DNA of 39,951 nt from Candidatus Gastranaerophilales bacterium (GTDB taxonomy: Bacteria > Cyanobacteriota > Vampirovibrionia > Gastranaerophilales > Gastranaerophilaceae), in the NCBI GenBank assembly GCA_944325825.1, contig CALVBP010000016.1, positions 1-39,951 of the forward strand, written 5' to 3'. Both the position numbers and the translations under genes were made by a program. Below the pieces are notes generated by a model. It was not told the DNA's origin and ran no database searches. It saw nothing but the letters and a program-made list of their open reading frames with translations. Numbering within the stretch: position 1 is the stretch's first letter; each line of letters opens with the position of its first letter. Positions 1-39,951 of the stretch are shown here, one piece after another.

Positions 1-684
1 CCTTGGGCAAGTACATGGTATGCAAAGGTTAGAGATTATGCTGAATTTGTAGCAGAAGATGCTAAAATCAGAAAATTTATTAAAAAGAAACTTTATGCAG
101 CAGGTGTTGCAGATATACTGATTGACAGAAAATCTCAGAACACAACAATCACCGTTGTGACAGCAAAGCCGGGTATTGTTGTAGGCAGAGGCGGTCAAGG
201 TATTGAAGAACTGAAAGCTGAAGTTTCAAAATATTTAGGCAAACCTGTAATCATTAATGTGGTTGAAGTTGCCAGAATTGATGTAAACGCTTTATTGGTA
301 GCGGAATTTGTAGCTCAGCAGCTTGAAAAACGTGTTGCATTCAGACGTGCAATGAAACAAGCAATGCAGAGAACAATGAGAGCCGGAGCTCAAGGTATCA
401 AGATTATGGTATCAGGACGTTTAGGCGGTGCAGAAATTGCTCGTTCAGAATGGGCTAAAGAAGGAAGAATCCCTCTTCAAACACTCAGAGCTGATGTTGA
501 CTACGGATTTACTGAAGCCGACACAGTTATGGGTAAGATTGGTGTTAAAGTTTGGATTTTCAAAGGCAACTTAATGCCGGGTGAAAGAGCCGATATGAAC
601 ATCAAATCAAAAAGCTCAAAAGAATCAACGGGTGAAAGATTTGCAGGAAGACGCGGCAAACGTAAAGCTGTTGAGACAAAATAA
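1..684 (+). CDS. rpsC: 30S ribosomal protein S3 (5'-truncated by window edge)
   Basis: S3 binds 16S rRNA in the 30S head and lines the mRNA entry channel. The reading frame is open from base 1 ([16 protein letters not shown]...), so the gene begins upstream and a GTG at 157 is internal. The visible 227 residues hold the type-2 KH domain with its GxxG loop ([12 protein letters not shown], near visible residues 60-71), then the C-terminal S3 domain ([14 protein letters not shown]) and a Lys/Arg-rich tail. It is followed 24 nt later by rplP, the usual S10-operon order. Confidence 0.97.
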
Positions 685-708
685 GAAAAATATTAGGAGA
701 ACAATATA

Positions 709-1122
709 ATGTTAATGCCGAAAAAAACAAAATACCGCAAAATGATGAAAGGAAGAATGAAAGGTACTGAAACAAGAGGTACTGAGTTTGAATTTGGTCG
801 TTATGCATTAAAAGCTCTTGAACCTGGTTGGATTACAAGCCGTCAGATTGAAGCAGCAAGACGTGCAATGACCCGTGAAATCAAACGTGGCGGTAACGTT
901 TGGATAAAGATATTCCCGGATAAACCGATTACTGCAAAACCGGCAGAAACTCGTATGGGTTCCGGTAAGGGTAACGTTGAATACTGGGTAGCAGTAGTAA
1001 AACCAAACAGAATCTTGTTTGAACTTGATTACTTTGACAGGGCTGTTGCTATTAATGCTCTTGAGCTTGCAGCACAAAAGTTGCCTATCAAAGTTAAAGT
1101 TATCGAAAAAGAAGCTGAATAA
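709..1122 (+). CDS. rplP: 50S ribosomal protein L16
   Basis: L16 helps shape the A-site tRNA pocket of the 50S subunit. At 137 aa it has the usual length. It begins [19 protein letters not shown], matching the conserved MLxPKRTKYRK start, and carries [19 protein letters not shown] and the [12 protein letters not shown] segment typical of the family. The first ATG (709) is chosen because AGGAG lies at 694-698; a second ATG two codons on is less likely. It sits between rpsC and rpmC in one transcription unit. Confidence 0.97.
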
Positions 1123-1140
1123 TTAAAGGAAAATATAACA

Positions 1141-1347
1141 ATGAAATTAAGTGAAATGCGTGAAAAAACAGTTGATGAGTTAAAGCAGTTTGTGCTTGAT
1201 TCAAAGAAACAGTTACTTGATTGCAGAATCAAAAAGACAATGCACAAGTTAGAGAATACTGCAGAAATTTCAAAAACAAAACGCTTAATAGCTCAAGCAA
1301 AAACTGTTATAAGTGAAAAGGAAGCTGCAAGTGAAGCTAAATCATAA
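1141..1347 (+). CDS. rpmC: 50S ribosomal protein L29
   Basis: L29 is a small two-helix protein near the polypeptide exit tunnel of the 50S subunit. The 68-aa product starts MKLSEMREKTVDELKQ and has the family pattern of a first helix ending in the KKQLLDCRIKK stretch and a second with KTKRLIAQAKTV. AAAGGA lies upstream of the ATG. It follows rplP by 18 nt and precedes rpsQ by 23 nt. Confidence 0.93.
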   Translation: MKLSEMREKTVDELKQFVLDSKKQLLDCRIKKTMHKLENTAEISKTKRLIAQAKTVISEKEAASEAKS

Positions 1348-1370
1348 GCTGCTTGCAAAGGAGATAACAA

Positions 1371-1616
1371 ATGCCTAAAAAAGAAAAACAAGGTGTAGTA
1401 ATAAGTGACAAAATGGACAAAACTGTAGTTGTGAAAGTTGCGTCATATAATCCGCACCCGAAGTATAAGAAAATTATTGAATCAAACAAAAACTACAAAG
1501 CTCATGATGAAAAGAATGAATGCGGTATTGGTGATGTAGTAAGAATTATTGAATCAAAGCCGATTTCAGGAAGCAAAAGATGGGTTGTAGAATCCATAGT
1601 AGAAAAAGCTAAGTAG
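1371..1616 (+). CDS. rpsQ: 30S ribosomal protein S17
   Basis: S17 is an OB-fold protein that binds 16S rRNA early in 30S assembly. The 81-aa product shows the signature KQGVVISDKMDKTVVVKV, then HPKYKKIIESNKNYKAHDE and the GDVVRIIESKPISGSKRW block, all diagnostic of S17. AAAGGAGATAACAA precedes the ATG. The next gene, rplN, is 176 nt away, an unusually long gap for this operon. Confidence 0.96.
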   Translation: MPKKEKQGVVISDKMDKTVVVKVASYNPHPKYKKIIESNKNYKAHDEKNECGIGDVVRIIESKPISGSKRWVVESIVEKAK

Positions 1617-1792
1617 TTGGGTAAGTGATTGAGTGATCAACTAACTAAGTAATTAAGCGTGGTATTTAATTTGTTAGTTATGTTTCACAAAATCATGCAA
1701 ACACGCAAACATCATTATCTCAAAGATAATGCGCTGTGAAAGAATGTAGGTTGAGGGTTATACCCCAACGGTAATTAAAAGGAAACAGAAAA
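1617..1792 (+). other. Long spacer inside the S10 operon with a hairpin
   Basis: This is 176 nt between rpsQ and rplN, where most genomes have a few tens of bases. It holds an AT-rich stretch and a perfect 7-bp stem (CATTATC at 1713-1719, loop TCAAA, GATAATG at 1725-1731). No T-run follows, so it is not an obvious terminator. An mRNA-processing or attenuation site is possible but unproven. Confidence 0.4.
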
Positions 1793-2161
1793 ATGATACA
1801 ACAAGAAACAAGACTAGTAGTAGCAGATAACACAGGTGCTAAAGAATTATTAGTTATTCGCGTAATGGGCAGTTCTAATAAAAAATTCGCTGCTGTAGGT
1901 GATGTTGTTGTTGCGACTGTTAAGGATGCAACTCCAAATATGACCGTTAAGAAATCAGAAGTTGTAAAAGCTGTTATCGTTAGAACAAAACATGATATCA
2001 AGCGTGCTGACGGATCTGTTATAAGATTTGACGAAAATGCAGCTGTTATTATTAACAAAGACGGTAACCCGCGCGGAACCCGTGTATTTGGGCCTGTAGC
2101 AAGAGAATTAAGAGACAAAAACTTTATGAAGATTGTTTCACTTGCTCCGGAAGTTATCTAA
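1793..2161 (+). CDS. rplN: 50S ribosomal protein L14
   Basis: L14 sits at the subunit interface of the 50S and takes part in bridges to the 30S. The 122-aa length is standard. The sequence starts [20 protein letters not shown] and contains [11 protein letters not shown], the VVRTK-like block [15 protein letters not shown] and the conserved [13 protein letters not shown] near the C-terminus. AAAGGAA precedes the ATG. It lies between rpsQ and rplX as in other bacteria. Confidence 0.97.
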
Positions 2162-2259
2162 TTCATCTTGAGCGCAAGTAAGAGTTAAGAATAGATAAAC
2201 CCGAAAATCTCTGTAAAAATAGAGAAATCTCAAATTCAAATAATAAATGGAGAAATAAA

Positions 2260-2595
2260 ATGGCAGAAAGTAAAAAAAGCTTGCATGTAAAAACCGGTGA
2301 CAGAGTAGTCATCACTGCAGGCAAGGATAAAGGAAAACAAGGTAACATTAAAAAAGCTCTTCCTTCAGAAGGTAAAGTTATTGTTGAAGGTGCTAATATG
2401 ATTACCAAGGCTACCAAAGCAAATCCTGCATACGGAATTCAAGGCGGATTAATCAAGAAGGAAGCTCCTCTTGATGCATCCAACGTTATGATTGTATGCC
2501 CGAGCTGCGAAAAGCCTACCAGAATCAAACACTCCGTTGTTGACGGGAAAAAAGTTCGTGTTTGTAAAAAATGTGGTGAACAGTTAGACGTTTAA
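2260..2595 (+). CDS. rplX: 50S ribosomal protein L24 with zinc-ribbon-like C-terminus
   Basis: L24 is an assembly initiator of the 50S subunit. The 111-aa product has an N-terminal KOW motif (HVKTGDRVVITAGKDKGKQG) followed by the conserved VEGANMITKATK block. The C-terminus carries two Cys pairs, CPSC and CKKC, about 30 residues apart, resembling the zinc-ribbon extension seen in several L24 proteins. GGAGAAATAAA lies before the ATG. The 98-nt spacer upstream shows no other gene. Confidence 0.95.
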   Translation: MAESKKSLHVKTGDRVVITAGKDKGKQGNIKKALPSEGKVIVEGANMITKATKANPAYGIQGGLIKKEAPLDASNVMIVCPSCEKPTRIKHSVVDGKKVRVCKKCGEQLDV

Positions 2596-2610
2596 CATAG
2601 GTCGGGGTAA

Positions 2611-2669
2611 GGAGGGTGTATCTGTTACATCTTCCAACCAGTAAGTAAAATTTGTCTTATTTTATTTAC
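2611..2669 (+). other. Two hairpins between rplX and rplE
   Basis: The 115-nt rplX-rplE spacer can fold twice. GGAGGGTGTA (2611-2620) pairs with TACATCTTCC (2626-2635) if two G-U pairs are allowed. GTAAGTAAAAT (2641-2651) pairs with ATTTTATTTAC (2659-2669) with one mismatch. Neither ends in a clean T-run, so a classic terminator is unlikely. A ribosomal-protein autoregulatory site is one possibility, not tested. Confidence 0.35.
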
Positions 2670-2710
2670 CCCCCTGATGTTGATACCGTCTTAGTAAAGA
2701 GGAAAGAAAA

Positions 2711-3274
2711 ATGACAAAGACAAAAAGCTTAAAAGCAAAATACAATGAAGAAGTAAAAGCAGCACTCAAGGAAAAATTCGGTTATAAAAATGACCTTATG
2801 ATTCCGAAACTCCACAAGATTGTTTTGAACATGGGTGTTGGAGAAGCTTCTCACAACTCAAAGATTGCTGATGCTATCCAAGCTCAATTAACAAAAATTG
2901 CCGGACAAAAGGCAATGGTTACAAAAGCTAAAAAATCAATCGCTACATTCAAGTTAAGAGAAGGTATGCCGGTTGGTGCTATGGTTACAATTCGTGGTGA
3001 AAGAATGTATGATTTCCTTCAGAAATTAATTTGTGTTGTTTTACCTCGTATCCGTGACTTTAGAGGGATTTCAGCTAAAAGTTTTGACGGCAGAGGCAAC
3101 TACACTTTAGGTTTGAAGGAACAGGCTTTGTTCCCTGAAATCACATATGAAGAAGTTGATTTGGTAAAAGGTATGAACGTATCTATTATCACAACTGCTA
3201 AAACTGATGATGAAGCAAGAGAATTGCTCAGATTATTGGGTATGCCTTTTAAAGGAATGGGTGCTCAAAAATAG
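2711..3274 (+). CDS. rplE: 50S ribosomal protein L5
   Basis: L5 binds 5S rRNA and contacts P-site tRNA in the central protuberance. The 187-aa product matches the usual about 180 aa. It has [14 protein letters not shown] near residue 35, the [19 protein letters not shown] block, and [18 protein letters not shown] followed by EQALFPEI, all hallmark L5 segments. GAGGAAAGAAAA precedes the ATG. It is upstream of rpsN, the normal order. Confidence 0.97.
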
Positions 3275-3351
3275 TAATCGGCATAGATGGATTAAACAAA
3301 AAGTCCCGATTATGCTAGAATGTAAGTAAGAAATGAATAAAGGAGAAAATC

Positions 3352-3558
3352 ATGGCTAAAAAAGCGATGATAAATAAAGAACAAAAAAGAGAAATGTTAG
3401 CAGCTCAGGGTAAGTACCCGAGAGTCAGACTTCACAACAGATGCAGTATTTGCGGCAGACCTCACGGTTTCCACAGAGATTTTGGTCTTTGCAGAATCTG
3501 TTTGAGAAAAATGGCTCACCAGGGATTACTTCCGGGTGTTACTAAAGCTTCCTGGTAA
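3352..3558 (+). CDS. rpsN: 30S ribosomal protein S14, zinc-binding type
   Basis: S14 is needed for assembly of the 30S head. This is the short zinc-binding form (68 aa). Two Cys pairs, CSIC and CRIC, flank [12 protein letters not shown], the Zn-type S14 signature, and the C-terminus reads [24 protein letters not shown] precedes the ATG. In most bacteria rpsH follows directly; here no ribosomal gene follows and the operon runs into a spacer with a terminator at 3714-3748. Confidence 0.96.
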
Positions 3559-3628
3559 GGGGTAAATTAGAAAGAAGGGCTGTCTCTGCCGGAAGGTAGG
3601 ATTCTATGTTGGAACAGTTCTCTTGAAT

Positions 3629-3659
3629 TTGCACCTGTGCCGGTTTGTACTGGTATAAT
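3629..3659 (+). promoter_or_regulatory. Possible promoter for a short transcript
   Basis: A TATAAT box at 3654-3659 lies 19 bp after TTGCAC (3629-3634). A transcript starting near 3666 would run about 80 nt to the terminator at 3714-3748 and contains no credible coding sequence. A small RNA is conceivable. It may also be a chance match in AT-rich DNA. Confidence 0.25.
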
Positions 3660-3713
3660 GAAAAATGCAGTATATAGTTCTGTGTTGTATCAGGTAGAAT
3701 TTAATATATTTAT

Positions 3714-3748
3714 AAAAAAAGAACCTTTTAATAAGGTTCTTTTTTTTA
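3714..3748. terminator. Terminator closing the ribosomal operon
   Basis: GAACCTT (3721-3727), loop TTAAT and AAGGTTC (3733-3739) form a stem preceded by seven A and followed by nine T. The A-tract extends the stem, and the structure would work in both directions. It lies 155 nt after rpsN. Confidence 0.9.
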
Positions 3749-3818
3749 TTCCGGTTTTGAGCCGGAATCTATCAATGTTGGTTTTGTATTGAATGGATAG
3801 ACCCTGAATCGAGTTCAG
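3748..3818. repeat. Intergenic repeat type R, copy 1
   Basis: It starts with the dyad ATTCCGG...CCGGAAT, followed by a 47-nt tract (3764-3810) identical to 4141-4187. The next eight bases differ by one (GAGTTCAG versus AAGTTCAG). It lies directly after the operon terminator. Confidence 0.85.
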
Positions 3819-3869
3819 CATGCCAGGCTATACAAATACCTTATTTCCCATTCACTGGTATTTAGAGCA

Positions 3870-3905
3870 TTTCTTTCTTTTTTTTACGATGAAAAAAGAA
3901 AGAAA
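3870..3905. repeat. A/T hairpin repeat type T, copy 1
   Basis: TTTCTTTCTTTTTTTT (3870-3885) faces GAAAAAAGAAAGAAA (3891-3905). A longer version with the same arms and a similar downstream CAAAGAAAGAAA tail occurs at 27297-27342, so this is a dispersed intergenic element and not a simple poly-purine accident. Confidence 0.7.
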
Positions 3906-3980
3906 CGCTCCCAAAGAAAGAAAAACCCGTGCTGCTGAATTTTTCTGACGAAAAATTCTTGTGTTTGCTCCCCACCCTAA

Positions 3981-4001
3981 CCCTCCCCGAATTGGGGAGG
4001 G
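3981..4001. repeat. GC-rich hairpin repeat, copy 1
   Basis: CCCTCCCC, loop GAATT, GGGGAGGG. A second copy at 4223-4243 differs only in the loop, and the flanks (CCCCACCC before, GAAT/GAATTAGT after) are shared too. Confidence 0.8.
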
Positions 4002-4123
4002 AATAAGTATATTTACCCCCGTCATACTGAGCGTAAGCGAAGTATAGCAAGGTTTAATAGCAAAAACTCCCAATTATTGCGATTCTTCGGCTAATGCCTC
4101 AGAACGACGAATTGAACTCTGCC

Positions 4124-4195
4124 ATTCCGGGCTTTGACCCGGAATCTATCAATGTTGGTTTTGTATTGAATGGATAGACCCTGAATCAAGTTCAG
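4124..4195. repeat. Intergenic repeat type R, copy 2
   Basis: Second copy of the element at 3748. Its leading 22-nt dyad (4124-4145) is the exact reverse complement of 27396-27417, so the unit is dispersed in both orientations. The 47-nt core 4141-4187 equals 3764-3810. Confidence 0.85.
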
Positions 4196-4222
4196 GGTGA
4201 CGAACCACAGCCCCCACCCCAG

Positions 4223-4243
4223 CCCTCCCCGAGTTGGGGAGGG
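4223..4243. repeat. GC-rich hairpin repeat, copy 2
   Basis: CCCTCCCC, loop GAGTT, GGGGAGGG. It has the same stem as 3981-4001 with one base changed in the loop. Confidence 0.8.
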
Positions 4244-4405
4244 AATTAGTTTTATTCTTAGTCACCCCTTTTGCAATAGTATGTTATTAATAAATATTAA
4301 TTTTTGTAAATATTATTGCTATTATACTAAAGTTTTTCAAAAAATGGTCGTTATGTTTTTGTATAAGATGTTTAGGATTTAATTCATTAACGAAAGGAGT
4401 AATTT

Positions 4406-5347
4406 ATGGGAATTGAATTCAACCCCCAAAACTTTGATGCAAAAGAGATTTTTAATAAGCTTGATGCTGCCGATGGTAAAAAGGACGGTAAAATAAACAA
4501 GTCTATCTGGAACGAGTTTGCAGCTGCGGCCGAAGGTAACACTATCAAGAATTATATTGAGGAAGAAAATGCAATTAAGGCAATCGAAAGATATCTTGCT
4601 AAAGCTAATGATGAAGTCAAAGGTAAAGTTGCAGATTTTTTAAACAATCCGGAAATGGCGGCAGAAGGGAATAAAGCAACAGAAGAAGCTCCTGTACAAA
4701 ATGATAATGCATCAACTTCTAAACCAGTAGAAACAGAAAATTATGAAGGTTATTCTTTTAGTAAACAGGATTTACCGTCACAATATGGCTCAAATAGATT
4801 GGAATCCCAAATTACATATTGGCATCCTACAACAACGGAGGATGAACGTAAGCAAGCTTTAAATTTTTATGGACCAAATGGCAGAACTTATGTTAAAGCA
4901 TTGAAAGATATTGAGGACCTAATAGAAAGCGTTAAAGATAGGATAGAACGAGAAGAAGAATCATTACCAATAGACAGTCTAAGTATGGCAGATGCCATGA
5001 GGAACACTGCCAGAATTGAACGCGGTGTTGCTTATGAAACTATTAACCGTCTTTATCAGGATGAAAAGGATAGAGCAGAAAATAAAGCTGCGGTAGATAC
5101 CCAATATGAATCATATTTAGAGGACATTAGTGACTGGGAAATAAAAACAATAATAAATAAAATGACGGATGAGGAACTCGAAATCTATAATTCAGCAATG
5201 GCTGATATGCAAGAAATTGAAAATAAATATCCCAATGTAAAAACATGTTTGGATGACCTAGTTGGAGAACACGAAAACCGGGAAAAATACACAGACCCTG
5301 CAATGGCTAAATGGGCTAGCGAGCACTTTCCGCAAACAGAATATTAA
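4406..5347 (+). CDS. Hypothetical protein with EF-hand-like N-terminus
   Basis: I do not recognise this 313-aa protein. Residues about 16-33 (LDAADGKKDGKINKSIWNEF) resemble an EF-hand loop (D-x-x-D-x-x-x-D-G-x-I) followed by a W-N-x-F helix. The rest is acidic and helical with a low-complexity linker around residues 88-110. No signal peptide or membrane segment is evident. AAAGGAG lies at the right distance before the ATG. A similar short W-x-x-(F/I) helix with an N/D-rich lead-in appears in the putative metallopeptidase at 35087-36415, which may point to a shared targeting module; that link is weak. Confidence 0.75.
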   Translation: MGIEFNPQNFDAKEIFNKLDAADGKKDGKINKSIWNEFAAAAEGNTIKNYIEEENAIKAIERYLAKANDEVKGKVADFLNNPEMAAEGNKATEEAPVQNDNASTSKPVETENYEGYSFSKQDLPSQYGSNRLESQITYWHPTTTEDERKQALNFYGPNGRTYVKALKDIEDLIESVKDRIEREEESLPIDSLSMADAMRNTARIERGVAYETINRLYQDEKDRAENKAAVDTQYESYLEDISDWEIKTIINKMTDEELEIYNSAMADMQEIENKYPNVKTCLDDLVGEHENREKYTDPAMAKWASEHFPQTEY

Positions 5348-5366
5348 ATAACCGGACAATTCAGAA

Positions 5367-5400
5367 ATTCAAGGGGTTGATAACACAATACCCCTTGAAT
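5367..5400. terminator. Bidirectional terminator between convergent genes
   Basis: ATTCAAGGGG (5367-5376) pairs perfectly with CCCCTTGAAT (5391-5400) across a 14-nt loop, between the convergent 3' ends of the 4406 gene and proS. The T-rich tail is weak, so efficiency is uncertain. Confidence 0.65.
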
Positions 5401-5410
5401 CTTTATATTA

Positions 5411-7159
5411 CTACAAATTATGTACGGCCGTAACTACAATCTCAGCTGCATCTTCCGGCTTGATATTAGAAATTTCGTCTGTTTCTCTCACTTTAAACTC
5501 GACCAGACCCTCGCTTATTCCCTTACCGACTGTAATACGGTACGGGAATCCGATTAAGTCCGCATCTTTAAATTTTACACCGGCTCGTTCGTCACGGTCA
5601 TCAAATACAGCTTCAACACCGTGCTTAATAAGTGTTTTATAAATATCTTCAGCTACTTTCATCTGCTGCTCATCTTTTGTGCTCACAGGAATTATTACTA
5701 CATGATATGGAGCAATAGAAAGAGGCCATTTTATACCGTGGTCATCGTAGTGAGCTTCTACAGCGGCAGCTGCGGTTCTTGAAATCCCGATTCCATAACA
5801 GCCCATAATATAAGGTTTTGTTTTACCGTCAATATCAGTAAATACAGCGTTCATAGGTTTAGAATACTTTGTCCCTAACTGGAAGATATTACCTACTTCA
5901 ATCCCTCTTGTAACCTTTAGAGGCTTTCCGCATTGAGGGCAAAGTTCTCCTGCTTCTACAAGTCTTATATCTGTTACAATTTCCGGCAGTTTAACTTCGC
6001 TGTTCCAGTTATATCCTACACCGTGTTTATCTTTTTGATTAATTCCGATAACAAAGTTTTTCATTTCTTTAACTGTGTTATCGGCTATTACAGTAATTGG
6101 ATAGTCATTGTATTCTTTCAAGCCGTTCGGTCCGATAAATCCTTTTGCGGCATCAAATCCGTTTACCCCCATCATTTCTTCAATCTCTCCGGCTGTAGCA
6201 ATACGGATATCAGAACCGCCTGCGGCATTCATAAGTTTTGTTTCTTCAACCTGTTTATCTCCTCTAATGAGCGCAAGTACAGGCTTTTTGTCTACAATAT
6301 AGACAAGAGTTTTAACAATTAAAGTAGCCGGAATGTTTAAGAAATCGCACAATTCTTCTATTGAAAGTGTATCCGGTGTATCTATGATTTTAGCTGTTGA
6401 CCATTCACCGGTAATATTTACCCCCTCTGTTGGTAGGTTTGAAACTGCGTGGTTTGAGTTAGCGGAATAGTCGCAGCTGTCGCAGTAAAATACGTCATTT
6501 TCTCCTGCATCAGTATCCGTTATAACCATAAATTCATGGCTTACGCTTCCGCCGATTGCGCCGGAATCTGACTGAACCATTTTGGTATTTAATCCGCAGC
6601 GCTTAAAGATTTTTGTATAAGCCTGAGCCATATTTTGGTATTCTTTTTCAAGCCCTTCTTGTGTTGTGTCAAAACTGTAGGCATCTTTCATAATAAATTC
6701 TCTGCCTCTTAAAAGCCCGAATCTCGGACGGACTTCATCCCGGAACTTAGATTGAATCTGATACAGATTAACAGGCAGTTGTTTATAGGATTTTAAGCCG
6801 TCACGTGCAATAGAAGTAATAATTTCTTCGTGGGTTGGTCCAAGGCACATTTCTCTGTCGTGGCGGTCTTTTAGTCTCATAAGTTCACGCCCGTATACTT
6901 CCCAGCGCCCGGATTCTTCCCAGAGTTCTTTTGGCTGAACAAACGGCATCAAAAGTTCCTGTGCACCGGCTGCATCCATTTCTTCACGAACAATATTTTC
7001 AATCTTTTTTAGAACTCTCCACATAAGGGGCAAATAATTATAAACACCGGATGTGAGCTTTCTTATATAACCGGCTCTAACAAGCATTTTATGAGAAATG
7101 ACTTCCGCATCTGACGGGAATTCTCTTAAAGTCTGTACAAACAATTTTGACATTTTCAT
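5411..7159 (-). CDS. proS: Prolyl-tRNA synthetase
   Basis: It charges tRNA-Pro with proline in the cytoplasm. This is the bacterial (INS-containing) class II form, 582 aa. Motif 2 is FRDEVRPRFGLLRGREF with MKDAYSF following; motif 3 is GCYGIGISRTAAAAVE. Between them lies the insertion editing domain that removes mischarged alanine, with a CDSCDY segment at its start. The C-terminal anticodon-binding domain holds GVEAVFDDRDERAGVKFKDADLIGFP. The start is set at ATG 7159 (MKMSKLFVQTLREFPSD): GAGG lies 9 nt upstream and a longer frame has no family match. An extended -10 box sits at 7186-7194. Confidence 0.97.
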   Translation of the reverse strand: MKMSKLFVQTLREFPSDAEVISHKMLVRAGYIRKLTSGVYNYLPLMWRVLKKIENIVREEMDAAGAQELLMPFVQPKELWEESGRWEVYGRELMRLKDRHDREMCLGPTHEEIITSIARDGLKSYKQLPVNLYQIQSKFRDEVRPRFGLLRGREFIMKDAYSFDTTQEGLEKEYQNMAQAYTKIFKRCGLNTKMVQSDSGAIGGSVSHEFMVITDTDAGENDVFYCDSCDYSANSNHAVSNLPTEGVNITGEWSTAKIIDTPDTLSIEELCDFLNIPATLIVKTLVYIVDKKPVLALIRGDKQVEETKLMNAAGGSDIRIATAGEIEEMMGVNGFDAAKGFIGPNGLKEYNDYPITVIADNTVKEMKNFVIGINQKDKHGVGYNWNSEVKLPEIVTDIRLVEAGELCPQCGKPLKVTRGIEVGNIFQLGTKYSKPMNAVFTDIDGKTKPYIMGCYGIGISRTAAAAVEAHYDDHGIKWPLSIAPYHVVIIPVSTKDEQQMKVAEDIYKTLIKHGVEAVFDDRDERAGVKFKDADLIGFPYRITVGKGISEGLVEFKVRETDEISNIKPEDAAEIVVTAVHNL

Positions 7160-7185
7160 AGTTTCATATCCTCTTTTCTTTAATA

Positions 7186-7194
7186 ATTTTACCA
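7186..7194 (-). promoter_or_regulatory. Extended -10 element for proS
   Basis: On the minus strand this reads TGGTAAAAT, a TGn-type extended -10 box. It is 27 nt upstream of the chosen proS start and leaves room for the GAGG ribosome site. Confidence 0.5.
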
Positions 7195-7234
7195 TAAACT
7201 TGTCCGGAGTGTACTTTTTGTGTAAGCTTTAGGT

Positions 7235-8161
7235 ATGTTTTTTAACGGAACGGATAAAAGATACAATCAATACAGCGAGTTTTTGAAACAAAAATTTGGC
7301 GCCAAAGTGTATAAAATTACTCTTGATGCGGGATTTTCCTGCCCGAATAGAGACGGAACCATATCAAGCAGCGGGTGTATTTTTTGTGACGACGGCGGAA
7401 GTTTTTCTCAGGCTCATTCAAACAGGCTTTCTGTTGAAGAACAGGTTCGAGTCGGGGCAGAGACCTTAGCTAAAAGATTTAAGGCGAAAAAGTTTATGTC
7501 TTATTTTCAGGCTTTTACAAATACTTATAAACCGGTTAATGAGCTTGAAAAAATATACAAGGCTTCTCTCAATTATCCTGATATTGTGGGAATATCCATA
7601 GGAACACGTCCGGATTGTATTGACGATGACAAACTGAAGCTAATTTCTTCATTTACTCCCGATTATTATACCTGGATTGAATATGGGCTGCAGTCGGTGC
7701 ATGATAAAACTTTAAAAAAAATTAACAGAGGTCATGATTACAAGTGTTTTTTAAAAGCTTATGAAAAAACAAAGAATTACGGAATAAATACCTGTCTCCA
7801 TATTATTTTAAACCTGTTTGAGACCTATGATGAGATGATGGAAACCGCCAGAACAATAGCAAAACTTGAACCTGACGGGGTTAAAATTCATATGCTTGTG
7901 GCTCTTGAAGGGACAAGAGTCGCAGATATGTACAGAAACGGTGAAATAGATTTTATGACAGAGGATGAGTATGTTTCAACTGTCTGCGACTTTTTAGAAT
8001 ATTTACCCCCTAAGACAACAATCCACCGCCTCGCTGGAAACGGTTTAAGGACAGAACTGGTTGCTCCAAGATGGATAGGTAAAAAGCTGGATACTCTTAA
8101 TAGAATCGACAGAGAACTGGAAAGGCGCGGAAGTAGACAAGGCGCAAAGTTTAGCATATAA
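7235..8161 (+). CDS. Radical SAM protein (YhcC/YtqA-like)
   Basis: The 308-aa product belongs to the radical SAM superfamily. The cluster motif is near residues 30-47 (CPNRDGTISSSGCIFCDD), with spacing C-x9-C-x2-C as in the YhcC/YtqA (TIGR01212) family; GFSCPNRDGT and the YFQAFTNTY motif around residue 90 fit it well. The substrate of this family is not settled, and an RNA-modification role has been proposed. No Shine-Dalgarno is visible before the ATG at 7235. A TTGTCC-N17-TAAGCT pair ends 6 nt before it, compatible with a leaderless start. It diverges from proS and is followed by smpB. Confidence 0.88.
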   Translation: MFFNGTDKRYNQYSEFLKQKFGAKVYKITLDAGFSCPNRDGTISSSGCIFCDDGGSFSQAHSNRLSVEEQVRVGAETLAKRFKAKKFMSYFQAFTNTYKPVNELEKIYKASLNYPDIVGISIGTRPDCIDDDKLKLISSFTPDYYTWIEYGLQSVHDKTLKKINRGHDYKCFLKAYEKTKNYGINTCLHIILNLFETYDEMMETARTIAKLEPDGVKIHMLVALEGTRVADMYRNGEIDFMTEDEYVSTVCDFLEYLPPKTTIHRLAGNGLRTELVAPRWIGKKLDTLNRIDRELERRGSRQGAKFSI

Positions 8162-8162
8162 T
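8134..8162 (+). promoter_or_regulatory. Promoter of smpB, predicted leaderless
   Basis: TAGACA (8134-8139), a 17-bp spacer and TATAAT (8157-8162) form a near-consensus sigma-70 promoter. Exactly 6 nt separate TATAAT from the smpB ATG, placing the A of the start codon at the expected +1. No ribosome binding site fits in between. Confidence 0.65.
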
Positions 8163-8168
8163 TAACCT

Positions 8169-8615
8169 ATGGATAAAAAGGTTATTTCTACAAACAGGAA
8201 AGCTTTTCATGACTTTTTGATTTTTGATAAATATGTCGCAGGGATAGTTTTAACCGGTACGGAAATAAAATCCATCCGCAAAGGTATGCTAAATCTAAAA
8301 GATAGTTTCGCAAAAATTGAAGACAATGAGGTTTTCTTATACAATATGCATATTTCACCGTATGAGCAGGGGAATAGGTTTAACCATAAACCTGACAGGG
8401 TGAGAAAACTTCTTTTGCAAAAAAAAGAAATAATGAAAATCTTAGCAAAAATTAAAAAAGAAGGGTACACAATTGTTCCTTTGGAATTGTTTTTAACCCA
8501 TGGTTTTGCTAAAATAGAATTGGGGTTAGCAAAAGGTAAAAAGATTTACGACAAGAGAGAATCTATTGCTAAAAAAACTTTGGACAGGGATATAGCAAGG
8601 CAAATGAAAAGGTGA
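8169..8615 (+). CDS. smpB: SsrA-binding protein SmpB
   Basis: SmpB partners tmRNA in trans-translation, rescuing stalled ribosomes. At 148 aa it has the usual length. Diagnostic blocks are [27 protein letters not shown] near the N-terminus, [30 protein letters not shown] in the middle and [18 protein letters not shown] near the end. The basic C-terminal tail (about residues 125-148) is the part that becomes helical in the decoding site in known SmpB proteins. A promoter reads straight into the ATG. A hypothetical gene begins 4 nt after the stop. Confidence 0.97.
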
Positions 8616-8619
8616 CGGG

Positions 8620-9267
8620 ATGTATAACAGAGATTCTATATTGAAGAGCTTAAATGCTGAAAATTATTATATCGACAGGCATTCTTTGGATTTATTTTTA
8701 GAAGATTGGAAAATTGAATCAATCTATGAAGATGAAGATGGTCTGGAATTCTATGATGATTTGTCTCTGGAAAAAATTAAAAAAGGGATTTCTTTAAAAG
8801 CTCAGGGATATAGCGATGAGCAAATTATAACTAAGCTTCAAAGAATGGAAGCTAAGGTTGAAAAGTCTGATGAACCCGTTCAGCCAATACTTGTTAAAGA
8901 TTACCTTGAAGGGGTAAATACAGAAATAGAACAGGGTGAAAGTTCTGTATCTTCTGAAGAAGAGCATATTGTAACGGATTTAACTCCTCAGGCTCAGTCA
9001 AATAAAAGCTTTACACTTGATGTTTCAAGCCAGACTCTTCAAATGCTTGCGGAAGCTGTGGCTAAAAAGATAAGTGATGATATTAAAAATTCCGATATGG
9101 CAAACAAATTAATTGAAGCCGGCGGATATAAAAGAGATAATGAAATTCTCGCCCAACAGGTTAAAGAATTATTAGAGCATAATAAAGAGCTCTCTCATCG
9201 TATTGAGCAGCTTGAGTCTACTTCTTCAAAAAGCTTCTGGAAACGTATCTGGGGACGTGGTAAATAG
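8620..9267 (+). CDS. Hypothetical protein, possible MerR-like N-terminus plus coiled coil
   Basis: A 215-aa protein that starts 4 nt after smpB and is probably co-transcribed with it. Residues about 17-72 (D-rich, with GLEFYDDLSLEKIKKGISL and GYSDEQIITKL) resemble the wing and helix pattern of MerR-type DNA-binding domains, where an aromatic G-x-x-x-Y element is followed by a G-(F/Y)-S-x-x-x-I motif. The middle is acidic and low in complexity. Residues about 165-205 look like a coiled coil ending in a basic tail (SFWKRIWGRGK). The MerR reading is tentative. ATG 8620 is preceded only by AAAAGGTGACGGG, a usable ribosome site. Confidence 0.7.
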   Translation: MYNRDSILKSLNAENYYIDRHSLDLFLEDWKIESIYEDEDGLEFYDDLSLEKIKKGISLKAQGYSDEQIITKLQRMEAKVEKSDEPVQPILVKDYLEGVNTEIEQGESSVSSEEEHIVTDLTPQAQSNKSFTLDVSSQTLQMLAEAVAKKISDDIKNSDMANKLIEAGGYKRDNEILAQQVKELLEHNKELSHRIEQLESTSSKSFWKRIWGRGK

Positions 9268-9322
9268 GGGTAAATTAATATGCAGAGGGGTAAATTATAT
9301 ACTCTTTTGAAGGCTTTTTAAG

Positions 9323-9817
9323 TTGAATTACACGGATTTTATACATAATTTAGATTCCAGACTGGAGTTATATTTTAAGGAACAAAAAAACTTTATTTGC
9401 TGCAAAAAACAATGTTCCGCCTGCTGTGAAAAAGGCGACTACCCTCTCTCGCAATACGAACTTGAATATTTAATGGAAGGTTATTCAAATCTTGAAACCT
9501 CTTTAAAAATTAAAGTTCAGGAGAATTTTAAAAAGTTCAAAAAAGGCGGCAAATGCCCGTTTTTAGTAGACAAAACCTGCTCTGTTTATAACTGGCGCCC
9601 GATTATATGCAGAGTTCACGGACTTGCGTATATTTGTCCTACAGGTGAAGCCAAACTCCCATACTGCGCAAATGAAGGTAAAAATTATTCAAAAGTTTAT
9701 TCTTCAAAAGAACTTTTTTGTGAACCGATAAAAGAGAATTTAGATACAAAAGAACTGCTTAAAGATTTTCCCGATGTTGTAATCAGAAATTTGTATGATT
9801 GGTTAAACTATAATTAG
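9323..9817 (+). CDS. YkgJ-type cysteine cluster protein
   Basis: The 164-aa product has the Cys arrangement of the YkgJ/CxxCxxCC family of putative zinc or iron chelators. CCKKQCSACC lies near residues 25-34, followed by CPFL..TCSVYNWRPIICRVHG and later C residues in ICPTGEAKLPYC. The biochemical role of the family is unclear. The start is a TTG at 9323: an in-frame stop lies just upstream and no ATG precedes the Cys cluster. GAAGG is 9 nt before it. It converges on purA with a 4-nt overlap of the two ends. Confidence 0.82.
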   Translation: MNYTDFIHNLDSRLELYFKEQKNFICCKKQCSACCEKGDYPLSQYELEYLMEGYSNLETSLKIKVQENFKKFKKGGKCPFLVDKTCSVYNWRPIICRVHGLAYICPTGEAKLPYCANEGKNYSKVYSSKELFCEPIKENLDTKELLKDFPDVVIRNLYDWLNYN

Positions 9818-11091
9818 TTCCGGATAATTGTCTGGTCTCTGTCAGGTCCGACAGAAACTATTCCTATCGGTGCTCCGATTAAGTCTTCAACCTTAGATAT
9901 AAACTTTTTAGTATTTTCAGGTAAATCTTCAAAGTTTCTTATTCCGCTAACGGAAGTCTTCCAGCCCGGAAGAGTTTCATATACCGGCTCAAGATATTTG
10001 TGTATGAATACGTCCGTCGGATATGTTGTATACACTTTATCATTTCTGCAGTCTTTATATGCAACGCAGACATTTATTTCGTCAAAAGTGTCAAAGACAT
10101 CAATTTTAGTAAGTGCAACCTTTGTAATTCCGCCAACCAGAACAGCATATTTCATTATTACTGCATCAAACCATCCGCATCTTCTCGGTCTGCCGGTTGT
10201 AACACCATATTCATGCCCGATTTCTTGAATTTTTTTACCGGTTTCATCTGTTAATTCCGTAACAAACGGACCTTCACCTACTCTTGTAACATAAGCTTTT
10301 GAAACACCTACAACCTCGTGTATCATGCAAGGCCCGTATCCGCTGCCTACAGCAGCCCCGCCTCCTATAGGGTTGGAACTGGTTACAAAAGGATATGTTC
10401 CGTAATCTATGTCCAGCATAACACCTTGCGCCCCCTCAAAAAGAATGGTTTTGTCGCTATACCTTCTAAGCATATCCTGCCATTCAAAACATACATACGG
10501 TTTAAAAAGTTCGGCATATTTTTCGCATAATGATATTATGCAGTCTTTTGTGTAGGGTTCAATTCCGTAAGCTTTTTCAAGAATTTTGTTTTTCAGAGGA
10601 AGAATCATATCTAATTTTTCATTAAGAGCTTCAAAAGAATATAGATCCTGTATCTTTAATACGGCTCTTGCTGCTTTATCAGCATAAGTCGGACCTATAC
10701 CTCGTTTTGTAGTACCAATTTTACCTTTCCCTGCGTTATTTTCGCTCCAACCATCCGCTTCAATATGGTATGGCAGTGTTATTGAGGCAAGCGGAGAAAT
10801 TTTAAGCCCCTTAAGATTTACACCCTGGCTTTTTAATATATTGATTTCTTTTTCAAAAGATTCCGGGTGAATAACTGTTCCGGCACCGATGAAACAAATT
10901 TTCCCCTCGTAAAGTATTCCGGATGGTATTAGATGAAATTTATAGGTTTCCCCGTGAGTTACGACGGTATGTCCGGCATTACAACCTCCCTGATAACGAA
11001 TAATCAAGTCGGACTGCTCTGCAAGTAAATCTGTAATTTTAGCCTTTCCTTCGTCTCCCCATTGTGCGCCTATTACTACTGTATTTTTCAT
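9814..11091 (-). CDS. purA: Adenylosuccinate synthetase
   Basis: It catalyses the GTP-dependent joining of IMP and aspartate, the first committed step to AMP. The 425-aa length fits the family. The N-terminus NTVVIGAQWGDEGKAKITD carries the phosphate-binding loop; GCNAGHTV, GTTKRGIGPTYADKAAR (IMP site) and VTTGRPRRCGWFD follow, and the C-terminal SVGPDRDQTI closes the enzyme. ATG 11091 is chosen because GGAG lies 9 nt upstream and the family starts here. It is transcribed with the 66-aa gene upstream, but a terminator lies between them. Confidence 0.97.
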   Translation of the reverse strand: MKNTVVIGAQWGDEGKAKITDLLAEQSDLIIRYQGGCNAGHTVVTHGETYKFHLIPSGILYEGKICFIGAGTVIHPESFEKEINILKSQGVNLKGLKISPLASITLPYHIEADGWSENNAGKGKIGTTKRGIGPTYADKAARAVLKIQDLYSFEALNEKLDMILPLKNKILEKAYGIEPYTKDCIISLCEKYAELFKPYVCFEWQDMLRRYSDKTILFEGAQGVMLDIDYGTYPFVTSSNPIGGGAAVGSGYGPCMIHEVVGVSKAYVTRVGEGPFVTELTDETGKKIQEIGHEYGVTTGRPRRCGWFDAVIMKYAVLVGGITKVALTKIDVFDTFDEINVCVAYKDCRNDKVYTTYPTDVFIHKYLEPVYETLPGWKTSVSGIRNFEDLPENTKKFISKVEDLIGAPIGIVSVGPDRDQTIIRN

Positions 11092-11109
11092 CTTTTTTCT
11101 CCAATTCCC

Positions 11110-11139
11110 GAAATAAAAAGCCGGATACAATCCGGCTTT
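11110..11139 (-). terminator. Terminator after the 66-aa gene
   Basis: AAAGCCGGAT (11117-11126), a 3-nt loop and ATCCGGCTTT (11130-11139) pair perfectly. On the minus strand the stem is followed by CTTTTTATTTC, a T-rich tail, so it ends transcription from the small gene just before purA. Confidence 0.85.
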
Positions 11140-11148
11140 CTTATGTTA

Positions 11149-11349
11149 TTAACCGTTATTCTGGCTTTGTTTTGCTTTTGCTTGCTTAGCCTGTACATCC
11201 AGCATCGAATTATGTGCCATCATATACACCGAACAAATTTTGTAATTCCTTAGATACCAGGCACAGTTTTCCTGCATACATACAATTTCTACCTGGGATC
11301 CAACGCTCATAAGAGGGCATAAAGGTATTGTTTTTTCTTGTGGTGCCAT
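11149..11349 (-). CDS. Small Cys-containing protein (66 aa)
   Basis: I do not recognise a named family. The protein has four Cys in the pattern CPLMS...CMQENCAWY...CSVY, with Q/K/A-rich C-terminus. The C-x4-C-A-W-(Y/W) motif recalls small proteins found across anaerobes that may bind metal, but this is from memory and not decisive. AGGAG lies 7 nt before the ATG, and a strong terminator follows the stop, which together support a real gene. Its stop-to-start context with the NfnA-like gene (10 nt apart) suggests one operon. Confidence 0.78.
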   Translation of the reverse strand: MAPQEKTIPLCPLMSVGSQVEIVCMQENCAWYLRNYKICSVYMMAHNSMLDVQAKQAKAKQSQNNG

Positions 11350-11359
11350 TATTTATCTC

Positions 11360-12202
11360 CTATATTCTATCAGCCATTTTAAATAAGTTACAGTTTTCGT
11401 CACGTTTCAGTTCCTGATCTTTATAAATTTTACTTCTGTTAATAACCTCATCAAAATCTATTAGATGAGCATTGAAGTCAGGTCCGTCAACACAAGCAAA
11501 TTTTGTCTCTCCGCCAACTGTTACCCTGCAGGCTCCGCACATGCCTGTACCGTCAACCATAATCGGGTTCATGCTGGCTTCCGTATAAATTTCTTTATCT
11601 CGTGTCATTTCTGCAACAGCTCTCATCATAGGCATCGGGCCTACTGCAATTGCATAATCCACTTTTTCTGTATTAATAATTTTTTCTAAAACATTTGTAA
11701 CAAACCCTTTTTCTCCGAGGGTTCCGTCATCTGTTGTAATAAAAAGCTCATTACAAGCATCTTTCATTTTATCTGCCCAGAAAATAAGTTCTTTTGTTTT
11801 GGCGCCCATTACCATGTAAACCTTATTGCCGGCTTCTTTAAAAGCTTTTGCAATCAAATAGCAAGGTGCAGCCCCGTAACCGCCTGCAAGGCATACAACG
11901 GTTCCGTATTTTTTAATATGTGTTGGCTGACCTAAAGGCCCTACAATATCAACAAGTTCGTCTCCTTCATTCAGTTCGGCGAGTTTTTCTGTTGAATAAC
12001 CGACTGCCATGAAAACAATTGTAAGAGCTCCGGTTTCTTTATTAATGTCTGCAATTGTCAGAGGAACTCTTTCACCATTTTCTTCAGCCCTAAAAATTAT
12101 AAACTGGCCGGCTCTAGCGTTCCTTACAACGTAAGGAGCCTCAATAATCATTTCATATTGATTAGGACAAAGTTCTTTTTTTGATAATATTTTGTAGCCC
12201 AT
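11360..12202 (-). CDS. Ferredoxin-NADP reductase subunit alpha (NfnA/SudB-like)
   Basis: The 280-aa flavoprotein matches the alpha subunit of NADH-dependent NADP:ferredoxin oxidoreductase (electron-bifurcating Nfn, also called sulfide dehydrogenase SudB). The FAD domain has RVPLTIADINKETGALTIVF; the NAD(P) domain has CLAGGYGAAPCY and AVGPMPMMRAV. Near residues 214-232, GTGMCGACRVTV followed by ETKFACVDGP supplies the [2Fe-2S] cysteines. The beta subunit (a GltD-like flavoprotein), usually next door, is absent from this window. GAGGGG lies upstream. An extended -10 box (TGGTATGAT) is at 12230-12238. Confidence 0.88.
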   Translation of the reverse strand: MGYKILSKKELCPNQYEMIIEAPYVVRNARAGQFIIFRAEENGERVPLTIADINKETGALTIVFMAVGYSTEKLAELNEGDELVDIVGPLGQPTHIKKYGTVVCLAGGYGAAPCYLIAKAFKEAGNKVYMVMGAKTKELIFWADKMKDACNELFITTDDGTLGEKGFVTNVLEKIINTEKVDYAIAVGPMPMMRAVAEMTRDKEIYTEASMNPIMVDGTGMCGACRVTVGGETKFACVDGPDFNAHLIDFDEVINRSKIYKDQELKRDENCNLFKMADRI

Positions 12203-12229
12203 TATAACAGCCCCTCTTTTACTCTTAAT

Positions 12230-12238
12230 ATCATACCA
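12230..12238 (-). promoter_or_regulatory. Extended -10 element for the NfnA-like gene
   Basis: The minus strand reads TGGTATGAT, 27 nt upstream of the gene start, with GAGGGG in between. Confidence 0.4.
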
Positions 12239-12265
12239 TAATATTTAAAAAATACATACTACTAA

Positions 12266-12475
12266 TTAATTTCTATTAAGCATTTTTGAATAAACTTCCA
12301 CAAAATATTCTATTGAGCGGTTATGTTTAAGTTCTGCGCTTTTAGGGAAAAAACATCCCGGTATTTCACCTCTTTCTCTGTGAGAACGAACACACTCACA
12401 GCATATGCCGCGTTTCTGGCATGTGGTAGATGAGCATGTACATTCAACTAAATTTTCATCTTTTTTACATTCCAT
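12266..12475 (-). CDS. Small Cys-rich protein (DUF6485-like)
   Basis: The 69-aa product has eight Cys, arranged C..C-x-C....C....CC-x-C and a final GCFFP (MECKKDENLVECTCSST, then GICCECVRSHRERGEIPGCF). It looks like the DUF6485 family of small cysteine-rich proteins of unknown function, probably metal-binding. The start at 12475 is favoured over an upstream one by AAAGGGG 6 nt before it; the gene then begins 14 nt after the end of queH, in the same direction. Confidence 0.8.
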   Translation of the reverse strand: MECKKDENLVECTCSSTTCQKRGICCECVRSHRERGEIPGCFFPKSAELKHNRSIEYFVEVYSKMLNRN

Positions 12476-12488
12476 ACTAACCCCTTTC

Positions 12489-13055
12489 TTATTCTGTTTG
12501 TTTTTCTGGGCGTTTTGCAAATTCACATCCACAGTAGTTTTGGCGATAAATTTTTAATTCTTTTGAAAGATTATTAGTCTTTAAAAAACCGTCTTTTTTC
12601 TTAAAATCAAGCGGTAAATATTTTATTCCTTGAGAGTTGGCAACATCTTCCCCGATTGATGAAATTTTTTGAAAGTTCTTATGAGGACTTATAACAAGTG
12701 ATGTGGTAAACAAATCTATCCCGAGTTCTTTAGCTTTTTTCGATGCTTTATTCAGACGGAGACCAAAGCACTTATCGCAGCGTTTCCCTCTTTCCGGCTC
12801 ATTCTCAAGTCCTGTTACGAAGTCTAAGTACTCTTGATGGTCGTATGGTTCTACAATAAGTTCAACTCCGAAGTGTTCACAAACGGTTTTTTGAGCATTT
12901 AGTCTCCGTTTAAACTCTTCTTCTGTATCAAGATTCGGGTTGCAAAAATATACAACAGGAGAGTACCCCGATTCTTTTAAAAAAGAAATGGGATACCCTG
13001 AACAAATTCCGCAGCAAGCATGTAAAAGTATTTTATCAGTTTGTTTTTGCCCCAT
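12489..13055 (-). CDS. queH: Epoxyqueuosine reductase QueH
   Basis: QueH performs the last step of queuosine synthesis, reducing epoxyqueuosine in tRNA to queuosine, and is the non-cobalamin alternative to QueG. The 188-aa product has the family motifs: LLHACCGICSGYP at residues 9-21, the RCDKCFGLRL block near residue 91 and YCGCEFA near residue 174; these cysteines bind the iron-sulfur cluster and a mononuclear iron in the studied enzyme. It overlaps the 3' end of the VKOR-DsbA gene by 20 nt, so translation may be coupled. Confidence 0.93.
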   Translation of the reverse strand: MGQKQTDKILLHACCGICSGYPISFLKESGYSPVVYFCNPNLDTEEEFKRRLNAQKTVCEHFGVELIVEPYDHQEYLDFVTGLENEPERGKRCDKCFGLRLNKASKKAKELGIDLFTTSLVISPHKNFQKISSIGEDVANSQGIKYLPLDFKKKDGFLKTNNLSKELKIYRQNYCGCEFAKRPEKQTE

Positions 13056-14223
13056 GTTTTATTAATATTTCCTTCAGCTCATAATAAGGTTTTACACCAA
13101 CAATCTTTTCACCGTTGATATACATTGTAGGTGTGGCATCAATTTCCAATGCAGAACCTTTTTGAATTTCGTTATCCAATTCCTTTGTCATTTCTTGTGA
13201 TTCAAAATCTTTAATAAATTTATCTCTGTTAAACCCAAGCTGATCGGCAAGTTTTACCATATCTTTCATTTTCTTAGGCTGGTTTTCGTATAAAAGAGAA
13301 CTCATTTCCCAGTAGTTACCCTGTTTTGCGGCAGCAAGAGCTCCTCTGGACATAAAACAGGCATCCGGATGCATATTTACATTTATATAAGGGTTGCATT
13401 CTCTGTCAAACGGGAAATTGTGATGGATAATTTTTAAGTTGGAAAAATCCTTTGCTGCCTGATGAAGCATGATGTTATGTATATAGCATAAAGGACAAAC
13501 ATAATCCGAATACAATTCTATTACTACACTTCCGTTTTCAGAGCCGAGTAGGTTACCTTTAACTCTGTATGGATTATATTTGATTTTTCTGTATTTTAAA
13601 ATAGCTCTTGATTTCTTAACATGCGGTACAAAATTTAGTGTAATTCCGCTGTATGCAAGGAATGCTAGCGAGGCGATAAGAAGTACAAGAAAAGTTTTAA
13701 AATATTTTTTTGCACCGTCTATAAAATCAAAGAACGTGGTTTTAAAGTCGGCAACAATATTCTTAAACAAACCCTTTGCGGATATTACAGCTATTAAAAG
13801 GTCTATAAAATAAGTTACAAAGCACAATATACAAAGTTTGTGAATTTTAAATAAACTTATACTTGCAAGAATAATGGAACATACAAAAGCAATACTGCTT
13901 AAAAAAGTTATATAGGCTCCGGGCTCTTTAAAAACTTCTAAGAATTTCAGAAATTTAATATTTTTTAGCTTATCAACCATGCTTAAAAACAAAACAAGTA
14001 AATAGAAAAATATACCCCAATATGCAAGCGGGATTCCTAAAAACTGCGAAGTTGAAGTTCTTGCAGCACCGTCACAGTCTATAAAATCGTTTATTGAACA
14101 GAAGCTTGAAAGAGCATATTTGTCATAATTTGCCGAATAATATATAAAAGCAAGTTCTATTGACAGGGCAAGTCCTATAAATGCCAGGATTTGTATTGCA
14201 ATTTTTATCTTATCTGTTTTCAT
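13036..14223 (-). CDS. VKOR-DsbA fusion, membrane thiol oxidase
   Basis: The 395-aa protein would make disulfide bonds in exported proteins and pass the electrons to quinone. The N-terminal half is a vitamin K epoxide reductase domain with about five membrane segments: FCSINDFIDCDG near residues 41-52 supplies the loop cysteines, QFLGIPLAYWG the conserved Ser/Gly-type segment, and CILC near residues 131-134 the active site. The C-terminal half is a DsbA-like thioredoxin fold with CPLC and the cis-Pro element DATPTMYINGEKIVG. This fusion is well known in cyanobacteria and their relatives. The ATG follows GGGAGTTGGGTTA. Confidence 0.92.
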   Translation of the reverse strand: MKTDKIKIAIQILAFIGLALSIELAFIYYSANYDKYALSSFCSINDFIDCDGAARTSTSQFLGIPLAYWGIFFYLLVLFLSMVDKLKNIKFLKFLEVFKEPGAYITFLSSIAFVCSIILASISLFKIHKLCILCFVTYFIDLLIAVISAKGLFKNIVADFKTTFFDFIDGAKKYFKTFLVLLIASLAFLAYSGITLNFVPHVKKSRAILKYRKIKYNPYRVKGNLLGSENGSVVIELYSDYVCPLCYIHNIMLHQAAKDFSNLKIIHHNFPFDRECNPYINVNMHPDACFMSRGALAAAKQGNYWEMSSLLYENQPKKMKDMVKLADQLGFNRDKFIKDFESQEMTKELDNEIQKGSALEIDATPTMYINGEKIVGVKPYYELKEILIKHGAKTN

Positions 14224-14642
14224 TAACCCAACTCCCTTATTTTGTCCGGTCTATAAACCAATTCTAATATATCACAATATTTTTTCAATATTATAAATAC
14301 CAGGCTGTTCTAGTTCTTATGTTCTAACCGGAAATATCAGGAATAGAATTTTTGTTAAGATATGTTAACAAAATCATACGTTCTCATGATTTTATTTAAA
14401 AAATATACTGCTAATATATACCTATACTCCTTAAAAAACGACGATACACATATCCCTAATCAACAGCTATGCACGATATTCGTTCATAGCTTTTTCTTTG
14501 GGATAAATCTGTAGGTCAAAATAATAAAATAAAAAGAGCGAAATTTATCAAAAGACTGAGTTTGTAAAACTTTTGTAACAATTTTTATATAAAAGTCAAT
14601 TTTAAACAGCCTGATGTTTTATACTAGTTGGGTAGAAGTGTT
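14224..14642. other. Intergenic region with a nested hairpin
   Basis: 419 nt between the divergently transcribed VKOR-DsbA gene and the 14643 gene, with no coding sequence I can support. It includes a two-level dyad: outer TATCCC (14451-14456) with GGGATA (14500-14505), and inner AGCTATG (14465-14471) with CATAGCT (14485-14491) followed by five T. A possible -10 box (TATACT, 14620-14625) precedes the 14643 gene. Confidence 0.6.
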
Positions 14643-15245
14643 ATGAAAATACAGCCGGAATATAATAATGTAGCAATGACCGGTAAAGGCTGGTCATCTT
14701 TTAAGAACAGTATCAAACAAAAAATTATTGATGCTGTACCCCAAGCTACTATTAAAGACGGGGCAAAGAGAATAGAAAGATGGAAAACTGTTGATGAAAA
14801 AATTTCCAAACCGGCAGAAAATCGTTTAATAATGGGTGCGACAGCTCTTGTTACCCAGCCGGTGATTGATTATAACAATCACAAAGTAGATGAAGAAACA
14901 CGCAGGGTTTCAAGGAACAGAACAATTGCAAAGATTTTAGCAGGTACCGGAGTAGGGATAGTTGTCAGAGGTTCCTGTTACAAGCTTGTAAACAAGATGA
15001 CTGATATTAACGGCAAGGGGAAGTACAGCAAAGCTCTTATACCTAAATCATATATAGGTAAATTTTCTAAAACCGTAAAATTTTTAAGAAATTACAAAAG
15101 TGCACTTTCTACCGGCATGGCAATTCTTGCTATGTGTGTAACAAACTTTGCTATTGATGCGCCGCTTACCGTTTATTTGACCAATAAATTTAATGCAATG
15201 ACAGATCCGTCTAAATCAAAGAATAAGGAGGGTAATAATGGCTAA
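14643..15245 (+). CDS. Hypothetical membrane-associated protein
   Basis: No family recognised. The 200-aa product starts MKIQPEYNNVAMTGKGW and is basic. Two hydrophobic stretches (around residues 92-107, with ILAGTGVGIVV, and 155-180, with GMAILAMCVTNFAIDAPLTVYL) suggest membrane association. A TTG five codons upstream is in frame, but ATG 14643 is preferred. It overlaps the next gene by 8 nt, and both have the same general character, so they are likely translated together. Confidence 0.75.
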   Translation: MKIQPEYNNVAMTGKGWSSFKNSIKQKIIDAVPQATIKDGAKRIERWKTVDEKISKPAENRLIMGATALVTQPVIDYNNHKVDEETRRVSRNRTIAKILAGTGVGIVVRGSCYKLVNKMTDINGKGKYSKALIPKSYIGKFSKTVKFLRNYKSALSTGMAILAMCVTNFAIDAPLTVYLTNKFNAMTDPSKSKNKEGNNG

Positions 15246-15822
15246 ATTCCCTCAAAATATTCTTAAATGGGTTGCGGATAACTTCCACAAGGATGCTTCT
15301 AAAATGCTTATTTGGACCGGAGTTGCAGGATGGGGGCTGTCATCTCTTGCACAAATTTGCGGTATTGCATTTAATAAAAAGATATCCAAAGAACAAAAAA
15401 GCTTTTTAATCCCGCAGGAAATAGCAGATGCCTGTGTTAATGTAGGTTCCTTTTTCTTAATTACTCAAAGCGTAAAATCCCTTGTTGCAAAACTGTTTAA
15501 AACAGGAAAATTTGCTCCTGCTTCAGTAAGAAACTATCTTCAAAAAAATAAAAAACTCTACGGAGATAAAGTCGGGAAGCTTGATTTTAGTCTTGATAAA
15601 GTCTTAAAAAAACATAACGATTTTCCCGAAGACAGCTACTATGCCTGCAAAAATTTCTACACGGCACTTGCAACGGTAGGAGCCGGAGTTCTTTCTTCCA
15701 ATATAGTTACACCTCTTATAAGAAACTATAGTGCGTCAAAGATGCAAAAAACATATCTTGATAAAACTAATACTCAGAGCACAGTTAACCCTTATAAAAC
15801 TTCTTCCGGAATGAAAATATAG
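15238..15822 (+). CDS. Hypothetical membrane-associated protein, partner of the 14643 gene
   Basis: The 194-aa product is not recognised. It has hydrophobic segments near residues 20-42 (MLIWTGVAGWGLSSLAQICGI region), 64-80 and 142-160, and a Lys-rich middle. The ATG overlaps the end of the previous gene, and AAGGAGGG lies 8 nt before it, so translation is probably coupled. The pair may form a membrane complex, which is inference only. Confidence 0.78.
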   Translation: MAKFPQNILKWVADNFHKDASKMLIWTGVAGWGLSSLAQICGIAFNKKISKEQKSFLIPQEIADACVNVGSFFLITQSVKSLVAKLFKTGKFAPASVRNYLQKNKKLYGDKVGKLDFSLDKVLKKHNDFPEDSYYACKNFYTALATVGAGVLSSNIVTPLIRNYSASKMQKTYLDKTNTQSTVNPYKTSSGMKI

Positions 15823-15872
15823 TTTGATAAAACAGGAAAATTAGGCTAAAATTATTTGGGAGGGTTTTTATA

Positions 15873-17096
15873 ATGAAGTATGATTACGGGATTATAGGTG
15901 GCGGTCCTGCCGGTTATACAGCCGGAATTTATCTTGCTCAAAAGGGTAAATCCGTAATTATTTTTGAGAAAGATAAGCTTGGCGGAACATGCCTTAACAG
16001 GGGCTGTATTCCTACAAAATCACTTTTGCACTCCTCTGAAATTTATAAAGAGGTTCTTTGTTCTTCAAATATAGGGTTAGATATATCTCTGAATTCTTTT
16101 GATTTTTCAAAAGTAATGGCTAAAAAAGAGCAGACAGTTGAAAAGGTAAGAAAATCTCTTGAGCTTGCCGTGAAAAATTCCGGTGCCGCAGTCGTTTACT
16201 CAGAAGCCCGAATAAAAGACAAAAATACAATTATAGCAGGGGATAATGAATATAGCGTTTCTGAAATCATATATGCAGCCGGTTCAATCCCCAGAGAAAT
16301 AACAGGGCTAAATTTTGACCACGAATTTGTTCTTACCTCAGATGACGTTTTGAATATAAATAACCTGCCAAGAACCGTTCTAATTGTGGGCTCAGGGGCT
16401 ATAGGTATTGAATGGGCAAGAATATTTTCTAATTTCGGGGTAGAGGTTTTTGTATCTGAAATTGCAGAACATCTGCTTCCGATTGCTGATATTGAGGTTT
16501 CCAAAAGGATTGAGAGAATATTTAAACAGAGAAAAATAAAGTACTTTTTAAATGACAGTATAGAAAAAATTGATAAAAAAACTGTTACTTTAAAATCAGG
16601 AACTGTGGTAAACCCGGATTTTATATTATTTGCAGCAGGAAGGATTCCGCTGAAACCCGCAATCGACTGCACTGTTCTTGGTGATTCCTGCGGAGAAATT
16701 CAGCTTGCGCATTATGCAATACATCAGGCAAAAAAATATGCTCTCGGAATTGATTATGATAAATCGCTTATACCTTCTGTAATCTACGGTGAGCCTGAAA
16801 TAGCCTGGGTCGGATTAAGGGAGCAGGATTGCGGAGAAGAATGTCAAAAAATATTGCTCCCTGTCACAGCTCTTGGAAAATCCTGGTGTGATGATTCAAC
16901 AGACGGTTTTATTAAGCTGATTTTAAAAGATAAACTTATAGTTGGAGCTCACATAGTCTCAAAAGAAGCATCAGCCCTTATTCATGAATTGATTATTGCT
17001 ATGCAGAATAAACTGTCAATTGATGAGTTAAAGCAGGTTTGTTTTGCTCATCCTACATACTCGGAAGGTATATTTGAAGCCCTTATACGAATATAA
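15873..17096 (+). CDS. Dihydrolipoamide-dehydrogenase-like flavoprotein, internally shortened
   Basis: A pyridine-nucleotide disulfide oxidoreductase. FAD is bound by YGIIGGGPAGYTAG; the redox-active disulfide is GGTCLNRGCIPTK (C40 and C45); NAD(P) binding is by VGSGAIGIEWA; and the C-terminal CFAHPTYSEGIFEAL (H393, E398) supplies the base pair seen in dihydrolipoamide dehydrogenases. At 407 aa it is shorter than the usual 450-470. Between AAGR and the second FAD element (LGD) there are about 13 residues instead of about 50, so some 35 residues are missing in frame. No lipoyl or 2-oxoacid dehydrogenase gene is nearby. GGGAGGG precedes the ATG. Confidence 0.85.
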   Translation: MKYDYGIIGGGPAGYTAGIYLAQKGKSVIIFEKDKLGGTCLNRGCIPTKSLLHSSEIYKEVLCSSNIGLDISLNSFDFSKVMAKKEQTVEKVRKSLELAVKNSGAAVVYSEARIKDKNTIIAGDNEYSVSEIIYAAGSIPREITGLNFDHEFVLTSDDVLNINNLPRTVLIVGSGAIGIEWARIFSNFGVEVFVSEIAEHLLPIADIEVSKRIERIFKQRKIKYFLNDSIEKIDKKTVTLKSGTVVNPDFILFAAGRIPLKPAIDCTVLGDSCGEIQLAHYAIHQAKKYALGIDYDKSLIPSVIYGEPEIAWVGLREQDCGEECQKILLPVTALGKSWCDDSTDGFIKLILKDKLIVGAHIVSKEASALIHELIIAMQNKLSIDELKQVCFAHPTYSEGIFEALIRI

Positions 17097-17107
17097 ACAA
17101 AAGAAAA

Positions 17108-17143
17108 AACCTTTCTTTGGAAGAAAGGTTCGGAATCTTTTTT
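17108..17143. terminator. Terminator after the flavoprotein gene
   Basis: AACCTTTCTT (17108-17117), loop TGG and AAGAAAGGTT (17121-17130) pair perfectly. On the plus strand a T-run begins 8 nt later; on the minus strand six T follow directly. It lies 12 nt after the gene. Confidence 0.8.
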
Positions 17144-17484
17144 AATAATTCCTCATGTGTGTAGAAGGTTAGTGTGTAGGTTGTATGAAAGGTTGTGTGT
17201 TATGTGTCTATTTAATGTTTGCCGCTTGGCTTATATATATAAAGTATATTTTTTCTATAAAATTGCGCTACTTTATATATATTGTAACAAATGTTTACAT
17301 TCTTAAGCCGGTTAGAAAATAGACAGGATGTCATGCGGAGGTAAATATACCTCATTTTGAGGCGATAGCTAAAGGATTACAATTTTAAGGAACTGTGATG
17401 CTTGGATAATGCCCGGCATTCCGGGATGAATTGAACAGAGCTTTGCCGGGAAACCGTTTTCTGTCAGAGGGGGTAGAGGAATCA
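17144..17484. other. Intergenic region with long inverted repeat and repeat fragments
   Basis: 341 nt between convergent genes and no coding sequence supported. It holds a GT-rich stretch, a perfect 13-bp inverted repeat (TATATATAAAGTA at 17234-17246 and TACTTTATATATA at 17269-17281, 22-nt loop), and fragments resembling the CATTCTGAGG and ATTCCGGG intergenic repeats seen near 4100 and 27400. Confidence 0.6.
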
Positions 17485-18999
17485 TTATCCTCTGTACTGT
17501 AAAGCTTGGGTTATGTGTTCTTTCTTTATATCTTTTGCCCCGGATAAATCAGCGATTGTTCTGGCTATTTTTAATATTCTGTTATATTTTCTGCCGGACA
17601 GCTGGTAAACTTGAGCAGCTTGCTTTAAAATCTCTTGGGAATCCTTATCAAGATTGCAGTACTTTTTTAATAGCTGCGGGGTGAGTTCCGAATTAGTAAA
17701 TATTCCGTCATCTTTGTACCTTTCTGCCTGAATTCTTCTTGCTTTTATAACCCGTTCTCTTATTCTGGCAGACGGTTCAGATTCTGTTTTTATATTTACA
17801 AGTTCTTCTGTTGAAAGTCTCGGAACATTTATAATTAAATCAATTCTGTCTAAGAGTGGGCCTGATAGTCTGGATTGGTATCTTTTTATTTGAATTTCAG
17901 AGCAGGTACACGGTTTTTCTTTATCTCCTAAATAACCGCAAGGACAAGGATTCATGGCTCCTATCAAAATAAAGCTGCTAGGATATTTAATTGTTGTTTT
18001 TGCTCTTGATATAACAACCTCTCCGTCTTCAAGAGGCTGCCTTAAAACTTCAAGGACCTGTCTTGGAAACTCAACTATTTCGTCCAAAAACAGTACCCCT
18101 CTGTGTGCAAGAGTTATTTCTCCCGGTTTTGGGTTTGTGCCGCCTCCTATAATTCCATTAGGCGATGCCGTATGGTGGACTGAACGATACGGGCGTTTTG
18201 TCATAAGTGGTTCATCCGGAGTTAAAAGTCCGCTTATACTGTATATTTTAGTTAGTTCAAGAGCTTCTTTTAATTCCAGCGGCGGAAGTATTGATGCCAT
18301 ACATTTTGCCATCATAGTTTTACCTGACCCCGGAGAGCCTGACATTAAAACGTTATGCCCGCCTGCAGCTGCAATTTCCAGTGCTTTTTTAGCTTTTTGC
18401 TGTCCTTTTACTTCCTTAAAATCATGGATATAATCAACAAACGCATTTTCTTCCAGATATTTATGGATATCCACCTTGGTTTCTTTTATGGGTGTATCTG
18501 CAAAATGTGCAACAATTTCTCTTAAATCTTTTGCTCCGAATACATGGATTCCTTCTGCAAGAGCGGCTTCTTTTGCATTTTCATAAGGGACAAAGACCGT
18601 ATCAATTCCATTTTCTTTCAAGCCTGTAACCAGAGGCAAAACTCCGTTGATTTTTCTTAAAGAACCGTCAAGAGATAATTCTCCTAAAAATGCCATTTTT
18701 TCATTCTCAGGAATCTCTATTCCTTCTTCTTTAAGTATTCCGATTGCAATAGGAAGGTCAAAATTTGTGCCTTCTTTCCTGATGTCAGCCGGTGCAAGAT
18801 TAACAATAACTCTTCCGGTCGGGAAACTGAAACCGGAGTTTTTTATTGCGGAACGTACTCTCTCTTTAGCTTCCGAGACTGCACTGTCAGGTAGCCCAAC
18901 AATACTCATATTCGGGAGCGAATTTATAACATCAACTTCCGCTTCTATTTTAAATGCATTAATTCCAACCGTGGTTGCAGTAATAGCTTTTGTTACCAT
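17485..18999 (-). CDS. comM: YifB/ComM family AAA+ ATPase
   Basis: ComM is a hexameric helicase that promotes branch migration during natural transformation in studied bacteria. The 504-aa product has the N-terminal Lon-like S5 fold (VNLAPADIRKEGTNFDLPIAIG), then Walker A GSPGSGKTMMAKCMAS near residues 224-239, Walker B VLFLDEI, and the CPCGYLGDKEKPCTCSE Cys cluster and C-terminal Mg-chelatase-like domain. ATG 18999 is preferred over a TTG 18 nt upstream. No ribosome site is visible; TATAAT lies exactly 6 nt before the ATG on this strand. The natural-competence role is inferred from the family. Confidence 0.93.
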   Translation of the reverse strand: MVTKAITATTVGINAFKIEAEVDVINSLPNMSIVGLPDSAVSEAKERVRSAIKNSGFSFPTGRVIVNLAPADIRKEGTNFDLPIAIGILKEEGIEIPENEKMAFLGELSLDGSLRKINGVLPLVTGLKENGIDTVFVPYENAKEAALAEGIHVFGAKDLREIVAHFADTPIKETKVDIHKYLEENAFVDYIHDFKEVKGQQKAKKALEIAAAGGHNVLMSGSPGSGKTMMAKCMASILPPLELKEALELTKIYSISGLLTPDEPLMTKRPYRSVHHTASPNGIIGGGTNPKPGEITLAHRGVLFLDEIVEFPRQVLEVLRQPLEDGEVVISRAKTTIKYPSSFILIGAMNPCPCGYLGDKEKPCTCSEIQIKRYQSRLSGPLLDRIDLIINVPRLSTEELVNIKTESEPSARIRERVIKARRIQAERYKDDGIFTNSELTPQLLKKYCNLDKDSQEILKQAAQVYQLSGRKYNRILKIARTIADLSGAKDIKKEHITQALQYRG

Positions 19000-19005
19000 A
19001 GGTTT

Positions 19006-19011
19006 ATTATA
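19006..19011 (-). promoter_or_regulatory. -10 box abutting comM start, predicted leaderless
   Basis: TATAAT on the minus strand, 6 nt from the comM ATG. This would place +1 on the A of the start codon. No good -35 is seen 17 bp upstream, and the box lies just beyond the stop codon of the small upstream gene. Confidence 0.45.
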
Positions 19012-19019
19012 GTACAAAA

Positions 19020-19271
19020 TTATGAATCAGGAAGCATTGAAGAAATTTCTGCAACAATTCTGGCAATATCCGGCCCGCCAAATATAGCTTCCAATATAAG
19101 ACCGGAATTTATAATTGTGGTTTCTCTGTATTCCATTGTGTCTATGTCAATGATATTAAATTCAACATAGTCATCCCCGACATAAGTAATTTTGCCGTAT
19201 TCTGCTCCTGTTGCCCATCTTAAAAATACGTACTTTTGTTCAAAGATTTTCAGTCTGTTGATTAATCTCAT
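19020..19271 (-). CDS. Small hypothetical protein (83 aa)
   Basis: No family recognised. The product has alternating beta-strand-like segments (YGKITYVGDDYVEFNIIDID, ETTIINSGLILEAIFGG), a pattern that could fit a small beta-barrel such as an LSm-like fold; that is a guess. The ATG at 19271 is followed by MRLINRLKIFEQ. Its stop is 20 nt before comM on the same strand, so it may be linked to it by transcription. Confidence 0.65.
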   Translation of the reverse strand: MRLINRLKIFEQKYVFLRWATGAEYGKITYVGDDYVEFNIIDIDTMEYRETTIINSGLILEAIFGGPDIARIVAEISSMLPDS

Positions 19272-19438
19272 TTAAATACTACCTTCGCCTGTGTATATAT
19301 TATTTTTAGTTCTGAAATTTATAAAGTCAAATTAGTCAGATTTTAAATTTGGGAATAAACTCTCCTTATGGTTATAATATATCACAATTTTAGATATTTC
19401 TCAAACTCTTAAGAATTATTTAATATTCTGACAGAGTA

Positions 19439-19447
19439 TGATAAAAT
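19439..19447 (+). promoter_or_regulatory. Extended -10 element for rubrerythrin
   Basis: TGATAAAAT lies 30 nt before the rubrerythrin ATG, with the AGGAGG ribosome site in between. It is a TGn-type extended -10 box; the -35 region (TTTAAT, 17 bp upstream) is weak. Confidence 0.45.
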
Positions 19448-19477
19448 TAGTTTGTACACAAAATAGGAGGCTGGATT

Positions 19478-20017
19478 ATGGATTTAAAGGGTTCAAAAAC
19501 CGAAAAGAATTTATGGACTGCATTTGCAGGAGAATCGCAAGCTCGTAATAAATATACATATTACGCATCTCAGGCAAAGAAAGACGGTTTTGTTCAAATA
19601 AGCAAGATTTTTGAAGAAACTGCAAATAATGAAAAAGAACACGCAAAAATCTGGTTTAAATACTTGCATGGCGGAAAAGTCCCGGAAACAATCGCTAACC
19701 TGAAAGACGCAGCTGACGGCGAAAACTACGAATGGACTGATATGTATGCAACTTTTGCCAAAGAAGCAAAAGAAGAAGGGTTTACAGAACTTGCTGTCCT
19801 ATTTGAAATGGTTGGTAAAATTGAAAAAGAGCATGAAGAAAGATACAGAAAGCTTCTTGCTAATATTGAAAACGGAGAAGTATTTAAACGTACCGGTGAA
19901 AATACATGGGAATGCTCAAACTGCGGACACGTATTTGTAGGCGAATCTGCTCCTCAGCTTTGCCCTGTCTGCAAACATCCTCAATCCTATTTCTTCTTGA
20001 AAGCTAAAAATTACTAA
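19478..20017 (+). CDS. rbr: Rubrerythrin
   Basis: A di-iron peroxidase that protects anaerobes from hydrogen peroxide, using a rubredoxin domain as electron entry. In 179 aa, the ferritin-like domain has the E-x-x-H-type ligand motifs ([36 protein letters not shown]), and the C-terminal rubredoxin-like domain carries CSNCGH and CPVCKHP. AGGAGG lies at 19466-19471. It is monocistronic: a terminator follows. Confidence 0.96.
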
Positions 20018-20052
20018 GGGTAATTTAACGGAGTAACGATAGTTGTAATATG

Positions 20053-20091
20053 ACACACCGGATGACTAAAGTTAGCCGGTGTGTTGTTTTT
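20053..20091 (+). terminator. Terminator of the rubrerythrin gene
   Basis: ACACACCGG (20053-20061) pairs with CCGGTGTGT (20076-20084) across a 14-nt loop; a T-rich tail (TGTTTTT) follows. It overlaps the first possible start of the next gene. Confidence 0.85.
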
Positions 20092-20149
20092 AAAAGTATA
20101 TGACTTCAAAAAAGCGCAACATCCCTTCTCGTATTTCAGAGGAACTCTT

Positions 20150-20647
20150 TTGCAAGACTATGTCAATCCATACTCCTCAAAATGTCCTAATCCGAAACTA
20201 GGGGAATGGTTAATTAGACAGGATAAAACTTTAATAGATACACAATTAGGTAATTATACTAAAAAAGTATTTAATATAAAGGAAAAGACTATTAAAACAA
20301 CAATAAGTGATACCCACTCAACTCCGCAACATAAAGTTAAAGTTTTGGCTAAAAGTTTTGAATCTCCGAGCAAATTGGGTAAATTTACAGCCAGAGCAAT
20401 GACAAGGACTCCAGTTATAGGATTAGCTGTATCAGCAGCTATTGAGACCTGTCAGGTAGTAAATGCCATAAAGAATGGAGAGAAACCGGATAAAGCTATT
20501 GTAAAAGGAGCTTTAAGGTTTACATCCGGTACTGCTATAACCGCAATTTGCGGAACTGTTGGTTCTTTCCTGGGGCCTGTCGGCTCTCTAGTTGGCTTGG
20601 GAATCGGCGCCGGGTTGAGCTATCTGGTCTCGAAAGCTATTAAGTAG
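20150..20647 (+). CDS. Hypothetical protein with Gly-rich hydrophobic tail
   Basis: The frame is open from a TTG at 20081, but that codon sits inside the rubrerythrin terminator. A TTG at 20150 (preceded by AGAGGA at 20138-20143) is a more plausible start; no in-frame ATG exists before the conserved-looking part. The product (165 aa from 20150) is basic, then ends in a glycine-rich hydrophobic segment (from about residue 125: TSGTAITAICGTVGSFLGPVG, then VGLGIGAGLSYLV), a glycine-zipper-like pattern that could span or insert in membranes. No family is recognised. The 3' end overlaps the convergent next gene by 8 nt. Confidence 0.6.
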   Translation: MQDYVNPYSSKCPNPKLGEWLIRQDKTLIDTQLGNYTKKVFNIKEKTIKTTISDTHSTPQHKVKVLAKSFESPSKLGKFTARAMTRTPVIGLAVSAAIETCQVVNAIKNGEKPDKAIVKGALRFTSGTAITAICGTVGSFLGPVGSLVGLGIGAGLSYLVSKAIK

Positions 20648-20963
20648 ACTTTTTGGCTTTTAATTTTTCCTCTTTGCGACGTAATTTTCGCTCTTCTCGA
20701 AGATTTGATAAAACGTAGTTAAATCCTTCATCGGTTTTTCCGCCCAGCAATTTCCTTATAGCTTTCAAAGTATCAATCCCATCCTCTGGTGAAATCTTTC
20801 TAAATAGCATAACATCATATCTTAGACACATTAATAAGTCTGTTGTAATAGATTTTCCCCAATAAATTTCCTTTTGTGCTCTTTCGAGGTACTTCATATT
20901 AACAGCTTGAAAAGAGGTCTGGTTATTATTTTTATTATAACTTGCGATAGGGTTGATATACAT
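20640..20963 (-). CDS. Hypothetical protein with early F-x-A motif
   Basis: The 107-aa product begins with an Asn-rich stretch and TSFQAVN near residue 16, similar in position to the F-x-(G/A) motifs of other proteins in this window. The rest is helical and strongly basic at the C-terminus (LREERKLRRKEEKLKAKKST). AAGGAG lies upstream of the ATG at 20963. Function unknown. Confidence 0.75.
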   Translation of the reverse strand: MYINPIASYNKNNNQTSFQAVNMKYLERAQKEIYWGKSITTDLLMCLRYDVMLFRKISPEDGIDTLKAIRKLLGGKTDEGFNYVLSNLREERKLRRKEEKLKAKKST

Positions 20964-21039
20964 AAATACTCCTTGTTAATTATTTTTAGCACAAACTTCC
21001 TGCAATAGCAATTACGGCTCTATGATTTATTTTTCTCTA

Positions 21040-21048
21040 TGCTATAAT
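21040..21048 (+). promoter_or_regulatory. Extended -10 element for the MATE gene
   Basis: TGCTATAAT, an exact TGn-TATAAT extended -10 box, lies 33 nt upstream of the MATE gene ATG. Confidence 0.55.
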
Positions 21049-21081
21049 CTTTAAAGCATAAAGAAGAAAAGACCAGTCAAA

Positions 21082-22461
21082 ATGATAAATGATCTGACAA
21101 AGGGAGCTCCTCTAAAATTAATGCTGCTGTTTTCTGTGCCGCTTTTAATCGGTAATATATTTCAGCAGTTTTATAATATAGCCGATATAATTATTGTGGG
21201 AAGAACACTGGGAATGAATGCTCTTGCAGCTGTCGGAGCTGTTTCACCGTTATTCTTTTTGATTGTTTTTATGGTAGTGGGTCTGACAAGCGGATTTTCC
21301 ATAATAACAGGGCAAAAATTTGGAGCAAAAGATTTTCCGGGAGTAAGACGCTCTGTCACTATGTCTGCGATACTTACTATATTTTTTACTCTGGTTTTTA
21401 CAATAATCAGTGTCTTTTTTATGCATAAGCTGCTCGGACTGATGAATGTTCCTGAAGAGATTTATAGAGATGCATATTATTATATTCAAATAATTGTTGT
21501 TTTTCTTATAGTTTCGAGTTTCTATAATCTTCTGGCAAGTGTTATCAGAGCTCTTGGAGACAGTTTAACTCCGTTATATTGTCTGATTGTCGCTTCTGTA
21601 TTAAATGTTATTCTTGCTCTAATTTTTATTTTGAATTTCCATTGGGGCGTTCCGGGATCGGCATATGCTCTGGTTGTGTCCCAGGCTATTTCGGTTTTGT
21701 TATGTCTGTGGTATGTAAAGAAAAAGTTTCCTATACTTCACCTTGCTAAAAAGGATTGGATTTTTAACTGGAAAAAAGACTATACTTTTGCCTGGCTGCA
21801 TTTAAAAGTCGGATTTCCCATGGCAATACAGTTTGCGATTTTGGGTTTAAGTATTCTTATTATTCAAAGTGTATGTAATAGTTTTGGAGCTGATGTTATA
21901 GCCGCATTTACGGCAGCTTTGAGAATAGAACAGCTGGCAACATTGCCTATGATATCTTTCGGGGTTGCTCTGGCTTCTTTTGTTGCTCAAAACTTTGGAG
22001 CCAGAAAGTATGGAAGAATAAAAGACGGGGTTAGAAAAATATCCTTTTTGAATGTGATTTTGAGCATTATTATGGCATTTATAATGCATTTTTGGGGAGG
22101 AGAACTTGTAGCTCTATTTGTTGGCAGAGAAAATATAAATGTTGTAAAAATTGCTCATGAATACCTTTTTATAAGTTCAATTTTTTATTTTTTCCTTGCC
22201 CAAATCTTTGTTTACAGAAATGCGCTTCAGGGTTTAGGCAGGGCAATGATTCCTTTGTTTGCATCTGTAGGCGAACTCTTAATGCGTGCTTTTGCTGCAA
22301 TTTATCTGGCTGTCAGAATAAGTTATTTCGGGGTGTTTTATGCAGGTCCTATTGCCTGGACAACAGCTGCTCTGGTTCTTGCTATAGGATATTATTCAAC
22401 GTTTAAAGCTTTTATTATGAAAACCAGAAACAAACTTCGTCTGAATAAAAGTTCAGATTGA
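21082..22461 (+). CDS. MATE family efflux transporter
   Basis: A 459-aa inner-membrane multidrug/toxin extrusion transporter that uses a cation gradient to expel drugs or metabolites. About twelve hydrophobic segments are visible. The start MINDLTKGAPLKLMLLFSVPLLIGNIFQQFYNIADIIIVG is the classic MATE N-terminus, and a second repeat begins near residue 240 (GFPMAIQFAILGLSILIIQS). A specific substrate cannot be read from the sequence. The TolC-type gene starts 21 nt later. Confidence 0.93.
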   Translation: MINDLTKGAPLKLMLLFSVPLLIGNIFQQFYNIADIIIVGRTLGMNALAAVGAVSPLFFLIVFMVVGLTSGFSIITGQKFGAKDFPGVRRSVTMSAILTIFFTLVFTIISVFFMHKLLGLMNVPEEIYRDAYYYIQIIVVFLIVSSFYNLLASVIRALGDSLTPLYCLIVASVLNVILALIFILNFHWGVPGSAYALVVSQAISVLLCLWYVKKKFPILHLAKKDWIFNWKKDYTFAWLHLKVGFPMAIQFAILGLSILIIQSVCNSFGADVIAAFTAALRIEQLATLPMISFGVALASFVAQNFGARKYGRIKDGVRKISFLNVILSIIMAFIMHFWGGELVALFVGRENINVVKIAHEYLFISSIFYFFLAQIFVYRNALQGLGRAMIPLFASVGELLMRAFAAIYLAVRISYFGVFYAGPIAWTTAALVLAIGYYSTFKAFIMKTRNKLRLNKSSD

Positions 22462-22467
22462 CAACTA

Positions 22468-22476
22468 TGATATAAT
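22468..22476 (+). promoter_or_regulatory. Extended -10 box abutting the TolC-family gene
   Basis: TGATATAAT; TATAAT ends 6 nt before the ATG at 22483, so transcription would start on or next to the start codon. A TTGACA at 22458 is too close (7 nt) to act as its -35. Confidence 0.55.
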
Positions 22477-22482
22477 AGAATT

Positions 22483-23976
22483 ATGGTTAAGAAGGGTTGT
22501 CAGCTTGTGCTGATATTTTTATTGCTGTTATTTAATTCAGTAAAAGTATTTGCGCATGGCGAAGAAGATTTATTTAAACTGGTCGAAGTAAAAGACGGAA
22601 CCTCATTGTCTGTAATGGATTGTGTTGCGGTTGCGTTTAAAAACAGTCCTAAAATAAAACGTCAAAAATATAATCTTGATATTGCAAAAAGCAATCTTGG
22701 TATAGCCAAAGCTCAATATTTTCCGGTAATTAATGCAGGAGTTGGCTTTTTTAACGAAAATAACAGTGATAATATTTATTATAATTCTCATTATAGGGAA
22801 CTGCCGTCAGTCGGGCTTTCCATAAATAAACTTATCTGGGATTTTGGACGTACAACAGCTTATATTAAAATGGAAGAATTTTATAAAATCGGTGCGGAGT
22901 ATGAGTTTATAGACAGTCTTTGCGCAACGCTTTTTGATATCAAAGGCAAGTACTATAATCTCTTAAGAGCAGAGGCTTTGAGAGATATTGCGGAGTATAA
23001 TGTTGAACTTAATGAAAAATATCTTAATCTTGCAAAGGGAAGAAAAAAGTATGACAAAACAGCTGCCGAAGTTAACTTGGCAGATTCAAAAGTTCGATTA
23101 ATAGAAGCGCAAAATAATTTTAAAAATGAGCGGGTTAATCTTACAAATTCAATGTATCTGGATTCACAGCCGGATTTTGATATAAAACACACAATGACAT
23201 TTGATTACGATTCAAAATTATTCCCCAATCCTGAAAAATACTTAGCATCTGATTTTATCCCTCAAATTTTTCCGTTTACAAAAGAAGAGTCTTTGCAGAT
23301 AGCATATGATAACAGTCCGGACTTAAGAGTTTTAGTTTCAACAAGAGATGCGATGGAACAATCACTATTGTTTATTAAAAAGTCTTACATGCCGGCACTC
23401 TCTGCAAATGCAGGTTATGGGCTTAATAATTCCACCCAAACCTCAAACAATAGCCTGCAGGTTGGAGTAAATCTTTCTGCTTCTACAAACTTAATGGAAC
23501 TTAAACATTCGGTAAAAGGCGGAGAAGCTCAGGTTAATCTTGCTGATAATGAGATTCTTTTGTTCAAAAAAGATTTATATTATGAACTCAAACGTGCTTT
23601 CAATAATATTTATAAAACGGAAAATGAAATTCCGGCAGCTAAAATGGAAGTAATACAAGGGTTTGAAAATCTTAAATTAATAGAAGAACAATATAAAAAC
23701 AAAGACCTTAACTATGTAGCACTTCAAGAAGCAAGAAAAGATTATATTAAGGCTTTACAAAATTACGTGGAGAGTTTGTATAACTACAATATGGCTCTTA
23801 TTCAGATTGAAATGGCAATGCACTGCCACATTGTTGATATTCACCATAAATCAGAACATGCTATGCATTATCATTCACAGGAACTTGTAGATAAATTGAA
23901 TAAAGCCCTTGGATGTGATGAAACCGAAGTTAAACGGCCTAAAAAACATACTGTTAAAAATGTTGAAAAATTATAG
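22483..23976 (+). CDS. TolC family outer-membrane efflux protein with His-rich tail
   Basis: A 497-aa outer-membrane channel component for type I secretion or efflux. Residues 1-24 form a Sec signal peptide (LVLIFLLLLFNSVKVFA|H). The two-fold TolC repeat is visible: MDCVAVAFKNSPKIKRQKYNLDIAKSNL and, later, SLQIAYDNSPDLRVLVSTRDAMEQS. After about residue 445 comes a His-rich tail (HCHIVDIHHKSEHAMHYH), unusual for TolC proteins and possibly metal-binding. It follows the MATE gene, so it may serve that or another exporter; no membrane fusion protein gene is in sight. No ribosome site is visible. Confidence 0.88.
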   Translation: MVKKGCQLVLIFLLLLFNSVKVFAHGEEDLFKLVEVKDGTSLSVMDCVAVAFKNSPKIKRQKYNLDIAKSNLGIAKAQYFPVINAGVGFFNENNSDNIYYNSHYRELPSVGLSINKLIWDFGRTTAYIKMEEFYKIGAEYEFIDSLCATLFDIKGKYYNLLRAEALRDIAEYNVELNEKYLNLAKGRKKYDKTAAEVNLADSKVRLIEAQNNFKNERVNLTNSMYLDSQPDFDIKHTMTFDYDSKLFPNPEKYLASDFIPQIFPFTKEESLQIAYDNSPDLRVLVSTRDAMEQSLLFIKKSYMPALSANAGYGLNNSTQTSNNSLQVGVNLSASTNLMELKHSVKGGEAQVNLADNEILLFKKDLYYELKRAFNNIYKTENEIPAAKMEVIQGFENLKLIEEQYKNKDLNYVALQEARKDYIKALQNYVESLYNYNMALIQIEMAMHCHIVDIHHKSEHAMHYHSQELVDKLNKALGCDETEVKRPKKHTVKNVEKL

Positions 23977-24015
23977 AAGTTTAAGTTTACTGAAAAATTT
24001 TTATTTTCTAAAAAA

Positions 24016-24576
24016 TTATTTTTTTACCAATCTCATTAAATTAGAGTCTTTTCTTACCAGTTTAAATCCGTTTTTGATATAGAAATCTACAGTTGAATGA
24101 AGCGACCTTAAGCCAATTTCAGAATTGTTATAATATTTTTTTAAGAAGCTCAAGAAAGATGTTCCCAGCTTTTCATAGGTTCGGTTATTTGAATCAAATG
24201 AATTTTCGGGTTGAACTTGAAGATAATCAATAAAAACTTTCCCTTTAACAGGATAATCAAGAACAACTTTTGCTTCAGCAAGTATATCATCAGAATTAAG
24301 TCTGTTATAATTTTCTTTCTGGTCTGTAAGAATAAAGAATTTCTGTTTAGAATCCGGGGCATTATTGAGATTTATTCTGTAAGCATCTTTATATATACAT
24401 CTTGAAAAATTTCCATCCCATAGTCTGTCAACATCCTCGAGCGCTTTTAAATCATGAAATTTCAGCGGGTCGGCTTCTACTATTGCAGCCTGATGTGTTG
24501 GAAGCGGATAACCTGCTCTTTTAATATTTATGTTAGAAATAAATTGTCCTTTGAAACTTATTTGATTCATAAACAC
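24016..24576 (-). CDS. Hypothetical protein, GNAT-like C-terminus
   Basis: The 186-aa product starts MFMNQISFKGQF, one of the F-x-G proteins in this window. From about residue 113 (VFIDYLQVQPENSF) to 180 (FLSFLKKYYNNSEIGLRSLHSTVDFYIKNGFKL) it resembles the acetyl-CoA N-acetyltransferase (GNAT) fold: a beta strand, an acceptor helix with K-x-G-T-S-F-L and the final A-x-x-F-Y-x-x-x-G-F element. The pyrophosphate-binding R/Q-x-x-G-x-G/A loop is not clear, so activity is uncertain. Confidence 0.7.
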   Translation of the reverse strand: MFMNQISFKGQFISNINIKRAGYPLPTHQAAIVEADPLKFHDLKALEDVDRLWDGNFSRCIYKDAYRINLNNAPDSKQKFFILTDQKENYNRLNSDDILAEAKVVLDYPVKGKVFIDYLQVQPENSFDSNNRTYEKLGTSFLSFLKKYYNNSEIGLRSLHSTVDFYIKNGFKLVRKDSNLMRLVKK

Positions 24577-24652
24577 TAATTCCTTGGGTATACAAAAACC
24601 CGTAAATTTATTTTTTGCTAATTAAATTTATATTAATTCATAAATATTTATA

Positions 24653-24661
24653 TGATATAAT
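24653..24661 (+). promoter_or_regulatory. Extended -10 element for the UvrA2-like gene
   Basis: TGATATAAT, 15 nt before the ATG at 24677. The predicted start of transcription near 24668 argues against the TTG at 24662 as the initiation codon. Confidence 0.5.
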
Positions 24662-24676
24662 TTGTCCGTAATAATT

Positions 24677-27199
24677 ATGTCAGCGGGTAGTTATATGCAG
24701 GGTGGTAAGGGAATGCAGCCGGATAAAATTCTGATTAGAGGCGCAAGGGTTCATAATTTAAAAAATATTGATGCAGATATTCCTCTCAATAAAATTGTTG
24801 GTATTGCAGGAGTTTCCGGTTCAGGAAAGTCTTCGCTTGCACTTGGAGTTTTGTATGCAGAAGGCTCCAGAAGGTATCTGGAGGCTCTTTCAACATACAC
24901 CCGCCGCAGAATGACTCAAGCTGCAAAAGCCAATGTTGATGAAATTCTTTACGTTCCGGCTTCTCTTGCCCTGCACCAGAGACCGGGGGTTCCCGGTATC
25001 AGAAGTACTTTCGGAACAGGTACGGAGTTGTTGAATAGTTTAAGGCTTATGTTTTCACGCCTTGCACATCATCGCTGTCCAAACGGACATTATCTGGAAC
25101 CTACTCTTGCAGTTGCTGCCGAAAAAGAACTTGTTTGTCCTGTCTGCGGGGTAAATTTTTATGCCCCGGGGGCAGAAGAGCTGGCTTTTAACAGTCAAGG
25201 TGCATGCGAAAAATGCGGAGGGGTGGGAACAGTTAGAACGGTAGATGAAGCAACTCTTGTTCCTGACGAATCTCTTACAATTGACGAAGGTGCTGTCGCC
25301 CCATGGAATTCTCTTATGTGGTCGCTTATGACTGATGTATGCCGTGAAATGGGTGTTAGAACAAATGTACCGTTTAGAGAGCTTACAAAAGAAGAAAGAG
25401 ATATTGTATTCCATGGCCCTGCTGTAAAAAAACATATTTTTTATAAAGCAAAGAATTCAAATCAGGCCGGTGAAATCGATTTTACTTACTATAATGCAGT
25501 TTATACAGTAGAAAATGCTCTTAAAAAGGTTAAAGACGAATCCGGCATGAAACGGGTTGAAAAGTTTCTTAAAGAAGATATATGTCCGTGCTGCAACGGA
25601 ACAAGGCTATCAGAAGCAGCAAGAGCCCCAAAATTGAGGGAAATATCTCTTGATAAGGCCTGTATGATGACGTTATCAGAACTTATAGAATGGGTAGACG
25701 GAGTTCCGGAGTCTTTGCCTGAAGAAATGCGTCCGATGGCGGAATCTATTTGTGAATCTTTTCAGACAACAGCAAAACGCCTAATGGATTTGGGGCTGGG
25801 CTATCTTTCTCTGGACAGGGCTGCTTCTACTCTCTCAACCGGTGAAAGACAGCGTATGCAGCTTGCACGCTCTGTTAGAAATCGTACAACCGGTGTTTTG
25901 TATGTGCTTGATGAACCTTCAATAGGTCTGCATCCTGCAAATATTAAAGGTTTGAATGCTGTTATGCATGATTTAGTATCAGACGGAAATTCTGTAGTAC
26001 TGGTTGATCATGATACACAGATACTCTCTGAATCGGATTGGATTATAGAACTTGGGCCGGAATCAGGAGCAGATGGCGGAGAAGTTGTTGCGGAAGGTTC
26101 AATTTCGCAAATTGTTAAGAATCCGGCTTCTAAAATAGGGCCGTTTTTGGCAGAAAGTTCCAGAACGTCTATTCGTGCAAAGATAAAATCTTCGGAGATT
26201 TTTAATCAGGGAGAAATCCGCCTTAAGACTTCTAATATACATACAGTAAAGCCTTTGGATGTAAAAATTCCAAAAGGCAGGCTAACTGTTATAACCGGAG
26301 TTTCCGGTTCAGGAAAAACTACACTCGTTCTGGAAAGTTTGATTCCGGGTCTGGAAAGTTATATCGAGAAGAAAAATTTACCCGCTAATGTAAAGTGTGT
26401 TGAAGCAGAAGGAATTAAACAGGTTAAACTTATTGATGCAACTCCTATCGGGATAAATATCCGTTCTACGGTTGCAACGTATGCTAATGTTCATGATGAA
26501 CTTAGAAAAGTTTTTGCTAAAACATCTGTTGCAAAAGAAGCAGGTTATAAAGCCGGTGATTTTTCATATAATACAGGTTCTCTAAGGTGCCCAACCTGTG
26601 ACGGAACCGGCAGTATAAGTCTTGATGTTCAGTTTCTGCCCGATGTAGATATACCATGTCCTGATTGTAGAGGAACACGATACTCAAAAGATGCAGGAAA
26701 AATTAAGTATACTTCGAAAAATAATATATTGTATTCTTTACCTGAGATTATGGGAATGGATATTAATCACGCACTTGAAGCCTGCAAAGACTTGAATGTT
26801 GTACGAAACAGACTGCAAGTCCTCAAGGATTTGGGGCTCGGGTATCTTACTTTAGGTGAAGCAACACCGTCTTTGTCCGGAGGAGAGGCCCAAAGATTAA
26901 AGCTGGCATCAGAAATGGGAAGGAAACAAGAAGATGCTGTTTTTGTATTTGATGAACCAACAATAGGTCTGCATCCTCTTGATGTCCGGTCACTGCTCAA
27001 AGTATTTCAGAAACTTATTGATAATAAAGCGACTGTTGTTGTAATTGAGCATGATTTAGATGTAATAAGGAATGCAGATTACATAATAGATATGGGGCCG
27101 GGAGGCGGCAAAGACGGTGGAGAAATCGTTTTTTCAGGTACTCCTGATGAGATTGTACACTGCTCAAAAAGTGTTACGGGAAAATTCTTAAAATTATAA
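24677..27199 (+). CDS. UvrA-like (UvrA2 type) excinuclease ATPase lacking the UvrB-binding domain
   Basis: UvrA proteins scan DNA for damage and load UvrB. This 840-aa product keeps both ABC modules: Walker A GVSGSGKSS near residue 45 and VITGVSGSGKTT near the middle, both signatures (LSTGERQRMQLARSV, LSGGEAQRLKLASEM), Walker B (VLYVLDEPSIGLHP, VFVFDEPTIGLHP) and Zn pairs CPVC/CEKC, CPCC and CPTC/CPDC. The segment between HHRCPNGH and CPVCG is only about 22 residues, whereas UvrA of the canonical type has some 150, so the UvrB-binding domain is missing, as in Deinococcus UvrA2 and DrrC-type resistance proteins. Start uncertain: ATG 24677, 24695 or 24713 are possible. Confidence 0.9.
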   Translation: MSAGSYMQGGKGMQPDKILIRGARVHNLKNIDADIPLNKIVGIAGVSGSGKSSLALGVLYAEGSRRYLEALSTYTRRRMTQAAKANVDEILYVPASLALHQRPGVPGIRSTFGTGTELLNSLRLMFSRLAHHRCPNGHYLEPTLAVAAEKELVCPVCGVNFYAPGAEELAFNSQGACEKCGGVGTVRTVDEATLVPDESLTIDEGAVAPWNSLMWSLMTDVCREMGVRTNVPFRELTKEERDIVFHGPAVKKHIFYKAKNSNQAGEIDFTYYNAVYTVENALKKVKDESGMKRVEKFLKEDICPCCNGTRLSEAARAPKLREISLDKACMMTLSELIEWVDGVPESLPEEMRPMAESICESFQTTAKRLMDLGLGYLSLDRAASTLSTGERQRMQLARSVRNRTTGVLYVLDEPSIGLHPANIKGLNAVMHDLVSDGNSVVLVDHDTQILSESDWIIELGPESGADGGEVVAEGSISQIVKNPASKIGPFLAESSRTSIRAKIKSSEIFNQGEIRLKTSNIHTVKPLDVKIPKGRLTVITGVSGSGKTTLVLESLIPGLESYIEKKNLPANVKCVEAEGIKQVKLIDATPIGINIRSTVATYANVHDELRKVFAKTSVAKEAGYKAGDFSYNTGSLRCPTCDGTGSISLDVQFLPDVDIPCPDCRGTRYSKDAGKIKYTSKNNILYSLPEIMGMDINHALEACKDLNVVRNRLQVLKDLGLGYLTLGEATPSLSGGEAQRLKLASEMGRKQEDAVFVFDEPTIGLHPLDVRSLLKVFQKLIDNKATVVVIEHDLDVIRNADYIIDMGPGGGKDGGEIVFSGTPDEIVHCSKSVTGKFLKL

Positions 27200-27296
27200 A
27201 ATATTATTTATTATCGCCTTAAATTAAGTAATATTCTGATAAAAATAAATTTTGCATAAAAAATTGCTTTTTAATTTTACAGTTTTTTATAAATGA

Positions 27297-27342
27297 GTGT
27301 ATTTCTTTCTTTTTATTCAGATGTAAAAAGAAAGAAATACAC
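27297..27342. repeat. A/T hairpin repeat type T, copy 2
   Basis: GTGTATTTCTTTCTTTTT (27297-27314) pairs perfectly with AAAAAGAAAGAAATACAC (27325-27342) across a 10-nt loop. It is followed by CAAAGAAAGAAA, also seen after copy 1 at 3870-3905. Confidence 0.8.
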
Positions 27343-27395
27343 TCAAAGAAAGAAATGCTCTAAATATTAGAAAAAAGCTGCTTAAATATTGAAAG

Positions 27396-27417
27396 ATTCC
27401 GGGTCAAAGCCCGGAAT
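27396..27417. repeat. Repeat type R head, inverted copy
   Basis: ATTCCGGG, 6-nt loop, CCCGGAAT; exact reverse complement of 4124-4145. Only the dyad is shared here, not the 47-nt core. Confidence 0.8.
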
Positions 27418-27476
27418 GACGGAAAAAATACGTCATTCTGAGGTGATAGCTGAAGAATCGCAAAATTTTGTACCCC

Positions 27477-27505
27477 TTGCGGCGGCATATTACATCTGTT
27501 ATCAT
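27477..27505 (+). promoter_or_regulatory. Promoter of the HNH gene
   Basis: TTGCGG (27477-27482), 17-bp spacer and TATCAT (27500-27505) with an upstream TG (extended -10). A transcript from about 27512 would start inside the open frame, which supports ATG 27527 as the true start. Confidence 0.5.
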
Positions 27506-27526
27506 GAAGATGGAAGAGCAGATTTT

Positions 27527-28558
27527 ATGCCGAAAAAGAAATTAAAACACATTACTCCGCAAAACTATTTAAAATACTATTATGATATTCCTTTTGAGGG
27601 AAAAACTTCTGCCGGCAAGCCGCTCAGAAAACTTAAAGGAATTACCTGTCCTTATCGCGGAATAAAAATTATTCCGAGTGAAAACATAAAAGGTTTTGAA
27701 AAGCAGTTGGCACGTTGTAAAACTGCCAAAGACGGAGTTGAACTGCTCGCAAATTACTATGATAATATGCTGCCTGTAGAAAAAGCTATTTTTTCAATAT
27801 TCAGAGATTTTGTTTTGATTAATCCTGAGGATAATCTGCAAAACTGTCTCCAGATGATTAAAACAAACTGTTTAACCCGGTTAAAATTAGAAGAAATGGA
27901 AGTTCTTGACGATGTAGATAGGTTGACAAGGAAACTATCTCCCCAGACTGCTTTAAAAATCAGAACAAAAACTACAAGGTGCAGGCAGATAATTTTGAGC
28001 AGTTCCTCAAAAGATACTTTTAAACGTAAAACCTTTTTAAGTTCTTTAGAAGAAATTATTCCGCACGAAAATGAGCGGGAAATATTTAATAATATAAAAA
28101 ACAAAGCTCTTTTTCTCCCGACATCAGAAAGCAGCAGAAATGCTTTTGTCGTGAAATATTCTAAAAGAAGCCAGACTGAAATTATTCGTCGTATATTTAT
28201 AGCTTCTACAGCCTCTATTGAACATGTTGTTCCGTCTTCAAAAGGAGGTATGAATACTATCGGGAATTTTCTTTTGACTTCCGCAAGCGGAAATCGTTAC
28301 AGAGAAAACATGCCTCTTCCTGAATACATAAAAAGGTATCCTAAAATTCCTGAATATATGCAAATGTATATTGATGATATTATACGGGAAATACATAACG
28401 GACATATGAAGGGAAACGAGACATATCCTTATAAAATAAAGAAAAAACTGTTTGAAGAATCTCACGGACGTATAATAGTAAGTCTTTCAAAGTATAAATA
28501 CACAGAAGAAGAGGCAGCCCAAGCCGTAGAAGAGTATGAACACAGGTGGAGTAAATAA
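27527..28558 (+). CDS. HNH-type endonuclease-like protein
   Basis: The 343-aa product (start MPKKKLKHITPQN) has near residues 225-255 the segment IEHVVPSSKGGMNTIGNFLL followed by TSASGNRYR: a His-containing first strand, a G-G turn and the N-x-x-L..S-x-x-N-x-x-(R/K) helix of the HNH nuclease fold. The N-terminal 200 residues are helical and unassigned; a CPYRG and a few other Cys occur but no clear Zn pair. It could be a group-independent nuclease of a defence or mobile system; no partner gene is adjacent. The extra 46 in-frame codons upstream are repeat-derived. Confidence 0.7.
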   Translation: MPKKKLKHITPQNYLKYYYDIPFEGKTSAGKPLRKLKGITCPYRGIKIIPSENIKGFEKQLARCKTAKDGVELLANYYDNMLPVEKAIFSIFRDFVLINPEDNLQNCLQMIKTNCLTRLKLEEMEVLDDVDRLTRKLSPQTALKIRTKTTRCRQIILSSSSKDTFKRKTFLSSLEEIIPHENEREIFNNIKNKALFLPTSESSRNAFVVKYSKRSQTEIIRRIFIASTASIEHVVPSSKGGMNTIGNFLLTSASGNRYRENMPLPEYIKRYPKIPEYMQMYIDDIIREIHNGHMKGNETYPYKIKKKLFEESHGRIIVSLSKYKYTEEEAAQAVEEYEHRWSK

Positions 28559-28576
28559 GCGGGATAAATAATTTTT

Positions 28577-28585
28577 TGCTATAAT
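28577..28585 (+). promoter_or_regulatory. Extended -10 box abutting the second TolC-family gene
   Basis: TGCTATAAT; the TATAAT ends 7 nt before the ATG at 28593, and no ribosome site is visible. A nearly leaderless transcript is predicted. Confidence 0.55.
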
Positions 28586-28592
28586 TTTAATT

Positions 28593-29894
28593 ATGAAAAG
28601 ATTTGTTTGGATATTAGGATTAGCTTTGTTAATTCAACCTGCAATATTTGCAGAAACTGTAGTAAAAAAAGTTTATCTTAATGAGGCTATTGAGGCAGCA
28701 TTAGAAAATAATATAGACTTACAGGCAGCGCGGTTAGAACGAGATATAGCAAAGAATAATATTAAAACGGCTAAACGTCTCCAAAATCCGTCTTTTGATG
28801 CTTTTTATTTTTTAGGAGCCGCAGGCAGAAATGAGCCTAAACAGTTAGGCGTAAGTGAAAATATTGAAATTGCTAAACGCAGAGCCAGAAAAAATTTAGC
28901 TGAATCAAACTTGAAGCTTGTTGAGAAAAATATTGATTACTCAACTTTTGATTTAAAAATGGATGTTAGAGAAGCGTATATTAATCTTGTAGCTTCAAAA
29001 TCTATATTGTATACTCTTGAACAGCAAAAAGAATTACAGGAAGAACTTCTGGATATTGCTAAAGCCCGTGTTAAATCTCACACAGCTCCGGATATTGATG
29101 TGATGCAGGCAGAAATTGCTTTAAACCAGATGATTACTCAGGTAAATTCCGCCAGAGTAAGTGTTAATAAAGCTCAAGTTGAATTTAATAAGGTAATTAA
29201 TAATCCGAATAATGTTATTTATGATAGTCAAGATAAATTGTTTACGGAAGAAAATAATTTTGAAGAAATGATGACTCCGCCTCCTGACTATAATTTCCCC
29301 GAACTTTCGCTTATTGTGCAAAGAGCTGTTAATGACAGATTTGACATCAAGATAGCAAAACAAGAGATTGATGTTGCAGAAAAGAATTTAACAGTTGTTT
29401 CAAGACAAAGGATTCCGGATATACAAATTTCAGGCGGATATGCATATCAGCTGGGTTCTTATACGGATACGGGGAATTTTAACAACGGAGCTTACGCAGG
29501 AGCGAGTTTGGTAAATATTCCGTTATTCTATAACTATTCACCGGAGATTCAAAATGCGGCATTAAAACTTCAGCAGGCAGAGTTAAAATATAATTCTGTC
29601 AAAAATAAAGCTGTAAAAGATGTAGCTGCAGCTTATGAAAGATTTTTAACAGCAGCGGATAACCTCAACCATTACGAAAAAAAGATAATAACTGATTCAG
29701 AATCTCTGATAGAAACATCAAAAGATAGTTACGAAGCCGGGAAATCAGATATTACAGCACTTATTGTAATGAAGCAATCCTATAAATCAATTATTATAGG
29801 CTATTCTCAGGCTCTTGCAGAATACTATAACAGCTGGACAAATTTCTTGCGTGAAATTAATGACGACGATTTTTCTCTCACAGAGGATATTTAA
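28593..29894 (+). CDS. TolC family outer-membrane efflux protein (CzcC-like)
   Basis: The 433-aa product has a signal peptide (residues 1-20, FVWILGLALLIQPAIFA|E) and two outer-membrane efflux protein repeats: LNEAIEAALENNIDLQAARLERDIAKNN and, after residue 240, LSLIVQRAVNDRFDIKIAKQEIDVAEKN. Conserved QYKSG-like elements appear as SYEAGKSDITALIVMKQSY near residue 375. It would form a trimeric outer-membrane duct for a three-part exporter; the inner-membrane pump and adaptor are not adjacent. It is not closely similar to the TolC gene at 22483 (no His tail). Confidence 0.88.
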   Translation: MKRFVWILGLALLIQPAIFAETVVKKVYLNEAIEAALENNIDLQAARLERDIAKNNIKTAKRLQNPSFDAFYFLGAAGRNEPKQLGVSENIEIAKRRARKNLAESNLKLVEKNIDYSTFDLKMDVREAYINLVASKSILYTLEQQKELQEELLDIAKARVKSHTAPDIDVMQAEIALNQMITQVNSARVSVNKAQVEFNKVINNPNNVIYDSQDKLFTEENNFEEMMTPPPDYNFPELSLIVQRAVNDRFDIKIAKQEIDVAEKNLTVVSRQRIPDIQISGGYAYQLGSYTDTGNFNNGAYAGASLVNIPLFYNYSPEIQNAALKLQQAELKYNSVKNKAVKDVAAAYERFLTAADNLNHYEKKIITDSESLIETSKDSYEAGKSDITALIVMKQSYKSIIIGYSQALAEYYNSWTNFLREINDDDFSLTEDI

Positions 29895-29952
29895 AGAGTT
29901 GTTACAATATTAATAAACTGCTATTCTCGCTCTTTTTATAAAGTCTAAAATG

Positions 29953-29961
29953 TGCTAAAAT
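29953..29961 (+). promoter_or_regulatory. Extended -10 element for the nucleotidyltransferase gene
   Basis: TGCTAAAAT, about 55 nt upstream of the ATG at 30017; the GGAG ribosome site lies between. Confidence 0.4.
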
Positions 29962-30016
29962 ACAAAAGAAAGTGTCCAATCACAAGGAGTGTATATAGGG
30001 GTAAAGGAGAAATAGT

Positions 30017-31717
30017 ATGATTCTTAGAGTAGGGGCGCCCTATGGGGTTTCTTATTATAATCAAAATAGAAACGTGAATAAAGGGAATAAATCATCCGGT
30101 ATACAGAAGAATACGGTAAATTTTAGCGGGCAAAAAGTTATCGAAAGTCTTATTATAGAGGACTTGAATAATTTTAATATAAAAAACTATAATCGCAGTG
30201 CATTTAGCAAAAAACTTAATGAAATAGTTTCGCATCTGGAAACTCTGAGAATAGATGATGGTAATAATAATCAACTGTTTATTATTAAAGCTCCCGAAAG
30301 TAAAGTAATAAGAATTCAAACTAATGATAAGTACAAAGATGTAAAACCCGGATGTATTGTCGGAAAAGCCGGAGTATATGCAACACTTGAAATTCCTGAT
30401 CCTAAAGGGAATTATGTAATTATAATTCCGGAAGATGCAAAATTAAAAACTGAAGATGGGTTATTTGCTAAAGTTACAGGCGCCAACAGTAGTTCACTCT
30501 CATTCAAAGGTTCTACCTGTACCGTAAATGCTTTTTATAAACCGGATAAAACAATAGAAAGTGTTAAAAGTTTTGTAAAAATGATTCAATCTTCGGATAT
30601 GTTTAAAAACGTTGATAAATCAATGGCAGATTATTCAAAGGACTTTCATCCTTACCTGCTTGCGGGAGGTTTCGGCTCAAGACTGGAAGCTTTAAGCTAT
30701 TATCGTAACGATAATAAACCATCTACTTCTACCCCCGTTAAAAATTGGAATTTGGTGGACTTTAGTTTGTTGAATCTATATCAGGCTAATTTATTAAATA
30801 AAGATACAGATATTGATTTTTGTGTTCAAACCGAAGCAAACAGTGCAGTGGGCTGTTTTATTACAACTCTCGGACAAAAAATAGAAATGACTCCTGACGG
30901 GTTAGATTTGGTTAAAGATGGCAAATCGATTGTTCCTGAAGGCAAAAATATTATAATAATGCCGTCAGATAATATTACGGATATTAAATTGTCTAAAGCT
31001 CTGGATGCGTTCAGAAATACTCCGGATGCAGGAATGTTAGTTGTCGGAGTTCCTGACTACAGGTGCTATGGTGGATTAATCCTGCATAATGATAAAAATG
31101 AGATAACGGATTTTATAACTAAACCGACAAAGGATTTACTTGATACGGGTATTGGACTTATAAAATATAAGGATTCTGACGGAAAAGAAAAAGTTTTAAA
31201 AGATGGTGACGGAATGTCTACATCTTTGGGAAATGCTTTTATATATATTCTAAATCCTGATATTTTGGATACTATTACGGAAATTTATCGTAATAAAATC
31301 AGAACCTCTTATGCAAACCTGATGGAAAAAAAGAGGGGCAGCAAAGAGTTGAGCAAAGAAGAATATCTTGATGTTATTGAATGTTTTTGGGATAGAGAAA
31401 TTATTCCGACCCTTGTTGATATGAGTAAGAAAGGTTGTTTAAAAAATAAAGAGGGTAAAGATTTAAAAGTCGTAACATATAAAGCTACAGATGCTTCCTG
31501 GTCTGATGTCGGTGAGTATTCGTCTTATTATAAGACTATGAAGAATGTTGCTAAGGATGACAGTTTTGTGAATATGCCGGAGATTATTAAAAATAATGTA
31601 AAAGACAATATTTCAGATAATGTAATTTTCAATGCCGATGTAAAAGACAGCTTTAAGAAATTTATAGGAAACGGATATGTAGAAGGAAAAGTAATAGTTG
31701 TTCCCAAAGACAGATAA
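30017..31717 (+). CDS. Sugar nucleotidyltransferase-like protein with unknown N-terminal region
   Basis: 566 aa. From residue about 212 (HPYLLAGGFGSRLEALSYY) the protein matches the nucleotidyltransferase fold that makes NDP-sugars from sugar-1-phosphates (GlgC, ManC, RfbA): the G-G-x-G-S-R loop is residues 216-222 and PSTSTPVKNW corresponds to the K/P-x-x-P segment. VGVPDYRCYGGLI and, near the end, DASWSDVGEYSSYY recall mannose-1-phosphate guanylyltransferases. The first 200 residues are Asn-rich with NFSGQK at about 35-40 and SFKGST at 162-167, and match nothing I know. AAAGGAG is before the ATG. Confidence 0.78.
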   Translation: MILRVGAPYGVSYYNQNRNVNKGNKSSGIQKNTVNFSGQKVIESLIIEDLNNFNIKNYNRSAFSKKLNEIVSHLETLRIDDGNNNQLFIIKAPESKVIRIQTNDKYKDVKPGCIVGKAGVYATLEIPDPKGNYVIIIPEDAKLKTEDGLFAKVTGANSSSLSFKGSTCTVNAFYKPDKTIESVKSFVKMIQSSDMFKNVDKSMADYSKDFHPYLLAGGFGSRLEALSYYRNDNKPSTSTPVKNWNLVDFSLLNLYQANLLNKDTDIDFCVQTEANSAVGCFITTLGQKIEMTPDGLDLVKDGKSIVPEGKNIIIMPSDNITDIKLSKALDAFRNTPDAGMLVVGVPDYRCYGGLILHNDKNEITDFITKPTKDLLDTGIGLIKYKDSDGKEKVLKDGDGMSTSLGNAFIYILNPDILDTITEIYRNKIRTSYANLMEKKRGSKELSKEEYLDVIECFWDREIIPTLVDMSKKGCLKNKEGKDLKVVTYKATDASWSDVGEYSSYYKTMKNVAKDDSFVNMPEIIKNNVKDNISDNVIFNADVKDSFKKFIGNGYVEGKVIVVPKDR

Positions 31718-31799
31718 GCAATAAAAGAACTTTCTTTATATAAGTAGCAAAAAATATTTTTAGATGGTTTAATATAACCATAGGGAAAGGATGTAGTGT

Positions 31800-32198
31800 A
31801 TGAAAATAAGTGCAATCAATAACAATCAATTTAAAACAGTTAATAATAACAAAAAAAATAATAATGTTTCTTTTAATGGTATAAGAGAAGTTCTTAATAA
31901 GGAAGTTTCTACAGTTATCTCCCCCAAAATTGCTGCTTTATCATTTACAGCACTCGTTATTGCATCACCATTTATTGCAGTATTTACACATAGAGCTGAA
32001 AACAAAAAAACAATTAATGAAATCGGGAATTTTATAAATTCTGAAAATTATAATAAAGATTCGTTAAAAGTAAAAGATTATACAAACGATGGAGTTTTAG
32101 ACTTTGAGCTTGTTGATAAAGATGGCAACAAAGTTATATATGATGCTAGTAATAAACAATTATTAGAATATACAACAACATTACAAGAAATAAAATAA
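31800..32198 (+). CDS. Small hypothetical membrane protein with early SFNG motif
   Basis: The 132-aa product begins with an Asn-rich leader and NNVSFNGIRE (about residues 21-30). A single hydrophobic segment follows (about 43-63, ISPKIAALSFTALVIASPFIA). The tail has repeated D-x-D/N acidic turns (YTNDGVLDFELVDKDGNKV) resembling a calcium-binding or beta-strand repeat. Function unknown. AAAGGATG precedes the ATG. It is monocistronic, as a strong terminator follows. Confidence 0.78.
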   Translation: MKISAINNNQFKTVNNNKKNNNVSFNGIREVLNKEVSTVISPKIAALSFTALVIASPFIAVFTHRAENKKTINEIGNFINSENYNKDSLKVKDYTNDGVLDFELVDKDGNKVIYDASNKQLLEYTTTLQEIK

Positions 32199-32204
32199 TA
32201 GATT

Positions 32205-32235
32205 AAAAAAGCCGGAACTAATCCGGCTTTTTTAA
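32205..32235. terminator. Terminator of the 31800 gene
   Basis: AAAAAAGCCGGA (32205-32216) pairs perfectly with TCCGGCTTTTTT (32222-32233) across a 5-nt loop, a textbook terminator usable on both strands. Confidence 0.92.
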
Positions 32236-32323
32236 TGCTTTGATTTATAAAATAATAATAGCTTAAAACCCTTTATTTGCAGTTGTTTTACTCTTTTTTG
32301 TTCCTCAATATGTTACATAGGTG

Positions 32324-32347
32324 GTAACAAAATGGTAATTATGTTAC
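32324..32347 (+). promoter_or_regulatory. Dyad site C
   Basis: Arms GTAACAAAAT (32324-32333) and ATTATGTTAC (32338-32347) around centre GGTA. The reverse complement differs from site D at 1 of 24 positions. Candidate recombinase or regulator binding site. Confidence 0.6.
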
Positions 32348-32521
32348 ATGTGACATAAACCCTGTAAAGCCTAAAAATTGCCTATCTTGGCTAGAATTGT
32401 AAATTTTTCGTTACAAATTTTAATTACACCATTAATTTTTATCCATTCTCCAAAGTGCTACAAATTAGCATTTATAGGCTGTTGATGCTTATTTCTTACC
32501 CTGTGTTATGTTACATCCATC

Positions 32522-32545
32522 GTAACATAATTACCATTGTGTTAC
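32522..32545 (-). promoter_or_regulatory. Dyad site D, inverted relative to C
   Basis: Arms GTAACATAAT (32522-32531) and ATTGTGTTAC (32536-32545) around centre TACC, the reverse complement of the GGTA centre in C. It ends 33 nt before the ATG at 32579. Confidence 0.6.
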
Positions 32546-32578
32546 ATGTGTAGAAAATTTTGAATGAAAGGTGTAGTA

Positions 32579-32827
32579 ATGAACAGCGTAGCAGGAAATT
32601 ATAGTGTATCAAATTGTCAGCAATTAGCTTTTAAAGGGTATAAAGAAGCTCCTCAAAAAATTGTTAGAAATCCAGAACTAATAAAAGCCATTAGGGATGT
32701 AAGTGTTGACACTTTTTGGAAAAGAGTTAGAATGATACCTTTTGAGGTTACTATGATTACAATTGCGAAAGGTTTATTTGCCATCAAGAAAGGTGTTGAA
32801 AAAGGCTGTAATATTTTTAAGAAATAA
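32579..32827 (+). CDS. Small hypothetical protein with early AFKG motif
   Basis: 82 aa, starting MNSVAGNYSVSNCQQLAFKG; an earlier in-frame ATG at 32564 is less likely because AAAGG lies 7 nt before 32579. The C-terminal half is basic with a hydrophobic segment (TMITIAKGLFAIKKGVEKGC). Function unknown. It is the first gene of a run of five or six small genes read in one direction and stands right behind dyad site D. Confidence 0.68.
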   Translation: MNSVAGNYSVSNCQQLAFKGYKEAPQKIVRNPELIKAIRDVSVDTFWKRVRMIPFEVTMITIAKGLFAIKKGVEKGCNIFKK

Positions 32828-32855
32828 GTTTAATTTATAATAAAGGAGTAAACAA

Positions 32856-33245
32856 ATGGTAAATTTTGCAGATTGTGTGTCAAAAGTTCAATGTCGTAAT
32901 TTAGTAACAAATACACCTACAAAAGATGGAATAAGGGCTTTATTAAAAGCTACAACCTCAGTTAATAAGACTTCCCAAAACGGTTTTAAATTGGGTGGTT
33001 TACCAACTGTAGTACAAGATAGTGTAATGTTTTCAATGGGTGCTAAAGAAAAGAGTCAAAATTGGCTACAAAAATTTATTAAAAAAGGTCTATTGCCTAA
33101 TGACAAACCTTTTGCTACCGAAATATTGGATTCAAAATTTGAACCTTGCGGGATTCCTGTTGGAACTAAAGAGATGTTTAATAGCAACATAGCTAAAGCT
33201 CTAGAGGTGCCCGTTGATACATTTGTAAAAGCGGTTAAAAATTAG
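32856..33245 (+). CDS. Small hypothetical protein
   Basis: 129 aa, no family recognised. It has TFVKAVKN at the end and a segment VQDSVMFSMGAKEKSQNWLQKF in the middle. AAAGGAG is 7 nt before the ATG at 32856, and the gap to the previous gene is 28 nt, so an operon is likely. The early region has no clear F-x-G motif. Confidence 0.7.
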   Translation: MVNFADCVSKVQCRNLVTNTPTKDGIRALLKATTSVNKTSQNGFKLGGLPTVVQDSVMFSMGAKEKSQNWLQKFIKKGLLPNDKPFATEILDSKFEPCGIPVGTKEMFNSNIAKALEVPVDTFVKAVKN

Positions 33246-33295
33246 GTTAATTTATTCTTATTTAATTAAATAATTACATAGAAAGGCTAAATATT

Positions 33296-33988
33296 ATGAA
33301 TTTAACAGTTAATCAACTAAAGTTTAATGCCTATTATAACTATCAACATAATAAAAATAATACGACACCGACATTTAAAGCATTAAGTACAATTGCTAAA
33401 AAGAATTCATTAGCGTTAAAGTGTGCAGCTGCATTAGGTGCTGCAGGGATTGCAATAAACAACACATTTTATATTAATAATGAAAATCGTAAAATGAAAG
33501 ATTTTACAAAGGAGCAAATGAACGCAATACTTCAAAAAAAATATGAAACTTACGAAAAAGAGCATGCTAGTATAACAGAAAAAGAACTTGCTTTAAGATT
33601 TTTAACAAGCAAATATACCCAGAACGTGCCTTTGAGTGAAGTAAGTGCAACTGCCTTCGAATTGTTTGAGCTTCGTACTTGTCCTTGGGAAATGGATGAA
33701 AAAGTTTGTTATTATGAAGACTTTTTTCATGAATGGGGTAGTTTAGATGAAAATGGAAAACTTTGTACGCAAAAAGCAAAGGATATTCCTATGGATTATT
33801 TTTGTGGAAATTTTGAATGGATATGGGATATATTAAGATTAAAAACTCCTGAAAATAATAAAGAAAATATTGTTGATGGATTAAGGAAAGAAGGTATTGA
33901 ACTTGATCCAGAAAAAACAGTTTTTGAACAACTTGATATATTTGCTGATGCCCTTGCAAAGACAAAATTTGAGCAATGGAATAGATAA
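33296..33988 (+). CDS. Hypothetical protein with early TFKA motif
   Basis: 230 aa. It starts MNLTVNQLKFNAYYNY, then PTFKAL at about residues 24-29, a short hydrophobic segment (about 43-54, AAALGAAGIAIN) and a helical body with E-rich pairs. The first 8 codons are identical at the nucleotide level to those of the 34028 gene (ATGAATTTAACAGTTAATCA shared, with the preceding ATATT), suggesting a duplicated 5' end. Function unknown. Confidence 0.7.
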   Translation: MNLTVNQLKFNAYYNYQHNKNNTTPTFKALSTIAKKNSLALKCAAALGAAGIAINNTFYINNENRKMKDFTKEQMNAILQKKYETYEKEHASITEKELALRFLTSKYTQNVPLSEVSATAFELFELRTCPWEMDEKVCYYEDFFHEWGSLDENGKLCTQKAKDIPMDYFCGNFEWIWDILRLKTPENNKENIVDGLRKEGIELDPEKTVFEQLDIFADALAKTKFEQWNR

Positions 33989-34027
33989 TTTAATACAAAA
34001 TATAATTATATAGAAAAGACAGATATT

Positions 34028-34402
34028 ATGAATTTAACAGTTAATCAACCAACAAGTACAAATTTTAAAGCAAAACTAACAATGGCTACAAAAGAAAAAT
34101 TTGCTAAAGAAGCTGGTACATTTTGGGCAGAACAATTAGAAAAAGCCAAACCAACTATAGAGAAAATAGTTAAAGATACAAAAGATGTGAAAGAAATCTT
34201 AGTGCATCCTGTTCTTAGTTCAGATAAATTTACTCCGTCAGATAGAATTTTAATCTCTGCACTTAATAATAAAAATAGACCTTTTACACTAGAAGCAAAC
34301 CCACAATTTATTATATTTGATAAAACAGGAAAATCTTTTAACGAACACATTGTAGATTTTTTAAATACTTTTATTGACGGGGCAAAATCATTGAACTTTT
34401 AA
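34028..34402 (+). CDS. Small hypothetical protein with early NFKA motif
   Basis: 124 aa. It begins MNLTVNQPTSTNFKAKL and has a helical middle (LEKAKPTIEKIVKDTKDVKE) and a C-terminal strand-helix part (FIIFDKTGKSF). The N-terminus matches that of the 33296 protein, which supports a common translocation or sorting leader. No recognised domain. It follows the 33296 gene by 39 nt. Confidence 0.68.
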   Translation: MNLTVNQPTSTNFKAKLTMATKEKFAKEAGTFWAEQLEKAKPTIEKIVKDTKDVKEILVHPVLSSDKFTPSDRILISALNNKNRPFTLEANPQFIIFDKTGKSFNEHIVDFLNTFIDGAKSLNF

Positions 34403-34476
34403 GCAAGAAAAATCAAAACATAAAATAGATAAGGCTTTAATTTTTACTAAATATAATAAAATATAGAGGTTAGAAT

Positions 34477-34632
34477 ATGGCAGTAACTTTAAACAAAATT
34501 CCACAAAAATTACCATTGAATAATAAATTAAAAATAATTATTCCCTCTTTAATGTTAGCTAGTAGAGTTGCAGCTACAACTTTAGCTAATAAAAATGACA
34601 CATTATCAGCAGAAACTAATATATATGGATAA
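34477..34632 (+). CDS. Short leader-like protein (51 aa)
   Basis: A 51-aa product (MAVTLNKIPQKLPL...) with a basic start, a hydrophobic run (KIIIPSLMLASRVAATTLA) and a polar C-terminus, resembling a signal peptide without a mature part. AGAGGT lies 7 nt before its ATG. Its stop overlaps the start of the next gene by 8 nt (ATGGATAA), so it is likely translated and coupled to it. It is too short to name. Confidence 0.6.
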   Translation: MAVTLNKIPQKLPLNNKLKIIIPSLMLASRVAATTLANKNDTLSAETNIYG

Positions 34633-35086
34633 AAACCCCACTTCTCAAGCTATGCAAGCAGGATTTTTAGGATTGTTTGGTCTAGGTTTAGGTTCAAGCA
34701 AAAGGAAACAAGCTAAAGAATGGGAAAATATCAGAAAATCCATTTCTACTTTGTATGATTGGGCTGAAAACCCCAATAAGAAAATTGAATTTATTATTAA
34801 AAAACTTGAAACAGAATCTAAAGACCACGAGCTTTCAGCATTAGCAAAAGAATTTCTAATCTATACTAAAAACTATGTAGTTCCATATAGAACATATGAG
34901 CACGCTAAGTGGCGAGATACGGATACTTATGTTTTTATTAATAAAGTTCAAATTGTTACAAAAATGGCATTATATCCAGAGCTTGCAACGGAAGAGGAAA
35001 AACAAAATATAGAAAATACTATTGAAAATTGTAAAAAATATATTTCCGGAGAAAGAATTTTTAAAAAAGGGAAAAACAGTATTTAA
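34625..35086 (+). CDS. Hypothetical protein coupled to the 34477 gene
   Basis: 153 aa from ATG 34625, the codon overlapping the previous stop; an upstream ATG at 34595 is in frame but within the previous gene and has no ribosome site. It begins with a Gly-rich hydrophobic piece (QAGFLGLFGLGLGSS), then a helical, charged body (about residues 30-150, with YTKNYVVPYRTYEHAKW). No family recognised. It ends exactly where the convergent metallopeptidase gene ends (35086/35087). Confidence 0.65.
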   Translation: MDKNPTSQAMQAGFLGLFGLGLGSSKRKQAKEWENIRKSISTLYDWAENPNKKIEFIIKKLETESKDHELSALAKEFLIYTKNYVVPYRTYEHAKWRDTDTYVFINKVQIVTKMALYPELATEEEKQNIENTIENCKKYISGERIFKKGKNSI

Positions 35087-36415
35087 TTATTCCCTAGGGT
35101 TTTCTCTAGCTTCCCAACGATTTTCTATATAATTATAAACAGCATAATTTGGAAGCTCAGAGTAATTTCGTGTTAGCCAATCATTCATATCAGTACTTAG
35201 TAATTCTCTATTTTTTAAATATTCCGTTACAGGAACACTATATCGCTGATAGTTCTCATAACCTTGTAACTTGCCTTTTTCTATGAGTTTTGCGACTGTA
35301 AGCATAGCTAAAGATTCACAAGTCCATTCTTCTTCTTTAGAGTTTAATCTCTCCATACCCCATTGAGAGTGTCTAATACAATGGTTGGCTTCGTGCATCA
35401 ATAAAGCAACGACATTTGCTACATTATCACTTTTCTGACAATATGTACTAAAAACTATACCATTATTAACGGCTTTCGCAGCTCCCGTTGGATCATCATC
35501 ATAGGTAATATTATCTAAAAAACTTAATATTTTTTCCCTGTCAGAATCTGTCATTGCCAAATCACATAAATCATCTTCCGTAAAATTCTTTAATTCAGCC
35601 TTTAATATAGTAACAGCTTTTTCAACATTAGCTTTTAATTGTTCTAATGGTACTTGTTGAGGAGCTTGTACTTCTTGAGTTGGTGGAGTTGGTACAATTT
35701 CTACCACTTCTCCTCTTGTCATACCCCTAATTAAATCATCATTATTCGCTAGTTCACTACATTTTCGTGCTCCAATTGTATCATCAGGAACAAAGTTCGA
35801 TGCATTTTTTATTGCATAATAGTTAATTTCTTCTTCACTTGCGTTTGGCATAAGTTTAGTAAGTAAATCTACTAGCAAACTCGTTGTCATATCGCCAACT
35901 GAAACACTTTGTTGAGGTAATGTTAATCCATTTTTAGATAGCTCTGCCATAACTTCATTAATTTTTGACTTATCAACATTCGATGGAAGTTCTAATTTGG
36001 CAATATTACTCTGTATAACATTGATTGCTTTAAGAGTATTTGTTCTATTCTGCAACGCAATATCATTTGGATTTCCTTCTACATTTCCTGTTTGATTAGG
36101 ATTTGCAGTAGGAGATTCATTTAAAGGCTCGCCTTTTGCAAGTTTACAAATATTATTCCAGAGAGTTTGGCTAAATTTTATTACTCCTTGAAAAACTACA
36201 AAATTATCTTTACCACTACCACTTGCATTACTTCCCTTATGATAGATTAATTCTTTACCTTCAGCTTTATTTTGTTCATTTTCGTTTTTAACTTGTTCTA
36301 GAATCTTAGTCCAAACATTCCACGTTATATTAGAAGTGTTAATATTCTCAGCACCAAGTTTTGTCTTAATAGCACTTATTAAACCCTGATTTTTATTTAC
36401 ATTAATATCTACCAT
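35087..36415 (-). CDS. Putative zinc metallopeptidase, HExxH type
   Basis: 442 aa. HEANH at residues 341-345 (VVALLMHEANHCIRHS) is a zincin-type metal site; a Glu about 20 residues downstream (EEEWTCES) could be the third ligand. The N-terminal third is helical with a W-x-x-W-x-K-I segment (residues 32-38) and a GSG/Asn-rich linker, then a Pro/Gln-rich linker near 240-256. No signal peptide is seen. I cannot name the family, and it could be inactive or have another role. The start codon is ATG 36415, preceded by AAAGAAG; dyad site A lies 30 nt upstream. Confidence 0.68.
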   Translation of the reverse strand: MVDINVNKNQGLISAIKTKLGAENINTSNITWNVWTKILEQVKNENEQNKAEGKELIYHKGSNASGSGKDNFVVFQGVIKFSQTLWNNICKLAKGEPLNESPTANPNQTGNVEGNPNDIALQNRTNTLKAINVIQSNIAKLELPSNVDKSKINEVMAELSKNGLTLPQQSVSVGDMTTSLLVDLLTKLMPNASEEEINYYAIKNASNFVPDDTIGARKCSELANNDDLIRGMTRGEVVEIVPTPPTQEVQAPQQVPLEQLKANVEKAVTILKAELKNFTEDDLCDLAMTDSDREKILSFLDNITYDDDPTGAAKAVNNGIVFSTYCQKSDNVANVVALLMHEANHCIRHSQWGMERLNSKEEEWTCESLAMLTVAKLIEKGKLQGYENYQRYSVPVTEYLKNRELLSTDMNDWLTRNYSELPNYAVYNYIENRWEARENPRE

Positions 36416-36444
36416 ATACTTCTTTATCTTGCTAATTTGTCGTA

Positions 36445-36478
36445 AACATGTAACACAATGTAAATTGTGTTACATGTT
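36445..36478 (+). promoter_or_regulatory. Dyad site A (perfect palindrome)
   Basis: Core arms GTAACACAAT (36450-36459) and ATTGTGTTAC (36464-36473) around centre GTAA; with 5 more bases each side the palindrome has 15-bp arms (36445-36459 and 36464-36478), no mismatch. Read as arms of 13 with an 8-bp spacer (ATGTAAAT) it has the layout of a tyrosine-recombinase core site such as lox. It lies between the recombinase and metallopeptidase genes. Confidence 0.7.
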
Positions 36479-36512
36479 TTATATCGGCTTTTTTTTGAAA
36501 AACTTTAGGATA

Positions 36513-36544
36513 TTGTTACAATTGAGCAGAAATTGTTACAATTA
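36513..36544 (-). repeat. Direct repeat at the end of the recombinase gene
   Basis: ATTGTTACAATT occurs at about 36513-36524 and again at 36532-36543, with GAGCAGA between. The motif contains the same TGTTAC element as the dyad sites. It might be an arm-type binding site, which is not testable here. Confidence 0.4.
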
Positions 36545-37090
36545 CAAATTAAACGCAAGCAAACTTTCATCAATAATTTCTTGGCTAATCCCAATATATC
36601 TAAGGGTTACAGCAGGCTTTGAGTGGTTGAATATTCTTTGCAGTAGTGCAATATCTTTTGTCTTCTTATAAAAATGATAGCCAAAAGTCTTTCTTAGAGT
36701 GTGTGTTCCAATATTTACTTTGATTTCCAATTTATCGCACGCACGATTAAAGATTCTATAAGCCTGAATTCTTGTTAATGGTTGATTAATACCCCTTTGG
36801 CTTTGAAAAAGCCAATCATCAGGATTCATCCCTGCAATATATTCTTTTAAATACCACTTGTAAGAATCAGAAAGAGGGAAACGCTTGTACTTACCAGTCT
36901 TTCCCTCTTTTAATTCTACATATTCACTATCCATAACGTCTTTAACTTTTAGGCTTAATAAGTCCGATATCCGAAGCCCAATGTTTATGCCCATTATAAA
37001 CATCATAAAATCTCGAAAACGCCAACGTATTAAGTAATTTTTGATTCTTTCAATATCGTCTAAATCTCTGATTGGTTCTACAAATTCCAT
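36542..37090 (-). CDS. Catalytic-domain-only tyrosine recombinase
   Basis: 182 aa with the full catalytic set: R40 (GLRISDLLSL), K64 (GKTGK), H130 and R133 (HTLRKTFGYH), H156 (NHSKPAVT) and nucleophile Y165 (TLRYIG). It lacks the N-terminal core-binding domain found in phage integrases and is FimB/FimE-sized, the class of small enzymes that invert promoter segments. AGGAGG lies 8 nt upstream of the ATG. Site A is downstream of the gene and site B upstream, in opposite orientation. Two copies of TGTCCATAT (37112-37120 and 37152-37160) lie in its promoter region. Confidence 0.88.
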   Translation of the reverse strand: MEFVEPIRDLDDIERIKNYLIRWRFRDFMMFIMGINIGLRISDLLSLKVKDVMDSEYVELKEGKTGKYKRFPLSDSYKWYLKEYIAGMNPDDWLFQSQRGINQPLTRIQAYRIFNRACDKLEIKVNIGTHTLRKTFGYHFYKKTKDIALLQRIFNHSKPAVTLRYIGISQEIIDESLLAFNL

Positions 37091-37162
37091 TTGCTATTCC
37101 TCCTTTTTCTATGTCCATATTAGCTTCCACAAGCGAAAAAAGCTGTTTGTGTGTCCATATAA

Positions 37163-37186
37163 GTAACACAATTTACATTGTGTTAT
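37163..37186 (-). promoter_or_regulatory. Dyad site B, inverted relative to A
   Basis: GTAACACAAT (37163-37172), centre TTAC, ATTGTGTTAT (37177-37186). The reverse complement agrees with site A at 23 of 24 positions, including the centre (GTAA). It lies 73 nt upstream of the recombinase start. Confidence 0.65.
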
Positions 37187-37194
37187 TAAGCAGA

Positions 37195-37354
37195 AAAATC
37201 AGCGCCCGGGGAATAACCCGTGAGCAGGCAATAAAAAATAGCAAGGGAGAGATTCGAACTCTCGACCTCACGGACTGTGCCGAAGCAAAACGATTAAGTA
37301 TCGTTTTGCGAGAGGGAGCCGTGCGCTCCAAGAGCGGCAGGCGAAAACGTGAGC
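37195..37354 (-). repeat. 160-nt structured repeat, copy 1
   Basis: Nearly identical to 37375-37534 (period 180, differences at 37229 and 37320 only). It has a perfect 10-bp hairpin GCAAAACGAT (37285-37294), loop TAAGT, ATCGTTTTGC (37300-37309); a GGAGC/GCTCC stem; and, on the minus strand, a tRNA-like T-arm GAGAG-TTCGAAT-CTCTC (37247-37263) with a 7-nt 3' acceptor strand and A discriminator (37239-37246), followed by a T-run. No matching 5' half of a tRNA exists in the repeat. Confidence 0.8.
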
Positions 37355-37374
37355 CAGCAGCGATTGGGATTTGA

Positions 37375-37534
37375 AAAATCAGCGCCCGGGGAATAACCCG
37401 TGAGCAGGTAATAAAAAATAGCAAGGGAGAGATTCGAACTCTCGACCTCACGGACTGTGCCGAAGCAAAACGATTAAGTATCGTTTTGCGAGAGGGAGCT
37501 GTGCGCTCCAAGAGCGGCAGGCGAAAACGTGAGC
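37375..37534 (-). repeat. 160-nt structured repeat, copy 2
   Basis: Same as copy 1 at +180. Hairpin arms at 37465-37474 and 37480-37489, T-arm at 37427-37443. The two substitutions relative to copy 1 fall outside the stems. It is separated from copy 1 by 20 nt. Confidence 0.8.
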
Positions 37535-37584
37535 CTGTAGTAAAATAACACCTGGTTTGACTATTTTGTACATGTAGTTTGATA

Positions 37585-37622
37585 TGGGAAGGGTGGGATC
37601 CGAACCCTTTCATCTTTAATGA
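37585..37622 (-). pseudogene. tRNA 3'-half-like remnant (long variable arm type)
   Basis: On the minus strand: a variable arm TCAT-loop-ATGA, a T-arm with TTCGGAT loop whose stem keeps three G-C pairs and one G-U but has a mismatch, acceptor strand CCTTCCC and an A discriminator. The loop position usually A58 is G. The 5' half is absent. It fits a decayed Leu/Ser-type tRNA end, as often left at integration sites. Confidence 0.45.
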
Positions 37623-37756
37623 TAACTCATTTCTTCAGAATATCAAGTCTATTTCATAAATTGTCCGAAACAGGACAAGAAAAGTTTTATATATTCATTT
37701 AAGGTTAAGTTTATGCCATTTTGATAAACTAAATAGAACCTGAAGTATACTAGAAA

Positions 37757-38746
37757 CTAATGTATTTCTAAAAATTTGTATCCATTAAAATGTACCATGT
37801 GTTCTGGCGTTTCAGCTATCCAAACCTCAGTTTCCCAAGCTATATCTAAAATCCATTTTTTGAAATCTTTTTTTGTCAAAAAAGCTGTTATGAAAATAAT
37901 CTCCGCCGTACATTTATTCAATTGTTCTTTTAATTTTCTTACTCTTATTTCACTCATTGGACCTGCACTATGTACTGCCTCGCATAAAAATAACAGATTT
38001 TTGTCTTTACTATAAGCAATCACATCAGGAAGTTCTTCGTGCTTTATATTAAAACATTTTAATTCTTCTAATTTTTTATCATCCTTGTATAAAAACTTGT
38101 TTGTAGTGTCACCAATATACAACACTTGCGAATTAAAACCAAATTTGGTAAGGAAATTCTCTACAATTTCTTTTTGTAGTACGTTATGTTCTCCAAATGA
38201 CAGTTCAATATTTTCACCAGAAGGTAGTGCAACAGGAATCTTTTGTAAATTTCTTCTGTGTTCCATTTCTTCTTTAAGAGATTTATTTTCAAATAAAAAC
38301 TTATTTAATTCTACTTCCCAGTTTGATTTGCCATATGCCTTTATTAAAGAAGCAAACAGAGGATTTAATCCATATCCTCGAGTAGGATTATTAGTTGCCT
38401 TTTCTTCCAACATACAGGAGTTAAAAACAATTCCAGCAGATACTAATAATATCAAATCTTTTCTTCTTATATCATCGTACGAGCCAGACGAAATATTTTC
38501 AGAATAATATTTATTTTCAAATTCAATAATATCTCTTGTTTTTAGAAAATAATTATCATTAATTGTTAATACTTCTGAAAAAGAATTTTTTATATTACCT
38601 ACGGCTAATAAAGCTAAAACCATACGCTCTTTTCTTCTATCAGACAAATTATCGAGTGGAATGCCTATGAAATTTAAAATATCCAACGTATCAAAAATTA
38701 TTTTCTGAAGTTTATTATTTTTGTTTCCAGTTAATTTTATTCTCAT
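37757..38746 (-). CDS. Type II restriction endonuclease, BsuBI/PstI family
   Basis: 329 aa. The C-terminal half matches the BsuBI/PstI catalytic domain: VLYIGDTTNK near residues 208-217, then LPDVIAYSKDKNLLFLCEAVHSAGP (about 239-263; written here as PD at 240-241 and E256), FITAFLTKKDFKKW and IAWETEVWIAETPEHMVHFNG near the end. The N-terminal 170 residues form the helical domain typical of the family. It starts at ATG 38746, overlapping the stop of the methyltransferase by 4 nt (ATGA), so translation is coupled. Known members cut CTGCAG; the target here is not readable from the sequence. Confidence 0.88.
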   Translation of the reverse strand: MRIKLTGNKNNKLQKIIFDTLDILNFIGIPLDNLSDRRKERMVLALLAVGNIKNSFSEVLTINDNYFLKTRDIIEFENKYYSENISSGSYDDIRRKDLILLVSAGIVFNSCMLEEKATNNPTRGYGLNPLFASLIKAYGKSNWEVELNKFLFENKSLKEEMEHRRNLQKIPVALPSGENIELSFGEHNVLQKEIVENFLTKFGFNSQVLYIGDTTNKFLYKDDKKLEELKCFNIKHEELPDVIAYSKDKNLLFLCEAVHSAGPMSEIRVRKLKEQLNKCTAEIIFITAFLTKKDFKKWILDIAWETEVWIAETPEHMVHFNGYKFLEIH

Positions 38747-39753
38747 ATCGCCTCTAAAATATTTAGTTGTTTGCTATAACAATAATTATCATTTTGTTTG
38801 CATAAATTATAGTATGAATCTTTTATTGCAAGAGCAATTTTATATGCCATAAGGGGTGGAACCGCATTGCCTATTTGATTAAATTGCTCGGTTTCGTTTC
38901 CACAAAATTCAAACCAATCGGGAAAACTTTGAAGTCGTGCAGCTTCTCTATGTAGTAAACGTCTTCTTTTACCATCTTTCAATTTTATTCTTTGCATATC
39001 ACTAGTTGCTCCTGCTAGATTCCTACAGGTAAGAGTTCTTGCTGGCTTATCAGGATGTAAATCTCTAGGAACTTTGCAACAAGATGCTTTTTCATATCTT
39101 GCTATATATTCATCTTGAGATTTTGTTAAAAACTTACTATCTGGTGGGGTTGTATACATCATATCGCCAATAGCATCTTCTACATTTACTTTTTTATTTT
39201 CTTTGTTTGGGAAAGTAAAATTATTTTTATGCCCTACTACAATTAATCTCTCTCTATTTTGTGGAACCCCATAATCAACAGCATTCAGGCAATTAACACT
39301 TATTTTATATCCTAAATTGGTTAATTCATTTATTATTAATTCTAAATACCATTTGTGTGAATACATCAAATTCCTAACATTTTCAAACATAAAAATATTA
39401 GGTCGAATTGTCTTAATCGCATCTATAAATATAGGGAAGCCGTCTCTTGCGTCTTCCATACCTTTTTGCACGCCCCTAATACTAAAAGGCTGACAAGGTG
39501 GACCTCCTATCACAATATCGGCTTTGGGATATCTAAAGCCAACGAATAATTTCTCATTGTAGCAAATGCCTGATAAATTCGCATTATATGTATCAGAAGC
39601 CGCCCTATTCATTTCGTAACCCACTGTTGTAAATCCTGCTGCTTCAAAGCCTAGTGACAACCCTCCACAACCAGCAAATAGATCAAGTACAATAACTTCA
39701 TTATTGTCTTTTTTGGGTCTCAAATTCTCGTTTATTATTTTTAGAAATGACAT
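38743..39753 (-). CDS. DNA (cytosine-5-)-methyltransferase
   Basis: 336 aa, all the m5C motifs are present: I DLFAGCGGLSLGFE (residues 24-37), IV GGPPCQPFS with catalytic C87, VI ENVRN (124-128), VIII QNRERLIVVGH, IX in the REAARLQSFPD segment and X QIGNAVPPLMA. The target-recognition stretch between VIII and IX is short. Known BsuBI/PstI-family systems carry an N6-adenine methyltransferase, so a C5 enzyme as partner is unusual. GAGGG is 6 nt before the ATG. It is upstream of the endonuclease, the order that protects the host first. Confidence 0.95.
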   Translation of the reverse strand: MSFLKIINENLRPKKDNNEVIVLDLFAGCGGLSLGFEAAGFTTVGYEMNRAASDTYNANLSGICYNEKLFVGFRYPKADIVIGGPPCQPFSIRGVQKGMEDARDGFPIFIDAIKTIRPNIFMFENVRNLMYSHKWYLELIINELTNLGYKISVNCLNAVDYGVPQNRERLIVVGHKNNFTFPNKENKKVNVEDAIGDMMYTTPPDSKFLTKSQDEYIARYEKASCCKVPRDLHPDKPARTLTCRNLAGATSDMQRIKLKDGKRRRLLHREAARLQSFPDWFEFCGNETEQFNQIGNAVPPLMAYKIALAIKDSYYNLCKQNDNYCYSKQLNILEAI

Positions 39754-39951
39754 CTAATTCCCTCTTCTATAAGATACCATAAAAATTAAAATTTATTAAT
39801 TTTATTTAGTTGTCTAAAAATCTTTACAAAGTAACGATTTTTTACTTATTAGAATTCATTTTGCATAATTTGTTAAATTTTTTCGATTTAATTTCAAGTT
39901 TTTAATTCCTTATGAAACTGGACTTTACCAAAATAATCATTTTACCCGTAC
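39754..39951. other. AT-rich upstream region of the methyltransferase
   Basis: 198 nt to the window edge with a minus-strand extended -10-like TGGTATCTT near 39773-39781 and the GAGGG ribosome site. No C protein, Vsr or other gene is visible. Confidence 0.45.

What the first reader, a model, noticed from the sequence alone, without database searches (positions are those of the whole stretch)
32324..32545. Inverted dyad-site pair C/D: possible invertible 174-bp segment upstream of a small-protein cassette
Sites C and D share 23 of 24 positions as inverted repeats, and their non-palindromic centres correspond (GGTA in C, TACC in D). Matching centres are what site-specific recombination by a tyrosine enzyme requires and are not needed for operators. 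The interval lies directly before a run of small genes (32579-35086), and a FimB-sized recombinase with the same site type stands 4 kb away. This suggests a phase-variable promoter (inverton). I cannot identify a strong promoter in the interval, so direction of control is open.
Basis: partly seen in the sequence, partly recalled or inferred. Interest (0 to 1): 0.8.

Follow-up and report, generated by a model that had tools for sequence, protein, structure and literature searches.

The report
Invertible DNA switch with matched ends
The two mirror-image 24-base sites bound a small piece of DNA that a nearby enzyme most likely flips to switch genes on or off, and they belong to a large, apparently undescribed family of such switches that control surface proteins in a group of non-photosynthetic gut relatives of cyanobacteria.

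Summary
Sites C and D match at 23 of 24 positions as inverted repeats, with reverse-complementary centres, far beyond chance. They are recombination sites, not operators. Across relatives, 97 of 101 distinct site pairs have exactly reverse-complementary 4-nt centres, none identical, over 28 centre words; shuffles give about 13, at most 22. Inversion between these sites is seen directly twice. At an orthologous locus in two species (L123/L341) the flanks are about 98% identical and the interior is 195/198 identical only when flipped. Two paralogous pilin loci in one genome show the same. The tyrosine recombinase at 36542-37090 is itself bracketed by a matched pair (A/B) and lies in a clade whose members carry this site type. 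A/B also holds a sigma28-type promoter facing the 442-aa gene. Relatives use such segments before pilin-like adhesins and giant proteins; Lachnospiraceae carry a recombinase-bearing version at csrA-flagellin. Not shown: flipping at C/D itself (three C/D-like relatives share the window's orientation) and a convincing promoter inside C/D. Verdict: a DNA-inversion switch, a new variant of a known kind.

The parts
32324..32347 (+). recombination site C, centre GGTA
   Evidence: 23/24 inverted match to D
32522..32545 (+). recombination site D, centre TACC
32348..32521 (.). 174-bp segment predicted to invert
   Evidence: bounded by a matched inverted pair; same-class segments seen in both orientations
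32311..32316 (+). extra TGTTAC half-site 7 bp outside C
   Evidence: also 7 bp from the distal site in 12 of 33 pilin segments
32509..32514 (+). extra TGTTAC half-site 7 bp inside D
   Evidence: also present in G007 relative L121
32378..32405 (+). weak candidate promoter TTGCCT-16-TAAATT facing the small genes
   Evidence: TTGC(CT) block conserved in four C/D-like segments; unproven
32202..32236 (.). terminator of the upstream gene, isolating the C/D leader
32564..35086 (+). run of five small genes, first in line to be switched (32564/32579-32827, 32856-33245, 33296-33988, 34028-34402, 34595-35086)
   Evidence: no Pfam/NCBIfam families above cut-off
36542..37090 (-). 182-aa tyrosine recombinase, catalytic domain only
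   Evidence: PF00589 2.2e-25; R, K, HxxR, H, Y in Xer alignment
36450..36473 (+). recombination site A, centre GTAA
37163..37186 (+). recombination site B, centre TTAC (1 mismatch)
36481..36507 (-). sigma28-type promoter TAAAGTTT-N11-GCCGATAT inside A/B, reading out over site A
   Evidence: genome has a FliA/WhiG sigma factor
35087..36415 (-). 442-aa protein gene directly behind site A, predicted target of the A/B switch (weak Zn-protease similarity)

Best explanation
C and D are crossover sites of a site-specific DNA inversion system. A small tyrosine recombinase, most likely the one at 36542-37090, binds the palindromic arms GTAACAnAAT / ATTnTGTTAC, cuts around the asymmetric centre and flips the 174 bp between C and D. 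The matching centres keep each site paired with its own partner. Because C/D is the only leader between a terminator and the small-gene run, flipping most likely changes transcription of that run (inferred). The recombinase gene lies inside a second segment of the same kind (A/B), which also carries a sigma28-type promoter that now faces the 442-aa gene, so the enzyme can invert its own gene and promoter. Shown: the matched-centre rule, inversion at same-class loci, the recombinase-site association. Inferred: that this enzyme acts on C/D, and that C/D switches the small genes.
For: 97/101 pairs with exact reverse-complementary centres, 0 direct, 28 centre words, shuffle maximum 22 (76/78). C/D-like relatives changed their cores in concert: TGGTAA, CAATAA, TTAGAA, each matched in both sites. 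Orthologous locus in G005/G007: flank 345/351, interior 195/198 inverted versus 111/217 same orientation. Paralogous loci in G050: interior 363/378 inverted versus 204/436. More one-flank cases. Recombinase faces away from a homologous giant gene in L140 and toward it in L122 and L196. Site type follows recombinase clade. A bare DNA-pattern scan returned a recombinase-family ORF within 500 bp in 29 of 49 non-Gastranaerophilales or viral loci.
Against: No flipped copy of C/D or its three C/D-like relatives was seen. No convincing promoter, sigma70 or sigma28, lies in C/D. All data are metagenome assemblies; no reads were available. Genomes carry several related recombinases, so which enzyme acts on C/D is not proven. 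All closely spaced sites in G049 share one centre, so centres do not always separate pairs.
Confidence: 0.8

Rival explanations
1. C/D was an inversion switch but is now locked: sites persist, flipping is rare or lost, and the segment acts as an ordinary leader.
For: Window, L121, L123 and L128 have the segment in one orientation; no clear promoter in either orientation.
Against: Cores of C and D still match and have changed in concert between species, which is hard without continuing recombination; the recombinase is intact with all catalytic residues.
Confidence: 0.12
2. The sites are operators for a dimeric regulator such as a transcription factor or an autoregulating recombinase.
For: Near-perfect dyads in a leader; extra half-sites at a fixed 7-bp spacing.
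Against: Operators need no matching asymmetric centres, yet 97/101 pairs match; interiors are found inverted with breakpoints at the sites.
Confidence: 0.04
3. The site pairs are ends of small mobile elements (MITE-like), the recombinase-bearing pair being the autonomous copy.
For: Several copies of nearly equal length per genome (181, 283, 402 bp); a related segment lies before different genes in different genera (L123, L332).
Against: Copies sit at the same place before paralogous pilin genes, fitting duplication of gene plus switch; inverted sites give inversion rather than excision; no target-site duplication or empty site was found, though this was not searched systematically.
Confidence: 0.04

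Closest known systems
fimS switch with FimB/FimE (E. coli type 1 pili)
   Same: Small tyrosine recombinase flips a short segment upstream of surface-structure genes
   Different: Recombinase scores far below the FimB/FimE family cut-offs (40.6 of 222 bits); sites are 24-bp palindromes with a 4-nt centre; many dispersed switches; recombinase gene inside its own segment
Salmonella Hin segment
   Same: Recombinase gene lies inside an invertible segment that carries a promoter facing outward
   Different: Hin is a serine recombinase; here a tyrosine recombinase with a sigma28-type promoter, and additional segments lacking the enzyme gene
Bacteroides fragilis Mpi invertible promoters
   Same: Many dispersed invertible promoters with one site motif controlling surface structures in a gut commensal
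   Different: Mpi is a serine recombinase; different sites, hosts and targets
C. difficile RecV switches (flg, cwpV)
   Same: One tyrosine recombinase acts on several dispersed switches (PMC5386303, PMC2784873)
   Different: Different site architecture; recombinase not bracketed by its own sites, as far as I know
Invertons found by PhaseFinder surveys (PMC11892184)
   Same: Intergenic invertible promoters flanked by inverted repeats near surface genes in gut bacteria
   Different: No cyanobacterial or Melainabacteria case is mentioned in that paper

Membership tests
Inverton (invertible regulatory DNA between inverted repeats) | inverted repeats with matching crossover region | tested here: met
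   C/D 23/24; 97/101 pairs match
Inverton (invertible regulatory DNA between inverted repeats) | both orientations observed, same-class loci | tested here: met
   L123/L341 and L177/L178
Inverton (invertible regulatory DNA between inverted repeats) | both orientations observed at C/D itself | tested here: inconclusive
   four C/D-like loci, one orientation; no reads available
Inverton (invertible regulatory DNA between inverted repeats) | promoter inside the segment | tested here: inconclusive
   clear in pilin segments and A/B; only weak candidates in C/D
Tyrosine recombinase superfamily | Phage_integrase domain with R-K-HxxR-H-Y | tested here: met
   PF00589 2.2e-25; alignment to Xer proteins
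FimB/FimE subfamily | passes the NCBIfam cut-off for tyrosine-type DNA invertase | tested here: not met
   40.6 bits against cut-off 222
Hin-type switch | serine recombinase inside its own invertible segment | tested here: not met
   arrangement alike for A/B, but the enzyme is a tyrosine recombinase
Integron cassette system | passes the IntI family cut-off | tested here: not met
   41.0 bits against cut-off 265
sigma28 (FliA/WhiG) regulon | promoter TAAAGTTT-N11-GCCGATAA | tested here: met
   A/B: 1 mismatch of 16; sigma factor in genome above cut-off; not met for C/D

The most novel reading that the evidence does not exclude
A family of self-inverting tyrosine-recombinase genes, each carrying its own promoter (often sigma28-type) and bracketed by palindromic sites with a 4-nt address, acts in trans on many dispersed switches for pilin-like adhesins and giant proteins in gut Gastranaerophilales. 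The recombinase-bearing form also occurs in Lachnospiraceae, where it controls csrA-flagellin.
Probability: 0.45. Interest if true: 0.82.

Novelty: new variant of a known kind. Interest (0 to 1): 0.72.

Why it matters
Gastranaerophilales are common, mostly uncultured gut bacteria whose surface biology is little known. This gives a concrete, read-testable switch system in them: one site motif finds dozens of predicted ON/OFF switches in front of pilin-like adhesins and giant proteins. It also links them to a recombinase-bearing switch at flagellin genes in Lachnospiraceae, an immunologically important gut group. The centre-matching rule lets anyone find such switches from sequence alone.

Tried and rejected
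Operator-pair reading: rejected for the class by centre matching and observed inversions. MITE reading: not excluded in detail but disfavoured. Integron-like reading: enzyme far below the IntI cut-off. A sigma28 promoter in C/D: searched, none. Strain-level flipped copy of C/D: genus DNA search gave only the G007 relative L121; the IMG/VR pattern scan gave 12 loci, none recognised as a relative of C/D. Automatic ON/OFF calling of pilin segments is rough: 4 ON, 23 OFF, 6 ambiguous; L177/L178 were ambiguous by score though clearly opposite by alignment. Literature searches found no report of phase variation in Melainabacteria or Gastranaerophilales; only an open-licence library was searched.

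Full report
Observation. The window is contig C16 of a 1.85-Mb genome. Named records carrying the same sites in genomes of its genus are Candidatus Gastranaerophilales MAGs (for example CALUWH01, CALVAO01, CATLDC01); the window's own record is not named. Sites C and D are as described: 23/24 inverted identity, 174 bp apart, centres GGTA/TACC. Four sites occur in the window against 0.09 expected. The other two, A and B, bracket the recombinase gene and also match (GTAA/TTAC). The genome has one further exact site, on C12, next to a decayed recombinase and a 1857-aa gene.

The centre rule. In 65 genomes of the genus, 29 carry the site and none carries the backward-read control; numbers reach 49 exact sites in one genome (G064). 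Neighbouring sites form inverted pairs with reverse-complementary centres: 76 of 78 distinct pairs, 97 of 101 with all collections, no direct match, 28 centre words, shuffle mean 12.8 and maximum 22. In C/D-like loci of G007, G005 and G002 the six-base cores differ from the window (CAATAA, TTAGAA) yet match within each pair. Two sites that change in concert, centre included, are expected for recombining partners and not for operators.

Inversion seen. (a) L123 (G005, a goat-colon MAG) and L341 (G007, a roe-deer MAG) are the same locus: an HU-like gene, a 222-bp segment, then a giant gene with an identical start. Upstream DNA is 345/351 identical; the interior is 195/198 identical only after inversion, 111/217 otherwise. 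(b) In G050, L177 and L178 share both flanks and a prepilin-type adhesin start, and the interiors are 363/378 identical only when inverted; a TTGCAA-17-TATTAT promoter faces the gene in one and away in the other. (c) Further cases share one flank. (d) Recombinase-bearing segments are found in both orientations relative to homologous giant genes: away in L140, toward in L122 and L196.

Targets. In G049, G050 and G064 many segments precede genes with a prepilin N-terminus; some encode prepilin-YadA head-S74 chaperone hybrids. A rough promoter census gives 4 ON, 23 OFF, 6 ambiguous. Two segments (L335, L346) have pilin genes with identical starts on both sides, an either/or arrangement. Recombinase-bearing segments precede genes of 1112-2877 aa without known domains apart from EF-hand-like repeats in one.

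Enzyme. The 182-aa protein is a catalytic-domain-only tyrosine recombinase, below the cut-offs of FimB/FimE, XerC/D and IntI models. In a tree of 41 relatives, GTAACA-type sites, TTAACA-type sites and absence of sites follow clades (3 changes against 16.4 when shuffled). In Roseburia, Eubacterium and other Lachnospiraceae the pair brackets the recombinase (726-888 bp, matched centres) directly before csrA-flagellin (L232, L242, L258, L309) or before flagellin (L277).

Promoters. Many recombinase-bearing segments, including A/B, carry TAAAGTTT-N11/12-GCCGATA(A/T) or a near match 5-21 bp (111 bp in two) from a site, reading outward. This is the textbook sigma28 consensus, from my own knowledge. 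Six genomes of the genus searched each have one FliA/WhiG sigma factor above the curated cut-off. In the window it faces the 442-aa gene. C/D has no such motif; the best candidate facing the small genes is a weak TTGCCT-16-TAAATT, with the TTGC block conserved in four relatives. The terminator at 32202-32236 leaves the C/D leader as the only place for the promoter of the run; this is inference.

Limits. No reads could be examined; assemblies are MAG consensus. Flipping at C/D itself is not shown and the four C/D-like segments share one orientation. Which of the genome's related recombinases acts on C/D is inferred from proximity and clade. The literature search covered only an open-licence library.

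Noticed in passing
37193-37540: Two tandem 168-bp copies (98% identical) that look like tRNA 3' ends (T-arm motif GAGAGATTCGAACTCTC), right next to site B; ARAGORN finds no complete tRNA. Possible scars of repeated integration.
   Followed up: no
37757-39753: BsuBI/PstI-type restriction enzyme and C5 cytosine methylase pair beside the recombinase segment.
   Followed up: partly
31800-35086: Small proteins share a short N-terminal motif (SFNG, AFKG, TFKA, NFKA) with no known family; the same motif recurs in relatives downstream of such switches.
   Followed up: no
L142, L177: Proteins that join a prepilin N-terminus to YadA head repeats and a Peptidase_S74 chaperone domain, each behind a predicted switch.
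   Followed up: partly
L144:3479, L131:8063, L150:3331, L339:2717: In a class of segments the sigma28-like promoter lies outside, facing the segment, with the gene on the other side, so the segment would act as an invertible leader; a T run follows the palindromic site in some copies, as in a terminator.
   Followed up: partly
L277:2980-3030: In Lachnospiraceae the site is extended into a 19-bp perfect hairpin followed by T's (-24.3 kcal/mol), so a recombination site may double as a terminator.
   Followed up: partly
L318, L323, L315, L326: Viral contigs carry a single copy of the site 90-200 bp from a recombinase of this family, perhaps for dimer resolution or integration.
   Followed up: no
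L335:2837-3799, L346:1876-2657: Segments of 939 and 758 bp with pilin genes of identical start on both sides: either/or switches.
   Followed up: partly
L160:2996-3200: One G064 pair with mismatched centres (ACCC/GAGT), perhaps the product of recombination between different pairs or an assembly chimera.
   Followed up: no
27294-27345: Perfect 22-bp inverted repeat with 8-nt loop after the UvrA-like gene.
   Followed up: no
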